Assembly: GCA_028286245.1 (NCBI GenBank)
Contig: JAQBRY010000002.1
Coordinates: forward strand, 268,779 to 332,778
Source of the DNA: Candidatus Saccharimonadota bacterium
GTDB lineage: Bacteria > Patescibacteriota > Saccharimonadia > Saccharimonadales > UBA4665
Reading direction: 5' to 3'
DNA: 64,000 bases
Both the position numbers and the translations under genes were made by a program. The notes beneath the pieces are model-generated. The model searched no databases. It saw only the letters and a program-made list of their open reading frames with translations, and had not been told where the DNA came from. This document shows, in pieces, positions 1-64,000 of the stretch (the first letter of the stretch is position 1; the number at the start of each line of letters is the position of its first letter).

Positions 1-654
1 CACCCAGTCGCTCTTGGTGCGGCTGGCGCAGTCGACGGGGGTGGTGACGCTAGTATTACACCAAACGCCGTTCTTGGAGCTGCCATCACCACCGTAGGCT
101 GTAGACGGCACGTAGGTGGTACTGGCACTACTGGCAGTTGAGGTATTAGTACCATCCATGCGAATACCCTGATTAGAGTGCACCGGGCCATCAGCTGTTT
201 CTGTGCTGCCAAACCATAAAGAAGAATCAGAAACCACGCCGTAGCTGGCAAACGACGGTGACCCGATCTGGGCCTGCACCGTTCGCTTTATCTTGGTGCC
301 GGCAGCTTGGCCAATTGAGCGGACCGTAACAACCGTTGATCCGGTAGTAGGAGCTTTGACCCAAAGGGTATAGGTGCCGCTGATGCTGCCGTTCTTATCG
401 ATGTAATTGTGCGTGTAAGGTCCGTACCCTAAGGCAGCATCGGGTGTAGCCGGAGTGGTCAGGCCATCTTTATAATCGGTGGAATTGTGGTTTAAATGCC
501 ATAGGTAGTAATTAAGACCGGCTTCGGCAATATTAAATGCCTGCTGGCTGTCAACCGATCGGCCGACGACGGATAAATTGGTAAGAACAACTTCAATACC
601 GGCCCCGGCAAAAATAGCAAAAGCAATAATAACGGATAATAGGGCGGGCATCAT
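1..654 (-). CDS. PilX-like minor pilin / pilus assembly protein (partial, runs off window)
   Basis: The N-terminal 218 residues are present and the frame is open to base 1. The protein begins MMPALLSV, followed by a hydrophobic helix of about 25 residues and the QQAFNIAEAGLNYY segment that is typical of PilX-type N-terminal domains (small-residue stretch, AEAG). There is no class III prepilin Gly-Phe cleavage site. An in-frame stop 30 bases upstream limits the start to 654 or 651, with GGAG eight bases before it. It is the third gene of a minus-strand minor pilin operon and follows the 671-1279 gene with a gap of 16 bases. The rest of the visible part is low-complexity Ser/Thr/Gly sequence consistent with an exported surface protein. 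The role in pilus assembly is inferred from the N-terminus and the neighbours. Confidence 0.75.
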   Translation of the reverse strand, partial: MMPALLSVIIAFAIFAGAGIEVVLTNLSVVGRSVDSQQAFNIAEAGLNYYLWHLNHNSTDYKDGLTTPATPDAALGYGPYTHNYIDKNGSISGTYTLWVKAPTTGSTVVTVRSIGQAAGTKIKRTVQAQIGSPSFASYGVVSDSSLWFGSTETADGPVHSNQGIRMDGTNTSTASSASTTYVPSTAYGGDGSSKNGVWCNTSVTTPVDCASRTKSDWV

Positions 655-670
655 ACCAGTAACTCCATAA

Positions 671-1279
671 TCATAAGTTTACCTTTCGGTTGCGCAGACT
701 GACCTTAACGTCCAGCTCCTGGCCCTTGGTTGTTTGCGCAGTATCAGCAATTAAATTAACTTGGATATCAACAATGGTGTGCTGATCAGTCACCGGTAGT
801 GCGAGCAGATTGCCGCCGGCATTAAAGTATTGGAAAAGCGTAGTGCCGGCTTTTTTATTGTAGTTTTCTACCACGGTATACGTTTCTTTAGAGGCCGTAA
901 TGACGGTTCCGGTTGGTGGGTTTGCCGTCATGGGCGTAACTTCGACTATAATTGCCCGCTTAGTGGCATCGTAGTAGTAGTGCACCAGCGAGGTGAAGGT
1001 ATCGCCCGGCGAAAAGTAGGCATAGGCAACAATGTCATCGCCGTTGGCCGAAACAATATCGGTTAAGCCTCGCAGCACGTTGGCAATCCGCTCCGATTGG
1101 GTAGCAATTTGCGTAAAGTTTGTGCCATCACGCTGGTAATCCGTGTAGGCTCGCAAGTAATTATTAAAGAACACGCCAAAGGCGGCAAAGAATACACCCA
1201 TGACCACCATGACGATCACAAGTTCCACCAGGCTGAACCCAGCCTGCAGACTACCTCTTGGGCTACGGGCTAACAACAA
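671..1279 (-). CDS. Type IV prepilin-like protein (PilW/PulG-type minor pilin)
   Basis: This 202-aa protein has a class III leader ending in Gly14 with a mature N-terminus FSLVELVIVM. That gives Glu at mature position 5 (residue 19) and a hydrophobic helix, the hallmarks of prepilins cut and N-methylated by PilD-type peptidases. The body is predicted to be a beta-rich pilin head with no recognisable enzymatic motif. Its start lies inside the last codons of the upstream gene (17-base overlap), which suggests translational coupling. With the preceding PilV-like and following PilX-like proteins it probably forms a minor pilin tip or priming complex. Which minor pilin it corresponds to cannot be decided from sequence alone. 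Confidence 0.85.
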   Translation of the reverse strand: MLLARSPRGSLQAGFSLVELVIVMVVMGVFFAAFGVFFNNYLRAYTDYQRDGTNFTQIATQSERIANVLRGLTDIVSANGDDIVAYAYFSPGDTFTSLVHYYYDATKRAIIVEVTPMTANPPTGTVITASKETYTVVENYNKKAGTTLFQYFNAGGNLLALPVTDQHTIVDIQVNLIADTAQTTKGQELDVKVSLRNRKVNL

Positions 1280-2825
1280 AACCTCCCAGGGGTGGCCCCG
1301 CCGGTAAGCTTAGGGTGTAGCTGCCAACTTTAATAATCATCTGCGTGTTCCCCGCTACCGCTCCCGTTAAATTTACCTTACAGCTCAGTGAAATACCCGA
1401 TGATGCGCCGGTACACGACGCCACGTAGGTGGTAGCACCCTGCACAAACGATACAGCAGTTGAGCAACTGCTAGCTGTGCTGCTGCAGGGCAAATTAGTG
1501 CCGCTAACCGTAAAGGTAACATTATTAATAGTGCCGCCCGTCAGGCTGGCATCGTAGGGAGTCATGCTACTAATGCGCGGAAAGCTGGCATTGGACGTTA
1601 GCATAAGCCGAACTTTCTGCAGGTAGGCGGTACCACTGTAATCAAAGGTTGTTGACGGCGGGTTTGCAGGGTCGTAGGAGGGCACGGCAATAGGGTTAAA
1701 AGGGTTAGTGCCACCGTATGGCAAAGCCGCCGCCAAATAGTACGTAGTGCCGCCAACGCTACAGCTGGTAGCCCCAGCATCACCACAAAATTTGTAACTG
1801 CCCGGCACAAGGTTATTGAGCACCGCCAGCCCACTGGCATTAGAAACCGGACGAGTATCAGAGGGCGTTAAAGTATCGTAGTAGTAGGTGGTATCAACAG
1901 TGCCGGTGTATTTTTTATAGCCGCCCTTTACATACACCTTGGCGTTGGTGAGTGGAGCCCCGCTCGTATCGGTGGTTTCTATTATAAGACTATTCTGACC
2001 CTGTGGGTAAATAGCCATGGTCACAAACGAAGAATTTTGGGCAATCAAGTTTTGGCTTGGATAGGTTGGCTGCAGACTACCAGAGGGTGCAATCGTAGTC
2101 AGTGTGGAGTACTGATCGGCACTGGCAGTTATAACGTAGCGATAACTGGCCGTACTGGGTGGCAAGCCATAAAAAATCACGATGCCGTTTTGATCGGTAG
2201 TATCGTTTACATTTACCGCCGGCGTGGTTGCCGTGTTGGTGATATTTACCGCCGATTGCTCCACGGGGTTACCACTGGCATCAACCACACGCACAAATAT
2301 TGCTCCAGTGTTGCTAGCGGTTTCTGCTACCAGCGCCGAAATATTGGTATCAACCGAAGCCAGTACTAAGCCCGATTCGTCGGTTACAACCACACTAACG
2401 TCTTTGTAATCCGCCGGATTGGTATCGGTAGCCGGTGCACTCGCCGGGGCCGGATAGTTTCGACAATACTGCGTTTTTAGGGCCAACGTAGGATAGGAGC
2501 CGCAGCCGTCAAACGAATCATCGGCGTACGAAATGCTCGTCTTGGTAATATATTTTTCGCCGTTAGTTACTTTAGTAGATTGGGCCGGCAAAGGGCTGGT
2601 AGCCGGAATAGCACCGCCGACAACAGCAAGGTTGTTATAGGGAAGAGACTTTAAATATTCCATTTGGCTGGTTGCCATCGTCAAGGCCACTGCCTGACGT
2701 TTGGCTACCAGCGCGCTCTGGGTAAGTGAAATCAAAAGTCCAAAAAAACCTATTGATGCCATTGATAGGATAGTAATCCCCACCACTAGCTCAACTAGAG
2801 TGAACCCACGCTCGTTTTGACTCAT
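1263..2825 (-). CDS. Large prepilin-like protein with carboxypeptidase-regulatory/Ig-like domains (PilV-type)
   Basis: The protein has 520 aa. Its prepilin leader MSQNERG is followed by FTLVELVVGI, with Glu5 of the mature protein at residue 12. About 160 residues of pilin body come next, then two repeats resembling carboxypeptidase-regulatory or Ig-like folds (about residues 170-250 and 280-360, with motifs such as VRVVDASGNPV and TTDTSGAPL). The C-terminus is IPT/TIG-like (about 415-515) and contains four or more cysteines. This is much longer than a normal minor pilin (150-200 aa), so a tip adhesin is plausible. It is the first gene of the pilin operon, and TATACT stands exactly six bases before the ATG, so the mRNA should be leaderless. 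Confidence 0.85.
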   Translation of the reverse strand: MSQNERGFTLVELVVGITILSMASIGFFGLLISLTQSALVAKRQAVALTMATSQMEYLKSLPYNNLAVVGGAIPATSPLPAQSTKVTNGEKYITKTSISYADDSFDGCGSYPTLALKTQYCRNYPAPASAPATDTNPADYKDVSVVVTDESGLVLASVDTNISALVAETASNTGAIFVRVVDASGNPVEQSAVNITNTATTPAVNVNDTTDQNGIVIFYGLPPSTASYRYVITASADQYSTLTTIAPSGSLQPTYPSQNLIAQNSSFVTMAIYPQGQNSLIIETTDTSGAPLTNAKVYVKGGYKKYTGTVDTTYYYDTLTPSDTRPVSNASGLAVLNNLVPGSYKFCGDAGATSCSVGGTTYYLAAALPYGGTNPFNPIAVPSYDPANPPSTTFDYSGTAYLQKVRLMLTSNASFPRISSMTPYDASLTGGTINNVTFTVSGTNLPCSSTASSCSTAVSFVQGATTYVASCTGASSGISLSCKVNLTGAVAGNTQMIIKVGSYTLSLPAGPPLGGFVVSP

Positions 2826-2885
2826 ACATACAGTATAAGAAAGCGTAAGCCTTTTGCCTACTCGAACTTATACACCGCTTCGAGG

Positions 2886-3134
2886 CTACAGGCCAAGCGC
2901 TTGCTTAAACTTGGCCTGGTCAAAGCCGGGAATTTTAGTAACCGTGCCGTCTTCAGCCGTTACTACGCTGAATGGTACGCCGATCATACCGTCGTTAACG
3001 GCCATAAATTCCATCATGGCTGCCGGATCGGCATCAGTAATTTTCTTTTCGTAGGCAATATCCTGACGGTCGAGCCATTGGGTAAGGGTATGGCAGGCCG
3101 CGCAAATGGTGGTTGAGTAAATAGTTATATTCAT
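2886..3134 (-). CDS. Glutaredoxin-like thiol protein
   Basis: This 82-aa protein has the glutaredoxin/NrdH fold signature: beta1 MNITIYST, then the active-site CAAC (residues 12-15), and a cis-Pro segment GVPFSVV near residue 52. The length is normal for small glutaredoxins. AAAGGA precedes the ATG. It starts 20 bases after the DipZ-like gene ends on the same strand, so the two are probably co-transcribed. DipZ-like proteins move reducing equivalents across the membrane, and a cytosolic glutaredoxin partner is a sensible inference. Family membership is fairly sure; the substrate is not known. Confidence 0.85.
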   Translation of the reverse strand: MNITIYSTTICAACHTLTQWLDRQDIAYEKKITDADPAAMMEFMAVNDGMIGVPFSVVTAEDGTVTKIPGFDQAKFKQALGL

Positions 3135-3154
3135 AGGGTTCCTTTCAATTAGTA

Positions 3155-4864
3155 TTAACTACCAAAGGTGAAGACATTAAGTTCAACGCCGTCCGGCACT
3201 GTAAGTGTAATGGTACTATCAGCAGTAAATTTGGGGTACTTTACTAAACGGTAGAGCGTGGAGTCGCTGATGCTGACCGCACTATCCACCACGCTATCGC
3301 CGGCATTGCCCGTTTGGCTGATTGGCTTGCCGTCAAGCATTACACCGATCTTTTGTGGGGTGGCTGAGCCGCCAACTACGTAGGCCTCTTTGGCGGCAAT
3401 CCGGAAGGTGAGCGTGCTGTTGCCACGGGCGGTGATCTTATCACCGCTAATATCCCATTTTCCGGTTAGCGCCCAGTTATTTTGGGACAGTGTAGCCGGC
3501 GCCGTAAATACGCTGCTGCTGGTAGCCGCGCCCAGGGCTGGTGATCCGGCATAATTACTCGCCCGCTGAGTACCCAAGTAGGTCTCGGCTGTTTCTTTAG
3601 GGCTACTCGGCACGTCGGCAACTCCGCGAATGGCTGACTTACCGCTAATTGATGCGCCGTTCTCCATCAGCAGTTGTTGGATGGCTGAATCCATCTGACT
3701 ATACTCGCCTTCGCCGTAGTGGACTCGGCGAACCTGCCCCTTGGCGTCAATCAGGTATTCGGCTGGCCAGTACTGGTTTTGGAAGGCGTTCCAGGTATTA
3801 AAGCCATTGTCGAGCGCCACCGGGTAGGTGAGTCCCTGTTGCTTGACGGCCTTTTGCACGTTGGCCGGGATTCGCTCAAAGGCAAATTCGGGGGCGTGAA
3901 TACCAAGTACGGTAAATCCAGCGTCTTTATACGTCTTGTAGTAGCTTTCGATATACGGATTGTTCCTAATACAGTTAATACACGAGTAGGTCCAGAAATC
4001 TACCAGTACTACTTTGCCCTTTAGGCTGGCCAGTGTTTGCGGTTGACTGTTAATCCAGTTTTGCAAACCGGTCAGCTCCGGTGCTTTGTACGGTGCCACG
4101 TTAAACAATTTTGTTTTATCAATTTTGGCAGTTTTGCCGGCCGGGATAAGTTTGGCGCTGAGGGCATCAAAATTAAAGGGCGTATGCGTAGACACGTAGG
4201 TTTGAACCCGCTTGTCATAACCAGTTGCTACCAGCAAACCTACGACTATAAACAGGATGGCTAGCGCCCGCTGGAACCAGCCGCGAGGGTTAGCGGCAAA
4301 CTTGATTTTGCCAATAAAGCTTTGGCCGTAGTAGCCTATGGCCAGCAGCACAATACTCAGCCCTAAAACATACGAAATAATATAGATCATGCCCTGGGCA
4401 AAGTTAACGGGCAATACGGTTGCCAAAATATAGCCGTACACGGGGCTACAGCTAGAAAAGACCGGGCCAAGCGCGGCACCGGTTATAATTGGCCCCACCA
4501 AACTACCCTTGGAATTAAAGCCCTTTCCAAGTGCTTTTTGGGCGCGCTGCTCTATGCCCAGTTTGCCAATAATCGTTGCGTAGAATCCAGGGAAAAGGGT
4601 AAACACACCAAGTGTTATGATGATCGCTCCCGAAATATAAGTAATATACTGCGGCGGAACGTTAATGAGTACAGTCGTTGCCTTAAGAAGTAAGGTAAAA
4701 ATAATCAGTGAAATGGCCAGCGCTACTGCAATCACAATAGGGCGCTTTTTATCCTTAGAATCACCAGTCACTGAGCCGCCAATAATAATGGGCAGAAGGG
4801 GGAGCACACAAGGTGCCAGGACAGTGAGGATACCTGCAATGAATGCGCCGAGTAGTAATAGCAT
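3155..4864 (-). CDS. dipZ: DipZ-like CcdA/thioredoxin fusion (transmembrane thiol-disulfide oxidoreductase)
   Basis: The protein has 569 aa and three parts. Residues 1-215 are a CcdA/DsbD transmembrane domain of about six helices, with the paired redox cysteines in APCVLP (C19) and SSCSP (C139). Residues 262-410 are a TlpA/AhpC-like thioredoxin domain with the active site C295-I-N-C298 in the sequence FWTYSCINC. Residues 440-569 form a beta-rich domain like the C-terminal module of mycobacterial DipZ. The family passes electrons from cytosolic thioredoxin or glutaredoxin to extracytoplasmic targets. TATAAA stands seven bases before the ATG. The downstream glutaredoxin-like gene fits an electron-donor role. 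The order of domains makes the assignment firm; the extracellular substrate is unknown. Confidence 0.93.
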   Translation of the reverse strand: MLLLLGAFIAGILTVLAPCVLPLLPIIIGGSVTGDSKDKKRPIVIAVALAISLIIFTLLLKATTVLINVPPQYITYISGAIIITLGVFTLFPGFYATIIGKLGIEQRAQKALGKGFNSKGSLVGPIITGAALGPVFSSCSPVYGYILATVLPVNFAQGMIYIISYVLGLSIVLLAIGYYGQSFIGKIKFAANPRGWFQRALAILFIVVGLLVATGYDKRVQTYVSTHTPFNFDALSAKLIPAGKTAKIDKTKLFNVAPYKAPELTGLQNWINSQPQTLASLKGKVVLVDFWTYSCINCIRNNPYIESYYKTYKDAGFTVLGIHAPEFAFERIPANVQKAVKQQGLTYPVALDNGFNTWNAFQNQYWPAEYLIDAKGQVRRVHYGEGEYSQMDSAIQQLLMENGASISGKSAIRGVADVPSSPKETAETYLGTQRASNYAGSPALGAATSSSVFTAPATLSQNNWALTGKWDISGDKITARGNSTLTFRIAAKEAYVVGGSATPQKIGVMLDGKPISQTGNAGDSVVDSAVSISDSTLYRLVKYPKFTADSTITLTVPDGVELNVFTFGS

Positions 4865-4892
4865 ACTTGTATTTATACCTTATTTTTTAAGT

Positions 4893-4940
4893 CTTACTTG
4901 GCTGCAAGGTCCGGGAACATCCGGTTTGCAACCAAGTAAG
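4893..4940. other. Imperfect inverted repeat between dipZ-like and FAS1 genes
   Basis: CTTACTTGG at 4893-4901 and CCAAGTAAG at 4932-4940 are exact inverse copies, and the pairing continues inward with mismatches (TGCAA/TTGCA, CCGG/CCGG). Neither flank has a clean T-tract on the minus strand, so it is not a textbook terminator, although it lies just downstream of the FAS1 gene and just upstream of the dipZ-like promoter. It may be a processed hairpin or a protein binding site. Confidence 0.5.
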
Positions 4941-4966
4941 GCAGTTTAATTAATGTGCCAAGCTAA

Positions 4967-5584
4967 TTATTGCATTAATACCGAAGTAATGACGTGGGTT
5001 ACGCCGTTGCTCGAGATAATATCGGGAGTTTCGATAGTAACCATGTTACCCTTGGCGTCTTTAATCTCAAGCTGATTATCAACGATAACCGGCGTTAAGA
5101 TACCACCCTGTACGCTTGTAAGCGTTTCGCCCTTAGAAGCCATGACGCGAAGATCGGCTGTGGTGTAGGTGCCTGCAACCACGTGATAGGTAAGAATACC
5201 AGCCAGCGTTGCTTTGTTTTCCGGCTTAACAAGCGTATCAACTGTTCCGGCTGGGAGCTTAGCAAAGGCGTCGTTGTTAGGTGCAAAGACGGTGAACGGA
5301 CCAGCGCTCTTAAGCGTGTCGACCAAACCGGCCGCCTTAACAGCTGCAACAACTGTTGTGACGTTCTTGGCGTTGGCAGCGTTATCAACAATGTCGAGCG
5401 TTCGAACCATCTTAGCGCCACCTACCGTTACGCCGTCAGCCGGGGCCGCGCTTGATGAAGCTGTCGTCATTTTACTATCGCTGGTATTGCTATCTTTGCC
5501 ATTGCCGATTGCGTAACCGACACCACCGCCAATAATCAGTCCGAGGACCATGAGCCCTACTAGTAGTGATTTACCTTTTTCCAT
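4967..5584 (-). CDS. Membrane-anchored fasciclin (FAS1) domain protein
   Basis: This 205-aa protein has a short cytoplasmic N-terminus, one membrane segment (about residues 7-28, an uncleaved anchor or signal peptide) and a Ser/Ala linker. A single FAS1 domain follows (about 62-205) with both conserved boxes: FTVFAPNNDAF and the YHVV segment, plus the terminal GVTHVITSVLM. FAS1 domains mediate adhesion to proteins or glycans on the cell surface. The start is fixed by GGAGG at about eight bases upstream. It is divergent from the marR-like gene and shares an 84-base promoter region with it, so MarR control is plausible. The attachment role is inferred from the family. Confidence 0.92.
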   Translation of the reverse strand: MEKGKSLLVGLMVLGLIIGGGVGYAIGNGKDSNTSDSKMTTASSSAAPADGVTVGGAKMVRTLDIVDNAANAKNVTTVVAAVKAAGLVDTLKSAGPFTVFAPNNDAFAKLPAGTVDTLVKPENKATLAGILTYHVVAGTYTTADLRVMASKGETLTSVQGGILTPVIVDNQLEIKDAKGNMVTIETPDIISSNGVTHVITSVLMQ

Positions 5585-5624
5585 GTGATTCCTCCATGAG
5601 ATTGAGTTATTATTAAAGCTATTT

Positions 5625-5662
5625 AGTTTACTTTACTTTGTAAACTTATACGTATAATATAC
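5625..5662 (+). promoter_or_regulatory. Promoter and palindromic operators of marR-like gene
   Basis: A -10 box TATAAT lies at 5653-5658. It is embedded in the perfect 12-base palindrome TTATACGTATAA (5646-5657). A second inverted repeat, AGTTTAC (5625-5631) and GTAAACT (5640-5646), covers the -35 region. Both look like MarR-type operators. Their position between the divergent FAS1 and marR-like genes suggests autoregulation and control of the FAS1 gene. Confidence 0.6.
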
Positions 5663-5668
5663 CTATCA

Positions 5669-6163
5669 ATGGATAAGTCAAACGAAATTACCAACAAGGC
5701 CGTGAACATTGCGACAATTACCACCTGGCAATCAGGTATCGCCCAGTCACACGCCTTTCGTATTACTAAAAAACTCACCGACGATTTTCTAAAATCCTAC
5801 AATTTAAGCACTATGCACTGGTTTATTGTGGGCGCTATCTTTGATACGGGCGCCGAGGGAATTCGAATAACCGACCTGGCAGCCCAGCTCGGTACCACTG
5901 TTGGATACCTCACAACAGCTATTAATAGCCTGGAGCTTAAAGGCATGGTAACCCGTGACGAGCATGAGAGTGACAGCCGTACTAAGATCCTAAAAATCCA
6001 TCCGGATTTTTATGAAACCTGTATAGATATTGAGGAGGGATTGCGTGATAAATTCCGCACTGCCCTTTACCAAAACCTAACCCGCGATGAACTACAGACC
6101 TATATTTCGGTGCTGTACAAGCTCACAAAGATTAATCCTGAGGCTTCCTTAAGCGAGGATTAG
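5669..6163 (+). CDS. MarR family transcriptional regulator
   Basis: This 164-aa protein has the MarR winged-helix layout: an N-terminal dimerisation helix, a DNA-binding helix-turn-helix around residues 70-95 (ITDLAAQLGTTVGYLTTAI), a wing with DERESDSRTKIL-like sequence (here RDEHESDSRTKIL), and a C-terminal dimerisation helix. The ATG is only ten bases after the TATAAT box and has no ribosome binding site, so translation is nearly leaderless. The palindromes in its promoter suggest autorepression. The effector ligand is unknown. Its 3' end overlaps the end of a small minus-strand frame by 32 bases. Confidence 0.9.
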   Translation: MDKSNEITNKAVNIATITTWQSGIAQSHAFRITKKLTDDFLKSYNLSTMHWFIVGAIFDTGAEGIRITDLAAQLGTTVGYLTTAINSLELKGMVTRDEHESDSRTKILKIHPDFYETCIDIEEGLRDKFRTALYQNLTRDELQTYISVLYKLTKINPEASLSED

Positions 6164-6284
6164 CTAGTTCGTTCTTAAGGGCCACCGCCTGTTTTTTCTT
6201 GACGAGACGCAGCTTAGTATAGGCGGCCCGTTTGCCGGCAACCCGGGTGCGTTTGGCGAGTTCTTTTGGGGTGAGCTTCTTCAT
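6132..6284 (-). CDS. Very basic 50-aa protein, function unknown
   Basis: The frame encodes 50 aa, rich in Lys and Arg (about 16 basic residues), starting MKKLTPKELAKRTRVAGKRA. TATACT stands exactly six bases before the ATG, the same leaderless arrangement seen at some twenty other genes in the window, which is the main argument that it is real. It is convergent with the marR-like gene and overlaps its last 32 bases. The composition suggests a nucleic-acid or ribosome-binding peptide, but I see no known domain. Confidence 0.5.
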   Translation of the reverse strand: MKKLTPKELAKRTRVAGKRAAYTKLRLVKKKQAVALKNELANPRLRKPQD

Positions 6285-6298
6285 ACTCTTAGTATAAC

Positions 6299-6664
6299 TT
6301 AGGGTTGACTGTTAACCGTCCTAAATGCGCGCGCGTAGGCTAACATTGTGCTTACAGCAACCGCTATCAAAAACACCGTCAGAGTATTTGCCGGACCGGT
6401 AGCTGCCAAGGTACCCGGTTTTTGCGGCGCCTGTGTGGACTGACTGGAGTTATCTGTGTCTGACGGCGAACCCGTGGAGGCCCCGCTCGGAGCATTTGGT
6501 ATGATTTTGGGAGTGCTCAGCCGTTTGGCAATTTCTTGCTGCGTCACCGCAGGCTTAGCCGGTGCATTATAATTTGACACCTTAAAGGCAGCGAATACCA
6601 CCAGCACTAGCAGCGCTGCGCCTAGCAAAACGTACAGTATTCGCTGCCTATTGTTCGGCTGCAC
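6299..6664 (-). CDS. Small surface protein with possible LAXTG sorting signal
   Basis: This 121-aa protein has an N-terminal membrane segment or signal peptide (about residues 9-27), a Pro/Ser/Thr/Gln-rich linker (about 33-82), and a C-terminal tail. The tail has LAATG near residue 85, a hydrophobic stretch of about 18 residues (TVFLIAVAVSTMLAYA) and then a short basic end containing two Arg. LAXTG plus hydrophobic stretch plus positive tail is the layout recognised by class E sortases. If no sortase acts on it, it would simply have two membrane segments. Its start overlaps the end of the aquaporin gene by 17 bases, so the two form an operon. No sortase is encoded in this window. Confidence 0.75.
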   Translation of the reverse strand: MQPNNRQRILYVLLGAALLVLVVFAAFKVSNYNAPAKPAVTQQEIAKRLSTPKIIPNAPSGASTGSPSDTDNSSQSTQAPQKPGTLAATGPANTLTVFLIAVAVSTMLAYARAFRTVNSQP

Positions 6665-7394
6665 TTGGTTCCTCTGCTCCAGCTAATAAGCCGTCATACA
6701 TAAGTGCCGCCAGTATGGCCCCCACGACCGGACCGAGGATGTAGGCCCAAAAATCAGTATATGTGCCGGCAACAATCATCGGTCCGAGTGCTCGGGCCGG
6801 ATTGAGTGCGCCCCCGGTAAGTGGTCCGGCAATAAGAATGCCGACTGCAAGCGTAAAGCCAATGGCCGTGCCGGCAGCGGCTTTTGGCGATCTGGTGTCA
6901 GTAGCAATTGCCATAATAACCAGCATTAACAAAAAGGTGACAATGGCTTCAATTATAAGCACTCGCCAGCCATTCACGCCCTGTGCGGGTAGCGTAGCGC
7001 CCAGTGCAGCGGTTGTTTTAGCTTGCTTTCCATACATAAACAGTACCGTTAGTGCCGCTAAAACTGCGCCAAACAACTGACTAACAATATAAAATGGAAC
7101 ATAGTGGAGTGGAAACTTTTTAGTTACCGCCAAGCCTATGGTAACGGCCGGGTTAAAGTGCGCGCCAGAAATATGTCCGAGCGCAAACACCAGGGCAATC
7201 AGTGACAACCCAAAGCCTAAGGCCACGGTTAAAGAATCGGCCGGTAATCCCGCAATCGGAAAGTTAAGTGCGGCCGTAACGGCGGCAGCAGTGCCGGCCA
7301 GTACCAAAAAGTAAGTCCCAACTATTTCCGCCAATACAACGCGAGGTAGGTTTGTAGCGGTGTTGCTGCCGTAGAGGCCAGTACTATCAGCCAT
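6648..7394 (-). CDS. MIP family aquaporin / glycerol facilitator
   Basis: This 248-aa protein has six membrane segments and the two half-helix NPA motifs of the family: GAHFNPAVTIG in the first half (about residues 78-88) and GGALNPARALG in the second (about 195-205). The Arg right after the second NPA is the selectivity-filter Arg. It forms a tetrameric inner-membrane channel for water or small solutes; the bulky residues that separate aquaporins from glycerol channels cannot be judged reliably here. The start is preceded by AGGA. The end overlaps the start of the possible LAXTG protein. Confidence 0.93.
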   Translation of the reverse strand: MADSTGLYGSNTATNLPRVVLAEIVGTYFLVLAGTAAAVTAALNFPIAGLPADSLTVALGFGLSLIALVFALGHISGAHFNPAVTIGLAVTKKFPLHYVPFYIVSQLFGAVLAALTVLFMYGKQAKTTAALGATLPAQGVNGWRVLIIEAIVTFLLMLVIMAIATDTRSPKAAAGTAIGFTLAVGILIAGPLTGGALNPARALGPMIVAGTYTDFWAYILGPVVGAILAALMYDGLLAGAEEPSAAEQ

Positions 7395-7496
7395 GGGAGT
7401 ATTCCTGTCAATTAAGGTAAACTAGCTACTTACTAAATAAGTATCTTCACTCTAGCAACTATTACAACATGCCAACAGTTAAAAATCCGACAGCAA

Positions 7497-8231
7497 CTAA
7501 TTAGCGTCGCGCCGTAGGAACAGTATCCAAGCTATAAGCCAACCAAAGAACAGGTAGACAGTTACGGTCAGCGCAGCGTGGCCGTAACTTATATGCGGGC
7601 TTTTGGTAAGCACCGCATTCAGTGCATTGAATGGAAGATAAATTGTATTATCTCTTAACAGCAACGACAGTAGGCCTTCGACCGTACTTGGAATAATAAA
7701 CAGGCTCACCACGGCCGCAATCTGGTTACGAACCAGCGTGGCAATGAGCAGACTAATAACGGCGTATCCCCAGCCTCCAAAAATTATTCTCCACACCGTA
7801 TCGCTATAGGCAAACGACTGAGTCACCAACGAGTGTCCGGCTATATGAGCTCCAATGTTGCTAAAGAGCGCTGCTATAAGCGCGGCGGCAAGTATAAAGA
7901 CAATGGCAAAAATTGAAAGCGCTATAAACTTTGCGGCCAAGAACTTAGTGCGGCTACGGTTAGAGGTCAGCGAGTACAATATAGTGTTGTAGCGATACTC
8001 ATGCGTCATGAGTAAGATGCCGATCAGTGCCGGGAAAATGGACACTAAATTGATAATGTCTACAACGCTCCCCTGAAGCTGTAGCGGCGAGTGCAGCTGA
8101 GCAGTAGTTAGCTTAAAGCCGTTTGCGTAGCCGGCGCCTATCCCAATGATAATTACGGCGGTAGCCGATAGTACGTAGGTTGATCGTATCATAAAGAGCT
8201 TACGAAGTTCAGCTTTGAGTGCAGCCATCAT
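7497..8231 (-). CDS. ABC-2 type transporter permease
   Basis: This 244-aa protein has about six membrane segments, and the N-terminal MMAALKAELRKLFMIRST region is typical of ABC-2 permeases of the bacitracin/antimicrobial exporter type. The start ATGA overlaps the stop of the ATPase gene by four bases (8228-8231), so the pair is translationally coupled. Together they should form a homodimeric exporter with two ATPase subunits. The substrate is unknown; candidates in this family are peptides, lipids and antibiotics. Confidence 0.88.
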   Translation of the reverse strand: MMAALKAELRKLFMIRSTYVLSATAVIIIGIGAGYANGFKLTTAQLHSPLQLQGSVVDIINLVSIFPALIGILLMTHEYRYNTILYSLTSNRSRTKFLAAKFIALSIFAIVFILAAALIAALFSNIGAHIAGHSLVTQSFAYSDTVWRIIFGGWGYAVISLLIATLVRNQIAAVVSLFIIPSTVEGLLSLLLRDNTIYLPFNALNAVLTKSPHISYGHAALTVTVYLFFGWLIAWILFLRRDAN

Positions 8232-9139
8232 TTTGTGCCCCCTTGTTTTGTAGCATATTCCTGCGAATCTGCCGTGAGTTCCAGAAAGGCTTCTTCGAGA
8301 GAAGCTGCCTGTGGTGATAATTCATAGATCGGTAGACTCGCCTGGAAGGCAAGCTTTCCAATGGTGTCAGGTGTAGCGCCACTAACCTTTAGACCGCCAT
8401 GCAATTTGGTGACTGACAGTTTTTTAGTAACCAGTAGTTTTTCTAATGTCAGGAGCTTTGGTGAGCGAACAAACACCCCGGAGTGAGCGCTGCCGGCTAT
8501 AAGTTTTTCTACCGAAGTGTCGGCAATCAACTTACCCTTTCCTATTACTACAATATTATCCGCCATCAGTGACATTTCACTCAGTAAATGGCTCGATACA
8601 AAGACTGCATTACCCTTGTCGGCATAGTTTTTAATAAATTCGCGTAACCAGGCAATGCCTTCAGGGTCAAGGCCGTTTGCCGGTTCGTCTAGTAATAGGT
8701 ACTTTGGCTCGCCAAGTAGCGCCGCGGCAATGCCGAGGCGCTGGCTCATACCCAAGCTAAACTTGCCGGGTTTTTTCTTGGCAACATCTTTGAGCCCCAC
8801 GAGCTCCAGCACTTCTTCGACGCGACTATCCGGGATGCTGCCGGCTGCCGCCAGTAGCCTGAGGTGGTTACGGGCGGTTCGCGTCGGGTGAAAGGCTTTG
8901 GCCTCTAAAAGAATGCCGACTACTTGCGATGGCTTGGAGTAGTCTGATAATTTTTTGCCATCAAAAGTTGTGTGGCCCTGGCCATTATCAAGTCCCAGCA
9001 TGAGGCGCATGGTAGTGGACTTACCGGCACCGTTCGGCCCCAGAAAGCCAGTTACTTTGCCGGTTTCTACCGTAAAGCTCAGGTCATCAACTGCTAATTT
9101 CTTTTTATAGCGCTTAGTGAGATGCTCGGCATTAATCAT
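8228..9139 (-). CDS. ABC transporter ATP-binding protein (BcrA-like)
   Basis: This 303-aa protein has Walker A GPNGAGKS (residues 34-41), the signature LGMSQR (about 129-134) and Walker B YLLLDEP (147-153). It is followed by a C-terminal extension of about 80 residues that is common in BcrA-type ATPases. I place the start at 9139 (MINAEHLTKRY) rather than six codons upstream because TATACT stands exactly six bases before it. It provides ATP hydrolysis for the coupled permease encoded immediately downstream. Confidence 0.93.
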   Translation of the reverse strand: MINAEHLTKRYKKKLAVDDLSFTVETGKVTGFLGPNGAGKSTTMRLMLGLDNGQGHTTFDGKKLSDYSKPSQVVGILLEAKAFHPTRTARNHLRLLAAAGSIPDSRVEEVLELVGLKDVAKKKPGKFSLGMSQRLGIAAALLGEPKYLLLDEPANGLDPEGIAWLREFIKNYADKGNAVFVSSHLLSEMSLMADNIVVIGKGKLIADTSVEKLIAGSAHSGVFVRSPKLLTLEKLLVTKKLSVTKLHGGLKVSGATPDTIGKLAFQASLPIYELSPQAASLEEAFLELTADSQEYATKQGGTK

Positions 9140-9197
9140 GCAGTCAGTATAGCGCAAGCAGTAAATATTGCCGAGTAAAGTAGTTTTTACTTAATTA

Positions 9198-10073
9198 TTA
9201 TTTAATAAGTGCAAAACTATCTTCGATTTGCAGGTCGTATATCGTAGGGCCATTGGTCAGGTGGGCTGATTGTCCCAAGAGGAATACTACTACTTTATGC
9301 TGCTTGGTGTAATACCGCACGTCACTACGACCACCTTGGCAATCCTCCGGGTTATCGCAACTCAGCTTCAAATTCTGCCAACTGCCCTGCGGGTCAGTTG
9401 TTTTTGAAGCTATCTTTAGCGTTGCACTATTCTCAAACTGTGGTCGTATCTTACTAAGTATCTCGGAGTCATTGTTTGCTGATGCAACCAGGATGGGGAG
9501 CGTATCAAGCAGCACCCCTGCAGTGGGCGCATTGCTGGCGCGCACCACATCAACCGTAGTGTCTACTTTATGGCAGCCACCGTAGAACGTGTTTCCGGAC
9601 GATGTTGACGGATCCGTCAGCTGGCTGGAATAGGCCTGCGTCACGTAAAACGTGTCGGCATCTTCAACGACGGTCGTTGGCACAACGGCCGGTGCTAAAG
9701 CGCTGGTGGTGGGTGCGGGGATTTTATAACCATAGGTGTTATAGGCATAGTCCACAGTGGTGCAGGTGCCACTCTCCGTCAGGATGTTTTTGGGAACAGT
9801 AATCGAAAAGCCGTACGTTTTATTAGTGTACGTCTTAAAATCAGTGCCCGGGCCGTCACTAAAGGTTCCGATGTTTGTGGCGCTAGCCGTTGGTTTGTTG
9901 CTTGCTAGACTTTCGGAAACTTCGGTTGAGGTTTGATTGGCCGCATCCAGCGTTTGATCAGCGTTACTTTTGGCGCTGTAGACATACCAGCCCGTGACAC
10001 CAATAATTGCGATGAGCACTACTACCAAAACTGCCTCAGCATTTCGGAAATTCTTAGCTTTTGCCTTTTTCAT
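9198..10073 (-). CDS. Membrane-anchored extracytoplasmic protein, function unknown
   Basis: This 291-aa protein has a basic N-terminus, one membrane segment at about residues 14-33, a Ser/Thr-rich linker and an extracytoplasmic beta-rich domain containing the segment YGFSITVPKNI. The anchored YGF-SI-P pattern recurs in the 57144-57824 protein (FSFNLPSGW), which suggests a shared fold of the PsbP or lipoprotein-like type. There are several cysteines, four of them in two close pairs, so disulfides are likely. AGGGG precedes the ATG. I do not recognise a specific family. Confidence 0.7.
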   Translation of the reverse strand: MKKAKAKNFRNAEAVLVVVLIAIIGVTGWYVYSAKSNADQTLDAANQTSTEVSESLASNKPTASATNIGTFSDGPGTDFKTYTNKTYGFSITVPKNILTESGTCTTVDYAYNTYGYKIPAPTTSALAPAVVPTTVVEDADTFYVTQAYSSQLTDPSTSSGNTFYGGCHKVDTTVDVVRASNAPTAGVLLDTLPILVASANNDSEILSKIRPQFENSATLKIASKTTDPQGSWQNLKLSCDNPEDCQGGRSDVRYYTKQHKVVVFLLGQSAHLTNGPTIYDLQIEDSFALIK

Positions 10074-10131
10074 ACCACACCCCTATTAATTCTTATGTTT
10101 AGCATACGGCGGGCGCATATATTTAGCAACT

Positions 10132-10827
10132 CTAGCCTATCAAATGACCGATACCGTAGGTAATAGCCATAGCAATGCCGCCACCCACGAATACTCGTGC
10201 CGCCGCAATCCGCTTACGGCCACCGCCGACGTAGGCACCGATGGCACCGGAAACAGCCAAAGCTACCAGGGAGGCAATGGTTATCGACAAACCGCCGGTG
10301 TTGGTCGTAGATAGGACGGCCGCAAAAATAGGGATGGCTGAACCGAGCGAAAAGGCCGCCGCCGAAGCCACGGCCGCTTGAGTAGGATTTGATAGTGCCT
10401 CGTGGTCAATGCCAAGCTCATCTCGTGCGTGGGCAGCGACTGCATCATGGGCATGCAGCTGCTCGGCAACTTTTTGTGCCAATGCCTCATCCAGCCCACG
10501 CTGCCGGTATATATGCGCCAATTCTGCTAGTTCTTCGTCAGGATTTTCTTGGAGTGAGCGCCGTTCTATGGCAATGTCAGCTCGTTCTGAGTCGCGCTGC
10601 GAACTAACAGAAACATATTCGCCGGCAGCCATTGATAACGCTCCGGCCACCAAGCCAGCTATACCCGCCGTAAGGATAGTGCTGTCGCTTTGTGATGCGG
10701 CCAACACACCCAGCATCAAACTAGAAGTCGAAACAATACCATCATTGAGCCCAAGGACAGCGGCTCGCAACCAACCTGAGCGTTGCGACTTGTGCTCTTC
10801 GGCGTGGGGAGCTTTGTATACCTGCAT
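10132..10827 (-). CDS. VIT1/CCC1 family membrane protein
   Basis: This 231-aa protein has an N-terminal first helix with the family motif LNDGIVST, a second helix rich in Gly/Ala ending in SMAAGEYVSVSSQRD, a soluble acidic helix pair (about residues 80-150) like the metal-binding domain of VIT1 proteins, and three C-terminal membrane helices. The family moves Fe2+ or Mn2+ out of the cytosol. TACAAT lies exactly six bases before the ATG at 10827, so I use that start and not the frame opening 23 codons earlier. The -10 box overlaps the stop of the upstream HD gene. Confidence 0.9.
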   Translation of the reverse strand: MQVYKAPHAEEHKSQRSGWLRAAVLGLNDGIVSTSSLMLGVLAASQSDSTILTAGIAGLVAGALSMAAGEYVSVSSQRDSERADIAIERRSLQENPDEELAELAHIYRQRGLDEALAQKVAEQLHAHDAVAAHARDELGIDHEALSNPTQAAVASAAAFSLGSAIPIFAAVLSTTNTGGLSITIASLVALAVSGAIGAYVGGGRKRIAAARVFVGGGIAMAITYGIGHLIG

Positions 10828-10831
10828 AACC

Positions 10832-11452
10832 CTATTGTAACTGATGATCGCTGTAGAAGTGCTCTGGATTAGTGTCAAAAAGCGCCCGCAGCTCATCGTA
10901 ATACTTGCCTACCGCCGGGTGGCTATGGGCTTTTTGTTTGTGGCTGACAAGCTGTTGCTTATACTGGGCTTTGGTAATTTTGTGCTTCTCGCGGTAGTAG
11001 TAACCGTTGTCTTCCACGATAGTTAACAAGTTAATAAATTTATCGAGGGCGTATACGAACTTTGCTTCATTGCTGTCACGGCGTTCATATTCATTAATAT
11101 AGCGAAAAATGCTGGGAAACTGGGGAAACTCAGCCCTTAGTTTTTGCAAGGCAAGTTGTTCGCGTTCACCCTTGTTCGCTAGCATTGCTGCGTCAGCCCA
11201 AACCGATGTGTCACCGGCATACACTTCTACTAGGTCGTGCACCGTGGCAAAAATACTTACCTTACCAACGTCGAGTCTAGGATCAATCTCGTTGGCTACA
11301 CTAATCGCTAAAAACGACAGCGCCCAAGAGTGCTCGGCATCATTATCCGGGCGGTGATCGGGCAGCGGCAAGGGCATATCCCGTTCAAGTGTATGAAAAG
11401 GAATGATGATGGTACGAAAAAGCTGCTTAATATCATCGAGCGTTACTGCCAT
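10832..11452 (-). CDS. HD domain phosphohydrolase (YfbR-like)
   Basis: This 206-aa protein has the metal-binding residues of the HD superfamily in order: an upstream His, DNDAEHSW with the first conserved His (about residue 41), and TVHDLVEVYAGD carrying the HD pair (about 70-80). The layout is closest to YfbR/HDDC2-type 5'-nucleotidases acting on deoxynucleoside monophosphates. TATCAT lies seven bases before the ATG. A nucleotide-pool cleaning role is inferred from the family. Confidence 0.85.
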   Translation of the reverse strand: MAVTLDDIKQLFRTIIIPFHTLERDMPLPLPDHRPDNDAEHSWALSFLAISVANEIDPRLDVGKVSIFATVHDLVEVYAGDTSVWADAAMLANKGEREQLALQKLRAEFPQFPSIFRYINEYERRDSNEAKFVYALDKFINLLTIVEDNGYYYREKHKITKAQYKQQLVSHKQKAHSHPAVGKYYDELRALFDTNPEHFYSDHQLQ

Positions 11453-11490
11453 AGTACAAATGATAGCAGATACCTGATTGTGTTTTACGT

Positions 11491-12678
11491 TTACGGCTGT
11501 AAAACTATCTTGATTGCACCGTCCTCTTTTTTCTGAAAAATTTCATAGGCGTGCGGCGCATCGTCGAGCGACATATGGTGGGTGGCAAAACCATCAACAC
11601 CGAGCGGGTCATCGTCTGTAAGTAGCGGCAGGATATCATCGATCCAGCGCTTAACATTGGCCTGCCCCATCCTAAGTTGGATTTGCTTGTCAAACAACGT
11701 GTTCATAGGCATCGGATCCATCATACCGGCATACACGCCCACAATAGAAATCGTGCCACCACGCCTAACGACGTCAATGGCGTGGTAAAGAGCGTCTAAG
11801 CGGTCGATCCCGGCATTTTTAAACACTTTAGCTGCGGCCGTGTCAGGTAGCACGCCGGCGGCCGTTTGGGCAAACTTACCCATTGGAGATGCGTGGGCTT
11901 CTAGACCAACCGCATCAATAACGGCATCAACACCGCGGCCATCAGTCAACTGCTTTACGGCATCTACCAGGTCTTCGTCACTGAGTTCATTGGTGTTAAG
12001 CACCGTCACCCCGTGAGCCTCGGCCCTAGCTAAGCGCTCCGGTACCAGATCAATACCAATTACCGTACCCGCACCCAAATGCTTGGCAATCCGGGTGGCC
12101 ATGTCTCCGATTGGCCCAAGCCCAAATACTGCCACACTACCGCCTTCAGGAATGTGAGCGTATTGCACTGCCTGCCAAGCAGTTGGCAATACATCGGATA
12201 AATACACGAAGCGGTCGTCTGATGGCCCTTCCGGTACAATGATTGGCCCATAATCAGCATGCGGCACGCGTAAGAATTCAGCTTGGCCGCCGGGAACTTC
12301 ACCGTACAGCTTACTAAACCCAAACAGCGCGCATCCAGTGCCTTGGTCACGTACCTGCGTAGTTTCACACTGTGACTGCAAACCCTGTAAGCACATAAAG
12401 CATTTACCGCACGAAATATTAAACGGTATCACTACGCGGTCGCCTACTTTTATATTAGTCACCTTACTGCCCACTTCTTGGACGATGCCCATGGGTTCGT
12501 GACCGAGAATATTACCCTTACCCATGAATGGCCCGAATACTTCATATAGGTGCAGGTCCGAACCACAAATACCCGAACTGGTAATCTTAATAATTGCATC
12601 GGTCGGTTCTTGAATTACCGGGTCCGGTACTTCTTCTACCGTAATGTCTCTTTTGCCTTGCCAAGTCACTGCTTTCAT
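11491..12678 (-). CDS. Zinc-dependent alcohol dehydrogenase (glutathione-independent formaldehyde dehydrogenase-like)
   Basis: This 395-aa medium-chain dehydrogenase has the catalytic zinc site residues in SSGICGSDLHLYE and GHEPMG, the structural zinc cysteines CGKCFMCLQGLQSQC, and the Rossmann motif VFGLGPIG. Its length and C-terminal region match the glutathione-independent formaldehyde dehydrogenase branch. The start at 12678 (MKAVTW) is chosen because GGAGG lies seven bases upstream; the frame opens 12 codons earlier. It faces a divergent membrane-protein gene across an AT-rich promoter region. Confidence 0.92.
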   Translation of the reverse strand: MKAVTWQGKRDITVEEVPDPVIQEPTDAIIKITSSGICGSDLHLYEVFGPFMGKGNILGHEPMGIVQEVGSKVTNIKVGDRVVIPFNISCGKCFMCLQGLQSQCETTQVRDQGTGCALFGFSKLYGEVPGGQAEFLRVPHADYGPIIVPEGPSDDRFVYLSDVLPTAWQAVQYAHIPEGGSVAVFGLGPIGDMATRIAKHLGAGTVIGIDLVPERLARAEAHGVTVLNTNELSDEDLVDAVKQLTDGRGVDAVIDAVGLEAHASPMGKFAQTAAGVLPDTAAAKVFKNAGIDRLDALYHAIDVVRRGGTISIVGVYAGMMDPMPMNTLFDKQIQLRMGQANVKRWIDDILPLLTDDDPLGVDGFATHHMSLDDAPHAYEIFQKKEDGAIKIVLQP

Positions 12679-12867
12679 ATGGTCGCCTCCATTAATCTGT
12701 AGGCACTTTAACAAAGTGCCTAGCGTGCAGCTATAAAATAAGCCACAGTTACTTATGTTATAAAATGGTATTTAAACATTAGAATTACCCCTGTAAAGTA
12801 TGTGAATTTTTTCATAGTGTGAGCAATTTATTTCTTGTAGTGTACAGTCATAAATTAAGGAGGTCAT

Positions 12868-13239
12868 ATGAATATCACACTAACGAGAATGTATGCGATT
12901 CTAATTGGTGCATTAGGAATCATTGGACTGTTTGTAAGCGGGCACTTGTTCCAAATTATGAACACCGACATTGCAATCGACATACTACGAATTGTTTTGG
13001 CAGCATACCTAGTTTATGTTGGCTTTATGGCCAAGAGCGAAAAGATGGCAAGCACTGCCCTAATGATTGTCGGCGGTCTATACATCGTCATGGCGCTAGT
13101 CGGTCTCTTCTCTTCAACACTGGGCGGAATACTGCCCGCCGGCCTGACCGGCTTTGACATCGTATTCCACCTCGCTACCGGTCTATTGGCAGCTGGTGTA
13201 GCTATGCGTAAAACGCAGAATACTCACGCACACGCCTAA
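12868..13239 (+). CDS. Four-helix membrane protein (DUF4383-like)
   Basis: This 123-aa protein has four predicted membrane helices and a His-containing C-terminus (HAHA). The arrangement of short loops resembles DUF4383 proteins. A strong AAGGAGG stands six bases before the ATG, so this mRNA has a leader. A strong terminator follows at 13259. The function is unknown. Confidence 0.75.
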   Translation: MNITLTRMYAILIGALGIIGLFVSGHLFQIMNTDIAIDILRIVLAAYLVYVGFMAKSEKMASTALMIVGGLYIVMALVGLFSSTLGGILPAGLTGFDIVFHLATGLLAAGVAMRKTQNTHAHA

Positions 13240-13258
13240 GCGTAAGTATAGTAATACT

Positions 13259-13287
13259 AAAAAGAGGCTGCTAGGCAGCCTCTTTTT
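13259..13287. terminator. Intrinsic terminator, bidirectional
   Basis: A perfect 13-base stem AAAAAGAGGCTGC / GCAGCCTCTTTTT with a three-base loop has an A-tract on one side and a T-tract on the other. It ends the 12868-13239 gene on the plus strand and can stop the convergent 13312-13926 gene on the minus strand. Confidence 0.95.
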
Positions 13288-13311
13288 ATTTAGATAATCC
13301 CAGTTGCATGT

Positions 13312-13926
13312 TCAAGCTTCAACTTTTGGGCGCCGAGCCGTCAGCAGTACTCGGCTGAGGATAGTAAACAGGAGCAAAAGAGCTACGCAGTATAAGATAA
13401 CTCTTACGTAACCGCCCGGCTGCGAGGGATCAATGTAAGAATATGCATACCAGCTTGTCATTGCCCCACGAATGATTGAATACACGAGGAAGACGGCCGG
13501 GAATGCCAACCATGGCAAGGCTTGCTTAACCGTAATTTTGATAGTAGGCGGGTATAAAAACCAGTGAGTTATCGCAATTACCGGCAATACATAATGCAGC
13601 ATGATATCAACCCATGGCAGCAGCATGCCACCACCTCTATCACGGAGTATAAACCCAAAAATCAGTAAGACTACTGTCACACAAAGTACCGAAGAACCAC
13701 GGAGTAACTCATACTGCCTGGTTGCCCTTTTGTGATTGTAAACATTTGCTGCGCCGTACAGGAGCACCAAAGCGGCAAAAATACTCGCTAAGCTCGTAAA
13801 ATAGCTAAAAAAGTTAACAGCACCAAAGCCAGCATTCAGGCAGCGGACTAGTTGTCTGACAACAGCTCCGAGTGCTACCAAACCAAAGCCCAGCTGCACC
13901 ACGAACCCAATTGTCTTTTTATCCAT
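13312..13926 (-). CDS. Pr6Pr family membrane protein
   Basis: This 204-aa integral membrane protein has about six helices and carries the FFSYFT segment (residues 39-44) and LPVIAITHWFLYPP region typical of the Pr6Pr / FAR-17a-AIG1-like family. TACAAT lies exactly six bases before the ATG, so it is a leaderless gene. The function of the family in bacteria is not established. Confidence 0.8.
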   Translation of the reverse strand: MDKKTIGFVVQLGFGLVALGAVVRQLVRCLNAGFGAVNFFSYFTSLASIFAALVLLYGAANVYNHKRATRQYELLRGSSVLCVTVVLLIFGFILRDRGGGMLLPWVDIMLHYVLPVIAITHWFLYPPTIKITVKQALPWLAFPAVFLVYSIIRGAMTSWYAYSYIDPSQPGGYVRVILYCVALLLLFTILSRVLLTARRPKVEA

Positions 13927-13966
13927 AAGCGTATTGTAGCAAAGTTACTACGCTAATACGCTCTTA

Positions 13967-14140
13967 TTATTTCTTAGGGACTTTGCCACCTTCTTTGCGC
14001 GCCTCAGAAAGACCAATGGCGATGGCCTGCTTACTGCTTGTCACTTTTTTATCGGAATTTCCTGATTTAAGCGTACCCTCATGCATTTCGTGCATGGCTT
14101 TACCGACTTTTTCCTGTGCTTTTGGACCGAATTTGTTCAT
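13967..14140 (-). CDS. Small basic protein, DUF6496-like
   Basis: This 57-aa protein starts MNKFGPKAQEKVGKAMHEM and ends in a SSKQAIAIGLSEARK...KVPKK segment like DUF6496 proteins. The start at 14140 has GAGGG about eight bases upstream; the frame opens nine codons earlier without such a site. The function is unknown. Confidence 0.8.
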   Translation of the reverse strand: MNKFGPKAQEKVGKAMHEMHEGTLKSGNSDKKVTSSKQAIAIGLSEARKEGGKVPKK

Positions 14141-14249
14141 AATATTTCCCTCGTTTACTATGCACATTTTGCAGTAAAGGTTCTAAGCGCGCAGTAAGAA
14201 AGCCTACAAACATTTGGGCAGCGGTTGCGGCGCAAATTTACTGGTGACA

Positions 14250-14810
14250 TTACCCTTTTATAGCAAGTTTTTGCTTAATGGCGTTCACGAGTTCCGGAAA
14301 CTCCAACTTTTCTTTGTCACCACCAAAGTGGCCTTGATCATTAAACTCATAATAATCGGTGGCGAGCTGCTCGTGAATATAGTGCGCCTCTGCAATCGGG
14401 ATCCAGGGATCGTCAGTCGATGCGTACTGTACTATCCAGTTTTGGTGAGCCTTGATAGCCTCCCACTGCCAAGGGTCGTCGTAGTAACCGCTTAATTTTT
14501 CTGCTTCATCATCCAGATCCGTATAGCAAGCACCTACAAGCACGGACGCGTAAATAGGGTGCGACTCGGCGTAGCGCATAGCCGCAACCGCCCCGGAAGA
14601 GTGCCCAACCAGTATGGTATTTTCGTCGGCCTGCAGCACGTCTTTTAAGTGGGGTAGCCAGTATGATGCTCGAGCCAGTTCGTTGTCCGGCATCGTCTCT
14701 GCAATTACCTCTAGACCAGCAGCTTCAAGCTCGCGCTTAACCCAGGGCAACCATGAACTTTCGGCAGTTGATCCGTAGTTCCCGTGGATGAGTACTATCT
14801 TTGGCAGCAT
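14250..14810 (-). CDS. Alpha/beta hydrolase, RBBP9/YdeN type
   Basis: This 186-aa serine hydrolase has beta1 VLIHGN, the nucleophile elbow GHSSG (about residues 69-73), the acid in STDDPWIP and the catalytic His in GHFG near residue 160. Size and motif spacing match RBBP9/YdeN proteins. It starts 18 bases after pyrF, so the two genes are probably co-transcribed, although no metabolic link is evident. The substrate is unknown. Confidence 0.88.
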   Translation of the reverse strand: MLPKIVLIHGNYGSTAESSWLPWVKRELEAAGLEVIAETMPDNELARASYWLPHLKDVLQADENTILVGHSSGAVAAMRYAESHPIYASVLVGACYTDLDDEAEKLSGYYDDPWQWEAIKAHQNWIVQYASTDDPWIPIAEAHYIHEQLATDYYEFNDQGHFGGDKEKLEFPELVNAIKQKLAIKG

Positions 14811-14828
14811 GAGCGTATAACCTTTAAC

Positions 14829-15647
14829 TTAAGCAGCTAGAGCAAGGCCTTCTTTGACCTCTTCGGCAACAGCCTGAGCTGCCTCCGCCTTTGTCAGGCC
14901 GTAAGCCTTAGCATCATTAATAGCTCGGCCAATTACTACTAAATCAGCGCCCTGCTCAATCGCCTGCTTAGCAGTCGTGGTCCGCTTTTGGTCGGTCGCT
15001 TTAGTAGCAAATGCTGGCGTAATTCCTGGTACTACCGTTAGTAGATCGTCGAAGTCTTTGTTGGCACGGATGGCACTAAGCTCGAGCGAAGAACAAACTA
15101 TGCCGTCAAGCCCGGCATCTAGGGCCATGTAGGCAAATTGCACTACCTTTTTCTTGATTGCGTCTTTATCCTCTTTATCAATACCAAAGATTGACTCGCA
15201 GTCCTCACCGTCTAAGGAAGTGAGTACGGTAATTCCCAGCACTCCACCGATGCGTTCCCGGTCAGCTCTTTTAAAGACATTGCGTGTTTGGTCACGACCC
15301 TGGTCGCGGCCCTTGATTGCTGCTTCCAGCATTCTTTCGCCGCCGCTGGCATGCACCGTTATTAGTGATGAGCCGGACAGCGTGGCTTCGCGCACAAGGC
15401 CAGCTACAGTCTCGGGAATATCGTGGTACTTGCCGTCCAACATTGTATAGAGGCCATTTTCGGCAAGGGTATCTACCGCATGGTCGGTGCCTAATCTTTG
15501 GTGTAAGGCATTCGTTTTACCCATGCCAATAAAATCGCCTATCTCGTTGACCTGCGCCGTAGCTGCTTCCCAGCTCATGTTGTCTAAAGCTGAAATAACT
15601 CTGTCACCAGGTACGACTAACTGTTCTCGATAAATATTTGCCGACAT
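14829..15647 (-). CDS. pyrF: Orotidine 5'-phosphate decarboxylase
   Basis: This 272-aa TIM-barrel enzyme decarboxylates OMP to UMP. The catalytic D-x-K-x-x-x-D array is visible in MLDGKYHDIP (about residues 89-98), followed by a TVHASGG strand. The phosphate-binding end of the barrel is ADLVVIGRAI (about 234-243). AAGGGG precedes the ATG. A phosphoribosyltransferase that could act in the same pathway lies at 33937-34593, but no other pyrimidine biosynthesis genes are in the window, so salvage of host orotate or OMP is possible. Confidence 0.93.
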   Translation of the reverse strand: MSANIYREQLVVPGDRVISALDNMSWEAATAQVNEIGDFIGMGKTNALHQRLGTDHAVDTLAENGLYTMLDGKYHDIPETVAGLVREATLSGSSLITVHASGGERMLEAAIKGRDQGRDQTRNVFKRADRERIGGVLGITVLTSLDGEDCESIFGIDKEDKDAIKKKVVQFAYMALDAGLDGIVCSSLELSAIRANKDFDDLLTVVPGITPAFATKATDQKRTTTAKQAIEQGADLVVIGRAINDAKAYGLTKAEAAQAVAEEVKEGLALAA

Positions 15648-15707
15648 GTAAACCCCTTATCCACCCAGTTGTATTAGACACCAGTATGCTACTAGGCTAC
15701 CGGATAA

Positions 15708-16598
15708 TCAAGCTTGAGCTGCGCGTCCGGATCGAATATCTTCAAGGAGTGAATTTATCAGAGCTGCTTTATTCTGTAACGGTTTAACTCTGGTTTCAAT
15801 TTTCAGCTGATTAACGGCGGCGTAGTATTCTTCTAGACCTTCATTAACCTTATCTAACGCAGCCGTATAAACATTGGCTGTTGCTTCATTCACCAAACTT
15901 AAAGCTTCATCAATATCTGGGCCGGCACTTATTGCTGAGCGTATTTTTTGTAGATTTTTCTCCTGATCAACGCTATATGCAATTCGAGCTGCGACGTCTA
16001 AATCTCTCTGAGCTTCTTTTTCGAGTCGGTAAAGGCCCTCGGGAGTGACATCAAGGTTGGGACGTGTTTCTAGGTAAGCCTCACTCACTGGATGGTCGTG
16101 GAGAATGCCAGCCCAAGTCTCTATAGCCTCGGCCTGCGCATCATATTCTTCGGCCGATCGCTTAAAGCCGGAAAATTCCTGGTTTTCGGAAGGGGGTACA
16201 GGTGCTGACTTAAATGCGTCTTCTGCCACCTGCCTTTGTTCTATGGCAGCTGCTCGTTCCCCAGCTTTAGACGGAAAAATGCTTCTTGACGGGAGCGGCT
16301 CTGTGAGGAGAGATCTGTACGCATCCTGCTTATCATCCCTATTACGAACCAGCGCTGCATTAGTTCTACTTTCGTCACTGGCGACTGCCATATCCCAAGC
16401 CTTGCTTACGTCTTCTACCTGACTGCTTGCGTCATCGGTATCGGTTGGATCACCGGATTGTTCATTACTCGGATCCCTCTGCGGCGATTCCTCCCCGAAT
16501 TCATGGACCGTAATAGGGGTGTCTTGAGCAGTGACGTCTGGCTGTCCTTCAGCCTGTACTGGAACTTGATTTTCATGTTGTGGAAATTCTTCATCCAT
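15708..16598 (-). CDS. Hypothetical acidic/helical protein
   Basis: I do not recognise this 296-aa protein. The N-terminal 75 residues are acidic, Pro/Gln/Asp-rich and probably disordered. The rest is predicted helical with many Ala/Glu/Lys heptad-like runs, suggesting coiled coil. There is no signal peptide or membrane helix. I choose the start at 16598 (MDEEF) because the promoter (-35 at 16653-16658, -10 at 16630-16635) would place the transcription start downstream of the earlier candidate ATG codons. Confidence 0.65.
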   Translation of the reverse strand: MDEEFPQHENQVPVQAEGQPDVTAQDTPITVHEFGEESPQRDPSNEQSGDPTDTDDASSQVEDVSKAWDMAVASDESRTNAALVRNRDDKQDAYRSLLTEPLPSRSIFPSKAGERAAAIEQRQVAEDAFKSAPVPPSENQEFSGFKRSAEEYDAQAEAIETWAGILHDHPVSEAYLETRPNLDVTPEGLYRLEKEAQRDLDVAARIAYSVDQEKNLQKIRSAISAGPDIDEALSLVNEATANVYTAALDKVNEGLEEYYAAVNQLKIETRVKPLQNKAALINSLLEDIRSGRAAQA

Positions 16599-16629
16599 AC
16601 AAATATTTTTTATTTTAACCTTTCCCATT

Positions 16630-16658
16630 AAAATACACCGATTGGCCATCACAGTCAA
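16630..16658 (-). promoter_or_regulatory. Promoter of the 15708-16598 gene
   Basis: On the minus strand, TTGACT and TATTTT are separated by exactly 17 bases. Transcription should begin near 16623, leaving a leader of about 25 bases before the chosen ATG. Confidence 0.7.
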
Positions 16659-16707
16659 TTACTTACCATAACCATCATGAACTGCTGGAACCAACGAATG
16701 GAAGTAG

Positions 16708-17247
16708 CTACTTAGTTAGATCTACTACAAAATTATGTTGGCCTAAAGCATTAGGGGCTAGGCCTAGGTTCTCAAAACTTTTTATGAGTTCAAAGCTGTG
16801 GGTGAATTCATCATTAAGAGTAGCGATTTCTACAGGAGGAACTGCTTCAATGAGCGCTGCAACTTCGCCCAAAGCCGCAGCCCGATAGAGCATTTTTTCG
16901 GCAAATGGAAGCTCAGCGGTAGACTGCGTAACAGTAAAGGATGCATAGGGATTTTTGTGCATAGGGTTAGTCGTATTCACCCAGTTAATAGTGGCAACGT
17001 CGCTCACCACGATTCCCCAAGCTGGCGTGTATTTGTACCCCTGTTTGATACTCTCACGCCGCGAGTCCATACCAGCTTCCGCCCTTGTCATAAGTGCTAA
17101 GCAGGCCTGGGCGCAGCGTTCCAGCCTCTTAACGGGAGGTATCAAATAGCATAATGCCACGTCCAGGCCCGGCAGCAATTCGGATGTCTGCGTTATAACC
17201 GTTGGGTGGCGACGGATTTCCTGCATACTAAGTTTTGGCAGTGGCAT
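16708..17247 (-). CDS. Hypothetical soluble protein
   Basis: This 179-aa protein has no recognised family, no signal peptide and no membrane helix. It contains a Cys pair in RCAQACLALM (about residues 42-51) and an alternating helix/strand pattern. AAGGAG lies about nine bases before the ATG. It is divergent from the merR-like gene, and the 113-base gap between them holds the merR-like promoter. Confidence 0.6.
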   Translation of the reverse strand: MPLPKLSMQEIRRHPTVITQTSELLPGLDVALCYLIPPVKRLERCAQACLALMTRAEAGMDSRRESIKQGYKYTPAWGIVVSDVATINWVNTTNPMHKNPYASFTVTQSTAELPFAEKMLYRAAALGEVAALIEAVPPVEIATLNDEFTHSFELIKSFENLGLAPNALGQHNFVVDLTK

Positions 17248-17324
17248 CGGCAGTACTCCTTGTAATTTTACAATAGTTTAACATTTTAGCTACCTTTCGT
17301 CAACGACTACTGTAAGATAACCCG

Positions 17325-17354
17325 TTGACTTAAAGTACTTTAAGTTCCTAGACT
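17325..17354 (+). promoter_or_regulatory. merR-like promoter with palindromic operator in the spacer
   Basis: -35 TTGACT (17325-17330) and -10 TAGACT (17349-17354) are separated by 18 bases. The perfect palindrome ACTTAAAGTACTTTAAGT (17328-17345) fills the spacer. Placing the operator between -35 and -10 of a stretched promoter is the hallmark of MerR regulation. The ATG follows the -10 box after exactly six bases. Confidence 0.8.
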
Positions 17355-17360
17355 AGAGGT

Positions 17361-17825
17361 ATGAGTACTCAGATGGATACCAAACAAGACTATTCGATTA
17401 TGGAAGCCGCTAAGTTAAGCGGCCTTCCCGAAAGCACGCTGCGCTACTACGAAGCGATAGGTATTATCGACCCTATTAGTAGAGATGTCAGCAGCAAGCA
17501 CCGAGTATACAGCGAGGATGACATCAATGGCATTGTTTCCATCGCGTGCCTTAGTGCAACCGGTATGTCTATTGGCGATATGCGCACCTATCTTGGTAAT
17601 CGCAGTCAGGGTGCTCAAGCAGCGGGCGAGCAAATAGCGCTGCTCCAAACTCAACAGCAACGTTTGGCAGACGAGTCGCGCTATATGGAGCTTCGGCAAC
17701 GATACGTCGAAACCAAAATTGCGTATTGGCGCGCAGTTGCTGCCGGTAACAAAGCTGGGGCAGCAGCCATAAGCGCCCGCGCGCAAATTATCGCTAGAGA
17801 ATTAAAGATACCTATCGAAAAATAG
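17361..17825 (+). CDS. MerR family transcriptional regulator
   Basis: This 154-aa protein has an N-terminal winged helix with YSIMEAAKLSGLPESTLRYYE (the MerR HTH and Arg-Tyr-Tyr-Glu signature, residues 11-31), a wing around HRVYSEDD, and a C-terminal coiled coil. There is no cysteine pattern for metal sensing, so an organic or aldehyde ligand is more likely. The following alcohol dehydrogenase and cupin genes, 28 bases downstream and co-directional, are the probable targets. The mRNA should be leaderless. Confidence 0.93.
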   Translation: MSTQMDTKQDYSIMEAAKLSGLPESTLRYYEAIGIIDPISRDVSSKHRVYSEDDINGIVSIACLSATGMSIGDMRTYLGNRSQGAQAAGEQIALLQTQQQRLADESRYMELRQRYVETKIAYWRAVAAGNKAGAAAISARAQIIARELKIPIEK

Positions 17826-17853
17826 TTTTTATAGGTTTTAATGGGAGGTTTTT

Positions 17854-18903
17854 ATGAAAACAGTTAACGCACGTGCAGTTTTTGGGCTCAATGAGCCGTT
17901 TAAGGCAACGACTATTGAGCGCCGCGACGTCGGTCCAAAGGACGTCCTGATAGAAATTAAGTATGCTGGTATTTGCCACTCGGACATTCACCATGCCCGC
18001 GGTGAATGGCAGGAAGAAACGTACCCGCTAGTACCCGGCCATGAAATTGCCGGTATTGTAGCCGAGGTAGGCTCCGACGTTACCAAACATAAAGTTGGTG
18101 ACCGCGTGGGTGTAGGCTGCATGGTTAATTCATGCGGCGAGTGTGAAAACTGCCTAAAAGGCGAAGAGCAATACTGCCTTAACGGCATGACCGGGACCTA
18201 CGCCGGCGTCGACAAATACGGCGACGGTTCGCGTACGCTGGGTGGTTACTCCACGCACATTGTGGTGACCGAAGATTTTGTACTTAAGATTCCCGAAGGC
18301 ATCGAGCTTGATGCCGCTGCACCACTGCTCTGCGCTGGAATTACAACCTATTCTCCATTACGTCACTGGGAAGCTGGCGAAGGCAAAAAAGTTGCCGTCA
18401 TCGGCCTTGGTGGGCTTGGCCACATGGCCGTTAAGCTGGCCCACGCCATGGGCGCTGAAGTCACCGTGCTATCCCGGTCACTCGACAAAAAGGAAGACGG
18501 CCTTAAGCTCGGCGCCGATCACTACTACGCTACCGAGGACGAAGCAACATTTAAGACGCTCGCCAAGAATTTTGACCTCATCATTAACACCGTAAGTGCC
18601 AAAGTAGATGTGGATAGCTTTTTGTCACTTTTAAAGCTAAATGGAGCCCTCGTTAATGTGGGCGCACCGCCCGAGCCGCTGTCGCTGAATGTATTTAACT
18701 TACTTGGAAACCGCCGTACTTTTGCCGGTTCGATGATCGGCGGCATTCCCCAAACCCAGGAAATGTTGGACTTCTGTGCCGAGCACAATCTAGGTGCAGA
18801 AATCGAAGTTATTTCTGCCGACGAAATCGACGAAGCGTACGAACGAGTAGTAGCTTCCGACGTGCGTTACCGGTTTGTAATTGATATTGCGACAATGGCC
18901 TAA
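17854..18903 (+). CDS. NAD(P)-dependent zinc alcohol dehydrogenase (YahK/CAD type)
   Basis: This 349-aa enzyme has the catalytic zinc motifs [14 protein letters not shown] and GHEIAGIV, structural zinc cysteines around [15 protein letters not shown], and the cofactor loop [13 protein letters not shown]. These match the YahK/cinnamyl-alcohol dehydrogenase group, which reduces aldehydes with NADPH. GGGAGG is placed five bases before the ATG. It sits between the MerR regulator and a cupin gene in one probable operon, which suggests aldehyde detoxification. Confidence 0.94.
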
Positions 18904-18904
18904 C

Positions 18905-19309
18905 ATGCGAATACTACCTGCTAGCACTACCGCAAAAGGACCCGCAGAAATGTTTACCGGTGACGTCTATATGAATGTTATCGCCAAGGGCGATGAGCCG
19001 TCGCGCGTTCGGGTTAACATAGTGCGCTTTACACCCGGTGCACGCACCGCCTGGCACAAGCACGCCGTTGGCCAAACGCTCCACGTCACAGACGGCGTGG
19101 GCCTTGTGCAGCCCCGTGGTGGTGACGTCCAGGTAATCCGGCCAGGCGATACTATTTACACGCCTGCCGACGAGTGGCATTGGCACGGCGCAGCGCCCGA
19201 CAACTTCATGGCGCACCTAGCTATTTGGGAAGCGCCCGCGCCCGATACCATCCCAGAAAGCGAGTGGGGCGAGCACGTTACCGACGCCGAGTACAATGCG
19301 CACGCTTAG
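18905..19309 (+). CDS. Cupin domain protein
   Basis: This 134-aa single-domain cupin has both metal motifs: [14 protein letters not shown] (first His cluster) and DEWHWHGA (second). The conserved Gly-rich turns are in place. The start at 18905 lies right after the stop of the alcohol dehydrogenase gene; the frame also opens eight codons earlier inside that gene. Related proteins bind Fe2+ or Mn2+ and act as dioxygenases, isomerases or carbonyl-handling proteins. Operon context with an aldehyde reductase is suggestive only. Confidence 0.87.
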
Positions 19310-19316
19310 AGTGTAA

Positions 19317-19793
19317 TTACTCGACGCGGCGGGCAAAAAACTCCTGAGTTTCGCGCATAAATATTTCAGCAGTTTTTGGGCCTACGCCGTACAGCATTTG
19401 CAGCCGCTTAGAGAACTCATCTTCGTCCAGGGAATTCTCACACATTAGCATCAGTGAACCGTCGTAGTCACGTATGAGTTGCTCCGTGCAGATATGCAGC
19501 GCGCGAGCGGTTGTTTCGTCGTAACGGGTGTATTTTCCTTCGTCAAGAAGCCTCACTAAAGCACGGTTGGGAGTTTGTAAAATTGCCCATGGCGTGTCTA
19601 ACTTGCGGGCAATGAATAGCTTCCAGGTTTGGGCAGCAACGCTCGATTGAATAGGTTTACCAAATAGGTACGACAGCAAAAACCAGCGGAACATATCGTC
19701 ATCGCCAGACAGCACGTCGAGCCCAAAATCTGCAGCGTGGTGAATCGGCTTTGGCTTTACATGTCGCTTTCCTGGTTTTTTATAATCTGCCAT
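19317..19793 (-). CDS. Helix-hairpin-helix DNA glycosylase-like protein
   Basis: This 158-aa protein has a central helix-hairpin-helix motif near the C-terminus, LYGVGPKTAEIFMRET (about residues 134-149), and an upstream helical core as in HhH-GPD enzymes. It is shorter than EndoIII (about 210 aa) and I cannot identify the catalytic Lys/Asp pair with certainty, so the reaction is unproven. TATGAT lies eight bases before the ATG. It is divergent from the arsR-like operon. Confidence 0.65.
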   Translation of the reverse strand: MADYKKPGKRHVKPKPIHHAADFGLDVLSGDDDMFRWFLLSYLFGKPIQSSVAAQTWKLFIARKLDTPWAILQTPNRALVRLLDEGKYTRYDETTARALHICTEQLIRDYDGSLMLMCENSLDEDEFSKRLQMLYGVGPKTAEIFMRETQEFFARRVE

Positions 19794-19815
19794 ACAACTT
19801 AATCATACCAAATCT

Positions 19816-19854
19816 GTATATTCCTTGACAGGAATATACGCGTCGAGTTATATT
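19816..19854 (+). promoter_or_regulatory. arsR-like promoter and operator
   Basis: The -35 box TTGACA (19825-19830) forms the loop of a perfect inverted repeat, GTATATTCC (19816-19824) and GGAATATAC (19831-19839). The -10 box TATATT (19849-19854) follows after 18 bases. A repressor bound to the repeat would block the -35 region, as expected for ArsR autorepression. Confidence 0.85.
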
Positions 19855-19860
19855 AGGAGT

Positions 19861-20166
19861 ATGGATGCAACGATATTCAACGCACTGGCTGAGCCGTCTC
19901 GACTAAAAATAGTCGAGTTGCTGCGCGTACAGCCTCGTTCAGTCAATGAGGTTGCCCTGCTATTAAAGCTCCGGCAACCGCAGGTTTCTAAGCATCTGCA
20001 CACCTTAGCCGAGGCTGGTCTTGTAACAGTACAACCGATTGCCCAGCAGCGGATTTACATGCTACAGCCGGAGCCTTTTGTGCGGTTAGAAGATTGGGCT
20101 AATTCATTCCAGCACTATTGGGACCAACAACTAGATAGTTTAGAGAATCATTTAAAGAAAGGATAA
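19861..20166 (+). CDS. ArsR family transcriptional repressor
   Basis: This 101-aa winged helix has LAEPSRLKIVELL, then the HTH LLLKLRQPQVSKHLHTLAEAGLV (about residues 29-51) and a wing ending at IAQQRIYML. It lacks the CxC metal motif, so it belongs to the metal-independent branch often paired with AHSA1 proteins. The start at 19861 is six bases after the -10 box; the AGGAG that directly abuts the ATG is too close to work as a ribosome binding site. The AHSA1-type gene follows four bases after the stop. Confidence 0.92.
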   Translation: MDATIFNALAEPSRLKIVELLRVQPRSVNEVALLLKLRQPQVSKHLHTLAEAGLVTVQPIAQQRIYMLQPEPFVRLEDWANSFQHYWDQQLDSLENHLKKG

Positions 20167-20170
20167 AAAT

Positions 20171-20623
20171 ATGAGCGAGTATCCACCATTACAAATCAGC
20201 CGGACATTCGCGGCACCGCGGCAAGCCGTTTGGGATGCCTGGACACAGCCGGAACAATTTAAACAGTGGTACATGCCCGCACCGTACAGTGTGCCCGCCT
20301 GCGAATTCGACGTCCGTCCGGGCGGCCAACTGCACATTGACACCCAAGCTCCCGACGGCAGTATCATGTCCGTAACGGGAGAGTTTAAAGTAGTAGAGGA
20401 GCCATCTAAATTAGTAACGACCAACTCACTGCACGACACTGACGGCAATGCACTATTTGAAGTCCAACACACACTCGAACTGGTAGAAATCGACGGCGGC
20501 ACCACCCTAAACATAACTTCCGAAGTGCTCTCAGCCGGCCCGAACGCCGAACAATTCTTGAGCGGCATGGAACCGGGCCTCAACCAAGCCCTGGACCAGC
20601 TGGCTACACTCGTTACCAGCTAA
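20171..20623 (+). CDS. SRPBCC (AHSA1-like) domain protein
   Basis: This 150-aa protein has the START/Bet v1-like cavity fold of AHSA1 homologues: RTFAAPRQAVWDAWTQPEQF at the N-terminus, a W-Y-P strand pair, and a terminal helix SGMEPGLNQALDQL. Such proteins bind hydrophobic ligands. AAAGGA precedes the ATG, and the gene is the second in the ArsR operon, a very common pairing in bacteria. Confidence 0.92.
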   Translation: MSEYPPLQISRTFAAPRQAVWDAWTQPEQFKQWYMPAPYSVPACEFDVRPGGQLHIDTQAPDGSIMSVTGEFKVVEEPSKLVTTNSLHDTDGNALFEVQHTLELVEIDGGTTLNITSEVLSAGPNAEQFLSGMEPGLNQALDQLATLVTS

Positions 20624-20671
20624 GAAAGTGTCTGTTCAACTACCAAAGCATGAGCCACACGCACACCGTTA

Positions 20672-21247
20672 TTAGCTTTTACTGGTCTTTGCGATCTTTT
20701 CTATTTGCTGCTTAAGCTCGGGAACAGATGTGTAGACTATGCCGTGTATGCCTAGCTTTACTGCGGCGTCTGTATGCTTAGGGTTATCGTCGGTAAATAT
20801 ACACTCCTGCGGTTGTACGTTTAGTTTTTGCATGATGTGCTCAAAAACTGCCGGCTCGGGTTTTATCAGGCCGACCTCACTCGATATCACTATTTCATCA
20901 AAGTATTTTTCCAAATCATACTTAGCCAATTCGTTTCGTAAATACTCCGATGAAGAGTTAGATAGGAGCGCTAACTTGTACTTACCGCGCAGCGTACTTA
21001 TATAGTCTACGAGTGGCTCATTCAGCACATTATCTGCTTCTAATTCTTTTTCGATTTGCTCAACTGTTTCGCCCGAGGCATCAGCTATAGCTTTGAAGAA
21101 CTCTTTGTCGGAATAATCACCCCTGTCATGTTTTTCACTAGCAGCCAGAAATGCGTCTTCGCGTTCGTAGCCATGCTGTTTAAGCCATCTGTTGTAGCCA
21201 TCCGTGCGGATCACGTCAAAGAAATCAAATATTACGGCTCGTATCAT
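20672..21247 (-). CDS. HAD superfamily hydrolase (YihX-like)
   Basis: This 191-aa enzyme has motif I IFDFFDVI with the nucleophile Asp8, motif II LLSNSS (about residues 96-101), the motif III Lys in GLIKPEP, and motif IV FTDDNPKH with the acidic pair. The second Asp of motif I is replaced, as in the YihX/epoxide-hydrolase-like branch. It is likely a small-molecule phosphatase. TAAAAT lies exactly six bases before the ATG. Confidence 0.9.
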   Translation of the reverse strand: MIRAVIFDFFDVIRTDGYNRWLKQHGYEREDAFLAASEKHDRGDYSDKEFFKAIADASGETVEQIEKELEADNVLNEPLVDYISTLRGKYKLALLSNSSSEYLRNELAKYDLEKYFDEIVISSEVGLIKPEPAVFEHIMQKLNVQPQECIFTDDNPKHTDAAVKLGIHGIVYTSVPELKQQIEKIAKTSKS

Positions 21248-21330
21248 GTGTACATTTTAGCCTACAGAGGTCGGTAGACCAAATAGGACGTTGCATCAGA
21301 TTAAACAAGCCTATTTACAGACGGAGGTAA

Positions 21331-21711
21331 TTACTGCGCTTCTGAGTTTCCTTGTATATAGTCTCGAAAAAGTCGAATTGTCTCATTTCTGTTGTCGTTG
21401 AGCCCGGCATTATCTAGAAAGGTGCTATAGGCAGCAACGACCCGCTCATTACTCCAATGCTCTTTAAAAGTAACGACTTCGCCTACAGTACAGGATCCAG
21501 GGAAACCACTCATAGTTTCACTGCCGTCAGCCGTAGTACCTATGGCAGCAACCGCCAAGCCGTCACCCTCCCGCCATGTAACAACACCATCAAAGTCCTC
21601 ACGGACATCCGTGTCATTAATTTGTTTACGTACCACAACTACGTCCCCGACCCTTGGATTAACCTGTCCTTCGACTTCGGGCGAAGGAATATTTGGGACT
21701 CGATCTGTCAT
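21331..21711 (-). CDS. Hypothetical protein with beta-rich N-terminus
   Basis: I do not recognise this 126-aa protein. Residues 15-75 look like a small beta barrel (VGDVVVVRKQI, DGVVTWREGDGLAVAAIG), and the C-terminal 45 residues are helical. The start at 21711 is set by TATAAT exactly six bases upstream. It lies just outside the leftmost island repeat. Confidence 0.6.
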   Translation of the reverse strand: MTDRVPNIPSPEVEGQVNPRVGDVVVVRKQINDTDVREDFDGVVTWREGDGLAVAAIGTTADGSETMSGFPGSCTVGEVVTFKEHWSNERVVAAYSTFLDNAGLNDNRNETIRLFRDYIQGNSEAQ

Positions 21712-21740
21712 AAATACATTATACAAGATTAGTACTTAGT

Positions 21741-21807
21741 GAACAGCGCAAGGTAGGGCAGTGTGTTAATCTGTGCGCCGAGCTGGGCTCGGACTTATTG
21801 AGACTAC
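21741..21807. repeat. Island repeat D (partial; lacks tRNA part)
   Basis: GTTAATCTGTGCGCCGAGCT (21765-21784) is identical over 20 bases to 30221-30240 in repeat C. CAGCGCA just before it (21744-21750) and GACTAC after it also match the other copies. The 17-base tRNA-derived core is missing. It marks the probable left limit of the island downstream of the initiator tRNA. Confidence 0.65.
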
Positions 21808-22311
21808 TTATTGAGCTTGGGATAAAATTGCGTCGGCAATTTCAGCAGCTGTGCCATTCGCGCTGATTGGTATTCCACCATCTTCAACAAAAAGCTTCTG
21901 TTTTATCTCGTGGTTAGTGAGGATACGGTCAATCACTCCGGGTAGGTGATGTGACTGATGTTCGTGAGTCTCAAGTCTTGTTCGTAGCGTTTTAGCATCA
22001 ACTATGAGCACAAATACTTTATCAAAAAGGTCATAGAGATCAGCCTGATTTGAGACAACACCTCCAACAAAGACAGTATCATTAGTTGCTAGCAGATTTT
22101 TTAGCGCCTGCTCTTGCCAATTCCAGGCATATTTTGTCCAATCAACTCCCCCTTCTGGCCAGTCGATGACTTCACCTGTTTGCCTGTCTTGGAGCCTTGT
22201 TACATCTGGCAAATCATCGGTATTGAATGCCGTATAGCCCTGCTCCTGCAGAAACTTAATAAGAGTCGTTTTACCCGATCCTTGCCTGCCTGTTATAAGA
22301 TACTTTCCCAT
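21808..22311 (-). CDS. P-loop nucleotide kinase-like protein (AAA_18 type)
   Basis: This 167-aa protein opens with a Walker A loop ITGRQGSGKTT (residues 6-16). A FNTDDLPD segment reminiscent of adenylate/shikimate kinases and an adenine-binding strand FVLIVDAKTLRTRL follow. The substrate cannot be told. TATGAT stands exactly six bases before the ATG at 22311. It is the only recognisable gene besides a hypothetical one in the module between repeats D and A. Confidence 0.8.
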   Translation of the reverse strand: MGKYLITGRQGSGKTTLIKFLQEQGYTAFNTDDLPDVTRLQDRQTGEVIDWPEGGVDWTKYAWNWQEQALKNLLATNDTVFVGGVVSNQADLYDLFDKVFVLIVDAKTLRTRLETHEHQSHHLPGVIDRILTNHEIKQKLFVEDGGIPISANGTAAEIADAILSQAQ

Positions 22312-22387
22312 CAACACATCATACCAAATCGATTCAAAAGCCGGACAGAACTAATGAATTGATAGGGTTGTGACGGCTAACAAAATA

Positions 22388-22909
22388 TCAACCTCGTAAT
22401 GCATTAGTGTTATCCATAGCTCCTGCCTCGGTAGTGCTATTAATCACGCTCTCGAACCAGGTCATAACTACTCCCTCAACAGCCTCGCGTTTGTCATCAG
22501 GGAGCATGCCAAGCCGTACAAAACCCTCACCTACAGGCTCAACAATAGCACTGGCTCTCGATATGTAGCCTATGAGTTGTGCGTAAGCATCAGCATACTT
22601 TGGGTGGGCATCAGGGTGAGCTTGCTCATACGCATCGAAAGCCAAAGCCTCTACTAGGTCGTGTTCTACCCCCATTTCCCCCTTAGAGCCGAGTAACTGA
22701 TCCCTAAATAGACCGCTGGTTAGCGCAAAGCTGGGCGTAGACGGCCAATAATTTAGAGGCCCTGAAGGGGACATGGTGGGGGTAAAGTTGTCCCCTATAA
22801 CTTGAATGTATCCATTAGGGTCAAAGCTATCTTGGCTCAATATATCAGTAGCAAAGGGGGATATAGGATCAATGGTAGGAGATTTACCTCGGCTGATAGC
22901 GGGCATCAT
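22388..22909 (-). CDS. Hypothetical protein
   Basis: I do not recognise this 173-aa soluble protein. The first 60 residues are Pro/Ser/Thr-rich and the remainder is helical with a central GVEHDLVEALAFDAYEQAHP segment. The promoter fixes the start: -35 TTGACA, 17-base spacer, -10 TACTAT, then seven bases to the ATG at 22909. A longer frame opening 24 codons upstream runs through that promoter and is unlikely to be used. Confidence 0.6.
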   Translation of the reverse strand: MMPAISRGKSPTIDPISPFATDILSQDSFDPNGYIQVIGDNFTPTMSPSGPLNYWPSTPSFALTSGLFRDQLLGSKGEMGVEHDLVEALAFDAYEQAHPDAHPKYADAYAQLIGYISRASAIVEPVGEGFVRLGMLPDDKREAVEGVVMTWFESVINSTTEAGAMDNTNALRG

Positions 22910-22916
22910 ATGATGT

Positions 22917-22945
22917 ATAGTAGCATAAGTAATATAGTTTGTCAA
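22917..22945 (-). promoter_or_regulatory. Promoter of the 22388-22909 gene
   Basis: On the minus strand, consensus -35 TTGACA (22940-22945) and -10 TACTAT (22917-22922) are separated by 17 bases, with the ATG seven bases further on. The arrangement predicts a leaderless or one-base-leader mRNA. Confidence 0.85.
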
Positions 22946-22991
22946 TGCTATCCTTGCGGTTCCTGTATAAAGAATAGACAAATATATAGAT

Positions 22992-23020
22992 AAAAAACCT
23001 CTGTTTTAAACATAGAGGTT
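22992..23020 (-). terminator. Intrinsic terminator after repeat A
   Basis: Read on the minus strand, AACCTCT and AGAGGTT pair around an 11-base loop and are followed directly by TTTT. It would stop transcripts from the NYN/hydrolase operon after they pass repeat A. Confidence 0.8.
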
Positions 23021-23031
23021 ATAGTGCTTAT

Positions 23032-23129
23032 GGTTGCGGGACCAGGACAGCGCACGCTAATCTAGCCGCCCGCTGCGCTGGGGGCTGTGACTAACGACCG
23101 AACCGTTCGTATAGCCCTTATCCAGAACC
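23032..23129 (-). repeat. Island repeat A with 3' end of initiator tRNA
   Basis: Bases 23032-23048 are identical to the last 17 bases of the initiator tRNA gene (T-arm 3' half, acceptor strand, first two C of CCA), in the same orientation. The following 80 bases match repeat C with mismatches, including ACAGCGCAC, CTAATCT, GACTAACGACCGAAC, GTTCGTATAGCCC and CAGAACC. It does not encode a tRNA because the 5' half is missing. It looks like an attachment-site remnant. Confidence 0.8.
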
Positions 23130-23157
23130 AAAACTAGAACCTATCATTACTGATTTC

Positions 23158-23805
23158 TTAAGGTAGCTGCGATTGCGCAAAAGTAGAAATGATATCTCGG
23201 TCAGATAAGAAGTGAGCGACAAAACCTCCGGAATGACCAAATACTAAGGAGTGATGTTCCTCTACACCTTCTATACCCATACATTCAAGCGGGACTACTA
23301 AATCGGTAAGCTGGCTTAAAACGAGTAGCCTCATTTTTTCATCATCGGATAAGCTCGGTATGACTTCTTTTTCGGCATACATGACGCTGTCATAAAAACT
23401 TCGCGAGGGCCTGGGCGTATCTAGATGAGCCCGGTGATGCATAGAATTTCTATTGTTATAGTTACCGGCCCGCAGACGTCCATGCGCTATCACAGCACAC
23501 ACATTTTTGGTTTTGAGTTGACTGAACGCATTAAGAGCTAAGCTTCCGCCTGCACTAGAACCAATAATGGCCACACCGCCAAAATCATGCAACATTGTAT
23601 TCACCATTTGGTGTACAGCCTGGAGCTTATCTTCAAAGCTTTTTCCGTCATACCAGTTGATATGAGCATAGTGGATATCCAAACTTTTTCGTTTCCACCA
23701 CCAATGAACTATTTTATCTTTGAGAGTGGTAGTACCATCTCCCAGACCATTAATATATAAGAACCCGATCTCTTGTTTAGCTCTTGTCTGTTTTCGAGTC
23801 ATCAT
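23158..23805 (-). CDS. Alpha/beta hydrolase-like protein
   Basis: This 215-aa protein has a nucleophile elbow IIGSSAGGSLAL (about residues 82-93) and late candidates for the acid (LTDLVVPLE) and His (FGHSGGFVAH). An oxyanion-type GLGDG loop lies near residue 20. The closest type is a small lipase or esterase fold. Its start lies 29 bases inside the end of the upstream NYN-domain gene, so translation is coupled. The pairing with a NYN nuclease inside a genomic island is unusual. Confidence 0.75.
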   Translation of the reverse strand: MMTRKQTRAKQEIGFLYINGLGDGTTTLKDKIVHWWWKRKSLDIHYAHINWYDGKSFEDKLQAVHQMVNTMLHDFGGVAIIGSSAGGSLALNAFSQLKTKNVCAVIAHGRLRAGNYNNRNSMHHRAHLDTPRPSRSFYDSVMYAEKEVIPSLSDDEKMRLLVLSQLTDLVVPLECMGIEGVEEHHSLVFGHSGGFVAHFLSDRDIISTFAQSQLP

Positions 23806-24433
23806 TATCAACTAATTTAAGCTGCAGCTGGTTAGCATCATTAAAAGCATCTACTATTTCAGAGTCACGGATGATTTGAGTTTCACTAGCAGCTATAGAA
23901 AGTGCATTTGTTAATTTATCGCTAAAACCTACGTATACTACTTGCGTACCGTTTTCTTTAGCAGTAGTGATTGCTGGTAATAAATCAGTATCTGAGCTAA
24001 CTAAAATAATACGGTCAACCTCCCCCTTAAGCGAATCCACGACCGCATCTACAGCTAGTTTTACGTCTACACCTTTCTCCTGAAAGTGAAGACCTTGAGC
24101 ACCACACACTTTACATTTGTCTCCGTCACGGACTTTAAGTTTCCCTGAATCAATAAAAGCTATACTCTGCTTCGCCAGGCTGTTCTTAAGCCGTCGCTGA
24201 GAATCAATCATGACCCTCGACTTTTCTTCGATTTCCGGCGTATGCTTATGCTTCTTCAACTTAGTGCCGTAGTATCGGATTTCAACTCCCTCTTCTTTCA
24301 AAAGAGTTTCAAATAACTTACGCAGAGATATAGTGTGAAGTTCTTGTTTTTCAGCAATCAAGCCTGCCTCAATCAGCACATCAGCTGCTTTATAGAGAAA
24401 GTTCTGTCCATCTATATACACTACGGTCTTCAT
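23777..24433 (-). CDS. NYN domain (LabA/PIN-like) ribonuclease-like protein
   Basis: This 218-aa protein has the acidic metal-binding residues of NYN/DUF88 proteins: VVYIDGQNF (Asp8), KGVDVKLAVD (Asp123, Asp129) and LVSSDTDLLPAI (Asp148, Asp150). A Cys pair C107-x2-C110 suggests a half zinc finger. NYN proteins are RNA-cutting nucleases of the PIN fold. TATAAT lies nine bases before the ATG. The coupled downstream gene is an alpha/beta hydrolase. Confidence 0.88.
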   Translation of the reverse strand: MKTVVYIDGQNFLYKAADVLIEAGLIAEKQELHTISLRKLFETLLKEEGVEIRYYGTKLKKHKHTPEIEEKSRVMIDSQRRLKNSLAKQSIAFIDSGKLKVRDGDKCKVCGAQGLHFQEKGVDVKLAVDAVVDSLKGEVDRIILVSSDTDLLPAITTAKENGTQVVYVGFSDKLTNALSIAASETQIIRDSEIVDAFNDANQLQLKLVDNDDSKTDKS

Positions 24434-24451
24434 CGTCACCTCATTATAAAC

Positions 24452-24487
24452 TAAAGAACCTCGCCGGGTTTAAAAACCAAGGCGAGG
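24452..24487 (-). terminator. Probable terminator upstream of the NYN operon
   Basis: On the minus strand CCTCGCC and GGCGAGG pair around a 15-base loop and are followed by TTCTTT. It would end transcription coming from the 24717-25004 gene just before the NYN promoter. Confidence 0.6.
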
Positions 24488-24513
24488 CGCTGTACCCTTA
24501 ATACTACACTACT

Positions 24514-24531
24514 ATTGACATCACTGTCAAT
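24514..24531. promoter_or_regulatory. Perfect inverted repeat ATTGACA-N4-TGTCAAT
   Basis: The two seven-base arms are exact inverse copies and each holds a -35-like TTGACA on one strand. It lies in the 277-base gap between the NYN gene and the 24717-25004 gene and could be an operator. The remaining gap holds a longer imperfect hairpin at about 24672-24705 (TACTCTACC-type arms) and no gene I can support. Confidence 0.4.
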
Positions 24532-24716
24532 ACGTTTCAAAGATTTTATGCTTACTCTGTGGATAAAGCATAAGCCTAATAGGCTTGAAACAGGCTTGAT
24601 TTACTAATTTCTTGCTCGGGTCTGATTTGGAACCTTACCTTATCGGAGCTTAGTAGATGGGTAGAACTCAATAGAGATGAGCGTCTGTTGAGTTACTCTA
24701 CCTCTGCGGACTAGAA

Positions 24717-25004
24717 CTAGTAGGTAGTGCCGCCCATATTGACGTCCTCGAGGGTGACCCAGTCATTTGAGCTTGCAACAACCTCTAGCTGAGGACCAGA
24801 TATAAACACAGCATCACGAGGACCGTCATAATGAGAAGCCATTAAGTGCGCTTCGTCTAAAGCATTCAGTAAGTCCTCTGGCCGCCGCCGGCTAACCTGA
24901 GCCGTTACGTACTTTACTGCTGCTTTACCAGCATTCATATCCGCGACATGGAAGCCAGCCTCAGCTGCAACTGTCTGGATTCTCTCGTGACCTTGCTTAT
25001 CCAT
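24717..25004 (-). CDS. Hypothetical 95-aa protein
   Basis: This soluble 95-aa alpha/beta protein has no family I recognise. CAGGAG lies five bases before the ATG, and TAAAAT further upstream gives a leader of about 30 bases. It belongs to the island module between repeats A and B. Confidence 0.6.
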   Translation of the reverse strand: MDKQGHERIQTVAAEAGFHVADMNAGKAAVKYVTAQVSRRRPEDLLNALDEAHLMASHYDGPRDAVFISGPQLEVVASSNDWVTLEDVNMGGTTY

Positions 25005-25125
25005 AGAAACTCCTGGTTAAAAACTATTGAGTATTTTAACATTGTTTACTGTTTATTACAAGGCTTACCTCTGTCGTCGTGCCGGTACGAATGTATGGAA
25101 TTGTTAATAACACAATTCTGGCCGA

Positions 25126-25440
25126 TTAAGCTAATGTCTTATCAATCCAATCTCGTAATTCAACATTGATATCGTCTGGAATAGTAAACGTCATCATTGG
25201 CACGGTTTCGCTAGTAGTTTTGCGGACGTCTTCCATGACAGCGTCTTTATATTTATCGGTTGTGTAGCAGGTTATGGTGACATAATTCATGTCCTGAATC
25301 TTACCTTCCCATAAAAACCGTGCCGGAGCATGAATAAATTGTCCGGCAGTTGCGAGCTTTTGTTCTAAAAGCGAATTGAGAATTGTATCTGCCTGCTCTT
25401 GGTTCTCGGCGCTGATCTTTGCTTCGTAATAAACACTCAT
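25126..25440 (-). CDS. CutA1-like protein (divergent)
   Basis: This 104-aa protein follows the CutA1 pattern: N-terminal strand, helix QADTILNSLLEQKLATAGQ, then FLWEGKIQDMNYVTITCYTT, the VPMM segment near residue 80, and a final W-IDKTL helix. CutA1 proteins are trimeric and are linked loosely to divalent metal tolerance. Conservation is weak, so I treat the function as uncertain. TATAGT lies exactly six bases before the ATG. Confidence 0.75.
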   Translation of the reverse strand: MSVYYEAKISAENQEQADTILNSLLEQKLATAGQFIHAPARFLWEGKIQDMNYVTITCYTTDKYKDAVMEDVRKTTSETVPMMTFTIPDDINVELRDWIDKTLA

Positions 25441-25451
25441 GTCTTAACTAT

Positions 25452-25481
25452 AACAAAAAGGACAGGTTCTAACCTGTCCTA
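25452..25481 (-). terminator. Intrinsic terminator of the 25527-26353 operon
   Basis: On the minus strand AGGACAGGTT and AACCTGTCCT pair around a two-base loop and are followed by TTTTTGTT. It separates the GGCT-like operon from the leaderless cutA-like gene. Confidence 0.9.
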
Positions 25482-25526
25482 ATTAATCGAATTTGGTTGC
25501 ACAAGTACAGTCAAACTAGAACCAGC

Positions 25527-25808
25527 CTACTCGGCTCTTGTGCTCCAATCTGCACCATGCAGATTAGGGCACATTTCTACCTCACATCCGACACCTATCG
25601 TATCTGACCGTGCAATTACCTTTGCGTCGCCCATGACTTCTTGTAATGCGGTGGCGCCGCACTCTTTACCCATCCAGCACTTACTGCGTATTTGCGCCGC
25701 TTCTTGAGATGCCGCACCCAATGCTCCAGCAATTGCTTCGGTATTTATTTCTTCCCCTATAAAGGTAGCGAGAGAAATCTCTGTGCCCGGAATAAATTGG
25801 GAAGTCAT
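25527..25808 (-). CDS. Hypothetical Cys-containing 93-aa protein
   Basis: This 93-aa protein has four cysteines in two pairs (CWMGKEC at about residues 44-50 and CEVEMC at about 74-79), which could bind a metal. I recognise no family. Its ATG overlaps the stop codon of the GGCT-like gene, so the two are translationally coupled. Confidence 0.6.
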   Translation of the reverse strand: MTSQFIPGTEISLATFIGEEINTEAIAGALGAASQEAAQIRSKCWMGKECGATALQEVMGDAKVIARSDTIGVGCEVEMCPNLHGADWSTRAE

Positions 25809-26353
25809 TATTGCTCTAGTTGTTCTAAGTAGTCTGATCGGGCCTTTTCTGCAGTTTTAAACATGGCCGTAGGATTAGCTAGAAAAGTTTCGTAGCCCTC
25901 ACCCTCTACTACCCTGTCAATGTGTTGGTCGTTTGCAAAGCCTTCAGTTTCCGCTTGCAAAGTTGTTCCGTCCTCCAGTTCAACTGTAACGTTCATTCTG
26001 TCGTACCACCCAAACTCGATTAGTTCCCACTCGGCTACCAATGCTCTTTGCAGCGGCGTCAGTTCAAAAAGCACAGCACTAACGGTTGAACTTTGGCTGG
26101 GTCGGATTGCATATGTTTCAAAATTGCTTTGTTCACCCCATGCACTATTGATAATTTGCTTCGGTGAAAGCGCTACTGGGGCTGCGTCAGAAACATCATC
26201 AGTTATTTGGTCGTAACGCTGTACGCATAGTTCAACATCATGAATCGCTACGTTTCCAATTATCGTCGATACACCTCCAACAATAGCCCTTATCATTTCG
26301 GGGTCACGATTAGCGCCGTAGCCGGCATACAGAATATTTTCAGGGAGAGGCAT
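25808..26353 (-). CDS. Gamma-glutamylcyclotransferase-like protein (AIG2-like fold)
   Basis: This 181-aa protein begins MPLPENILYAGYGANRD, which matches the YGSN-type substrate loop at the N-terminus of GGCT-like proteins (here YGAN). A catalytic-type Glu may be the one in VAEWELIEFGWYDR. I start it at 26353 because a TATAATATAATAAT promoter ends just before this ATG; the frame opens 39 codons earlier and would run through repeat B. The substrate is unknown. Confidence 0.7.
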   Translation of the reverse strand: MPLPENILYAGYGANRDPEMIRAIVGGVSTIIGNVAIHDVELCVQRYDQITDDVSDAAPVALSPKQIINSAWGEQSNFETYAIRPSQSSTVSAVLFELTPLQRALVAEWELIEFGWYDRMNVTVELEDGTTLQAETEGFANDQHIDRVVEGEGYETFLANPTAMFKTAEKARSDYLEQLEQ

Positions 26354-26404
26354 AATTATTATATTATAGCATAAGTAATAAGATATAACAATGCTAGGTA
26401 TACA

Positions 26405-26434
26405 AACAAAAGACTCTGGCTCCGTAGCAGAGTT
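26405..26434 (-). terminator. Terminator-like hairpin beside repeat B
   Basis: On the minus strand ACTCTG and CAGAGT pair around a nine-base loop and are followed by CTTTTGTTTG. Repeat A has a hairpin in the same relative position (22992-23020), so hairpin plus repeat appears to be copied as one block. Confidence 0.6.
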
Positions 26435-26446
26435 AATGGTGCTTAT

Positions 26447-26500
26447 AATTGCGGAACCAGGACAGCGCACACTGCGCTGGCACGCAGGAATAAGACTACT
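26447..26500 (-). repeat. Island repeat B with degenerate tRNA 3' end
   Basis: AATTGCGGAACCAGGAC (26447-26463) differs from the tRNA-derived core in three of 17 positions and is followed by AGCGCAC as in repeats A and C. CTGCGCTGG then matches repeat A, giving the inverted repeat CAGCGCA / TGCGCTG. The right part of the unit is degraded. It lies between the GGCT-like and restriction-enzyme-like genes, and so marks a module border. Confidence 0.65.
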
Positions 26501-26534
26501 AGCTCAATTCATATCTTAAAGCTATACTTGAGGC

Positions 26535-27086
26535 ATGTCTGAAGATGCTAAACTCGCAAAAGATATCAAAACAATCAAGTACCACCTCGGCGAGGCTTAT
26601 GATTTTTATCGAAGCTTCATTTATAACAAAGAACACCAGTCGATATTAAAAGACCATGGCTTCCATTTTGCTGGCAGCGTTGCTTCTGTGAACTGGGAAG
26701 TTTTTGCTTCCATTTTGACCGGCGACAGAGGGAAAGAGGGTTATGGTTCCGATCTCATTAACCACGAAGTAAAGTCTAGCGTTGATGGTAGCAGCTTTGA
26801 ATACCAGTACCACTTAAATGCTGGCGAGATTAAACTGCAAGAAGATATGGAAGTTAACCATATTTTTATCTCGTATAGTAAAGACTACAAGGACGTTGAA
26901 GTTCGGTTGTTAGAGGGCAGCAAGCTAAAAGATACTTTTGAAAAATGGATGCCTGGATTAATCGAGAACTACGCGGGCGCAACTCCAAAGCAGCGGTACC
27001 GTAAGAGTGTTTCGTACGGATTCGTGAAAATTAACGGTATTCTAATCTTGAAAATCCAAAACGGGAACTTGGTTGACCGCGTTTAG
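26535..27086 (+). CDS. Candidate restriction endonuclease (PD-(D/E)XK type)
   Basis: This 183-aa protein contains GSDLINHEVKSS with D73, E78 and K80, matching the core D-x(n)-(E)-x-K of PD-(D/E)XK nucleases, placed after a helical N-terminus as in many type II enzymes. It is convergent with a cytosine-5 DNA methyltransferase gene, whose end it overlaps by 45 bases, which is the usual context of a cognate restriction enzyme. TATACT lies exactly six bases before the ATG. No recognition sequence can be predicted. Confidence 0.7.
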   Translation: MSEDAKLAKDIKTIKYHLGEAYDFYRSFIYNKEHQSILKDHGFHFAGSVASVNWEVFASILTGDRGKEGYGSDLINHEVKSSVDGSSFEYQYHLNAGEIKLQEDMEVNHIFISYSKDYKDVEVRLLEGSKLKDTFEKWMPGLIENYAGATPKQRYRKSVSYGFVKINGILILKIQNGNLVDRV

Positions 27087-28262
27087 CCCAGTCTCGACCA
27101 ATCCTTCAACTGGCACCTTACTAGCCTGCTCCAATAAAGTGTTGAAGTAATTTTCGCCTAGCCATTGCAGGACAGGAACGCAGACTGCGTCACCAAAACC
27201 AAATAACGCTTGATTGAGCGACAAGCTTGGATGGATAATAAAGTTTTTAGCACCCATTAACCGACCTGCCTCTACGCCATTGAACAAACGAGCATCAATC
27301 CTACCCTTGCCAGCGCGTACGACGATCTGTCTTGCGCTGCCACCTTTTGGAGTTCTCAAGCATCCAGCAATACCATCGTTTCGCAGCTCAACAGTAGATT
27401 GTCGTTTACCGTCACGTACACGCATTCGTCTAAAGCCAGCATAATATCGGTAGCTGGAGCTGTTCTTTTGGATTTCTAATATGTCACACTGCCGCTCATG
27501 TAGTTGGCTATAGAGAAAGTTTGTACGTTCCTCTGGCCACCACTCTTCATTTAAATCAATAATGTCAGCTACTACTTCGGTTCTAACCGGTAAGTTAGGT
27601 AGTCGGTGAAAGTACCAGTCTATGTCAGAGTGCTTGTTTATATATTCCAAAATCTTAGCAGGCCTGGCATCGGTACTTCGCAAATTATATTCTTGCATTA
27701 AATCCGAAGAATCAAAACTTTTTACCAATGAATTGTGCACGCCTATGATAAATATTCGGACACGACTTTGAGCTACAAAGTGAGCAGCGTTGACGCGCAA
27801 TAGGTCTACTCTGTACCCAAGAGCATTCAGTTCATCCAGCACTTCTCGCAAATCCATTCCACTATTTGATGTGAGTAGACCTTCGACATTCTCTAGCAGG
27901 ACATAATTTGGGCTAGCCTCTCCGTGCTTCTTCTTCATCTCTTTGAGAATTCTTGCAAACTGCCAGAACGCCTGTGACTCACCTTGATAAATACCCTTGC
28001 GGCGGCCAGCTAGTGATAGGTCGGTGCATGGAAATGAAGCGTGAGCTAGGGTAACATTTGGGACATTCTCACCCTTTTCCTCGGCTATGTCTTTCGTATG
28101 GAAGTGGTCAGGGCCAAAATTAGTAGTGTACTGTAACTCCTTAAGCTCATCATAGTCCAATGCATATGTCGTTTCCCAGCCAGCGTTATTTAGACCAAGA
28201 GTAACAAGACCTATTCCTGCGAAAAAGTCAGCGACAGTCTTTGTGTCAGTTCTAGTGCCCAT
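27042..28262 (-). CDS. DNA (cytosine-5-)-methyltransferase
   Basis: This 406-aa protein has the conserved C5-methyltransferase motifs in order: I DFFAGIG, IV SFPCTDLSLAG with the catalytic Cys (about residue 80), VI LLENVEG, VIII QSRVRIFIIG, and IX/X NQALFGFGDAVCVPVLQW. The region between VIII and IX is the target-recognition domain (about residues 180-320). It methylates cytosine in a specific site and should protect the chromosome from the convergent nuclease. The start at 28262 is the ATG after a TTG codon. The AIPR gene lies just upstream on the same strand. Confidence 0.95.
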   Translation of the reverse strand: MGTRTDTKTVADFFAGIGLVTLGLNNAGWETTYALDYDELKELQYTTNFGPDHFHTKDIAEEKGENVPNVTLAHASFPCTDLSLAGRRKGIYQGESQAFWQFARILKEMKKKHGEASPNYVLLENVEGLLTSNSGMDLREVLDELNALGYRVDLLRVNAAHFVAQSRVRIFIIGVHNSLVKSFDSSDLMQEYNLRSTDARPAKILEYINKHSDIDWYFHRLPNLPVRTEVVADIIDLNEEWWPEERTNFLYSQLHERQCDILEIQKNSSSYRYYAGFRRMRVRDGKRQSTVELRNDGIAGCLRTPKGGSARQIVVRAGKGRIDARLFNGVEAGRLMGAKNFIIHPSLSLNQALFGFGDAVCVPVLQWLGENYFNTLLEQASKVPVEGLVETGLNAVNQVPVLDFQD

Positions 28263-28327
28263 CAATCGTTACCCCAGCTTTAGTATTAGGTTCATTATAC
28301 CCCGAATAGGCACCGCCTTGCAGTAGT

Positions 28328-30028
28328 CTAGCTACTATATCTCTGCTGCAGTATATATTCGGTAAACTCTCGCGACTTCGCTATTCGATCGTAAGTGTAC
28401 TCGGGATGTTCGGCCGAATACACTTCGAGGTATCCTCTTAGTTCATCGATCAAACCATTTATTGGATTCGTATCGATGCCATTCTCGTAGTGTGCAGTAA
28501 GTTGCGATGGGTTACGTACCTGGGCACCAATCAAGTTCTCTGCAGTCATCATAGATAAATGAAAGCGCATGTTCGATTTGAAAAACTGGTCTTCGCTTGA
28601 TGCTCTAAGATGCGCATCAACCGCCTTTTGCAGTTTCGCCATCCATAAGTAGCCCGGCAAAGAAGCTCCGCGGCTAAATATTTCATCGTACTTCATTTCA
28701 TCAGCAATTAGTGTTGACGGTCGAGCACGCGCTGCATCAGGATTACTAAATCCGATAGATGAAACAGCTTGTGCAAGGTACGGAATGGTAATGATTTTTG
28801 CAGCAGGCTTGCCCTGGTTTTTATAATAGTTCTTTCGGCGATCGTAATAGTATGCCTTCGATTCAAAGAAAACTTCTATGTCTTTCTGCCACGGGTCGGT
28901 AGCTCGCATCGCAAAAGTTGGAAGTGGATTCTGTTGGTTGGTCGCAAGAATGATCTTGTTTCGAATCACATCATCGTCCGTTTTGATAACTCTAACGAGA
29001 ATCACTCTTGGATCATCTTCGCCCAGTTCAATGTCTTTGAAATGCTCATAAATTGCTGTAGAAGTTTGCAAGCCATTCACAATTTGGACATCTTTTAGTG
29101 TTAATATTTCGCCAGTTATTGAAGTCTCCGTGCACAGTATGGTCACGCCATTGTTCAGCCACCAAAAATCTGGATCATCAGGGGTGTAACCACTTCGTAA
29201 ACTTTCCCTGATTGCTTCGTTGACCTTTGTCGTACCCTGATAGTCACGGACATTTGCCTCGAAAGCTAATCGGCGTATTTTTTTTGCATCATCCGTTAAG
29301 AACTTTGCATACTTGTTGAGACTAACCAGTACAAGGTGACTACTCTGTCTTGCTACTGAGTGAATGGTCTTAAACTCTAAGGCTAATGTTTCACTAGGCA
29401 CCTTAGATGCTAGCTCCTTAAGTTCTTTCGCGCCGTTGAACTGAAAGTCATTGTGGCTTCCCGTTAGGGTCGCGGCTATTAGCTCCGTTAGCGTTTCCGA
29501 TTTGCTTACAACTCTTGTGTTTATGTTATCTGTCGAACCTTTACTGGCGTAAACCACATGTACCTTCACAATAGGAAATTTGTCAGCAGTGTTTTGTAAT
29601 AGGTCACGGAATATATTAATTCGTTGTATAAGTTCGGCAGAATACATAGTGGCATCTATCTCTACAGCAAGATTGAGCAACTGAGGAACGCTAACAATAA
29701 TCTTCCCGATTGGGTCTTCACCAAAAGCAGCTTCGGTCTTGCTCTGTATAAGGTATAGATCCAGTGCATAGCCTCGCGCCAATGCTCCAGGATTGAAATC
29801 ATCCTCAACCAATGACTCGTTGGCAAATGTGTAGACCGAGTCAATTCCCCCGTCACCACTGCCATCCGTGATACCAGCAAGGACCTGATCGGCTGTCAGG
29901 TCATAATTCTTCAAAATCTGGCTGGCAGAGAAATACTCAAACAGCTCACTGTCACTCAGTGATGTTGGTGCCTTTGACGACTCTGATACCAGTAGTCGTT
30001 CAAGCAATACTAGGTCATTACTAGGCAT
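28328..30028 (-). CDS. AIPR family protein with N-terminal PD-(D/E)XK-like nuclease motif
   Basis: This 566-aa protein has the AIPR (abortive infection phage resistance) core: WWLNNGVTILC, QIVNGLQTSTAIYEHF and ATNQQNPLPTFAMRATD, about residues 290-400. Its N-terminus carries SGDGGIDSV (Asp63) and, after a strand, LIQSK (Gln95, Lys97), the D...QxK arrangement of a PD-(D/E)XK nuclease. GGAG lies about ten bases before the ATG. It is co-directional with the methyltransferase gene and in the same module as a candidate restriction enzyme, so a defence role is likely; the mechanism is unproven. Confidence 0.9.
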   Translation of the reverse strand: MPSNDLVLLERLLVSESSKAPTSLSDSELFEYFSASQILKNYDLTADQVLAGITDGSGDGGIDSVYTFANESLVEDDFNPGALARGYALDLYLIQSKTEAAFGEDPIGKIIVSVPQLLNLAVEIDATMYSAELIQRINIFRDLLQNTADKFPIVKVHVVYASKGSTDNINTRVVSKSETLTELIAATLTGSHNDFQFNGAKELKELASKVPSETLALEFKTIHSVARQSSHLVLVSLNKYAKFLTDDAKKIRRLAFEANVRDYQGTTKVNEAIRESLRSGYTPDDPDFWWLNNGVTILCTETSITGEILTLKDVQIVNGLQTSTAIYEHFKDIELGEDDPRVILVRVIKTDDDVIRNKIILATNQQNPLPTFAMRATDPWQKDIEVFFESKAYYYDRRKNYYKNQGKPAAKIITIPYLAQAVSSIGFSNPDAARARPSTLIADEMKYDEIFSRGASLPGYLWMAKLQKAVDAHLRASSEDQFFKSNMRFHLSMMTAENLIGAQVRNPSQLTAHYENGIDTNPINGLIDELRGYLEVYSAEHPEYTYDRIAKSREFTEYILQQRYSS

Positions 30029-30196
30029 AAGTCATAATCTCCTGTTGAAATTATCCCCGTATACGCTGTTCGTTACAAGGCCTAGACATTATTTTATGGA
30101 ATTAATTTATATAGGTGGTCATTGGGCTTAGGAACAATACTCGCGGGTGGGCACGTAGTGACTAGAGAAACCCTTCAATGGCATAAAGCATCATTT

Positions 30197-30293
30197 GGTT
30201 GCGGGACCAGGACAGCGCACGTTAATCTGTGCGCCGAGCTTCGCCGGGCAGCAGACTAACGACCGAACGTTCGTATAGCCCCAGTTCAGAACC
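30197..30293 (-). repeat. Island repeat C with 3' end of initiator tRNA
   Basis: Bases 30197-30213 repeat the last 17 bases of the initiator tRNA gene, which lies 117 bases away in the same orientation. The next 80 bases match repeat A and partly D. GCGCAC (30214-30219) and GTGCGC form an inverted repeat, and CGAACGTTCG is a perfect palindrome near 30264-30273. It borders the restriction-modification module on the tRNA side. Confidence 0.8.
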
Positions 30294-30328
30294 AAGAAAA
30301 AAGGACCACTTTCGTGATCCTTTTTTCT
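30294..30328 (-). terminator. Intrinsic terminator of the initiator tRNA gene
   Basis: On the minus strand a near-perfect stem of about 16 bases (AAGAAAAAAGGA... with ...TCCTTTTTTCTT) and a GAAA-type loop follows the encoded CCA directly. The descending strand contains the T-tract. Confidence 0.9.
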
Positions 30329-30403
30329 TGGTTGCGGGACCAGGACTCGAACCTGGGACCTCGTGGTTATGAGCCACGCGAGCTGCCGCTGCTCCATCCC
30401 GCG
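30329..30403 (-). tRNA. Initiator tRNA-fMet (CAT anticodon)
   Basis: The 75-base gene folds as a full cloverleaf with CCA encoded. Initiator features are present: the unpaired C1/A72, the A11 with T24 pair in the D-stem, and a GG/CC pair below the CTCATAA loop (the third G-C pair of the classical GGG/CCC is T-A here). It is transcribed leftward. Its last 17 bases are the sequence repeated at 30197, 26447 and 23032. Confidence 0.95.
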
Positions 30404-30532
30404 ATATTCTTTACATATCTGTAGAGCGACTGTAACTATACCAAACTTCTTCGGTAGCGTCAATAAAAGGACGTACAGCGTAGTGCCTGCTACAACGACT
30501 ATACTGCTTGCATAAACATAAGGAGGATTAAC

Positions 30533-30691
30533 ATGAATATGGTTTCTGAGTACAAACTACTGGCAAGCGACTCCCGGACTGGCTTGGAATCTAAAGTAAA
30601 CAGCGCCATTAAAAGCGGTTGGGTACCCTCCGGAACGGCTATTAACTACGGCGGCGAGCTGGTGCAAGCCCTCGTAAAGTTTGACGCCTAG
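30533..30691 (+). CDS. Small DUF1737-like protein
   Basis: This 52-aa protein has the pattern YKLLASDS...LESKVNSAIKSGWVPSG...LVQALVK, which fits DUF1737-type proteins (conserved GW, then Gln-Ala near the end). A perfect AAGGAGG lies six bases before the ATG. It converges on the FtsB-like gene with a four-base overlap of the stop codons. The function is unknown. Confidence 0.85.
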   Translation: MNMVSEYKLLASDSRTGLESKVNSAIKSGWVPSGTAINYGGELVQALVKFDA

Positions 30692-31137
30692 CGGTCAACG
30701 CGGCGATTTAAGAAAAAGTTAACCCACGCCTCAAAGTTATTGCGCTCCTTAGAGGTGGTGACGGCGACTTGCGCCGGTGCGTCATTAAACAGTACCGTTC
30801 TTTTAAGAGCAACTTCTTTTGGCACCACCACTAGCTTTTCACCGGCCGCGGCCAAGCCAAAGTTCTGGCGGGCCGATAGCTCAAGGTACTGATTACTCTT
30901 GTAGTATTCGTTACCTAGCTTGAGGTTGTTGTTCTGGAGCGCCTGAAGGTCATTCTGCTGGCTCATACCGGTGATCTGCTTCTGGAGTGCATAGTTAGAT
31001 TGAATCGACTTTACACCGCTCCAGCTAATCAGTAACACCAGCACTACAAATACAACCTGCCCGGCCACCCGGACATCGCGAAGACGCAGGACTCGGTCCT
31101 GTATTTTTTTAATAATTTCTTGGATTTTGGTGTTCAT
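30688..31137 (-). CDS. Septum formation initiator (FtsB/DivIC-like)
   Basis: This 149-aa protein has a basic cytoplasmic N-terminus, one membrane helix (about residues 27-44), a coiled coil of about 35 residues (LQKQITGMSQQNDLQALQNNN) and the short conserved YELEARENF-like segment, here YLELSARQNFGLAAAGE. This is the layout of DivIC/FtsB proteins, which link FtsL, FtsQ and the septal PBP complex. The C-terminal 45 residues extend beyond the usual length. Confidence 0.9.
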   Translation of the reverse strand: MNTKIQEIIKKIQDRVLRLRDVRVAGQVVFVVLVLLISWSGVKSIQSNYALQKQITGMSQQNDLQALQNNNLKLGNEYYKSNQYLELSARQNFGLAAAGEKLVVVPKEVALKRTVLFNDAPAQVAVTTSKERNNFEAWVNFFLNRRVDR

Positions 31138-31242
31138 AGCGAAATACTCTAGCTATTATATAACTTCTGCTCAAATCTGGTATACTCTGATCTGTTAGCC
31201 TGTACAACTCCAGCGACCATGGCAGCTAACAACGCACCTTAT

Positions 31243-31319
31243 GGGGGTATAGCTCAGCTGGTTAGAGCAGTCGGCTCATAACTGATTGGTCCTTGGTTCA
31301 AGTCCAAGTACCCCCACCA
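31243..31319 (+). tRNA. tRNA with CAT anticodon (elongator Met or Ile2)
   Basis: This 77-base cloverleaf has encoded CCA, acceptor GGGGGTA / TACCCCC and loop CTCATAA. The fully paired acceptor excludes an initiator role. The anticodon CAT is either an elongator Met or the precursor of lysidine-modified Ile2. The TTGGTC-to-TTCAAGTCCAAG region resembles Ile2 tRNAs, but I cannot decide without comparing all CAT tRNAs and checking for tilS. Confidence 0.93.
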
Positions 31320-31328
31320 TACCTATTG

Positions 31329-31357
31329 TTGACATTGTACTACGCTTATGTTAGTAT
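31329..31357 (+). promoter_or_regulatory. Promoter of the 31364-31750 gene
   Basis: -35 TTGACA (31329-31334) and -10 TAGTAT (31352-31357) are separated by 17 bases, and the ATG follows after exactly six. This is one of the cleanest leaderless promoters in the window. Confidence 0.85.
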
Positions 31358-31363
31358 ACTTTT

Positions 31364-31750
31364 ATGCATAACCCATTCATGCCCAAAGAAACACCATTTG
31401 TTAATGATGGTCAAGCAAGCATTGATCAAGTAGCAATGAATGCGTCGCGCGAAAACTTACCGGCGTACCTGGCAGCCGCTAGCGAAGTCGTAGGCGTTTC
31501 CGTTGAAGTGCTTCCCGTAGATACAGAAGAGCAGGCCGCTGCAGCAGCCGCAAGACTTGAAAGTGTCGAGCGACAGCGAGTGCAGAGGGCTGGCCGATCT
31601 TACGGTCGTATAGCTGGCGCAGCCATGGCAGACCATTTATTCGAGCAACGTGACAGAATAGCTCCAGTCGTCATAACGAAAACAGGTATTAGCGATTTGT
31701 CCGCCTACTGGCGCCGCGTGGAAGCGCATAAAGATAAGCCACAAGCTTAA
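31364..31750 (+). CDS. Hypothetical Ala-rich protein
   Basis: I do not recognise this 128-aa protein. It is mostly helical, with an Ala/Glu/Arg-rich centre (about residues 60-95) and no membrane segment or signal peptide. The promoter sets the start, and an intrinsic terminator follows, so it is a single-gene unit. Confidence 0.7.
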   Translation: MHNPFMPKETPFVNDGQASIDQVAMNASRENLPAYLAAASEVVGVSVEVLPVDTEEQAAAAAARLESVERQRVQRAGRSYGRIAGAAMADHLFEQRDRIAPVVITKTGISDLSAYWRRVEAHKDKPQA

Positions 31751-31769
31751 TTCCTAAATTAAAAACGAC

Positions 31770-31805
31770 AAAAGGTCCTCAGGCTTACGTACTGGAGGAC
31801 CTTTT
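31770..31805 (+). terminator. Intrinsic terminator
   Basis: AAAAGGTCCTC and GAGGACCTTTT form an 11-base perfect stem around a 14-base loop, ending in a T-rich tract. It ends the 31364-31750 gene. Confidence 0.92.
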
Positions 31806-31893
31806 GCTTTTAGTTGGTCCTGACGGCTTTACGTCAGAAGCGTGTGCTATAGCATCCTAGACAGTTGCTCATAATTATGGTATTTTGAGCTTT

Positions 31894-32787
31894 ATGATAT
31901 CGCTCGAGCAATATACGCAGGTGGCGCACCGGGCTGTCATCGACACGGCACAGGCCTATCACTTGCAGGCGACCACGGTCGAAGGGCTGCCCTTATCGGT
32001 GCCCTGTAGTTATCAAATTCTTGAGCCGGGCTTCCGGCCGTTTCGGGCGGGTAAAGCCTCGCCCCAGGAACTGCAAAACGAGCTGGACAACGTCCTCGGT
32101 CAAGCTGAGGCACGCGGTATTAACGCTGGCATCGAAGGCCAAGAAGCCATTCGTAAATTATCGGTGCAGTTAGGACTAGGAATTGATTGCTCTAACTTTG
32201 CCTATCGTTGCCTTACTCTACTCCACGAACGCGTAGGTATCGGCGAGTACACCGATACCGTGTTCCGCTCAGCGTCGGAAATCCGTGATTTACACGCCAG
32301 CAAAGAAAGCTGGGCAGCCCGAGATCAAGATGGCAGCGCGCGGCCACTGTCCGCTCCGGAAGCTGAAAAACTGGATGCAGCTGACCTACTCGATACTACG
32401 TGGATTGCGTCGGTATTCGGCAAAGATCCGGAATTTATTATTGGCTCTCACCACATGAGTAACGCCGACGCTGCCCAACCGCTACATGCTGCCGAAGTGC
32501 TACCTGGCGACATGATTGCCTTTAACAAGGCGGGCAACGGCGTGGTTTCCCATGTTGCCGTAGTAGAATCCACTGATACAACCAGTGATGGCAGCATGCA
32601 TATGGACTTTTGGCACGCCTGGCATACTAGAGATTTCCAATCTGGTCTCCGCAGGGATAATCTGCAAACCGACGGACACTCTTTTACTTGGTCCCACGAA
32701 GGCCTGGCTGACCCTACCCGCTACCAAAGCCATTTCTTTTGCCGGCCCCTCGGCCTAGCTGCCCTGACCGCGTCTCTCACAAACTAG
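31894..32787 (+). CDS. NlpC/P60-like cysteine peptidase fold protein
   Basis: This 297-aa protein has GIDCSNFAYRCL with the candidate nucleophile Cys (about residue 103), then LPGDMIAFN and VSHVAVVES with the candidate His (about residue 226), the order of NlpC/P60 domains. A polar residue in HMDFWHAW could be the third. It has no signal peptide, so either it acts in the cytosol or it is exported another way. A TATTTT box seven bases upstream and TAGACA 17 bases before that set the start at 31894, three codons after a TTG. Confidence 0.8.
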   Translation: MISLEQYTQVAHRAVIDTAQAYHLQATTVEGLPLSVPCSYQILEPGFRPFRAGKASPQELQNELDNVLGQAEARGINAGIEGQEAIRKLSVQLGLGIDCSNFAYRCLTLLHERVGIGEYTDTVFRSASEIRDLHASKESWAARDQDGSARPLSAPEAEKLDAADLLDTTWIASVFGKDPEFIIGSHHMSNADAAQPLHAAEVLPGDMIAFNKAGNGVVSHVAVVESTDTTSDGSMHMDFWHAWHTRDFQSGLRRDNLQTDGHSFTWSHEGLADPTRYQSHFFCRPLGLAALTASLTN

Positions 32788-32844
32788 CCAACTGAAGATG
32801 AGGGGGTTATTGTCTGTTATGCGAGTGACTGCTATCATTATTAA

Positions 32845-33930
32845 ATGAATGAAAAAAATCCTAACGCTATTGTTCCATTAACAGATTTGCCGGTGCCCGA
32901 ATTGGTAACCCAGCAAGTCGAATTATTCACACCGGAAAGCATCCACTTGGAATCGCTTTTTCCATTTGACCCTAGCGATGCTTACCAGTCGCTCGACGCC
33001 AAAGATGGCCACTGGGTTATTGGTGTTGACCTTGGCGGTGACAAAATCACGGCGCAGTTATTTGTGCTCAAAGGCAAAAAGCTTGTAGCGCTCGACGATT
33101 ACAGCGACTACGCCCAAGGCAATCACGGCGAGGGTTATTTAGAGTGCCTCGTTAAAACCGGCCAGTGGGCCAGTGAACATAACGTACCGGTCGGTATCTC
33201 TTACGGTGCGCCCATAGACGGCACTAAGCCGCTGTACCACCCCAAAATTAAGCAACTCACCGACGCCCTTAGCCAAGACTACGAGGGCGACCTTAAAAAC
33301 GTCGTTCCTACCCTGACTGCCTGCTTAAATGACGGCCCGGCCGGTTTAATAAGCGGCGCAATCGAAGCCAGTAGTACCGGTAATTATAAAAATATCCTCT
33401 TCCCTATTAACGGGGGCGGTTTTGGCCTGTCAATCGCTACCAGAGGTATGCTGTACTCAAGCGAAGCCGGCCACGTCCAAGCCGCCGAGGCACTCAACAC
33501 TTACGGCCAAACCACCCCCTGCGGTGTTTTTGGTGCTACTTACACCTGCCTTGAAGCGATTGGCGCCAACAAGGCCGGCATAGAAACTCAGTGGACTATG
33601 CGCACCGGCGAAACGCTGCGCGCTCGTGATATAGAAGACCGCTACAAAGCTGGCGACACCTTTGCCGGCGAACTGTACGAACACTCAGCCTGGGTATTAT
33701 CACACATGCTACAAGGCGCTGCTGCTGCTTGCAATATCGACCTGAGCGCGCCAGATACCGTCATTGTTGGCCACGGCGGCGGTTTTAAGTTCCCAAACTT
33801 TGGCGCACGCGTGCAACAAATACTCGCTGCGGCCAGCGAAAACACTCCCACTTCACTGCTACTCACCAAAGATTACAGCGACAACGCCTGCCAAGAGGGC
33901 GCTGCCCTAGCTGCCCTCCTCACTAACTAG
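32845..33930 (+). CDS. ROK family sugar kinase-like protein
   Basis: This 361-aa protein has the actin-like ATPase phosphate loop IGVDLGGDKITAQL (about residues 58-71), SYGAPIDG and CLNDGPAGLISGAIEAS around the catalytic Asp, and GHVQAAEAL followed by a degenerate zinc motif. The ROK consensus CxCGxxGCxE is reduced to CGVFGATYTCLE, so zinc binding is doubtful. An extra N-terminal stretch of about 50 residues is present. TATCAT stands exactly six bases before the ATG. The sugar substrate is unknown. Confidence 0.85.
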   Translation: MNEKNPNAIVPLTDLPVPELVTQQVELFTPESIHLESLFPFDPSDAYQSLDAKDGHWVIGVDLGGDKITAQLFVLKGKKLVALDDYSDYAQGNHGEGYLECLVKTGQWASEHNVPVGISYGAPIDGTKPLYHPKIKQLTDALSQDYEGDLKNVVPTLTACLNDGPAGLISGAIEASSTGNYKNILFPINGGGFGLSIATRGMLYSSEAGHVQAAEALNTYGQTTPCGVFGATYTCLEAIGANKAGIETQWTMRTGETLRARDIEDRYKAGDTFAGELYEHSAWVLSHMLQGAAAACNIDLSAPDTVIVGHGGGFKFPNFGARVQQILAAASENTPTSLLLTKDYSDNACQEGAALAALLTN

Positions 33931-33936
33931 ACAGCC

Positions 33937-34593
33937 TCACCTATCCAGCGGACGGTACGGCGCGCCTTTTCGGGGCTTAAAGAGCCAGTTCATAGAGCAG
34001 AAGCCTGTCCGTAAGCAGTCTTCGGGCGTGTAGGTTGGCATTGGTGCCTTAATAATCGCTCGGTAGGGGATCTCAGCCTCGTCCAGCACCTCTAGAGTAT
34101 CGCGGCGCTGCACAGTAGTAAGCACACTCACGTCGCGGACGCCGGCATTGCGAATTGCCTTAGCAACTTGGCCAGATTTACCGCCGGTGGTGCTGGTATC
34201 TTCTTTGACCACGACCGGGACGTTAAGATTACGCATAAGTACTGCCGTGGCCGTGCTCCCCAAGAATAACCGCTCCGGATCGCGGGGATCTTTTTGGCTG
34301 TGCAGCCCAATCATGCGGTCACCAAAGCGCTCGACAATACTTGTAACGGGGCGATTAGTTCCGTCAGCCACACTTACCAGTATCCGCGGGAGAGGCGCAT
34401 ATTGCTCCTGCATATAATCACAGACCGTCCCAATCCACTTATGATAAAGGCCGGATTCAGGTTCAATATTACCAAAGACAACTTTTTGCCCATGCATGCC
34501 ACTCGATAATTCGGTGTGCTGCCCATCGGGTTCAATGACAATGCGAGAGTCAATAAGATCCTGCCACAATTCTGCGCCTGCTACTATTGCCAT
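33937..34593 (-). CDS. Phosphoribosyltransferase-like protein (orotate PRTase type)
   Basis: This 218-aa protein has a type I phosphoribosyltransferase PRPP loop VKEDTSTTGGKSGQVAKAI (about residues 130-148), preceded by a hydrophobic strand, and a VSVADGTN strand. The loop is EDTSTTGG where the family norm is EDVxTTGxS. It may provide OMP for the PyrF at 14829, which is inference only. AAGGGG lies about six bases before the ATG. Confidence 0.8.
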   Translation of the reverse strand: MAIVAGAELWQDLIDSRIVIEPDGQHTELSSGMHGQKVVFGNIEPESGLYHKWIGTVCDYMQEQYAPLPRILVSVADGTNRPVTSIVERFGDRMIGLHSQKDPRDPERLFLGSTATAVLMRNLNVPVVVKEDTSTTGGKSGQVAKAIRNAGVRDVSVLTTVQRRDTLEVLDEAEIPYRAIIKAPMPTYTPEDCLRTGFCSMNWLFKPRKGAPYRPLDR

Positions 34594-34634
34594 CTACACC
34601 CCTTATCGCTATGTTTTGCTAATTATAGCAAGTT

Positions 34635-35024
34635 TTAGCGGCGGCTGGCGATGTTTACCAGCTTGATGATGGCGTAGGCCACCAGACCGTATACTGCCAT
34701 TGCAACCAGTGTCGAGATTTCGACGCGGGCAACGCCGTATTGCAGGTCGTACCCAAACATGCCAAAGAATGGCCGGGCAAATGGATAGCTGACGCTGTAA
34801 ATAAAGTCTACAAAGCCGTTACCCTTGTTGGCACCAAACAAAATCAGTACAAAGCGGAAGGCCAGCAGCACCAGAAGTACGCCGGCAATAAATGCAATCA
34901 AGCGTGTAATGGTGTTTTGCTCGGCACCGGTATTTACGCGGGCATCGTCAACTTCGCGGACTGTTCTAGTGGTGTCACCGTCCTGTACTGTCGTTTGCGT
35001 TACTCGTCTTACGGGATCTGTCAT
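34635..35024 (-). CDS. YggT family membrane protein
   Basis: This 129-aa protein has a polar N-terminus of about 35 residues and three membrane helices. The central segment FRFVLILFGANKGNGFVDFIYSVSYPFARPFFGMF matches the YggT pattern (R-F...P...PF). YggT proteins have been linked to K+ uptake and cell division; no specific function is known here. AAAAGGAA precedes the ATG, and TATGAT gives a leader of about 30 bases. Confidence 0.85.
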   Translation of the reverse strand: MTDPVRRVTQTTVQDGDTTRTVREVDDARVNTGAEQNTITRLIAFIAGVLLVLLAFRFVLILFGANKGNGFVDFIYSVSYPFARPFFGMFGYDLQYGVARVEISTLVAMAVYGLVAYAIIKLVNIASRR

Positions 35025-35116
35025 GGGGATGTTCCTTTTTTAATCTGCCGGTATCATAGCAGCTCAAAAAGGCAGCTGTTGTAATTATTTTTACACCCAG
35101 GAATGAACTGCCGGCG

Positions 35117-36139
35117 CTAGGTGGTAGCAGGCGCGGCGAGCGCGGACAAATAGTTGTCCATGAGCGCGATGGAATCTTGGGGCGTGGTGCATTGCATAAG
35201 GTGTTCGCGTAGCTCTTTGGCACCATCAAAACCATTAATGTACACCTTGCAGAACCTGTTTAGCGTAAAGACAGAGCGCTCACCATTACGCCAGGTGTCG
35301 GCAAAAAGCTGCACCTGACGGCGGTAGAGTTTAATGCGGCTTTCGGCGATTTGTTGGGGCCACGGGCTGTCTTTAGCGAAAATGTACGGATCCTGGAAAA
35401 TACCGCGGCCGATCATAATACCGTCTAGGCCGTACTCGGTGGCTAGGGCTTCGCCCTGTTCGCGGGTCATGACGTCGCCGTTGCCTACAATTAGGGTATT
35501 AGGCGCAATCCGGTCACGCAGCTGCCGCACCTCGCCTATCAAGTCCCAGTGCGCCGGGACCTTGCTCATTTCTTTGCGGGTGCGGCCGTGCACCGTAATC
35601 ATGTCGAGTTGCTTGCCCAGCAGGAACTCGAACCACGTCATATCAACCTCGCTAAAGCCCAGACGAGTTTTGACGCTCAGCGGCAAGCGGCCGGCCAAGC
35701 CGGCCCGCGTGGCCTCAATAATGTCGCTCGCCAAGTCACGATTTTCCAGCTTAATAAGCGCGCTGCAGGCACCGTTTTGGACTTCGCTCTTGGCCGGACA
35801 ACCCATGTTCAGGTCAACGCCCACGAAGTTGCAGCCCTCCGGCAATCCCAGCTCGCGCGCCAGCTCACCGCTGGCAATTTGCTCAGCCACCGCCCGAAAG
35901 TTCTCCGGCTTGAGCCCCCACAATTGTGCCACCAACCGGGTTTCGCTTGGCACAAACTGCAATTTCTTAAGTAGCTTAGGCCGTCCCACGCTCTCCAAGC
36001 CGTCCACATTCACAAACTCAGTAAAATACAGATCCGGCTCCGCCGTGCCGGCAACAATCTGCCGAAACACCGTATCGGTTACATCATCCATCGGTGCCAA
36101 CACAAAAAACGGCTTTGGTAATTGCTGATAACTATTCAC
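35117..36139 (-). CDS. dus: tRNA-dihydrouridine synthase
   Basis: This 340-aa FMN-dependent enzyme reduces uridines in the tRNA D-loop. It has APMDDVTD at the N-terminus, DLNMGCPAK with the catalytic Cys (about residue 115), SVKTRLGF, ITVHGRTR and the phosphate-binding NGDVMT/GIMIGRG strands, plus a C-terminal four-helix domain. The start is GTG at 36139, eight bases after TACAAT, without a ribosome binding site. Which Dus subtype it is cannot be told. Confidence 0.95.
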   Translation of the reverse strand: MNSYQQLPKPFFVLAPMDDVTDTVFRQIVAGTAEPDLYFTEFVNVDGLESVGRPKLLKKLQFVPSETRLVAQLWGLKPENFRAVAEQIASGELARELGLPEGCNFVGVDLNMGCPAKSEVQNGACSALIKLENRDLASDIIEATRAGLAGRLPLSVKTRLGFSEVDMTWFEFLLGKQLDMITVHGRTRKEMSKVPAHWDLIGEVRQLRDRIAPNTLIVGNGDVMTREQGEALATEYGLDGIMIGRGIFQDPYIFAKDSPWPQQIAESRIKLYRRQVQLFADTWRNGERSVFTLNRFCKVYINGFDGAKELREHLMQCTTPQDSIALMDNYLSALAAPATT

Positions 36140-36165
36140 GATATTCTATTGTACCGCACGCCGAG

Positions 36166-37608
36166 TTAGCTAGCGGCAGCTTTTTCTTTTGCCAGTGCAG
36201 CTTGAGCGATAGACCTAGTGTTACCTCTGACGGTCGGCAGCACCGACTCTCCCCAGAATCTAATACGATTTGCCTCTGATTGTATTGACTCTTCAAGGAG
36301 CCCCATAACATCATTTTTGGTGGCATTAGCAACAAAGGCGTCAATCCTGGCTCTTATTTCTTCGGATAATTCGTCCTGAGAGTAGGCGTTAGTAACCGTC
36401 TTATTTTTAGTGTGCCCTGGAATATCAGGATTCTGCTCGATCGGGGTGTCACGGTCTAATTTTGAACGGAACGGGTCAACTGTCGTGGATCCAGTGCTCT
36501 TGTCGCGAACCATGACGCCATCAACATAACGACGCAACGTGGCGTAGCCCGGGTGGCGCGTATCTATCTCCTCTATTTCGGCTAAGGTGATGCGCTGGTT
36601 CGGAAAGTCATCCAGAGCGTCTTGCAGCCGGACCAAATTATCATGGTCGGTAACCGCACTTAGGTAAAAATCTGCATACGTTTCAACGATGCTTTTCATG
36701 GCTTTATTACCAGCCTCAATTGCCGTAGAATGGCTGGCTGCCCGGATTTCTTCTGGCGTAAACGTTTGACCCTGCTCGGCCTGTTCATCCATCACCACCC
36801 GTTTTGACTTAGCCCGTTTTAGAAAAGAGTCGTGAACTTCCATGAGTCGTGTGTGCACACCGAGTGCACCATACTTTTTTAAATAATCATCCATCTCGAT
36901 GCTGCTGTTTTTTTCCATGTTACTGGCGGGCAAGAAGCCTAAGCCTTCGGCGTCTCGTAAGGCGCGGAGCTTTTCCTGGGACGTGAGCTCCTTGAGTTCG
37001 TCCTCATGCGGCGGCTCTACGGACTCAATCACTAGTGGAGTGAGTTCAGCTACCTCTTTAATAGTGGTATTCAGAAATTTTTTAAAGTTATTGCGGGCCC
37101 GGCTATTCTTAGCACCTTTAAAGCGCTCATAAAAATTAACAAAATCTCTTTTAAAATCCGGTTCGAGATCGGCCGGGTTTGTTTCTTTTATTTCTTGAGG
37201 GTTAACACCGCCATGTGCCGCGGCATATTCGTAGCGAAGATTGCGCAGCATGCTGCTCTTGTTGAAAGCGGCGCCTGCAGTGACTGATTCTGCCCAGTGA
37301 GCACCGTATCGTTCGACTATTTCCCTCTTACCAGTTTCTGTCTTTTCAAAGGCTGCAAAACCACCGCGCATACTAGCCCCTGCTAACAGGTCGAGTGCCG
37401 CTACAAGATGTTTAGCGCGCATAACGACGTCAACGGCTATAGTTTCGTCCGTTGGCTCTACTGGTACCACTGATTCCGGCTGAGGTTGGGTAGCTGCGTC
37501 GGTTAACTCATGCGAGGTAAAGGGAATGCCATCAGCTGAATGCACTACAGTAGTATCTACCCCTAGCAGGTCCATTTGTTCGGGAGATATGTCGAAGCGC
37601 TTGGTCAT
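36166..37608 (-). CDS. Hypothetical helical protein
   Basis: I do not recognise this 480-aa protein. It is soluble and largely helical, with charged residues throughout, and has an acidic, Pro-rich N-terminal 60 residues. It shares this layout with the 15708-16598 protein. TATAAT lies exactly six bases before the ATG. Both may be lineage-specific cytosolic proteins. Confidence 0.7.
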   Translation of the reverse strand: MTKRFDISPEQMDLLGVDTTVVHSADGIPFTSHELTDAATQPQPESVVPVEPTDETIAVDVVMRAKHLVAALDLLAGASMRGGFAAFEKTETGKREIVERYGAHWAESVTAGAAFNKSSMLRNLRYEYAAAHGGVNPQEIKETNPADLEPDFKRDFVNFYERFKGAKNSRARNNFKKFLNTTIKEVAELTPLVIESVEPPHEDELKELTSQEKLRALRDAEGLGFLPASNMEKNSSIEMDDYLKKYGALGVHTRLMEVHDSFLKRAKSKRVVMDEQAEQGQTFTPEEIRAASHSTAIEAGNKAMKSIVETYADFYLSAVTDHDNLVRLQDALDDFPNQRITLAEIEEIDTRHPGYATLRRYVDGVMVRDKSTGSTTVDPFRSKLDRDTPIEQNPDIPGHTKNKTVTNAYSQDELSEEIRARIDAFVANATKNDVMGLLEESIQSEANRIRFWGESVLPTVRGNTRSIAQAALAKEKAAAS

Positions 37609-37671
37609 ACTGGTATTATATCATGCTTATGCAAATAAAACAATCCCCCTACCCCATGGGTGACTCTGCGT

Positions 37672-37776
37672 GGCAATGAGATTATTAGTTTAAAGGTAGT
37701 CCGGCTTAGTGCAACCGGACCGGCCAAAAAGCCGGCCCGCGTGCAACGCTGCCTTTAAACTAATGATCTCATTGCC
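37672..37776. repeat. Long inverted repeat with structured centre
   Basis: The 25-base arms at 37672-37696 and 37752-37776 are inverse copies with one mismatch. The 55-base centre contains a smaller stem, CCGGC(C)-AAAAA-(G)GCCGG (37720-37736), and two copies of GTGCAAC. It sits nine bases downstream of the ABC-2 permease stop codon. There is no T-tract on the minus strand, so it is not a simple terminator. It could be a miniature mobile element, a stable mRNA 3' end or a small RNA. Confidence 0.85.
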
Positions 37777-37785
37777 CTGTAAGCA

Positions 37786-38907
37786 CTACTCCCAGCGGAA
37801 AACGCGGAAAGCAATAGCATAAATAACCACAATCCAAAGCGCCATCAGACCCAGCTGTGGGCCAAGGTCGGTTAAATGTTTGCCCTCGGTTGTAAGCAGA
37901 CGCAGGCCGTCAATAACGGGGGTAAGCGGCAGAAATGTCGTGATTTTTTGCAGTACATCGGGCATAAGGAAGCGCGGAAAGAAGGTGCCCGATAGAAACA
38001 GCATTGGGAACACGATCAGGTTGCCAAGCGGGGCCGCCTGACGCTCGTTCTGTGACCAGCCGCCAACGGCTAGCCCAATGCCTAGAATGAGGAAGATACT
38101 CAGGATAATAAACAATATAATCTCAAAATAATTGCCGACGACTTTTAGATGGAACACACCGATGGCAACCGCAAATTGTATGGCAACAGAAACCAGCCCA
38201 ATGGCAGCCTGACTAAACATAGTAGAGGTAAAGTATTGCCAGACTTTGAGCTGAGTGGTCCGCAGGCGGCGGAGCACGCCCTGCTTTTTAAGCTCCGGAA
38301 AGACGTTTATAGGGCCAAATATGCCGATGCCAACAATTGAAAAACCGAGAAGCCCGGCAAAGGTGTAGTCGAATGAGCTGAGCGAGCGCTCATTGCTCTG
38401 CTTGGATGCAACGCTAAAGGGCTCCGGCGTGGGCACAAATTTACTGTTAATCCCCTTTAGCGTTTGGCTAAGAACGGACGCCAGGGTTTGGCCGGCTGAG
38501 GCATTATTTTGGGTATAAATAACTTGCGCTTGGCCGCCGGGATACGTCTGGCCGGGCACTTTGTCACCAAAACCCTTTGGCAGAATAATGGTGCCGTCGA
38601 GTTGACTCTTGGCCATCTTGTCGTTGGCGGCTTTAACAGTGGTTATTTGGTCATCTATTTTGTAGACTTTATTCTTAGCAAGTTGCTTTACAAAGCTCTT
38701 AGAAAAACTGCTGTCCGACTGGTTTATGACAGCGACCTTAAATGTAAGGTCATTGCCGCCACCGCCCGAAAGGCCGCCAAAAACAAACAGAAAAATGAGC
38801 GGGAACAAGATGCCAAAAAAGATGGCTAACTTATCGCGGAAAAAGCGGCGAGTATTAATCTTGGTAAAGATCCAAACGGTAAATAATTTTTTTTGAAAAG
38901 CGTTCAT
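37786..38907 (-). CDS. ABC-2 type transporter permease
   Basis: This 373-aa protein has an N-terminal membrane helix, a large extracytoplasmic domain (about residues 50-185) and five more helices, the layout of daunorubicin/DrrB-YhfC type ABC-2 permeases. It begins one base after the ATPase stop and works with that protein as an exporter. The long hairpin at 37672 follows directly. Confidence 0.9.
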   Translation of the reverse strand: MNAFQKKLFTVWIFTKINTRRFFRDKLAIFFGILFPLIFLFVFGGLSGGGGNDLTFKVAVINQSDSSFSKSFVKQLAKNKVYKIDDQITTVKAANDKMAKSQLDGTIILPKGFGDKVPGQTYPGGQAQVIYTQNNASAGQTLASVLSQTLKGINSKFVPTPEPFSVASKQSNERSLSSFDYTFAGLLGFSIVGIGIFGPINVFPELKKQGVLRRLRTTQLKVWQYFTSTMFSQAAIGLVSVAIQFAVAIGVFHLKVVGNYFEIILFIILSIFLILGIGLAVGGWSQNERQAAPLGNLIVFPMLFLSGTFFPRFLMPDVLQKITTFLPLTPVIDGLRLLTTEGKHLTDLGPQLGLMALWIVVIYAIAFRVFRWE

Positions 38908-38908
38908 A

Positions 38909-39667
38909 TTAATCCCGCAGCCCCTTTCCGGTTAGGTCTATAAAAACGTCTTCTAGGTTTGCTTGCTGGACGGTTGTGTCTTTTTTAAAACCGCGCTTGA
39001 GCAGCTGGCTAATAAGATTTTTAGGTGTATCAAGAGCGATAATTTTGCCGCGGTCCATAATGGCTACGCGGTCACACAGGATTTCGGCTTCGTCGAGATA
39101 GTGAGTAGTTAGCAGCACCGTTACGCCGCGCTTTTGAATAGCTCGTGTAAGGTCCCATAGATTGCGGCGAGCCTGGGGGTCGAGGCCGGTAGTTGGTTCG
39201 TCCATAAAGAATACTTTTGGATTGTGCACCAGGGCCGCGGCAATGCTTAGGCGCTGTCGCTGGCCGCCGGAAAGCTGCTCGGCATAGCTATTGGCCTTTT
39301 CGGCCAGATCAACATCCTCCAAGAACTTGATAGGCTCAACTCGTTCGCCATAGGCCGCCGAGAACATTTCGATAATTTCGGTGAGCTTAGTTTTTTCTTG
39401 GAAGGCAGCGCTTTGCGGTTGAACGCCAATAATACGCTTAATGGCATCAGGGTTTTTAGCAACATCAATGCCGTCCACCAGCACACTGCCGCCATCAATT
39501 GGACGCATGGTTTCAATCATTTCCAGCGTGGTGGTTTTGCCGGCGCCATTCGGCCCTAAAATACCAAAAACCTCGCCCTGCTTAACGGTAAACGATATGC
39601 CGTCAACAACCGGCTTGTCATCATAGAGCTTGGTAAGATCAGTAACGGTGAGGATTGCTTTATTCAT
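38909..39667 (-). CDS. ABC transporter ATP-binding protein (DrrA-like)
   Basis: This 252-aa ATPase has Walker A GPNGAGKT (residues 38-45), signature LSGGQRQR and Walker B VFFMDEPTTGLDP, with a short C-terminal domain typical of DrrA-type exporters. The start at 39667 is set by TATAGT exactly six bases upstream; the frame opens nine codons earlier. It forms a two-gene operon with the downstream permease. Confidence 0.95.
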   Translation of the reverse strand: MNKAILTVTDLTKLYDDKPVVDGISFTVKQGEVFGILGPNGAGKTTTLEMIETMRPIDGGSVLVDGIDVAKNPDAIKRIIGVQPQSAAFQEKTKLTEIIEMFSAAYGERVEPIKFLEDVDLAEKANSYAEQLSGGQRQRLSIAAALVHNPKVFFMDEPTTGLDPQARRNLWDLTRAIQKRGVTVLLTTHYLDEAEILCDRVAIMDRGKIIALDTPKNLISQLLKRGFKKDTTVQQANLEDVFIDLTGKGLRD

Positions 39668-39695
39668 GTCTCCACTATAGCAAAGCTGCTGCAAG

Positions 39696-39733
39696 AAAAA
39701 ACACTCCGACCTTAAAAAGATCGGAGTGTTTTG
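39696..39733 (-). terminator. Intrinsic terminator of the 39748-39945 gene
   Basis: On the minus strand AAAACACTCCGA and TCGGAGTGTTTT form a perfect stem, followed by TTC after the T-tract. It separates the small gene from the ABC operon. Confidence 0.92.
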
Positions 39734-39747
39734 TATTCTTGGTAGAA

Positions 39748-39945
39748 CTATTTTGTACGCTTGATAGTCAAGAAACCGTTTCGCGGGTTTTCGTTGACTT
39801 CGTAACCTGCAGGAAGGTCGGTCGCTTCTGGGCGCTCATCCTTACTGAAGTAGTAAATTGTCTGCTCTTTGCCACCGCGTAACACGACTGCCTTAGAATT
39901 TAAGTAGTACGTGACACCTTTAGAGTTAGTGTGCTTGTATGCCAT
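39748..39945 (-). CDS. Small conserved protein, function unknown
   Basis: This 65-aa protein starts MAYKHTNSKGVTYYLNSK, with a central LRGGKEQTIYYFSKD and end GFLTIKR. I associate this type of protein with Saccharibacteria and related lineages; that is from memory, not a search. GAGGGAG is the ribosome binding site. Its own promoter (TTGACA and TATGTT, 18-base spacer, 39985-40014) and terminator make it a strongly delimited single-gene unit. Confidence 0.88.
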   Translation of the reverse strand: MAYKHTNSKGVTYYLNSKAVVLRGGKEQTIYYFSKDERPEATDLPAGYEVNENPRNGFLTIKRTK

Positions 39946-39984
39946 TGCTGACTCTCCCTCTCTTAAAATTAGTAGTGTACCCCT

Positions 39985-40014
39985 AACATACTCCGGTCAG
40001 ATTTTGATTGTCAA
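39985..40014 (-). promoter_or_regulatory. Promoter of the 39748-39945 gene
   Basis: On the minus strand -35 TTGACA (40009-40014) and -10 TATGTT (39985-39990) are separated by 18 bases, with a leader of about 35 bases carrying the ribosome binding site. Confidence 0.65.
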
Positions 40015-40108
40015 CCCTTGACTCAAATTTCGACCCCTGATGTCTATCCGCTTATGGTCTCTCCACCCCTGTAAGCATGACCATATTCTGAGACTGAGCA
40101 TGCGAATG

Positions 40109-40137
40109 TTGCATAAGCACTACGTCTGTATTACACT
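40109..40137 (+). promoter_or_regulatory. Promoter of the 40182-40820 gene
   Basis: -35 TTGCAT (40109-40114) and -10 TACACT (40132-40137) are separated by 17 bases. The leader of about 38 bases contains GGTGGAG upstream of the ATG. Confidence 0.6.
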
Positions 40138-40181
40138 AGTGCGGTAACCATAAAAAGTATAAAGGTGGAGTTAGCGAAGGT

Positions 40182-40820
40182 ATGGATTTTTCAAACCGCA
40201 ATGCACAGCCGCAAAATGTCGCCCCAGGCGTAACATCTTCGGCATCGACTAGTACCGCTAGTCGTAAAAGTAATAAAGACGACAGCAAATTAGGCCGTAT
40301 TGGTTTAGTTGTCGCAGTTGTAGCAGTAGCCATTCTGTTGCTATTCCTAGTTTTATTAGTAGCTAGAAGCACTACTACTAGTGATAACAGTGATGAGCAC
40401 AAGCTTGTTGATACCAGCAAATTACAGGCCGTGTTCTTGAGCACCGGTCAGGTATATTTCGGTAACATCCAGCAGTTGAACAACCGCTACTTTGTAGTAA
40501 ACAACATTTACTACCTACAAACGTCAAGTACTGGCACCAGTACAACGGCAGCTGCAGCCAACACCAGCGTATCGCTTGTTAAGCTCGGTTGTGAGTTGCA
40601 CTCACCATACGACAAGATGGTCATCAACCGATCACAGGTCACCTTCTGGGAAAACCTGCAGGACAACGGTCAAGTTGCCCAGGCAGTTAAAACCTTTAAG
40701 AAGCAAAACCCAACCGGTCAGAAGTGTAGCGATTCAGCTTCAAGTGCACCAAGCACCACTAACAATGTCCAAGGTTCTACGAACACTACGACAAACAGCA
40801 ATACAACAACTAAGCCTTAG
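40182..40820 (+). CDS. Membrane-anchored hypothetical protein
   Basis: This 212-aa protein has a polar, Ser-rich cytoplasmic N-terminus of about 40 residues, one membrane helix (about 42-63) and an extracytoplasmic domain with VYFGNIQQLNNRYFVVNNIYYL, a pattern seen in secreted proteins of this lineage. It ends in a Thr/Asn/Ser-rich tail likely to be flexible. Two cysteines may form a disulfide. A terminator follows at once. Confidence 0.75.
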   Translation: MDFSNRNAQPQNVAPGVTSSASTSTASRKSNKDDSKLGRIGLVVAVVAVAILLLFLVLLVARSTTTSDNSDEHKLVDTSKLQAVFLSTGQVYFGNIQQLNNRYFVVNNIYYLQTSSTGTSTTAAAANTSVSLVKLGCELHSPYDKMVINRSQVTFWENLQDNGQVAQAVKTFKKQNPTGQKCSDSASSAPSTTNNVQGSTNTTTNSNTTTKP

Positions 40821-40840
40821 TTAGCGTATCAAGTTCTTTA

Positions 40841-40866
40841 AACGCCTCCCCCGGGAGGCGTTTTTA
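40841..40866 (+). terminator. Intrinsic terminator
   Basis: ACGCCTCCC and GGGAGGCGT form a tight stem with a two-base loop, followed by a T-tract. It ends the 40182-40820 gene and stands just after the convergent 40872-41480 gene. Confidence 0.93.
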
Positions 40867-40871
40867 GTTCC

Positions 40872-41480
40872 CTATACCCTTGATTTACGGTGGCGGTTAA
40901 CAAAGAATGAGATGACAGTAAGCACAAAGAGTAGCGCCGTAGACACAATTGTCCAGCCAGCCAAGTCGGGAGACCAGGCGGGCGACACAAAGCTAAACTT
41001 ATAGAGTGCATCTGGCACAGCCGGCCCTTGGCTTACCGGAGTTTGCTTTTGGACGTAGTCCTCTATGCAGCCGACGCGGCCGCGGCCGGAAAAGCCGGTT
41101 GGAATGGCCTGTTCACACTGTTTTTGGGCATCACTATAAATCTGGGTGTTCTGAGACGTGAGCCTGTCGCTACGGGCCTTAACGAGACGTTCATAGGTGT
41201 ACTTGAGCTGAATTGGCGGGTAAACGCTGCCATTATCCGTGGTGAGCTTGGTATTCATGTGCGTGGTAACGTAGGCCTGCAAGTGCTGTAGCGCTGTAGC
41301 CACGTCGCCAGCTTGTTGATCGGTGGAATAAACATCCTGACGAAGTGTAGCCATGTGCTGGTTGTTGGAGCGGAGCGCTAGTATGCAGACCGTGAGGCTG
41401 ATTAAAGCGGCAATCAGGTAGTACCACGACTTAATTCGGAAGACCGCGCTCAGCGGATGTAAAATTTTGGAGACGTTCAT
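40872..41480 (-). CDS. Two-helix membrane protein, function unknown
   Basis: This 202-aa protein has one membrane helix near the N-terminus (about residues 18-36) and another near the C-terminus (about 175-195), with an extracytoplasmic helical domain between that contains two cysteines. I choose the start at 41480 (MNVSKIL) because TATAAT lies ten bases upstream; a frame opening 44 codons earlier overlaps the divergent mur ligase gene and is unlikely. Confidence 0.7.
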   Translation of the reverse strand: MNVSKILHPLSAVFRIKSWYYLIAALISLTVCILALRSNNQHMATLRQDVYSTDQQAGDVATALQHLQAYVTTHMNTKLTTDNGSVYPPIQLKYTYERLVKARSDRLTSQNTQIYSDAQKQCEQAIPTGFSGRGRVGCIEDYVQKQTPVSQGPAVPDALYKFSFVSPAWSPDLAGWTIVSTALLFVLTVISFFVNRHRKSRV

Positions 41481-41547
41481 GCTGTTTATGATTATATAGG
41501 AGTCCGCGCCAGTTACTAATACTGCGTGCAAGTTATATACTACTGGT

Positions 41548-42852
41548 ATGCATATATATTTTTCTGGGATTGGCGGCGCCGGGATTGGACCCTTGGCGCA
41601 AATTGCACACAAGGCTGGCTACACGGTATCCGGATCGGACAAACAAGATTCCAGCTACTTGGAATATTTACGCGCCCATGGCATTACTAACATTCATATC
41701 GGTCAGGGCTACAAAGCAATTGCCGAGTTGCACGCCGTAACGCCGATTGATTGGTTTGTGTATACCTCTGCCCTGCCCTTAGAAAATCCGGATGCTCCCG
41801 AACTGCGCTTTTGCAACGAGCAACAAATCAAAACTAGTAAGCGCGACGAGTTGCTTAACACCATATTGGAAGACACTGGCCAGAAAATGATTGCCGTTGC
41901 CGGCACCCACGGCAAAACCACCACTACTGCCATGACTGTTTGGCTTTTTAAGCAACTTGAGTACCCTATTAGCTATCTGTTGCCAGCCAAGGTCAGCTAC
42001 GGCGAAATGGGCGAGTTTAACAAGGACAGCCAATATTTTGTGTACGAAGCCGATGAGTTTGACCGAAACTTTTTGGCCTACGAACCAGCCGTTAGTCTGA
42101 TAACCGGCGTTAGTTGGGACCACCACGAAATATTTCCAACGCGCGAGGAGTATCAGCAGGCCTTTCGTGATTTTATCAATCAAACCAAGCAAACGCTGCT
42201 CTGGCAAGACGACGCCGACTATTTAGGGTTGGGTGGGCTTGATGGTGATATTACCACCTACGAGCCAAATGATGCTGCTGTACATGCCATAACCCTCAAA
42301 GGCTTCTATAACCGACTTGATGCCTGGCTGAGCATACAGGCCGTCCACAAGGTCACAGGAGCAAAGGTAGAGGAGCTGATTGGACACATCAACCGTTTCC
42401 CGGGTTTGCAACGCCGCATGGAGCAGCTACTGCCCAACCTCTACACTGATTATGCGCACACGCCCGAAAAAATCCGCGGCGCCATGAGTGCGGCCAGCGA
42501 AATAGCCGCTGAGGCTGGTCAAGAGCTAGTGGTGGTCTATGAACCGCTAACAAATCGCCGGCAACATTTTTTGAAAGAAGAATATAAGGATTGTTTTAAT
42601 GGCGCCAATAAATTGTATTGGATCCCCAGTTACCTGGCCCGGGAAGATCCGGCTCAGCGGGTAATCCCGCCCGCCGAACTCATTACCTACCTGACCGACC
42701 CCTCATTTGCGGTGGCCGCCGAGCGCGATGACGCCTTGAAAACAACTATTCAAAAACACCTCGACAATGGCGACATGGTGGTATGCATGGCCGGTGGTGG
42801 CGGTGATAGCCTTGATGAATGGCTGCGCCGGGAATTCCTACCTAAAAACTAG
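41548..42852 (+). CDS. murC: UDP-N-acetylmuramate-L-alanine ligase type Mur ligase (MurC/Mpl family)
   Basis: This 434-aa enzyme has the N-terminal Rossmann loop SGIGGAGIGP, the ATP loop GTHGKTTTT (residues 119-127), the EADEFD motif and the WDHHEIFPT strand. C-terminal Mur ligase residues (YAHTP near residue 300) are in place. It joins an amino acid or peptide to UDP-MurNAc in peptidoglycan synthesis or recycling. MurC and Mpl are hard to separate from sequence; the DHxEIFP segment leans toward Mpl. TATACT lies exactly six bases before the ATG. Confidence 0.85.
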   Translation: MHIYFSGIGGAGIGPLAQIAHKAGYTVSGSDKQDSSYLEYLRAHGITNIHIGQGYKAIAELHAVTPIDWFVYTSALPLENPDAPELRFCNEQQIKTSKRDELLNTILEDTGQKMIAVAGTHGKTTTTAMTVWLFKQLEYPISYLLPAKVSYGEMGEFNKDSQYFVYEADEFDRNFLAYEPAVSLITGVSWDHHEIFPTREEYQQAFRDFINQTKQTLLWQDDADYLGLGGLDGDITTYEPNDAAVHAITLKGFYNRLDAWLSIQAVHKVTGAKVEELIGHINRFPGLQRRMEQLLPNLYTDYAHTPEKIRGAMSAASEIAAEAGQELVVVYEPLTNRRQHFLKEEYKDCFNGANKLYWIPSYLAREDPAQRVIPPAELITYLTDPSFAVAAERDDALKTTIQKHLDNGDMVVCMAGGGGDSLDEWLRREFLPKN

Positions 42853-43288
42853 CATCCCAGCCGTATTCGGCATAGGTATTACCGGCTTTGATCTGCTTAA
42901 AGGCCTCTGCAATTTCAGGAAGAACGTTTTTAGGGAGATCATCGAGGTCAAGCCAGACAAGCTCACCGTGAACGTCCGGTTCGGCATTATAGGGCTCACC
43001 CTGCCACTCCAGCGCATTGAAATAGACATCAAGCCACTGGCTATCGGGAGCCTTCCGGTGCACGGTAATCGCATGACTGAGGTTCTGGATGGTAACAGTC
43101 ACGCCAGCTTCTTCTTTGGCCTCACGTACGGCAGCAGCCATAAATCTTTCGTTCTGTTCTACCTTGCCAGACGGAAGGTCGTAGAAGCCATTCATCCAGT
43201 CGGTATGAGCCCGCAGAACAAAGGCTACCGTGTTTTCGCGGCGCAATATGACAGATGCGGCAATATAGGGTGTAGCCGTGTTATACAT
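42842..43288 (-). CDS. Nudix hydrolase
   Basis: This 148-aa protein has a complete Nudix box, GKVEQNERFMAAAVREAKEEAGV (about residues 41-63), with the REAxEE core. Nudix enzymes cut nucleoside diphosphate-X compounds. Its last bases overlap the end of the convergent mur ligase gene by 11, and its ATG lies at the stop codon of the MazG-like gene, so these two house-cleaning genes form one unit. Confidence 0.93.
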   Translation of the reverse strand: MYNTATPYIAASVILRRENTVAFVLRAHTDWMNGFYDLPSGKVEQNERFMAAAVREAKEEAGVTVTIQNLSHAITVHRKAPDSQWLDVYFNALEWQGEPYNAEPDVHGELVWLDLDDLPKNVLPEIAEAFKQIKAGNTYAEYGWDASF

Positions 43289-43617
43289 TATCGGTTGTCG
43301 CCCGAACCCTTTATAGTGCCTCGTTTTTGACGGTCGGCTAACTTGGCAATATTTTTAGTGGCTATATCATCGAGAGGAATGTCTAAATAATTGGCGAGAA
43401 CGGCAATATACCAGAGAACATCGCCGAGTTCTTTGCCGATGTCAGCGCGGTCAATTTTAGATTCATCGGATTCGTGGTCGCGGATAAGCTTCTTAAACTT
43501 TTCGGCTATCTCACCGGCCTCGCCCATAAGGCCCAGCACTAGGTGTAATAATTCGTCACGATCGGTTTTTTTGCGGGCTGTTTTGAGGGCGGCTGCTTGG
43601 TATTCGTCAAATGTCAT
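43288..43617 (-). CDS. MazG-like nucleotide pyrophosphohydrolase
   Basis: This 109-aa all-helical protein has the metal-binding MazG residues GEAGEIAEKFKK (EExxE-type, about residues 33-44) and ELGDVLWYIAVLANYL (ExxD, about 63-78). It hydrolyses NTPs or dNTPs to monophosphates. TACAAT lies five bases before the ATG. It is coupled to the Nudix gene downstream, as expected for nucleotide sanitation. Confidence 0.93.
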   Translation of the reverse strand: MTFDEYQAAALKTARKKTDRDELLHLVLGLMGEAGEIAEKFKKLIRDHESDESKIDRADIGKELGDVLWYIAVLANYLDIPLDDIATKNIAKLADRQKRGTIKGSGDNR

Positions 43618-43644
43618 ACCCTATTGTAGCAATTATTTGTGGGC

Positions 43645-44202
43645 TTAGGCCTCTACGTCGACTGCACCGCGGCGCAGCACTTCTATGGCATCGTCGACTA
43701 TTCTGATAATTGTTGACGGTAGGTTACTCGAAAGGTCACCGCCATCAACGTAAAAGTCTACCTCGTCACCAAAGTACTGTTTAGCCTGAGCAATGGTAGT
43801 GCTGGTTAGTTGGCCCGGGTGATTGGCACTGCTCGTTAATAATGGTCCGACCTGTTCAAGCAATTGCTGGAGTTCGGGGTGATCCGGAATACGTACGGCT
43901 AGGCTGGCCATTCCCTGGTGTAGATAGTCTAGCTCTGGGCTCCCCGCGACCACTACGCTCACGGCACCGGGCCAGAACTGCTCAACGGCCGTTAGGTAGC
44001 GGCGCTTAATGCCAAGCTGGACCAGTTGATCAATGCTAGCGGCAATGATGGTGCCGGGCTTAGCCTCGCGCCGTTTAAGATTGTAGAGGCGCTTCACCGC
44101 ATCTTTATCGGCGGCACGAGCCACCAAGCCGTAGACGGTATCGGTAGGAATCACGCCAATGGCGCCGGGGAGTGATAATTGCTGAACTACATCTTGAAAC
44201 AT
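43645..44202 (-). CDS. tsaC: Sua5/YciO/YrdC-type threonylcarbamoyl-AMP synthase
   Basis: This 185-aa protein has the YrdC fold signature VIPTDTVYGL near residue 20, the KxR-type segment NLKRREAKPGT and the GPLLTSSANHPGQ loop. It makes threonylcarbamoyl-AMP from Thr, bicarbonate and ATP for t6A37 of ANN-decoding tRNAs. The Lys in KRRE and the Ser-Ala-Asn triad are present. TAAAGT seven bases upstream sets the ATG at 44202. Length fits the short TsaC form rather than full Sua5. Confidence 0.9.
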   Translation of the reverse strand: MFQDVVQQLSLPGAIGVIPTDTVYGLVARAADKDAVKRLYNLKRREAKPGTIIAASIDQLVQLGIKRRYLTAVEQFWPGAVSVVVAGSPELDYLHQGMASLAVRIPDHPELQQLLEQVGPLLTSSANHPGQLTSTTIAQAKQYFGDEVDFYVDGGDLSSNLPSTIIRIVDDAIEVLRRGAVDVEA

Positions 44203-44239
44203 CCCCACCACTTTAGCGCAACTCCTTAGGCATTGCTAG

Positions 44240-44554
44240 TTATTTTTGCTGGGTGTAGGCGTAAACTGCCAGAGCCGCCAGGACAATAATTATGATAACC
44301 GTAGCGGTAATTGCCAGACCGACACCACTGCGAGGCGCTTTAGCGGGCGTGGGCTTTGTGGCTTTGGGCTGTTCGGTTGGGGCAGCCTTGGGGGCGTCGG
44401 GGGCGGCTGTCGGCTGGCTGGGCGCAGGCTTTTGAGCGACTACGTCCATTGCCGCGCCAGTGCTGGGTGATGGCGGGGGGACTGCAACAGGCTCCGCTGG
44501 AGCCGCCACGGGCGCCGCATCCGAAGGGTCTTGGTGAACGTCTTTAGCATCCAT
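44240..44554 (-). CDS. Pro/Ala-rich protein with C-terminal membrane helix
   Basis: This 104-aa protein has about 75 residues of Pro, Ala, Lys and Gln-rich sequence and one membrane helix near the C-terminus (about 78-99), followed by YTQQK. It is tail-anchored or an N-in protein with a disordered cytosolic domain. TATACT lies exactly six bases before the ATG at 44554. The function is unknown. Confidence 0.7.
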   Translation of the reverse strand: MDAKDVHQDPSDAAPVAAPAEPVAVPPPSPSTGAAMDVVAQKPAPSQPTAAPDAPKAAPTEQPKATKPTPAKAPRSGVGLAITATVIIIIVLAALAVYAYTQQK

Positions 44555-44595
44555 AGTATTAGTATAGTAGCACAAAGCGTAAGCGTTTCGAGGGG

Positions 44596-45411
44596 TTATA
44601 GGGAGTAAATGCGCCCATCAAAGCTGATAAGTTTTTCCTGTAAAAGCTCCGTTATGACGGCCGGCAGGCGATCGTCATCTATAAGGGCGCGCAGCTGGTC
44701 GAGCCTGGCCGGTGCCAGCGTCAGTTGCTTAATAACCTGGCCTCTTATCTGCCGCTTGGAGCCCGCAAACTTAGATTGCTTTTTGTATGTGGCGCTCAAC
44801 CGACTTTTATTACCGATTGATTGCTTAAGAAAGGAGCCGTAGTCCATCAGCGCCCAGTACCAGTCACGTGGTTGGGCGGCTAGGCTTGGTCGAATCAACT
44901 CCTCAATGGCTTTGTCGCTAACGCTCGTATCATCGGCAAAAAAGTGATGGATAAACACCGTGCGGATATTGGTTTCTATGAATACGACCGGTTTGTTAAA
45001 AACGTAGGCCGTTATAGCGCCGGCGGTGTTATGCCCGACCCCCGGAAGCTTAGTAAGTTCCGCCTGCGTGCTCGGAAAGACTCCATCCATCTCTTGCACC
45101 ACCATTTGGGCCGCTTGATACAAAAATTTAGCTCGTCGATTGTAACCCAGCCCGCTCCATAGGGTTAGAACCTCGCCGAGCGAGGCTTGAGCCAAGGCCT
45201 CTACCGTCGGGAATCGGGCTATAAAGGCCAGGTATTTAGGAATGACGCGCCCAACCTGGGTTTGCTGCAGCATCAGTTCGCTGACCATAATTTTGTAGGG
45301 GTTAAATTTTCCATCGGAGTCCGGCTGCCGCCACGGCAGATCATGCCGGCCATGGGCAAGATAGTATCCCATAACGGCGTCGTGTAAATTAGTTATTTGT
45401 GAGTCGTCCAT
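44596..45411 (-). CDS. mutY: A/G-specific adenine glycosylase-like protein without Fe-S cluster motif
   Basis: This 271-aa HhH-GPD enzyme has LPWRQ, the catalytic Glu in SELMLQQTQV (E45), the hairpin LPGVGHNTAGAI (about residues 122-133) and the strand VVFIETNIRTVF. At the place of the catalytic Asp (DGN/DTH in MutY and EndoIII) stands Glu146, and the four Fe-S cysteines expected after LMDYGSF are absent. The C-terminal oxoG-recognition domain is short. It probably still works in base-excision repair of A:oxoG, but the changes leave the activity open. Confidence 0.8.
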   Translation of the reverse strand: MDDSQITNLHDAVMGYYLAHGRHDLPWRQPDSDGKFNPYKIMVSELMLQQTQVGRVIPKYLAFIARFPTVEALAQASLGEVLTLWSGLGYNRRAKFLYQAAQMVVQEMDGVFPSTQAELTKLPGVGHNTAGAITAYVFNKPVVFIETNIRTVFIHHFFADDTSVSDKAIEELIRPSLAAQPRDWYWALMDYGSFLKQSIGNKSRLSATYKKQSKFAGSKRQIRGQVIKQLTLAPARLDQLRALIDDDRLPAVITELLQEKLISFDGRIYSL

Positions 45412-45434
45412 ATGAAAATGCTATTATGTAGCCG

Positions 45435-46292
45435 ATGTTTCATTATAGCGTGCGCTACCTAAAACGATTTGCAATTCTATTGCCCGGCTTGTTTATTGCC
45501 GTACTTTCGGTACGGGATATTTTCCCGTATTTTGATACTAAATTGCCGCTGGCACTAGCCATTTTGGTTACTTACATACTAGCTGCCTACATTCTGATAC
45601 CTTTCATTATCCGTCTAGTGCGCGCCTTTGTGCCCACCAATCACCTGCCTCTATACTGTGTTACTCCGGACGGCTTTGCTTCGGACCCCTTAAACATTGG
45701 TATTATTGCTACCCGTCGGCAGCTTATAAACACCATGGAATCAATTGGCTGGTCTACCGCCGATCCGCATAGCCCGTCTAACCTGGTGCACCAGATATTG
45801 AGCACGCTGCTCGGTTGGTCATACCCTAACGCACCGATGAGCAGTCTTTATTTGTTTGGCCGCAAGCAAGATATTGCTTTTGAAGTACCAATTGAGGGTA
45901 CCAGCGCCGGCAGCCGCCACCACGTGCGCTTTTGGGCCACCACCTACACTAACCAAAATAAGCTTTCTGTTCGAACCATTCACTGGCACCACCGAAGTGC
46001 CCATGTGCAAGGTGATAATTTACTGTGGGTTGGCGCTGCTTCGCTCGATAGTGGCATTGGGCCCATTAAACACAACTTACAAATTACCCACATGATACAT
46101 CCGGACACCAACGCGGAGCGTGACCTTATAACCAAACAACTCAAAGCCGCCGGACTCGCCAAAAAAGTAAGTACCCTAACGCTGCAAAAACCCTATCAGC
46201 TCAATAACCGGGTACTGCGCGGCTACCTAAGGGCCGACGGCAAAATGAGTATCATTCACTTACCGGACTCGCAACAAAAGCCTCGGCCCTAA
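45435..46292 (+). CDS. LssY C-terminal domain membrane protein
   Basis: This 285-aa protein has two membrane helices in the first 65 residues and then an LssY_C-type domain with DPLNIGIIATRRQLINTMESIGW, LFGRKQDIAFE and NLLWVGAASLD. The domain occurs alone or fused to PAP2 phosphatases; its activity is unknown. TATTAT lies seven bases before the ATG. The end overlaps the convergent 46289-48448 gene by four bases. Confidence 0.85.
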   Translation: MFHYSVRYLKRFAILLPGLFIAVLSVRDIFPYFDTKLPLALAILVTYILAAYILIPFIIRLVRAFVPTNHLPLYCVTPDGFASDPLNIGIIATRRQLINTMESIGWSTADPHSPSNLVHQILSTLLGWSYPNAPMSSLYLFGRKQDIAFEVPIEGTSAGSRHHVRFWATTYTNQNKLSVRTIHWHHRSAHVQGDNLLWVGAASLDSGIGPIKHNLQITHMIHPDTNAERDLITKQLKAAGLAKKVSTLTLQKPYQLNNRVLRGYLRADGKMSIIHLPDSQQKPRP

Positions 46293-48448
46293 AGGCCACC
46301 GTATCCCTGCGCTGCTTTGTAATAGTCCGTTAACTTAATGGGTGCCTTACCGCCGGCGGCGGCCACAATATAGAGTTCGCTGCCGCCCTTAGTCACTAGC
46401 AAGTAATCGTCACTGAACCAACCGTAGGCGCTGTAGCCAATGAGGTTGGTTTGCTGCTGTGGTGATTCGGCGTTGGCCCCGCCGAGTATGGGCGTTGGCT
46501 TGCCATCGCGCTGCTCACTCCAAAAAACTTTTTTACCGGAAGGTGACGCCAGATACACTGGATAGGTTTTATTAAAGCTAGCCTGCGTAATTTCGGTAGA
46601 TATCTTGGCAGCTTGGTTTTGGTAGTCCAGGAACACTGTTTTGCTGTCGTTATAGTTGTAGGCGGCATAGTAAATCTCTTGGGGGCTTACCAGGGCAGCC
46701 TGGATATACCCCATGCCGTTTGCATCGAGCGTTTGGTAGTCTTTTTTAGCTTGGCCGGTAGGCTGGACGCCGCGGATTGAGCTTGTTTTACCCACCAAGC
46801 TGGCACCGCCGCTGCTATACCACTGACTGTTATAGACCAGTAAATTATTGAGTATGTAAAAATTGTAAAAACCTTGGTATGCGTAACTGCCATTACCGCT
46901 GTCTTCGGCCTGGCTTTGGTCGAGCTGATTTAATTGGGCACGCTCAGCGTCGTAGCTTTTAAGGACTTCGTGGCCATTCTGGGAAGTAGAAACTCCGTTT
47001 CGGACAACATCATACATAAAGTAGTGTCCGTACCAACCAATCGGCGTAAAGCTAGCGTCACCGGAATCAAACTCGGTCAGGTGATCATTGGTGGTATCAA
47101 TAAGATACATCGAAGCCTGGGCCTTATCACGCTGGGCCTTGAGCACTACGTAGCGCCAGTCACGGGTGGCAAGCAGTACCGTGCTGGCACTATCTTCCTT
47201 GCCGGTGCCCTTGAGTACGGTTTGGCGGCCGGTACCATCCAAATTAGTCTTTACTACATCAATAGTGCCGCTCTCGTTAGACAGCACGTACACTTTGCCG
47301 GCCGGAGTAATAGAGAACGTATTTTGTGGTACCAGCGACGAAGTAACCTCTAGCGTGACCTTGCTGGTATTAAAACCGTCAGCGGTGAGACTAGCCGGGC
47401 GCTTGGATAGGCTGACCGGCAGCACAATGGTGGCCGTGCCGTCCTTGGAAGTCTTAGCGTTGGTGTTAAGAACACTAATTTCGGCATTGGCAATCGGTTG
47501 CCCCGTTAATTTGTTAATAACTTTAATGGGAACTTGGCGGCCAGTTGCTACCAGCGAAACAGTGATATTTTTACTTTTTGTAATACTTACAAAAGCTTGC
47601 TGATTGGCTGCCCTGTAGTACTGCTTGCTGAGCGTCAAGGTATGCGGGCCAACCGGGGCCTTAAAAGTAGCCGTCCCCCTGCTGTTAGTAGTGCCGCTGG
47701 ACGTACCAATTGATAATTTAGCGTCAGTAACAGGGAGCTTTGTGGTGCTGTCGAGGACCGTTACCTGAACGGTTCGCTTTAGGGCGAGCCCTAACACCTT
47801 ATAACGGCTCTGCGGTATGCCAAACACCGCCGCGAGAGCAGCAATAAGTAGTACTAGTACGAGCAGTAAGCGCCGGCGCGGGTGCTTAGCTTTAGCCTTC
47901 TTACCCACCACCAGCGGTGTAATTGCCTCGTCTTCGGCCGCCAAAAGATCGTCGCTGTCGTGCTCGGCTATGTCATCAATGGCAGCATCAGTTTTTGGAT
48001 CATCAATTGTTAGGGGCTCGTCTATGGGTAGATCGGCCGCCCTGGCTTGCAATGCATCTCCGACGGTTGGCGGCTGCTCATCCACTGCTTCGCTAACGCT
48101 GATAGGAGCTACGGCTTTCGGCTCAGGGAGCGGTTCAGGCAAGGGTACCGGCGGCACTTCTACGGCAGCGGGTTCGGCTACTTCCGGATTATCATCTATG
48201 GTATTTATGGCAATTTTGGTGCGGGTTTTAGGCAGTACGGGGGCCGTCTGGGGCTGCGCCGATGATAGCGGTACTAGCTGGGCGGCTGGCGCATACTTGC
48301 TAACGTCAATTTTTGGCTCGGCGTCGGATGGCTTTTCGGCAGCAGGATTAGCCTTGGGAGCAAGGGGTGCTCCCATTAATATTTCAACGCGCTGCTCTAG
48401 ATCTTCATCTTGGGGAGAAGCACTGATTGGGATTTTTTTCTCGGCCAT
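46289..48448 (-). CDS. Large membrane-anchored protein with carboxypeptidase-regulatory repeats and propeller-like domain
   Basis: The protein has 719 aa. The cytosolic N-terminus (about 195 residues) is Pro/Ala/Glu/Asp-rich and likely disordered. One membrane helix follows (about 198-217). Two carboxypeptidase-regulatory-like domains (about 228-310 and 312-385) carry TLTKLPVTDAKL-type turns, here VTVLDSTTKLPVTDA and IKVINKLTGQPIANA. The C-terminal 330 residues repeat a beta-strand pattern that resembles a TolB/WD-type propeller. It is probably a surface or envelope protein; no enzymatic motif is seen. Confidence 0.8.
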   Translation of the reverse strand: MAEKKIPISASPQDEDLEQRVEILMGAPLAPKANPAAEKPSDAEPKIDVSKYAPAAQLVPLSSAQPQTAPVLPKTRTKIAINTIDDNPEVAEPAAVEVPPVPLPEPLPEPKAVAPISVSEAVDEQPPTVGDALQARAADLPIDEPLTIDDPKTDAAIDDIAEHDSDDLLAAEDEAITPLVVGKKAKAKHPRRRLLLVLVLLIAALAAVFGIPQSRYKVLGLALKRTVQVTVLDSTTKLPVTDAKLSIGTSSGTTNSRGTATFKAPVGPHTLTLSKQYYRAANQQAFVSITKSKNITVSLVATGRQVPIKVINKLTGQPIANAEISVLNTNAKTSKDGTATIVLPVSLSKRPASLTADGFNTSKVTLEVTSSLVPQNTFSITPAGKVYVLSNESGTIDVVKTNLDGTGRQTVLKGTGKEDSASTVLLATRDWRYVVLKAQRDKAQASMYLIDTTNDHLTEFDSGDASFTPIGWYGHYFMYDVVRNGVSTSQNGHEVLKSYDAERAQLNQLDQSQAEDSGNGSYAYQGFYNFYILNNLLVYNSQWYSSGGASLVGKTSSIRGVQPTGQAKKDYQTLDANGMGYIQAALVSPQEIYYAAYNYNDSKTVFLDYQNQAAKISTEITQASFNKTYPVYLASPSGKKVFWSEQRDGKPTPILGGANAESPQQQTNLIGYSAYGWFSDDYLLVTKGGSELYIVAAAGGKAPIKLTDYYKAAQGYGGL

Positions 48449-48622
48449 AGGAGCGTCTTTCTCGTTTAACTATACGAGGCGCTGCAACATGGTGAGCGCG
48501 ATTGCGTGCAAATGTCTTCGGGGTACTATGTAAAAACTCATAACTTCCGCTTTGTTTATTTTGATTAAGCTTACCTATAGTTGTACCTCGTTAAGCACAA
48601 GCATGTCAAGGGGCTAGCGGCA

Positions 48623-49321
48623 TTATCGTCTAAATTTAAGCTTTCGCGAGCAAGCCGGCCAGTTCTTCCAGCCACCGCCATTGGCGTACAGGTTTTTGGC
48701 AACCACAATTTGTTGCGCCGGAGTAGCCTGGTACGCGGCCGGTGCAAACGCCTTGCCGCCATTATTTGCCCAGCTGGCGGCAGTAAACTGCGGGCCCCCA
48801 GAAAAACTATTGCCGGTGTTGGCAGCCCAGCCAATACCCTTAGCCTCGCAGGTCATTACTAGCAGTGTAAAAGCAGCAGCTGTCGGTACTTGAAGGTCCC
48901 CAGGCTTGAGCGCCGGAACATACTCACCCGCTCCGTTAACGACAGGCGCAGGTGGCGTATTTTTAGGTACAACTTTTGGCGGCAGAGCGGTAGGAACTGC
49001 GGTCGGCGCAGGTGGTGCTTCAACCACGGGCGTAAGTGCTACGCGCACCACCGAGCGCGAGGCACGGTCGAGCGCGTGCTGGCGCGCCGCTTCGTCCTTT
49101 TTTAATTCTGTTTGCTCAGAAATACTGAGCGCATCTAGGCGTAGTACATGTGACCCGAGCCCGGCTGAAACCTCGGTTTGGTTAAATATTGTTTGTTCTT
49201 CTTGATAGGGCTGCACCGAATTATCATAAGAGCCCGCCAAATAGCCATTGGCGGCCAAGAGCGTTGCCACGAGAGCGGTACGCCGAATAATAATAGGTAC
49301 AGCCTCGCCACTTCCGTGCAT
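48623..49321 (-). CDS. Secreted Rpf-like (resuscitation-promoting factor) transglycosylase
   Basis: This 232-aa protein has an N-terminal signal segment (about residues 9-29), a Pro-rich linker (about 100-130) and a C-terminal Rpf domain. The domain has the candidate catalytic Glu in VMTCEAKGIGW (E159), NTGNSFSGGPQFTAASW, and the closing WPACS; C158 and C224 match the conserved disulfide pair. Rpf enzymes cut peptidoglycan. The usual ESGGNW is changed to EAKGIGW, so activity needs testing. GAGG precedes the ATG by seven bases. Confidence 0.85.
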   Translation of the reverse strand: MHGSGEAVPIIIRRTALVATLLAANGYLAGSYDNSVQPYQEEQTIFNQTEVSAGLGSHVLRLDALSISEQTELKKDEAARQHALDRASRSVVRVALTPVVEAPPAPTAVPTALPPKVVPKNTPPAPVVNGAGEYVPALKPGDLQVPTAAAFTLLVMTCEAKGIGWAANTGNSFSGGPQFTAASWANNGGKAFAPAAYQATPAQQIVVAKNLYANGGGWKNWPACSRKLKFRR

Positions 49322-49479
49322 AGGCTACCTCGTACTATTAAATTGTTAGTATCGGTTACGAAGGGTTTGCTAACGAAATCATAAGGGGCGAGAAGTTCTT
49401 CAAGCCTTTTCAATAGAATTAGTAAACACTAGGTGTATAACCGATTACTTATATACTATCATTGCTTGCAAGCCGGGCG

Positions 49480-50250
49480 CTAGCTGCGCGGCGGCATCGG
49501 GATGAGTACACTGGTTTTACGAACGTATTTTTGGTACTCGGGATCGTCCTTTTTACGGGTTTCGATTGGCGGGATGCCGGACACTAAAATAATAATGGCG
49601 CTCAGCGCTATCGGGCCAATTAATCCCAAGTAGCCGTACGCTGCCGAAAAGCCAAAAACCGCAATACCATACCACAGCACTAGTTCTCCAAAGTAATTGG
49701 GGTGACGGCTCCAAGCCCACAGACCCTTGTCCATAACCCTACCCTTGTTAGCCTTGTTGATAACAAAATCACGCAGCTGCTTGTCGGCAATAGCTTCAAA
49801 TACAAACCCTAAAATCCAGATAATAGTGCCGGCGACTGCAAAGAACGCCGTCGCGCTTGGCAGGTCCTGCCGACCGCCAGCCAGAACGATCGGGATCGTA
49901 ATCACCCATACAATAAACCCTTGCAGCATGTACACCAATCCGTACGCTCGCAGCCAGTAATTGCCCTTCCATTTGCTCCCCATCAGCTCGTAGCGCGGAT
50001 CATGCCTGCGGCGGAGGCGCTCAGCAATATGATAGGTCAGCCGCGCGCTCCAAATAGTAACAAGTACTGCCAGCAGCAGGCTGTGTCCACTGGGCTTTTG
50101 TAGCACTACCAGCCAGGCAACCAGCGCAAAGCCGCTCCCCCAGGCAGCATCAACCAGATCCAGCCGATTACGACTCCGGGCCACCAGAAACCAGATGCTC
50201 ATATACACGAGTAGCGCAACTGCGTTCACCAAAAGTAATCGTGCGATCAT
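49480..50250 (-). CDS. DUF1295 family membrane protein (steroid 5-alpha reductase-like)
   Basis: This 256-aa protein has about six or seven membrane helices and the DUF1295/ICMT-like C-terminal motif GLWAWSRHPNYFGELVLWYG (about residues 178-197). Such enzymes reduce or methylate lipid-like substrates; the family member's reaction is not known in bacteria. TATACT lies seven bases before the ATG. It is divergent from the AlkA-like gene. Confidence 0.9.
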   Translation of the reverse strand: MIARLLLVNAVALLVYMSIWFLVARSRNRLDLVDAAWGSGFALVAWLVVLQKPSGHSLLLAVLVTIWSARLTYHIAERLRRRHDPRYELMGSKWKGNYWLRAYGLVYMLQGFIVWVITIPIVLAGGRQDLPSATAFFAVAGTIIWILGFVFEAIADKQLRDFVINKANKGRVMDKGLWAWSRHPNYFGELVLWYGIAVFGFSAAYGYLGLIGPIALSAIIILVSGIPPIETRKKDDPEYQKYVRKTSVLIPMPPRS

Positions 50251-50317
50251 ACATTTAAGTATATGCCACGAACCGCTTTTCGTTGCCCTGGCAGATTATT
50301 ACGTTCATACTAAGCAC

Positions 50318-51013
50318 ATGAAGCGACAAAACGTAAACGACAACGCGCATACGGCCGAAACCGGCCAAGCCTTAACGGACACAAAAGATTATTCTCAAAA
50401 ACTTGTGGAAGCCAGCCGCTACTTGGCGGCGCATGACAGCAGGCTGGCCAAAATTATTGCCGCCAGCCCGGCCTGCGACTTTGCGCCGCACACCGACTAT
50501 TACGGTGCCCTGGTTAACTCGATTATTGGCCAGCAGCTCAGCGTCAAAGCAGCCGCGGCCATTAAAAAGCGGTTCCGCGAGCTCTTTGGCAGCGAAAACT
50601 ATCCGCCTCCAGAGGCAATACTGGAAAAGTCGACCGAAGACCTGCGGGCGGTGGGGCTGAGCTTTGCAAAAATAAAGTACATCCGGGACTTAGCCGAGCA
50701 CGTGCTCGACGGGCGTATCACTTTTAAGAATCTGACAGGCCAAACAAACCAGGAAATTATTGCCGAACTCACCGATGTTAAAGGCATTGGCGAGTGGACA
50801 GTCCACATGTTTTTGATGTTCTGCGTCGGCCGGCTAGACGTCCTGCCGACTGGCGACTTAGGCGTGCGTAACGCGGTCCGGAATATCTACGGATTTCAGG
50901 ACGCACCCTCGCCAGCGCAGGTCCAAGAAATTGCCGCCAAAAACAACTGGCACCCCTACGAAACAGTTGCCAGTTGGTACTTATGGCGTTCGCTGGATAA
51001 CGCGCCGCTATAA
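50318..51013 (+). CDS. DNA-3-methyladenine glycosylase II-like (AlkA) protein
   Basis: This 231-aa HhH-GPD glycosylase has SIIGQQLSVKAA, the hairpin LTDVKGIGEWTVHMFL and LPTGDLGVRNAVR, whose Asp is the catalytic residue of AlkA. It lacks the N-terminal TBP-like domain of E. coli AlkA, as in many short forms. It removes alkylated bases. CATACT lies exactly six bases before the ATG at 50318, with TTGCCC 17 bases further upstream, so the longer open frame is not used. Confidence 0.92.
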   Translation: MKRQNVNDNAHTAETGQALTDTKDYSQKLVEASRYLAAHDSRLAKIIAASPACDFAPHTDYYGALVNSIIGQQLSVKAAAAIKKRFRELFGSENYPPPEAILEKSTEDLRAVGLSFAKIKYIRDLAEHVLDGRITFKNLTGQTNQEIIAELTDVKGIGEWTVHMFLMFCVGRLDVLPTGDLGVRNAVRNIYGFQDAPSPAQVQEIAAKNNWHPYETVASWYLWRSLDNAPL

Positions 51014-51253
51014 TTAAATTTCGAACTTTTCGATGTGGTCGTTTAAGTTTTTAAGGAGATCTTTGGCCTGCGGCAGCGTCATGGCCACCCGGCTAATTAT
51101 GGTTTGCTGGCTACCGTCGAGGGCAGCTTGGGCAAAGTTAAGCGTCAGGGCGTGCTCACCCGAACTTATGACGTAGGCATCCACAAAGTAGACCGGTACT
51201 TTACTAACGTCAAGATTAAAATTAACTGGTTGGTTTATTGGTGCTTCGTCCAT
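51014..51253 (-). CDS. DUF3467-like protein
   Basis: This 79-aa protein matches the DUF3467 layout: a beta-rich centre with YFVDAYVISSGEHALTLNFA and a terminal helix AKDLLKNLNDHIEKFE. AAGGAGG precedes the ATG. It is the second gene after aspS with a 15-base gap, so co-transcription is likely. The function is unknown. Confidence 0.88.
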   Translation of the reverse strand: MDEAPINQPVNFNLDVSKVPVYFVDAYVISSGEHALTLNFAQAALDGSQQTIISRVAMTLPQAKDLLKNLNDHIEKFEI

Positions 51254-51268
51254 GGTGACCTCCTTAAA

Positions 51269-52579
51269 TTATGGTGCCAGGCGATTAATATCGCGCGGGA
51301 ACAGACTGGCTTCTTTAACATTGCTTAGGCCGACAAACTTTTGAGTGACACGCTCCAGGCCCATGCCGAAACCGCCGTGGGGTGGCATGCCGGCTTGCAT
51401 GGCCTGTAGCAGTGGCCGGAAACCCGGATCGTTTGGATCGCCGCCGGCTTTTTGCTGTAACTGCGCTACAACAACATTATAATCGTTTTCGCGCATTGAG
51501 CCGGTAGCGATTTCGACACCCCTAAATAGTAGGTCAAAGCGGTCGGCAAACTCAGGGTTTTGGGCCTGAGCTTTGTGGTAGAACTTCATTTCTTCGGCTG
51601 GCCAGTCGGTAACGAACACCGCTTCGCTGCCCAGCTCTTTGGCGGCGTACTCGCAAATCCAACGCTCCTCATCGGGCCGCAGGTCTTTTTCACCGACCGT
51701 GCTCTGCTCGTTGGCCTGGCTGTATTTTTCGTGGATTTCGGCCATGGAAATGGAAGGTATTTCTTTGCTGAGTAGCGGCTGGGCGGCCCGTAATGCGTCC
51801 ATATCAGCTTGGTGGTGTCGCCAAAGCTGTTCGCTGACGTAATTAAGTAGCCCGCTCAAAAACTGTTTGAGGTCGTCGATAGTAATGAAGCCCATTTCAC
51901 CGTCGATCGAGATGTATTCGGTCATGTGGCGTGTGGTTGCGCTGGGTTCAGCCCGGTAGACTGGGGCAATTTCAAATACGCGCTCAAATACGCCGACCAT
52001 GATCTGTTTGTAAAATTGCGGGCTCTGGGCCAAGGTTGCTTCACGGCCAAAGTAATCTATTTTAAAGACCTCTGCGCCGCCCTCGGTGGCAGCGGCCAGC
52101 AGCTTAGGCGTGCGAATCTCGGTAAATTCCTGTTGGTAAAAATAGTCGCGCATAGCCCGGGCTATAGCCGACTGCACTTTAAAAATGGCCGTTTCCTGTA
52201 AGTTGCGGAGCCCGATCGGGCGGTATTCAAACAGTGTGTCGAGGTTATCCGGCCGGTGGCTGAGGGGTTTGTCGATCTCGATGGGCGGCTCAGCCGTGAT
52301 TGGTACCAGCACTTCAAGACTGGCATTGTGCAGCTCGGCTGCCCCTGGAGCTCGGGGCTCGGCGACTGCGTCGCCGATGGCCACCAGGATAGTACCGATC
52401 TGTAAACCACGTAACTTCTCGATCTCGGCTTTATCTTTGACAATAATCTGTACCACGCCTTTGCGGTCACGAATATTAATAAAGGTCATACCACCCATTA
52501 AGCGTTTTTTGTGCAGCCAGCCTTCGACGCGAATCCGCTCGCCAACGTGAACCGCAATGTCAGAACTAAGTATCCTCAT
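51269..52579 (-). CDS. aspS: Aspartyl-tRNA synthetase, short archaeal-type (likely non-discriminating)
   Basis: This 436-aa class IIb synthetase has an OB-fold anticodon-binding domain (residues 1-100), motif 2 in the IAPVYRAEPSATTRHMTEYISIDGEMG region, and motif 3 GGFGMGLERV near the end. It lacks the GAD insertion of the 590-aa bacterial AspRS. Short AspRS enzymes of this type often charge both tRNA-Asp and tRNA-Asn, and GatCAB then makes Asn-tRNA. Whether that applies needs the presence of gatCAB or asnS elsewhere. AAAAGGAG precedes the ATG. Confidence 0.95.
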   Translation of the reverse strand: MRILSSDIAVHVGERIRVEGWLHKKRLMGGMTFINIRDRKGVVQIIVKDKAEIEKLRGLQIGTILVAIGDAVAEPRAPGAAELHNASLEVLVPITAEPPIEIDKPLSHRPDNLDTLFEYRPIGLRNLQETAIFKVQSAIARAMRDYFYQQEFTEIRTPKLLAAATEGGAEVFKIDYFGREATLAQSPQFYKQIMVGVFERVFEIAPVYRAEPSATTRHMTEYISIDGEMGFITIDDLKQFLSGLLNYVSEQLWRHHQADMDALRAAQPLLSKEIPSISMAEIHEKYSQANEQSTVGEKDLRPDEERWICEYAAKELGSEAVFVTDWPAEEMKFYHKAQAQNPEFADRFDLLFRGVEIATGSMRENDYNVVVAQLQQKAGGDPNDPGFRPLLQAMQAGMPPHGGFGMGLERVTQKFVGLSNVKEASLFPRDINRLAP

Positions 52580-52616
52580 AGATAACTCCTTTTATTAGTC
52601 TAGTAACGACTAAAAC

Positions 52617-52659
52617 GGGTCGGTATCATAGCCGCTATCGTCTTAGCGGCTACCGGCCC
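52617..52659. promoter_or_regulatory. Stem-loop in the aspS leader
   Basis: AGCCGCTA (52630-52637) and TAGCGGCT (52644-52651) pair perfectly around six bases. An outer stem of eight (52617-52624 with 52652-52659, one imperfect pair) continues after a five-base bulge. It lies 38 bases upstream of the aspS ATG. I see no T-box sequence, so this is an unassigned leader structure. Confidence 0.6.
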
Positions 52660-52698
52660 CTGGATTCCTGTTGCTTTGCACGTAGTAATTCATTAGTG

Positions 52699-53748
52699 CT
52701 ATTCTAGCACCTCTGTATCATCAGCGGGGGCTTTTTTGGGGCTTTTAACAGCTTTTGGCACTCGTGGATGCCGGGCGGCGACGGCCATGCGGTCGGCGTA
52801 TTGTTCAAAATCTTCGCCGGGGAGGTGGCCAAAGAGCTGGCGGACAATGGATTCCATGGTTACGATTCCTACGTACTCTTCGTGGCTGTTCACTACGATA
52901 AACAGCGGGCAGTTGGTAACAAAAAAGGCGTGCAGGGCTTCGCGGAGCGTATCAGCCTCGTGTAAGTAATAAATTTGATCCACCATGTGATCGCGCACCA
53001 GCCCGGTGCTATGCAGCCCGAGGTGCTGGACCGTTAAGGTACCGACCACCTCGCCCTTGGGCTTGTCGAGTACTAGCACGTAGGGCGACTCAGCCTTGTG
53101 TAGCTCGTCTATCAAAATCGGCCCAACCGTATCATCGGCGCTAATAGTTTTAATGGTCGCGCGGGGAGTCAGCACATCGCTCACCTGGTAATCACCAAAA
53201 GTCAGCGCCCGCTGGATAATGGCCAGCTCTTCGATACTTAAACGACTGTCCTCCTGATCGGCTTGCTGCTCAATGAGCTCAAGCACGTCGGCCCGCTCGT
53301 AAATGCCGGTGTGTTTTACGCCGTTATAGCGATGCTCAATTTTTTCGGCGCTGCGGCTCAGCAGCGGGTAGGCAATGTTGAGCAGCCACACTAGCGCCGG
53401 CGTTACCAGAATGGTGACGCGGGCACCGTAGCGGGTTACCCGGCTGGCCGGGAGCCAGGAAAAGGCCGACCAAATAAGCGCCAGGACGGTAATAAGGCTG
53501 AGCCAAAACGGTGAGACGCTCGACAAAATGATAATGCCGACTGCGCTGCTCAGCGCAATAATTGCCCATAATAGGGCGCGGAGGCTGGCGCCAAAAGCTA
53601 CCGCCCGATACAATGTGGCCGCTAACTCATCACCGTGTTCGGCTTGGCGCTTGAGCTCTTTAACGGGCAATGAATAGTAGGTTTTTCGAACAACTACGCC
53701 GGTGATGGCTATAACCAGGAACAATATGGCAAGTAAAAAATGTGTCAT
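52699..53748 (-). CDS. CNNM/CorC-like membrane protein with CBS pair
   Basis: This 349-aa protein has about four membrane helices in the first 140 residues (DUF21-like), then a linker and a CBS pair (about 190-305) with VLTPRATIKTISADD and VRDHMVDQIYYLHEADTLREA, the MVPR-type first strand of CorC/HlyC proteins. It lacks the C-terminal CorC_HlyC domain. Such proteins take part in Mg2+ or Co2+ efflux. I use the ATG at 53748 (MTHFLL). Confidence 0.85.
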   Translation of the reverse strand: MTHFLLAILFLVIAITGVVVRKTYYSLPVKELKRQAEHGDELAATLYRAVAFGASLRALLWAIIALSSAVGIIILSSVSPFWLSLITVLALIWSAFSWLPASRVTRYGARVTILVTPALVWLLNIAYPLLSRSAEKIEHRYNGVKHTGIYERADVLELIEQQADQEDSRLSIEELAIIQRALTFGDYQVSDVLTPRATIKTISADDTVGPILIDELHKAESPYVLVLDKPKGEVVGTLTVQHLGLHSTGLVRDHMVDQIYYLHEADTLREALHAFFVTNCPLFIVVNSHEEYVGIVTMESIVRQLFGHLPGEDFEQYADRMAVAARHPRVPKAVKSPKKAPADDTEVLE

Positions 53749-53845
53749 CTGGCTTAAGCATATAATCTTTGGGCACATTTTTAAAGCCAGCAATCAGGAT
53801 TACTGTATACTGTGATAAGAATATTATTGAGGGAGTTACCGAGTT

Positions 53846-54499
53846 ATGTCTAAGCAGTTTTGGGCCGTTATTGCAGTACTTATCATCGCGTTTGCCGGCG
53901 TTGCCGTCGTATCAAATAAAAAAGACGCTACAACCAGCAGCTCCGGAAGCGCTCAGCCGACTTCACATGTTGAGGGCGCGGGCAACAAAAAAGTAACGCT
54001 GGTGGAATACGGCGATTTTGAATGCCCGTACTGCTACCAGTACCACCCCACCGTTAAGCAAGTTGTTGCCTCGTACGGTGACGACATTACCTTCCAGTTC
54101 CGTAATTATCCGCTTACCAGCTTGCACCAAAATGCCTTTGCTGCCGCCCGCGCTGCCGAAGCCGCCAGCCTGCAGGGCAAATTCTGGGATATGCACGACC
54201 TACTCTACGAAGACCGCTCATGGGTTGGCAACACCAGTCCGGCTGCTGTATTTGACCAGTTTGCAACCGAACTCAAGCTCAATGTGACCAAGTTCAAGCA
54301 AGACTACAGCAGCGACAAGGTGAACGATACGGTTAACGCCGACCTGGCTGCCGGGCAAAAACTCGACATCAATGGCACTCCAACCTTTTTCATTAATGGT
54401 AAAAAAGTCGAGATCGCCAACAGCGTCGATTCGTTTAAAAAAGTAATTGATGCCGAGATTGCTAAGCAACCAGCCGCCGCATCAACGACTAATAACTAG
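53846..54499 (+). CDS. DsbA/BdbD-like thiol-disulfide oxidoreductase
   Basis: This 217-aa membrane-anchored protein has one N-terminal helix (about residues 5-23), a Ser/Thr linker, and a thioredoxin fold with active site ECPYC (about 60-64), an inserted helical domain and the cis-Pro loop NGTPTFFING (about 172-181). CPYC is typical of oxidising DsbA-like enzymes. It could make disulfides in pilins or other secreted proteins of this window, several of which have paired cysteines. GGGAG lies about 12 bases before the ATG. Confidence 0.94.
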   Translation: MSKQFWAVIAVLIIAFAGVAVVSNKKDATTSSSGSAQPTSHVEGAGNKKVTLVEYGDFECPYCYQYHPTVKQVVASYGDDITFQFRNYPLTSLHQNAFAAARAAEAASLQGKFWDMHDLLYEDRSWVGNTSPAAVFDQFATELKLNVTKFKQDYSSDKVNDTVNADLAAGQKLDINGTPTFFINGKKVEIANSVDSFKKVIDAEIAKQPAAASTTNN

Positions 54500-54503
54500 T
54501 AAA

Positions 54504-54596
54504 CTAATACTCTAGAAACTGGCGCCATGCCGGCTGACCGACCTGCACAGGCACGTATTCAGCCTGCGATTCTACAATAGTAACTTTAACTGGCAT
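54504..54596 (-). CDS. Possible 30-aa protein
   Basis: The frame encodes 30 aa, from MPVKVTIVES to QFLEY. GAGG lies eight bases before the ATG, and a consensus promoter lies about 115 bases upstream on the same strand (54714-54742). It lies in the otherwise empty 265-base gap between the DsbA-like gene and nadD. No homologue is known to me. Confidence 0.4.
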   Translation of the reverse strand: MPVKVTIVESQAEYVPVQVGQPAWRQFLEY

Positions 54597-54713
54597 TATA
54601 AGATCCTCGTCAGCGCAATCCACACGCGGTGAAAGTAGTTGCTCACTGATACTGTTTTATTTTATTTTTTGTCTTACACGACCGTATTACTGGCGGGTCA
54701 ATGAAGTAGCTAC

Positions 54714-54742
54714 AGTGTATACAAACCACTTATGGTTGTCAA
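54714..54742 (-). promoter_or_regulatory. Promoter upstream of the possible 30-aa gene
   Basis: On the minus strand TTGACA (54737-54742) and TACACT (54714-54719) are separated by 17 bases. Transcription should start near 54707 and run for about 110 bases before the small frame, passing an A-rich tract near 54657-54671. A small RNA is an alternative reading. Confidence 0.7.
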
Positions 54743-54764
54743 CTTTGCCACGGATTATTTGCGG

Positions 54765-55370
54765 TTACTTAACAGTGACGTAGAGCCAATTGCGATTACT
54801 GTAGTGGGCAACGCTATGGAGTAACCCTGGTACGGATTTTTTGTCGCGGAGGCCCTCGCGGATTTTTCCTGAGGAAACATCGGCCGCGTAACTTTCAAAC
54901 ATAGTCACAGCTACGGGTTGATCTTTCCAGGCGCTGATTTGCTGCTGTAAACTAGTCTGATCCTGGTCGGAGCGGACGCCAATGACCAGCTCAGCCGTTT
55001 TGAGCAACCGTTGTACGTTTGGCCAGCTCGGCAAGTGAGCGATAACGTCGGATCCAAATAAGAATGCCAGCTGGGCGCCGTCAAATTCTTTGAGCAGCTT
55101 AGGGAGGGTTCGCTCGGTGCTAAAACTAACGTCCACCAACTCCATAACCTTAAAATAGGGATAGGGTCGGCAGGCGCGTTTAACCATAGCCACCCGGTGG
55201 GCAAAGTGTTCTACGCCGGGCTTAGTACGCGGCCGGCGTTCCGGTAAAAAGTAAATGCGATCCAGGCCGGCAAACTCCATGGCCTGCAGTGCAAAGCCAA
55301 TGTGGCCAGCGTGCACCGGGTCAAAGGTGCCCGCGTAAATACCGATTCGTTTGCCGGAAAATGATGTCAT
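54765..55370 (-). CDS. nadD: Nicotinate-nucleotide adenylyltransferase-like protein
   Basis: This 201-aa nucleotidyltransferase has GTFDPVHAGH with the HxGH motif (His20 to His23) and VSSGKIREGL in place of the ISSTxIR signature. It transfers AMP to nicotinate mononucleotide in NAD synthesis. The altered signature leaves open another cytidylyltransferase-like substrate. TATACT lies exactly six bases before the ATG. It lies 12 bases before the unknown 55383-56945 gene's stop. Confidence 0.88.
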   Translation of the reverse strand: MTSFSGKRIGIYAGTFDPVHAGHIGFALQAMEFAGLDRIYFLPERRPRTKPGVEHFAHRVAMVKRACRPYPYFKVMELVDVSFSTERTLPKLLKEFDGAQLAFLFGSDVIAHLPSWPNVQRLLKTAELVIGVRSDQDQTSLQQQISAWKDQPVAVTMFESYAADVSSGKIREGLRDKKSVPGLLHSVAHYSNRNWLYVTVK

Positions 55371-55382
55371 GCTACCAGTATA

Positions 55383-56945
55383 CTAGCTGCGTGCCGGCTC
55401 GAGCTGCGCTGCCCGGCGGGCAATGTTGCCGATATCACCCTTACCATCGGCATCTAGGTAAGCGTCGCAGCCATACCGCAGGCACCTAGCAGTACCAGAT
55501 CGATCCCGGTAGGCTTTGACAGTCAGCTTGGAATCACGCTTTGAACCATCGTCGTTGTAATCGCAGCAATAGCAACCGCTGTGCGAGTAGACGCAGGGCT
55601 CATTATCGGTCTCGCCTACGGCGGTGCTGCCCTGCTGGCCACCAAACGCTTCTTGCAGTGACGATGCAGTGTCGCCAGCGCCAATCGCGTTTTCGCTACT
55701 TTCATGTATGCTCAGCTGGTTTTGGCCGGCACAACCGCCGTAGCTACGATTAGCCTGGACGCCACTGCGGACATTGGCAGCCATTATTTGGTGCATCAGA
55801 GCCATGTCATAACCACCGTAATAGCCGCCATACTGTGGCACCGTTGCCGGCTCTAAGAACATAATCGCCTGCGATAGCCCTTCTAGACCCCGCGGGCTGA
55901 GCTTGAGTTTCTTGCGGAGTTCTTCTGCGGCGGCGTAACGAATAATTGAGTCGATAGCCCGGCCGGCTTCGTCATTAAAGCGCTTACTGTTTGCTACACG
56001 TATAAGTTGCTGGCGTAGCTCAGGCTTTAGGTTCGCGGGAGCAGCTTGCAGCAGGCTTTGAGCCAGACCCTGCAGGGTGGCATTGTTCTGCTTTCGGTAA
56101 ATAGCATCGGCCAGGGCTGTGTAATACGTTTCGTGGAATTTTTGCATGGTTGGCTGCTGCGCCTTCATGAACTCCTGTAGCGATCGGCGCGAAGTGGTCG
56201 ACTGGCGCATGTCATAATATCGCTCCCGGATACGAACTGCCAGTAGCTCCGCCTGCTTGGCATCGGCGGCAACTTCCAGGCCATACTGTATCCATTCACT
56301 CGTCGGTATGCCTTCTGGTACGTCAATACCAAATTCGCTAAAGAGCTCACGCCACATGCCCAGATTACTTTTATCAATTGAGTATGCCCCTGCTACGATA
56401 GTGTCTTCATCCTCACGGCAGTACCACTGCAGATAGGCAATTCCCTTGCGATAACCGAGCCCTTTCCAAATATCAGGATCAGTGGCAAGCCCCTCCTTAG
56501 GATCCATACTTACAACCAGTCGGGCCGTCCCAATGGGCAATTGGTTAACCCTACGGGCATTTTGAAGATCGGCGGCATCGCGCTTGGCTTGTTCGCCGAG
56601 TCGGCTATCTTTTTGTGCTGCCTGTTCAGAGCTCGCCAGCCCTTCGGCCAGCATAGTAACCACCGAGCGGCCATTGACGGTTTGGGCCTCTCCATTTATC
56701 ACTTTATAGGTATACGGCCGGTCAACATCCAAATGCTCCCTAAACTCGGGATCCGTTTTAAGCATTTCGGTAACGGCCGTTGTAAGGTCATCCATAGTAA
56801 AGGCGGCCATTGCCTTATACTCTGCGGTCTTGGTGCCCTGGCAAGCCAACTCACCCAAATGACGGAGCGACTTTAAGGAGTGCGCATAGACTTCGGCTTG
56901 CTCAGGTGCTACTTCTATAAATTGTACTGCGGCTGCTTCGGCCAT
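55383..56945 (-). CDS. Unknown Cys-rich C-terminal protein under a cobalamin-type riboswitch
   Basis: This 520-aa soluble protein has no recognised catalytic domain. Residues 1-350 are helical. A Gly/Tyr-rich segment (YGGYYGGYD) follows near residue 370. The tail from about 450 holds two cysteine clusters (CVYSHSGCYCC and CLRYGC) with the acidic loops DYNDDGS and DADGKGD, which suggests a metal site or an EF-hand-like Ca2+ site. AAGGGG precedes the ATG. The leader carries a likely cobalamin riboswitch. The role is unknown. Confidence 0.75.
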   Translation of the reverse strand: MAEAAAVQFIEVAPEQAEVYAHSLKSLRHLGELACQGTKTAEYKAMAAFTMDDLTTAVTEMLKTDPEFREHLDVDRPYTYKVINGEAQTVNGRSVVTMLAEGLASSEQAAQKDSRLGEQAKRDAADLQNARRVNQLPIGTARLVVSMDPKEGLATDPDIWKGLGYRKGIAYLQWYCREDEDTIVAGAYSIDKSNLGMWRELFSEFGIDVPEGIPTSEWIQYGLEVAADAKQAELLAVRIRERYYDMRQSTTSRRSLQEFMKAQQPTMQKFHETYYTALADAIYRKQNNATLQGLAQSLLQAAPANLKPELRQQLIRVANSKRFNDEAGRAIDSIIRYAAAEELRKKLKLSPRGLEGLSQAIMFLEPATVPQYGGYYGGYDMALMHQIMAANVRSGVQANRSYGGCAGQNQLSIHESSENAIGAGDTASSLQEAFGGQQGSTAVGETDNEPCVYSHSGCYCCDYNDDGSKRDSKLTVKAYRDRSGTARCLRYGCDAYLDADGKGDIGNIARRAAQLEPARS

Positions 56946-56963
56946 AGTTCCCCTTGTGTCTAT

Positions 56964-57096
56964 ACGAGCAGCGTCACCGAATATAACTTGGTGCTCCTGC
57001 TCGTGAGACTTTTAGTAGCTGTATCGGACTTTCCTATTAGGATTACCGTTGCGGCACAGTTCCCGATTTGCACGGGATTCCAGCTATGATTTGTTA
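56964..57096 (-). promoter_or_regulatory. Cobalamin riboswitch-like leader (aptamer about 57013-57090, platform hairpin 56964-57004)
   Basis: Read on the minus strand from about 57090, the leader contains the conserved blocks of cobalamin aptamers in order: GGAATCCCGTGCAAATCGGG, then AACTGTGCCGCAACGGTAA, then AAGTCCGATAC. TAGCTG and CAGCTA close the core. ACGAGCAG and CTGCTCGT form an eight-base stem (56964-57004) with an inner CACC/GGTG pairing just before the ribosome binding site. These blocks resemble the btuB-type aptamer closely. I do not see a classical full-length P1/P2 or a peripheral P7-P11 set, so it would be a compact variant. Confidence 0.8.
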
Positions 57097-57102
57097 AGTT
57101 CT

Positions 57103-57108
57103 AGTATA
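57103..57108 (-). promoter_or_regulatory. -10 box of the riboswitch transcript
   Basis: TATACT on the minus strand places the transcription start at about 57096, only a few bases before the aptamer. The -35 region is weak. Confidence 0.55.
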
Positions 57109-57143
57109 GTACCACCGTTGGCTTACGCTAGATATGGTAGTAT

Positions 57144-57824
57144 TTACTTCAACGTAAAGCTTGTCAGCGCATCAAAGAAAGTCTTATAGTCCGGATTAAT
57201 GTTGTGGTCAGTATAGGTAAAAAAGTACTTCCGAGCCGCGCCCTTACTGTCAGTAAGGGTAACAGAGTTAATATTGCCCTGTGAGCTCGTGCCTACGACG
57301 TTACGCTCATAGTTTGCTAGGTCGCATAAAAAGTCGATACCTCGCCACTTGGCTAGCGTTCCAAAAGAACTTGGCGTGGTTGCCGCCTTGGTAAAATCTG
57401 CGCAGTTATCAGAAATAGTACCTACGATGTTAATGCGGCTGACGCTCGCCTCGATACCGATCACTCGGTTAACACTAAAGTTTTGCGGAATAGTATCCTG
57501 GTAGATATCAAGGAACTGCTGGTTTGAGCCGCTGTCGCCGCTTGAGTAATGGTAAAGGTCGTAGGTTGCTTTCTCGTGAGAAACCGTCTTCCAGCCGGAT
57601 GGTAGATTAAAGCTAAAATCATCTTCGCTCACTACTTTGGTGGCCTGCGAGTCTGCACTGGCAGTGTTAGTGACAGCACTAGCCTGCTTAATAGTAGTGT
57701 CGGGGCTCTGCAGCTGTAAAATCACCCAGAATACGGCTACAACCGCTATGACCGCAATGCCAACAGACCCTAGCCACATCGGCCAGGCTCGGTGATATTT
57801 TGATCTATGTCCTAGGCGATACAT
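57144..57824 (-). CDS. Membrane-anchored extracytoplasmic protein, function unknown
   Basis: This 226-aa protein has a basic N-terminus, one membrane helix (about residues 17-37), a Thr/Ser/Ala linker and a beta-rich domain with EDDFSFNLPSGWKTVSH, similar in style to PsbP-like or lipoprotein domains. Two cysteines (about 144 and 171) may form a disulfide. It resembles the 9198-10073 protein in layout. The function is unknown. Confidence 0.7.
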   Translation of the reverse strand: MYRLGHRSKYHRAWPMWLGSVGIAVIAVVAVFWVILQLQSPDTTIKQASAVTNTASADSQATKVVSEDDFSFNLPSGWKTVSHEKATYDLYHYSSGDSGSNQQFLDIYQDTIPQNFSVNRVIGIEASVSRINIVGTISDNCADFTKAATTPSSFGTLAKWRGIDFLCDLANYERNVVGTSSQGNINSVTLTDSKGAARKYFFTYTDHNINPDYKTFFDALTSFTLK

Positions 57825-57848
57825 ATCGTTGCTGCTTTACGCCTCTTA

Positions 57849-58322
57849 TTATACGCTTGTGCTTCTGTGTTGCTTAATGGCACTAAGCCGCGGGATAAAA
57901 CTCTGGGCTGCACCGTCCAGGCCTAGCACCTTTAGGGCACCCACCAGCACGTACAAGCTATCAATATCTTCGCCGCCCACTGCCTGTTCGGCCTGCACAA
58001 AGGCATGTTCAACTTTTTCTACTAACCACTTTTCTTGGGCGGCAGTTATTTGATTGCTGGTTATTTGAGTGGAATGTTCCACGCCAACTACTTCGAGCGA
58101 GCGAGCTGAATGATCACGCTTGCGAAGATGCCCGCGGGCAATCAGGCTATTTATATGCAGTGCTACGGTAGCCACTGAGGTGTAGTTGAGGCCACGCATA
58201 ACTTCCCGGTAACTGGGGCTATAGCCATGTTCACTAATAAAAGACTGAATATAGGCCAGGAGCTCGCGTTGTTTCTTGGTAGGTCGAACGCTTGGAGCGG
58301 GGGATGTTTGGTTTTCGTTCAC
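57849..58322 (-). CDS. LexA-type DNA-binding domain protein lacking the peptidase domain
   Basis: This 157-aa protein begins with a LexA winged helix: TKKQRELLAYIQSFISEHGYSPSYREVM, then TSVATVALHINSLIARGHLRKR and the SLEVVG wing end. The Ala-Gly cleavage site and the Ser-Lys peptidase (S24) domain are absent; the C-terminal 75 residues are helical and unrelated. The start is GTG at 58322, exactly six bases after CATAAT. It may be an SOS-type repressor without self-cleavage, or a local regulator of the polysaccharide genes. Confidence 0.85.
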   Translation of the reverse strand: MNENQTSPAPSVRPTKKQRELLAYIQSFISEHGYSPSYREVMRGLNYTSVATVALHINSLIARGHLRKRDHSARSLEVVGVEHSTQITSNQITAAQEKWLVEKVEHAFVQAEQAVGGEDIDSLYVLVGALKVLGLDGAAQSFIPRLSAIKQHRSTSV

Positions 58323-58364
58323 ATAAGCATTATGCCACAAACCGTTGTCAGTAGCACACTCTTG

Positions 58365-58796
58365 CTATGATTTGCCGGGGGTATCTTCTGGGAACACATA
58401 GTACTTGTACCAAAGGTAACTCCAGACCGTAAAAAAGGCCGATGAAATAAAGAAACCAATGTAGGGCGTAATGCCAATATGGTTCAGGCCGCCAATAATA
58501 AGATAGTCGAGCACAAAGCCTATAGATTCAATGAATATATAGCGTCGCAGATGTGTAATTTCACTAAACCTTTTTTTGCCACCGGCAAAGGCCCAATAAC
58601 GTTGCACTAGGTAGTTGAGTGTCCAGCCAACTGCATCAGCGACTACTTTAGCCCAAAACCATGACCACCCAAAACCTGAATAGGTAAGCGCAAAGAGTGC
58701 GTAGCCGCTCCAAAAATACAGACCGCCGCCGGCCATATACTTGGCGAACTGCAGGAGGTTTTGCCGGCTTAAGAGCTTAGAGAAGCTACGCTTCAT
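58365..58796 (-). CDS. GtrA family membrane protein
   Basis: This 143-aa protein has four membrane helices with the GtrA pattern: FAKYMAGGGLYFWSGYALFA, NYLVQRYWAFAG and a C-terminal WYKYYVFPE. GtrA proteins are thought to flip or position polyprenyl-linked sugars. The start overlaps the O-antigen ligase gene by 11 bases, so the two are coupled. Confidence 0.9.
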   Translation of the reverse strand: MKRSFSKLLSRQNLLQFAKYMAGGGLYFWSGYALFALTYSGFGWSWFWAKVVADAVGWTLNYLVQRYWAFAGGKKRFSEITHLRRYIFIESIGFVLDYLIIGGLNHIGITPYIGFFISSAFFTVWSYLWYKYYVFPEDTPGKS

Positions 58797-60126
58797 GAAT
58801 AGGAACTTCTACCGGGTCGGCCAGCGGCGTAATGGGGAGCGTAGCCATAGCAACGCCGGCTAGACCCCACCAAACGTAGGCTAAGGTGTCATCAGCCCAA
58901 GCGTGCAGCAGCAAGTTAACAACGCTTATTCCGATCAGACTCGTAAACAGACAAAGTGCTAAGGGGCTGGTGCGGCGTAGCCACAGCAAGTAGCCAATAC
59001 CGGCGTTTATAACCAAGAACAATCCCAGCCCAAGGATGCCCACCTCCTGAGCCAACTGTACAAAGTAGTTTTCGGCTATCCGGCTCTGGTGATTGTTATA
59101 AATACTAGCCGGACCAGCCGTTCCGGCACCCCGGCCGAGTGGCTGGTGAGCCACGTCATGCAGACCATTTTTTAGGGCAGCTACATGGCCGTCGTTTGAA
59201 CTAGTGGTAGCCGTGGTGCCAGTCTGTGTATGCAAAACTAGATTTTGATAGGTGGAGTTATGGCGAAGCGACAAAACTAGGCTAATAACTACGACCACAA
59301 TAACCCCTCCGGCAACAGCAAGCCGCTGCTTAGCTACCCGGCTACGCAGGCTGAGTAGCAACAGCACCGCTGTGCTGAGGAGCGCGCCAATAAGCGCGCT
59401 CCTCGAGCGGCTAAAGAACAGCACAATAACACTGGCAACCAGTAAAGCCCAAAGTTGCCAGTTACGACGGCTCCGTAGCAGCGCGGCAGTAATAACGGTG
59501 ATTGGCAGTATTAGGTAAGCACCGAGTGGGTTTGGTCCGCGAAGCGTCGAAAAGATTCGTATGTAATTATTGTTTTTATTAATAGTGTCTACCGGGTCTA
59601 TGGTTGCAGCACTATAGCCAAAGTGCCGCAGGAAGTCATGGGGCAGCACAAATATCTGCAGCAGCCCAAACCCCACTACGATCGCGGCTGGGACTACCAA
59701 TATTTTGAACCAGTTGGATTGCAGTCGGGCGGTCCGCAGGGCCACGGCCCAGCACACCAAAAAGAACACCAAAAAACGCAGATCTAGCAGCCAACCATAG
59801 GCCAGCGCCTTGGGAGTAACAACATTATTATGCAAGGCAATCAGCCCAACAGCTGCCTGCAACAGGGCGTAGGCAGCTATTAGCCAAACCAGACGCCGCG
59901 ATAGGGTGTGCGTCCGGATCTTTCGGTCGGTTAGCATCAGATATACCACGCCAAGGCCGGCAATAAACAAAAGCGTCTCCTTCCAGAGACGCAACAGCGT
60001 GTAGTGGCCAAATATACTTGCTGTCCAGACGGTAAGTATTGCATGGAATGGCATTAGCACCATGGTCAGCACAACGAGGCTGGCGACCATTGATAGTACG
60101 GCGTACTTAACTGCAGACGCTTTCAT
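58786..60126 (-). CDS. O-antigen ligase-like (Wzy/WaaL) polytopic membrane protein
   Basis: This 446-aa protein has about 11-12 membrane helices, a large periplasmic-type loop (about residues 300-360) with GRGAGTAGPASIYNNHQSRIAENYF, and the conserved Arg/His residues typical of O-antigen ligase/polymerase proteins. It should polymerise or attach polysaccharide outside the membrane. It lies in the surface polysaccharide locus, divergent from the sugar-transferase gene. Confidence 0.88.
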   Translation of the reverse strand: MKASAVKYAVLSMVASLVVLTMVLMPFHAILTVWTASIFGHYTLLRLWKETLLFIAGLGVVYLMLTDRKIRTHTLSRRLVWLIAAYALLQAAVGLIALHNNVVTPKALAYGWLLDLRFLVFFLVCWAVALRTARLQSNWFKILVVPAAIVVGFGLLQIFVLPHDFLRHFGYSAATIDPVDTINKNNNYIRIFSTLRGPNPLGAYLILPITVITAALLRSRRNWQLWALLVASVIVLFFSRSRSALIGALLSTAVLLLLSLRSRVAKQRLAVAGGVIVVVVISLVLSLRHNSTYQNLVLHTQTGTTATTSSNDGHVAALKNGLHDVAHQPLGRGAGTAGPASIYNNHQSRIAENYFVQLAQEVGILGLGLFLVINAGIGYLLWLRRTSPLALCLFTSLIGISVVNLLLHAWADDTLAYVWWGLAGVAMATLPITPLADPVEVPIHEA

Positions 60127-60269
60127 ATATTGGACCTAGTATATAAGATTTTAGCTACGGGTGATACTGGGCATATCCGAAACCTATCAAAAACGCGCTA
60201 TACTACTAGCTAGTGACCACCGTAAAATTTATACAACCGCCACTAAAAAAATTATTATGATTGCCACAC

Positions 60270-61712
60270 ATGCGTAATAACGCCTCCATTGTTTACAATA
60301 TTTTCCTGGTCATTGGTGACTTTCTGGCGCTGGTAGCCGCTTTTACCATAGCCTACATTCTGCGCGTATCAGTTAGCAGTAGAATTTTAAGCGCCAATGT
60401 GCCGGCCTCCACATACATCGGTATTCTGGTGACCCTATTACCCTTTTGGATTTTTATATTTGCCATACTTGGCCTGTACAACAGCCGGGTGTACGACAAG
60501 CGCTTTAGTGAGCTGGGCCGAATCCTGATTGGCTCCTTTATTGGCATACTGTTCGCCATTAGCTACAGCTACATCGCAAACGTACAGCTCTTTCCTGCCC
60601 GCTTAGTGACCGTTTACGGCTTTGGGCTGGCGGCGTTCTTTGTGTTTGCCTTCCGAACCATCATTCGGGGTATCCGGCGCGAGCTCTTTACTTACGGTAT
60701 CGGCATTAATAACGTCTTAATTGTCGGCGACACCAAGACCTCCCACTTGTTAATCGACGCCCTAGCCTCTACGGGCATTACGGGCTACCGGGTGATTGGT
60801 GTGGTTGGCGGTATAAAGCATCCTCTTAAGCCGGGTGCGCTACAAACTGAATTTAGGGACTTTTCATCGGCTGTGGCTGCCCTTGAGGGCCAGCAATTAC
60901 ACACCATCATTCAAACCGAGTTGTATTCAACTCCCCAGATGAACGATGCTATCCTCACCTACTCCCAGCAGAACCACATCGCCTACCGTTTTGTGCCGGG
61001 CAACAGCGAATTATTTGTTGGTAATATACAAGTTGATTTGTTCCATTCGGTGCCAATTATTGCCCTTCACCAAACGCCGCTGGTTGGCTGGGGGCGAGTA
61101 GTAAAGCGGCTGTTCGATGTGGTTGCGAGCAGTCTGTTATTACTGGTTGCTTCGCCGTTTATGCTGATTATCGCCGTGCTCGTTAAGCTGGCCGACGGCG
61201 GCCCGGTATTTTTACGCCAGGAGCGCCTGAGTCGCTTTAACACAGCGGTACGCATCTATAAGTTTCGCTCGCATAATCGAACCTATAACGGACTACTGCC
61301 GGAAGAAGCCTTTGCTAAGATGGGGCGACCGGAGCTGATTGCCGAATACCGGGCCAACGGCGACCAGCTGTCCAATGACCCCCGGGTAACCGGAATCGGC
61401 CGCTTTTTACGCAAATACAGCCTGGATGAGTTGCCCCAATTAATAAACGTGTTCCGGGGCGACATTAGCTTAGTTGGCCCGCGCGCCCTGGTTGCCAACG
61501 AACTGGAAAAGTACGCCAAAAAAAGCCTTATTTTGAGCGTTAAATCCGGGTTAACCGGGCTCGCTCAAATTTCTGGCAGTAACAATTTAAGCTTTGACCA
61601 GCGCCGTAATCTTGACCTGTACTATGTGCAAAATTGGAGCTTCTGGGGCGACGTCGTCATTCTTATTAAAACCATCTCGGTTGTGCTGTTTCATAAAGGA
61701 ACGCGCTCATGA
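60270..61712 (+). CDS. Polyprenyl-phosphate sugar-phosphotransferase (WbaP/EpsE-like)
   Basis: This 480-aa protein has four membrane helices, a CoA-binding-like Rossmann domain (about residues 130-240), a fifth helix with KRLFDVVASSLLLLVASP, and the catalytic bacterial sugar transferase domain. The last has VFLRQERLSR, YKFRSH and LRKYSLDELPQLINVFRGD. It starts polysaccharide synthesis by loading a sugar-1-phosphate on undecaprenyl phosphate. TATGAT lies eight bases before the ATG. The gene overlaps the GT4 gene by four bases. Confidence 0.95.
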   Translation: MRNNASIVYNIFLVIGDFLALVAAFTIAYILRVSVSSRILSANVPASTYIGILVTLLPFWIFIFAILGLYNSRVYDKRFSELGRILIGSFIGILFAISYSYIANVQLFPARLVTVYGFGLAAFFVFAFRTIIRGIRRELFTYGIGINNVLIVGDTKTSHLLIDALASTGITGYRVIGVVGGIKHPLKPGALQTEFRDFSSAVAALEGQQLHTIIQTELYSTPQMNDAILTYSQQNHIAYRFVPGNSELFVGNIQVDLFHSVPIIALHQTPLVGWGRVVKRLFDVVASSLLLLVASPFMLIIAVLVKLADGGPVFLRQERLSRFNTAVRIYKFRSHNRTYNGLLPEEAFAKMGRPELIAEYRANGDQLSNDPRVTGIGRFLRKYSLDELPQLINVFRGDISLVGPRALVANELEKYAKKSLILSVKSGLTGLAQISGSNNLSFDQRRNLDLYYVQNWSFWGDVVILIKTISVVLFHKGTRS

Positions 61713-62809
61713 AAGTTGCCATTGTTTGCGACTGGCTAACGGGCATTGGCGGCGCGGAACGCGTTGTACTGGAACTGCATCGGCTCTACCCGGATGCCCC
61801 CATTTACACCTCGCAGTACGATCCAAGCAAGATTGACTGGTTTACCGACGCCGATGTGCGCACCACCTGGCTCCAAAAATTACCCAAGAGTCTTAAAAAG
61901 TTTTTGCCGCTACTAAGAGCCTGGACCTTTAGCAGGCTTGATCTTAGTGAGTACGACCTAGTGATATCAAGCACCGGTGCCGAGGCCAAAGCCATCAAAA
62001 CCGGGCCAAACACCACCCATATTTGTTACTGCCACTCGCCAACTCACTACTATTGGATCCGCTACGACGAATACATCAAAAATCCGGGTTTTCCACGCGG
62101 TACCAACTGGTTGGCTCGCTTGGGACTGCGCTTATTAATTGAGCCGCTCAAGCGCATGGATCGCCAAGCCGCTAGGCGCCCGGATGTTATGATCGCCAAC
62201 TCAACCCACACGCAGGCCATGATTAAGCGCTATTACAAGCGAGATTCAGTCGTTATATTCCCTCCAGTTGATACCGATCGTTTTCGTCTGCCGACTAATC
62301 CGGCCCCTAGGCACGGTTTTGTGGTTGCCGGCCGGCAAACGCCCTACAAACGCATTGACCTGGCCGTAGCGGCCTGTACGGAGCTCAAAATACCGCTTGT
62401 AGTCATTGGCACGGGCCCGGATCACAAACGACTCGAGAAAATGGCTGGCCGCAACGTCACCTTTTTGACGAACGTCAGCGACTATGACATGGCCGGCCAC
62501 TTCCAAACTGCCCTCGGCTTTATCTTTCCAGGCAAAGAAGACTTTGGGATTGTGGCCGTAGAAGCCATGAGCGCCGGCACGCCGTTAATCGCCTACCAGC
62601 AGGGTGGTTCACTCGACTTTGTAATTCCGGGTAAAACGGGTGTATTCTTTGCTAAACAGACAGTCGACAGCCTTACCCAGGCACTAGAGACGGCAGCCGC
62701 TAAGAATTTTAATTACCCGGCCATTGCCGAGCATGCCCAGCAGTTTTCGACCGCTGCTTTCCGTAAAAATATTAAGGCTCTCATCAAAGACCGTTTTCAA
62801 GAAAAGTAG
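61709..62809 (+). CDS. GT4 family glycosyltransferase
   Basis: This 366-aa protein is a GT-B fold enzyme with GIGGAERVVLELHRLYPDAPIYT at the N-terminus and the donor-binding EDFGIVAVEAMSAGTPLIAYQQGG motif (E-x7-E, about residues 288-309). It probably adds the second sugar to the polyprenyl-linked chain. ATGA overlaps the stop of the sugar-transferase gene, so the two are coupled. Confidence 0.94.
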   Translation: MKVAIVCDWLTGIGGAERVVLELHRLYPDAPIYTSQYDPSKIDWFTDADVRTTWLQKLPKSLKKFLPLLRAWTFSRLDLSEYDLVISSTGAEAKAIKTGPNTTHICYCHSPTHYYWIRYDEYIKNPGFPRGTNWLARLGLRLLIEPLKRMDRQAARRPDVMIANSTHTQAMIKRYYKRDSVVIFPPVDTDRFRLPTNPAPRHGFVVAGRQTPYKRIDLAVAACTELKIPLVVIGTGPDHKRLEKMAGRNVTFLTNVSDYDMAGHFQTALGFIFPGKEDFGIVAVEAMSAGTPLIAYQQGGSLDFVIPGKTGVFFAKQTVDSLTQALETAAAKNFNYPAIAEHAQQFSTAAFRKNIKALIKDRFQEK

Positions 62810-62813
62810 GGCA

Positions 62814-63829
62814 ATGAAGCGTATTTTAGTTACCGGCGGAGCTGGTTACATTGGCTCCCATACCGTTCTTGAGCCCTCATGAGCGGTTACTCGGTTGTAG
62901 TAGCAGACAACCTCTGCAATAGCTCTGTGGAACCGCTACGACGGATCGAGAAGCTCACCGGCCAGCCAGTTACCTTCTACAATATCGACCTGCGGGACGA
63001 GCCCGCCTTAGAAAACGTTTTTGCCCAAGAAAACTTTGACGGAGTGATTCACTTTGCTGGCTTAAAAGCCGTGGGGGATTCGGTTACCAATCCGCTGGGT
63101 TACTACGACAATAACCTGCTTTCCACCATAGTTCTCTGCCGTGTTATGGCACGGCATAACGTTAAGCAATTAGTCTTTAGCTCTTCGGCAACTGTCTATG
63201 GTATACAAGCCAGCCCAAAATACGTTGAGACAATGGCCATGGCACCGGTCAACCCGTACGGCCACACCAAGGCTATGATTGAACAAATATTGGCTGACCT
63301 CTGCATGAGCGATCCAACTTGGCGCATAACTGCACTGCGGTACTTTAATCCGATCGGGGCGCATCCTTCGGGTCTTATTGGCGAAGATCCAAATGGGATT
63401 CCTAACAACCTGTTCCCTTTTGTCATGCAAGTAGCCGTTGGCAAACGACCGGAACTCATTGTTTTTGGAAATGACTACGACACGGTAGACGGCACCGGCG
63501 TACGCGATTATATTCATGTTGTAGATCTGGCTCTAGGCCACATTGCAGCCCTCGAGCACGATCCGGAGCCCGGTTCCTATGCAACCTACAATCTAGGTTC
63601 GGGCAGTGGCAGCTCAGTGTTTGAGGTTGTTGACGCTTTTAAAACCGCCAGTGGCAGAGATATCCCCTACAAAGTAGCACCTCGCCGCAGCGGCGATTTA
63701 GCAATCTACTACGCTGACCCATCAAAAGCGAACCGCCTACTTAATTGGAAGACTGCAAAAACATTAGCCGATGCTTGTGCTGACGGCTGGAAGTGGCAGT
63801 CTCAAAACCCCAACGGGTATGCTAGCTAA
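62814..63829 (+). pseudogene. galE: UDP-glucose 4-epimerase, interrupted by a frameshift after codon 22
   Basis: The first frame (62814-62882) reads MKRILVTGGAGYIGSHTVLE, the GalE N-terminus with the NAD-binding GGAGYIG, and then stops at TGA (62880-62882). The rest of GalE continues in the -1 frame from 62879 (SGYSVVVADN, then SSSATVYG and YGHTKAMIE with the catalytic Tyr and Lys, to the C-terminus). The full-length normal enzyme is about 338 aa. A two-base insertion or one-base deletion at about 62873-62878 explains the break. It may be a sequencing error, a real lesion, or coupled re-initiation at the ATGA. Confidence 0.88.
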
Positions 63830-64000
63830 TATCTTTGTTACGAACCAGGCGCTTTTCGGCTAGGACAATTGTCCACGGTAGTGGCTGCTTGTAGGTAAGT
63901 ATAGGGCCAAAGTGCTGCTTCATAAATTTAATAAGACCGGTGCTGCTCCAGTGATTTAAGTGTCCGATGGTATTTCCAAAATCTTTGAGGTACTTGCCGC
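63822..64000 (-). CDS. Class I SAM-dependent methyltransferase, C-terminal end (partial)
   Basis: The last 58 residues are visible (HLNHWSSTGLIKFMKQHFG, then PWTIVLAEKR). They resemble the last strands of a class I methyltransferase C-terminus as found in polysaccharide clusters. The frame overlaps the end of galE by eight bases and runs off the window, so the substrate and the start are unknown. Confidence 0.65.
   Translation of the reverse strand, partial: GKYLKDFGNTIGHLNHWSSTGLIKFMKQHFGPILTYKQPLPWTIVLAEKRLVRNKDIS

Follow-up and report, generated by a model that had tools for sequence, protein, structure and literature searches.

The locus behind the tRNA-fMet gene of a member of Candidatus Saccharibacteria raises the question of how three modules of cargo genes came to be bordered, each of them, by copies of the 3′ end of this tRNA. 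Saccharibacteria are tiny parasitic bacteria with genomes of about 1 Mb (1.13 Mb in the present case); to our knowledge, few mobile elements are known from them. An initial annotation of the window, i.e., the whole stretch of 64,000 nucleotides analyzed here, had interpreted the copies as attachment sites left behind by integrative elements, possibly fossils, at the initiator tRNA.

The copies themselves could be confirmed. GGTTGCGGGACCAGGAC is found exactly at 30330, 30197, and 23032 and with three mismatches at 26447, compared to an expectation of 0.05 in shuffled sequence, where four copies were reached in 0 of 100 shuffles. The 22-mer TTGCGGGACCAGGACAGCGCAC occurs within the window only at 23034, 26449, and 30199 (0 in shuffles) and has no further match in the 1.13 Mb genome. 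The partial unit proposed at 21741 is substantiated by GTTAATCTGTGCGCCGAGCT, which is identical at 21765–21784 (unit A) and 30221–30240. As had also been noted, the borders fall between functional modules, the first comprising AIPR, C5-methylase and an ORF, the second GGCT-like, CutA, NYN and hydrolase proteins, and the third the protein without assigned family and the kinase (Table 1). The arrangement of unit D, an empty cassette directly behind tRNA-fMet, recurs in about 14 other genomes.

Table 1. Features of the tRNA-fMet locus (positions within the window).
Feature	Position	Strand	Basis or remark
tRNA-fMet gene, array anchor	30329..30403	-	ARAGORN, Rfam
H1, 20-bp hairpin, bidirectional terminator-like; stem includes AACCA end of tRNA	30290..30333	-	covariation
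Unit D body, fold-back part and apical hairpin; empty cassette directly behind tRNA-fMet	30214..30289	-	folding
Copy D, exact displaced tRNA-fMet 3′ end	30197..30213	-	
AIPR-family protein	28328..30028	-	PADLOC AbiU match, E 2e-172
C5-cytosine DNA methyltransferase	27042..28265	-	
183-aa ORF convergent with methylase; candidate restriction enzyme (by position only)	26535..27086	+	no family match
Unit C, degenerate; ends in tRNA 3′ copy 26447-26463 with 3 mismatches	26447..26530	-	
Second module: GGCT-like, 93 aa, CutA1, 95 aa, NYN, alpha/beta hydrolase	23158..26350	-	
Unit B, including exact displaced tRNA 3′ copy 23032-23048	23032..23131	-	R1 covariance-model match 23031-23104
Start of third module: leader TAAGCACTAT..ACCTCT..AACAGAGGTTTTT	22990..23031	-	common to modules of other genera (L026, L051, L071)
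197-aa protein, no family assigned	22388..22981	-	
P-loop kinase-like protein	21808..22317	-	61% identity to cassette gene at tRNA-His of G079
Unit A, decayed, just past kinase stop codon	21741..21795	-	20-bp exact match

Family-wide, a displaced own 3′ end in the same orientation was detected for tRNA-fMet at 21 of 75 loci and for other tRNAs in those loci in 0 of 35 cases. The displaced tRNA-fMet tails lie downstream of the tRNA, in its orientation, and are confined to tRNA loci; only one of 39 sites is located inside an ORF of at least 100 aa, the coding share of the arrays being 65%. When relatives are compared at a fixed tRNA, the gene upstream is conserved and the content downstream differs, bordered segments are gained or lost, and common cassettes with an identical 3′ border occupy different array positions in other genera. 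The insertion model is thereby supported with respect to its borders and to the exchange of bordered segments, whereas “integrative elements” in the usual sense are unproven, since no classical integrase was found. The term fossils appears too weak for G085, which carries four exact displaced tail copies.

The repeats are also more than plain attachment-site remnants: each displaced tail is the tip of a longer, structured and covarying unit. In this unit, the terminator hairpin H1 is followed by the tRNA 3′ half in inverted copy and by the motif GGTTCG, after which come a conserved hairpin H3 and, last, the tRNA tail. Every cassette of the kind present in the window terminates in such a unit. 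The terminal copy extends from T-loop position ~59/60 to CCA (~17 bp), and the similarity between unit and tRNA has a sharp border at position −17/−18 from the tRNA end. In an alignment of 17 H1 hairpins 96.8% of the cells are paired, with 47 double changes as compared to 13 after shuffling, and H3 covaries as well. A search of the units against Rfam yielded no family, the only matches being to tRNA and, below threshold, chance hairpins. A pairing of H1 with tRNA-specific bases beyond CCA found no support (3.18 versus 3.06 pairs, inside the shuffle range).

A search with a covariance model built from the unit detected it in 34 of 93 genomes, the copy number ranging from one to about 30 and being highest in G085. 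The tRNA genes followed by a unit are of many kinds, and in every case the unit terminates in the last ~17 bases of its own tRNA; the arrangement is therefore not special to the initiator tRNA, and the initial interpretation is not supported in this respect. Among the surveyed tRNAs, a displaced own tail was present for 6 of 16 in the window genome and for 21 of 34 in a sister species, at a background of ~1–2%. The match to the own tail amounted to 11.4 of 15 positions versus 7.7 for other tRNAs (0 of 2000 shuffles), and the inverted copy scored 11.6 for the own tRNA versus 7.9. That one unit family matches so many different tRNAs is not easily explained by a site-specific recombinase. An inheritance of units per tRNA across species did not emerge from the three comparisons available (identities of 0.46–0.54 for the same tRNA versus 0.52 for different tRNAs).

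With a probability of roughly 55%, we read the locus as a series of small, mobile cassettes of genes that is anchored at a tRNA gene, served by an enzyme acting in trans and equipped with a putative attC-like unit. A recombinase supplied in trans would insert DNA at the T-loop/T-stem boundary, which would leave the tRNA complete and push the old tail downstream, and reuse of the first site or of the displaced tail would stack cassettes. By analogy with integrons, the unit, folded from a single DNA strand, might correspond to an attC site and the tRNA gene to attI. The stacked cassettes between units point to an undescribed integron-like gene collection at tRNA genes. More tentatively, and with odds somewhat below even, they might represent a new class of gene capture, in which one mobile unit family targets nearly any tRNA, the inverted and direct copies of the 3′ half serve as address, cassettes are loaded behind tRNAs, and every tRNA could become an integron-like attachment site for the trans recombinase. 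If the tRNA-matched fold-back copies indeed address the target, the target would be chosen by a new principle, and a unit marking insertions at many tRNAs offers a direct handle on saccharibacterial gene flow. The mobile-cassette reading predicts that cassettes occur as excised circles, that some tRNA alleles are empty, and that one enzyme serves all sites in trans. Against this reading, neither excision nor a circular form was observed, and no recombinase could be linked to unit sites.

Several known systems resemble these arrays. Additive tRNA islands of ‘Ca. Actinomarinales’ and Methylophilaceae (fGI-2) likewise hold small cassettes at tRNA genes with direct repeats of the tRNA end in small, streamlined genomes (PMC7771536, PMC10872708), the direct repeat corresponding to the last 20 bp of tRNA-Lys in the latter report. 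Direct-repeat borders made of the tRNA 3′ end and variable content at a fixed tRNA were found here as well; the available excerpts of both reports mention no folded unit that contains part of the tRNA in inverted orientation, whereas here one unit family is found at many tRNAs, either empty or loaded. Integrons share the short cassettes, a structured 3′ site of variable sequence, toxin-antitoxin and defense genes, and the orientation bias seen in type I cargo (18 of 23 ORFs in one orientation), but the present arrays come without integron integrase or attC boxes, and tRNA genes replace attI. The canonical boxes RYYYAAC/GTTRRRY are absent from the unit sequences that were read, which instead show GTTAGTC...GATTAAC, in the opposite order to attC boxes and with ends fixed by the tRNA.

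The best of the competing explanations, though an unlikely one, is transposition with target-site duplication, in which another integrase, e.g., a casposase/Cas1-like one, duplicates ~17 bp at the tRNA 3′ end and the units are miniature elements moved in trans. Since the duplicate would always match the target tRNA, the own-tRNA tail of every unit is accounted for at once, and casposases do insert at tRNA 3′ ends with duplications of 14–15 bp (PMC6977970). A ~17 bp duplication is indeed seen at the tRNA 3′ end; it also fits recombination. Unlike casposons, however, the elements contain a structured unit and no recognized Cas1/PolB, no terminal inverted repeats were seen by eye in the inserts, and duplication by itself does not explain the inverted tRNA 3′-half copy inside the unit.

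The search for an enzyme confirmed that the window holds no tyrosine integrase. The sole tyrosine recombinase of the window genome (G000), on contig C3, is Xer-like and below integron-integrase cut-offs, and that of G085 is Xer, too; no intI-type integrase lies beside the array of G000, no PF00589 match near the tRNA-fMet places, and no integrase within the cassettes (~0.1–5 kb). Because no dedicated integrase was found, the enzyme of the proposed cassette array may be the single Xer recombinase of the cell, which is the least certain step of the model. A canonical dif-site search yielded no saccharibacterial dif, and matches also appeared in the reversed control. Serine recombinases as general enzyme are disfavored by their absence from G085, G073, G079, and G014.

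These searches also bear on a rather improbable explanation, according to which the arrays are integrase-less remnants of larger islands, similar to CIMEs, whose tyrosine or CcrB/DsiB-like serine integrase was lost or resides elsewhere. CIMEs (term as in PMC3146451) are comparable as att-bordered cargo without own recombinase and in stacking by accretion, and the ssrA islands of Dehalococcoides form tandem islands with a 20-bp repeat of the RNA-gene 3′ end, T-loop insertion and a serine integrase, many of them lacking the integration module (PMC3146451). A CcrB-like recombinase gene was found near tRNA-fMet in G004 (L040), with a similar one near tRNA-fMet in G052. Yet the CcrB-like gene has no bordering tRNA sites, and the genome richest in units has no serine recombinase. 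Moreover, the Dehalococcoides islands have one bordering gene in common, and the CcrB-like DsiB is present in many of them, whereas here a single unit family serves many tRNAs with small cassettes. No related ICE or IME using this site was found, nor any related element in viral, phage, and plasmid collections. Seven hits to a 17-base unit motif among viral contigs were rejected, because by our own estimate this number is about chance for the collection size, the hits have no tRNA in their vicinity, and the covariance model matched them only partially and over short stretches.

Even less probable is a host element that is not mobile, i.e., a signal located behind tRNAs and formed by structured RNA or DNA (termination, processing, decoy), whose tRNA similarity is kept by gene conversion, the genes having arrived by ordinary recombination. 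The strong covariation of H1 and H3 and the many tRNAs adjoined by units in G085 would suit such an element; the patchy occurrence and variable copy number, the location beyond a terminator-like hairpin, the tandem and gene-bearing copies besides empty ones, the lack of an Rfam family, and the appearance of one gene cassette at different tRNAs speak against it.

The cassette concerned is that of the kinase, located at tRNA-fMet in the window and at tRNA-His in G079 (61% identity). Gene-bearing cassettes are found at tRNA-Gln as well as tRNA-His, the cargo between units falls into defense, toxin-antitoxin, and unknown classes, and a PIN-antitoxin cassette has an identical end site at differing offsets in six genomes. 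A RecA-dependent exchange of repeat-flanked blocks (tRNA ends, leaders, units) from transformed DNA without any site-specific enzyme is highly improbable, for although the long repeated leaders of a second site type (type II) and the near-identical units within G085 and within G079 could serve as homology, efficient RecA recombination needs repeats longer than 17 bp, and the first arrival of a unit with matching tail at a new tRNA would be left unexplained. Type II genes show no bias to the tRNA strand (7 same, 12 opposite orientation), which weakens an integron reading for all arrays. Considered as RNA, the type II leader displays little covariation and resembles protein-binding repeats more.

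The initial annotation had described accessory modules at the tRNA-fMet gene that are bordered by displaced copies of its 17-base end. The positions of these copies were found to be correct, and an origin by chance is excluded. A longer 22-mer has three occurrences in the genome (1.13 Mb), all of them at the tRNA-fMet locus of the window. Read on the tRNA strand, the gene is followed by the hairpin H1, a folded part of ~75 nt and a copy of the tRNA end, then by module 1, a degenerate unit with tRNA end, module 2, a unit with tRNA end, module 3 and a decayed unit. Every cargo block in this order thus has a unit behind it. Module 1 is probably a defence cassette, as its AIPR protein gives a full-length match (E 2e-172) to the AbiU model of PADLOC.

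Features with their locations
Feature	Location	Content or context
Module 1		AIPR/AbiU, C5 methylase, ORF
AIPR protein	window 28328-30028	
Module 2		GGCT-like, CutA, NYN, hydrolase, small ORFs
Module 3		unknown protein, kinase
tRNAs with a unit behind		Asn, Tyr, Ser, Val, Leu, Pro, Asp, Arg, Trp, Ala, Glu, Gln, His, Lys, Phe, Thr, Met
Type II leaders	L034, L037, L040, L045, L050, L068-L071, L084	74-310 nt after tRNA start and after each displaced core
CcrB-like serine recombinase	G004 L040:3370-4644	few kb downstream of tRNA-fMet
Similar CcrB-like gene	G052 C27:65610	few kb downstream of tRNA-fMet
Resolvase-like frame	G000:C2:76108-76539	4 in-frame TAG codons
Units with ~110-nt insert in H3	G085	Leu(cag), Leu(gag), Ser(gga), Ala(ggc)

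Searches for the 22-mer yielded hits in 11 of 93 genomes of the family, all of them on a contig with tRNA-fMet and at most about 10 kb away from it. The genomes analysed are assemblies or MAGs from different species, and homologous cassettes were compared between species. About 80 tRNA-fMet loci were retrieved. In 780 kb, 34 copies of the respective genome's own 16-base tail were present downstream in the same orientation, compared with 8 weak matches on the other strand. Allowing at most one mismatch, a displaced own tail was detected at 21 of 75 tRNA-fMet loci versus none of 35 other tRNAs of those loci. Copies of the window's type bear the tail variant of their host, as in the sister species G085 (TCCTGTCCCC, four times). 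The gene upstream of tRNA-fMet is conserved, while nearly every genome has its own content downstream. Candidatus Saccharibacteria MAGs are among the named relatives that carry the unit. Units behind tRNA-fMet were found in other families of the order as well; no earlier report of such units in Saccharibacteria was found in the openly accessible literature. A motif, AC[CT][CT]CTGTT, lies in the promoter spacer of tRNA-fMet, at most 120 nt upstream in 48 of 78 loci, and is repeated 0-300 nt downstream in leaders or terminators. Some MAGs contain two tRNA-fMet contigs (G022 C10/C30, G023 C47/C61, G009 C32/C49, G048 C25/C31), which may reflect either two tRNA copies or a strain mixture at a variable locus.

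The unit is not restricted to tRNA-fMet. A covariance model (R1) built from nine fMet units and run over the family detected units in 34 of 93 genomes: G085 has about 30, several others have around ten each, and the window's genome has five further ones elsewhere. As R1 derives from one subtype, these are minimum counts, and the E-values of the model are approximate. Among the units inspected (nearly all listed in G085, the window's genome, G021 and G079, plus some others), 48 of 53 are preceded by a same-strand tRNA at a distance of up to 1.5 kb; for 44 of these 48, the distance is up to 250 nt. The unit end agrees with the tail of its own tRNA at 11.4 of 15 bases and with other tRNAs at 7.7, a value of 11.4 being reached in none of 2000 shuffles. 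Between H1 and H3, an inverted copy of the 3′ half of the own tRNA scores 11.6 versus 7.9 (shuffles at most 8.9). The direct copy has a sharp beginning at 17-18 bases before the end of the tRNA, at the last T-loop bases, and fades towards CCA; since seeds were picked by their match, the information in this profile lies in its sharp left edge. A survey for displaced own tails (at least 10 bases, within 700 nt) without preselection by R1 covered stretches of two genomes. It gave 6 of 16 tRNAs in the window's genome (other tails 1.7%), where most of the stretches (contig C4) were sampled end to end, and 21 of 34 in G085 (other tails 1.0%), an upper estimate since the G085 stretches were chosen around units. 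The upstream and reverse-strand controls were almost empty.

These units enclose genes at other tRNAs too. At tRNA-Gln(TTG) of the window's genome, a 175-aa gene is flanked by two units; at tRNA-Asn of G085, two units enclose small ORFs; and at tRNA-His of G079, a single-gene cassette has two nearly identical units on either side. Its kinase-like product shares 61% identity with that of the last cassette gene of the window, a comparison across species only, and both genes end at most about 70 nt before a unit. Type I cargo (that of the window's kind of site) is oriented mostly with the tRNA (18 of 23 ORFs).

The H1 hairpin of 20 bp covaries, with both sides changed in 11 of 20 pairs (17 sequences), and in H3 the stem varies through compensatory changes between constant flanks. 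No Rfam family corresponds to the unit. The architecture, its association with tRNAs, its covariation and the gene traffic are shown by these data, whereas present mobility, strandedness and the enzyme are inferred. In the simplest common interpretation, the elements are mobile cassettes whose folded end-site acts at the T-loop boundary of a tRNA gene. Insertion would keep the tRNA whole and displace the old tail outwards. Duplicating transposition is a serious rival as the origin of the units, as it would explain the tRNA-matched tails directly. In the fold-back part of the unit, both strands of the target's 3′ half are copied, which suggests that the unit imitates this tRNA. We read the unit as resembling the attC site of integrons, a site folded from a single strand, and a similar strandedness may apply.

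Besides the type I site (the H1-fold-back-H3 unit), other genera contain a type II site consisting of a left arm of 70 nt, a core of ~25 bp and a conserved leader of ~240 bp. This noncoding leader follows every core, holds repeated GTTCCATGACCGG-like motifs (GTTCCA-ACCGG) and looks like an attP arm. All leaders found are on tRNA-fMet contigs, except in two genomes without detected tRNA-fMet. In six genomes, one and the same type II site terminates a PIN-antitoxin cassette, at varying distance from the tRNA. Within one genus, the common downstream DNA starts at a distance of 0.23, 0.91 or 1.74 kb behind the tRNA; a decayed type II left arm and core form the end of the 0.91-kb insert. Only 1 of 39 sites (28 loci) is located within an ORF of ≥100 aa, though 65% of the sequence is coding.

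With regard to a putative enzyme, the sole tyrosine recombinase in nearly all these genomes is one Xer, which in the window's genome is assigned by NCBIfam cut-offs to the XerA-type family and not to the integron integrases. The 98% complete G085, richest in units, carries this Xer, and a serine recombinase search there yielded no match. Some relatives contain CcrB-like serine recombinases; the two genes near tRNA-fMet (frames of 429-432 aa, flanks not in common) are noteworthy because the ssrA islands of Dehalococcoides use such an enzyme (PMC3146451). These recombinases are not linked to the units. Searches of virus, phage and plasmid collections yielded no unit. The resolvase-like frame of the window's genome could be either a pseudogene or part of an element with TAG read as sense.

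In several units, H3 is split by an extra structured insert of ~110 nt (AGCTGAGCGGTTAGCGAAGATATATGCC..CCTGGCGAGAAGCTATAAC) without a match in Rfam. A similar form interrupts the anticodon loop in an additional tRNA-fMet copy of another relative (G020, L033), and the insert is perhaps a second mobile or intron-like element.
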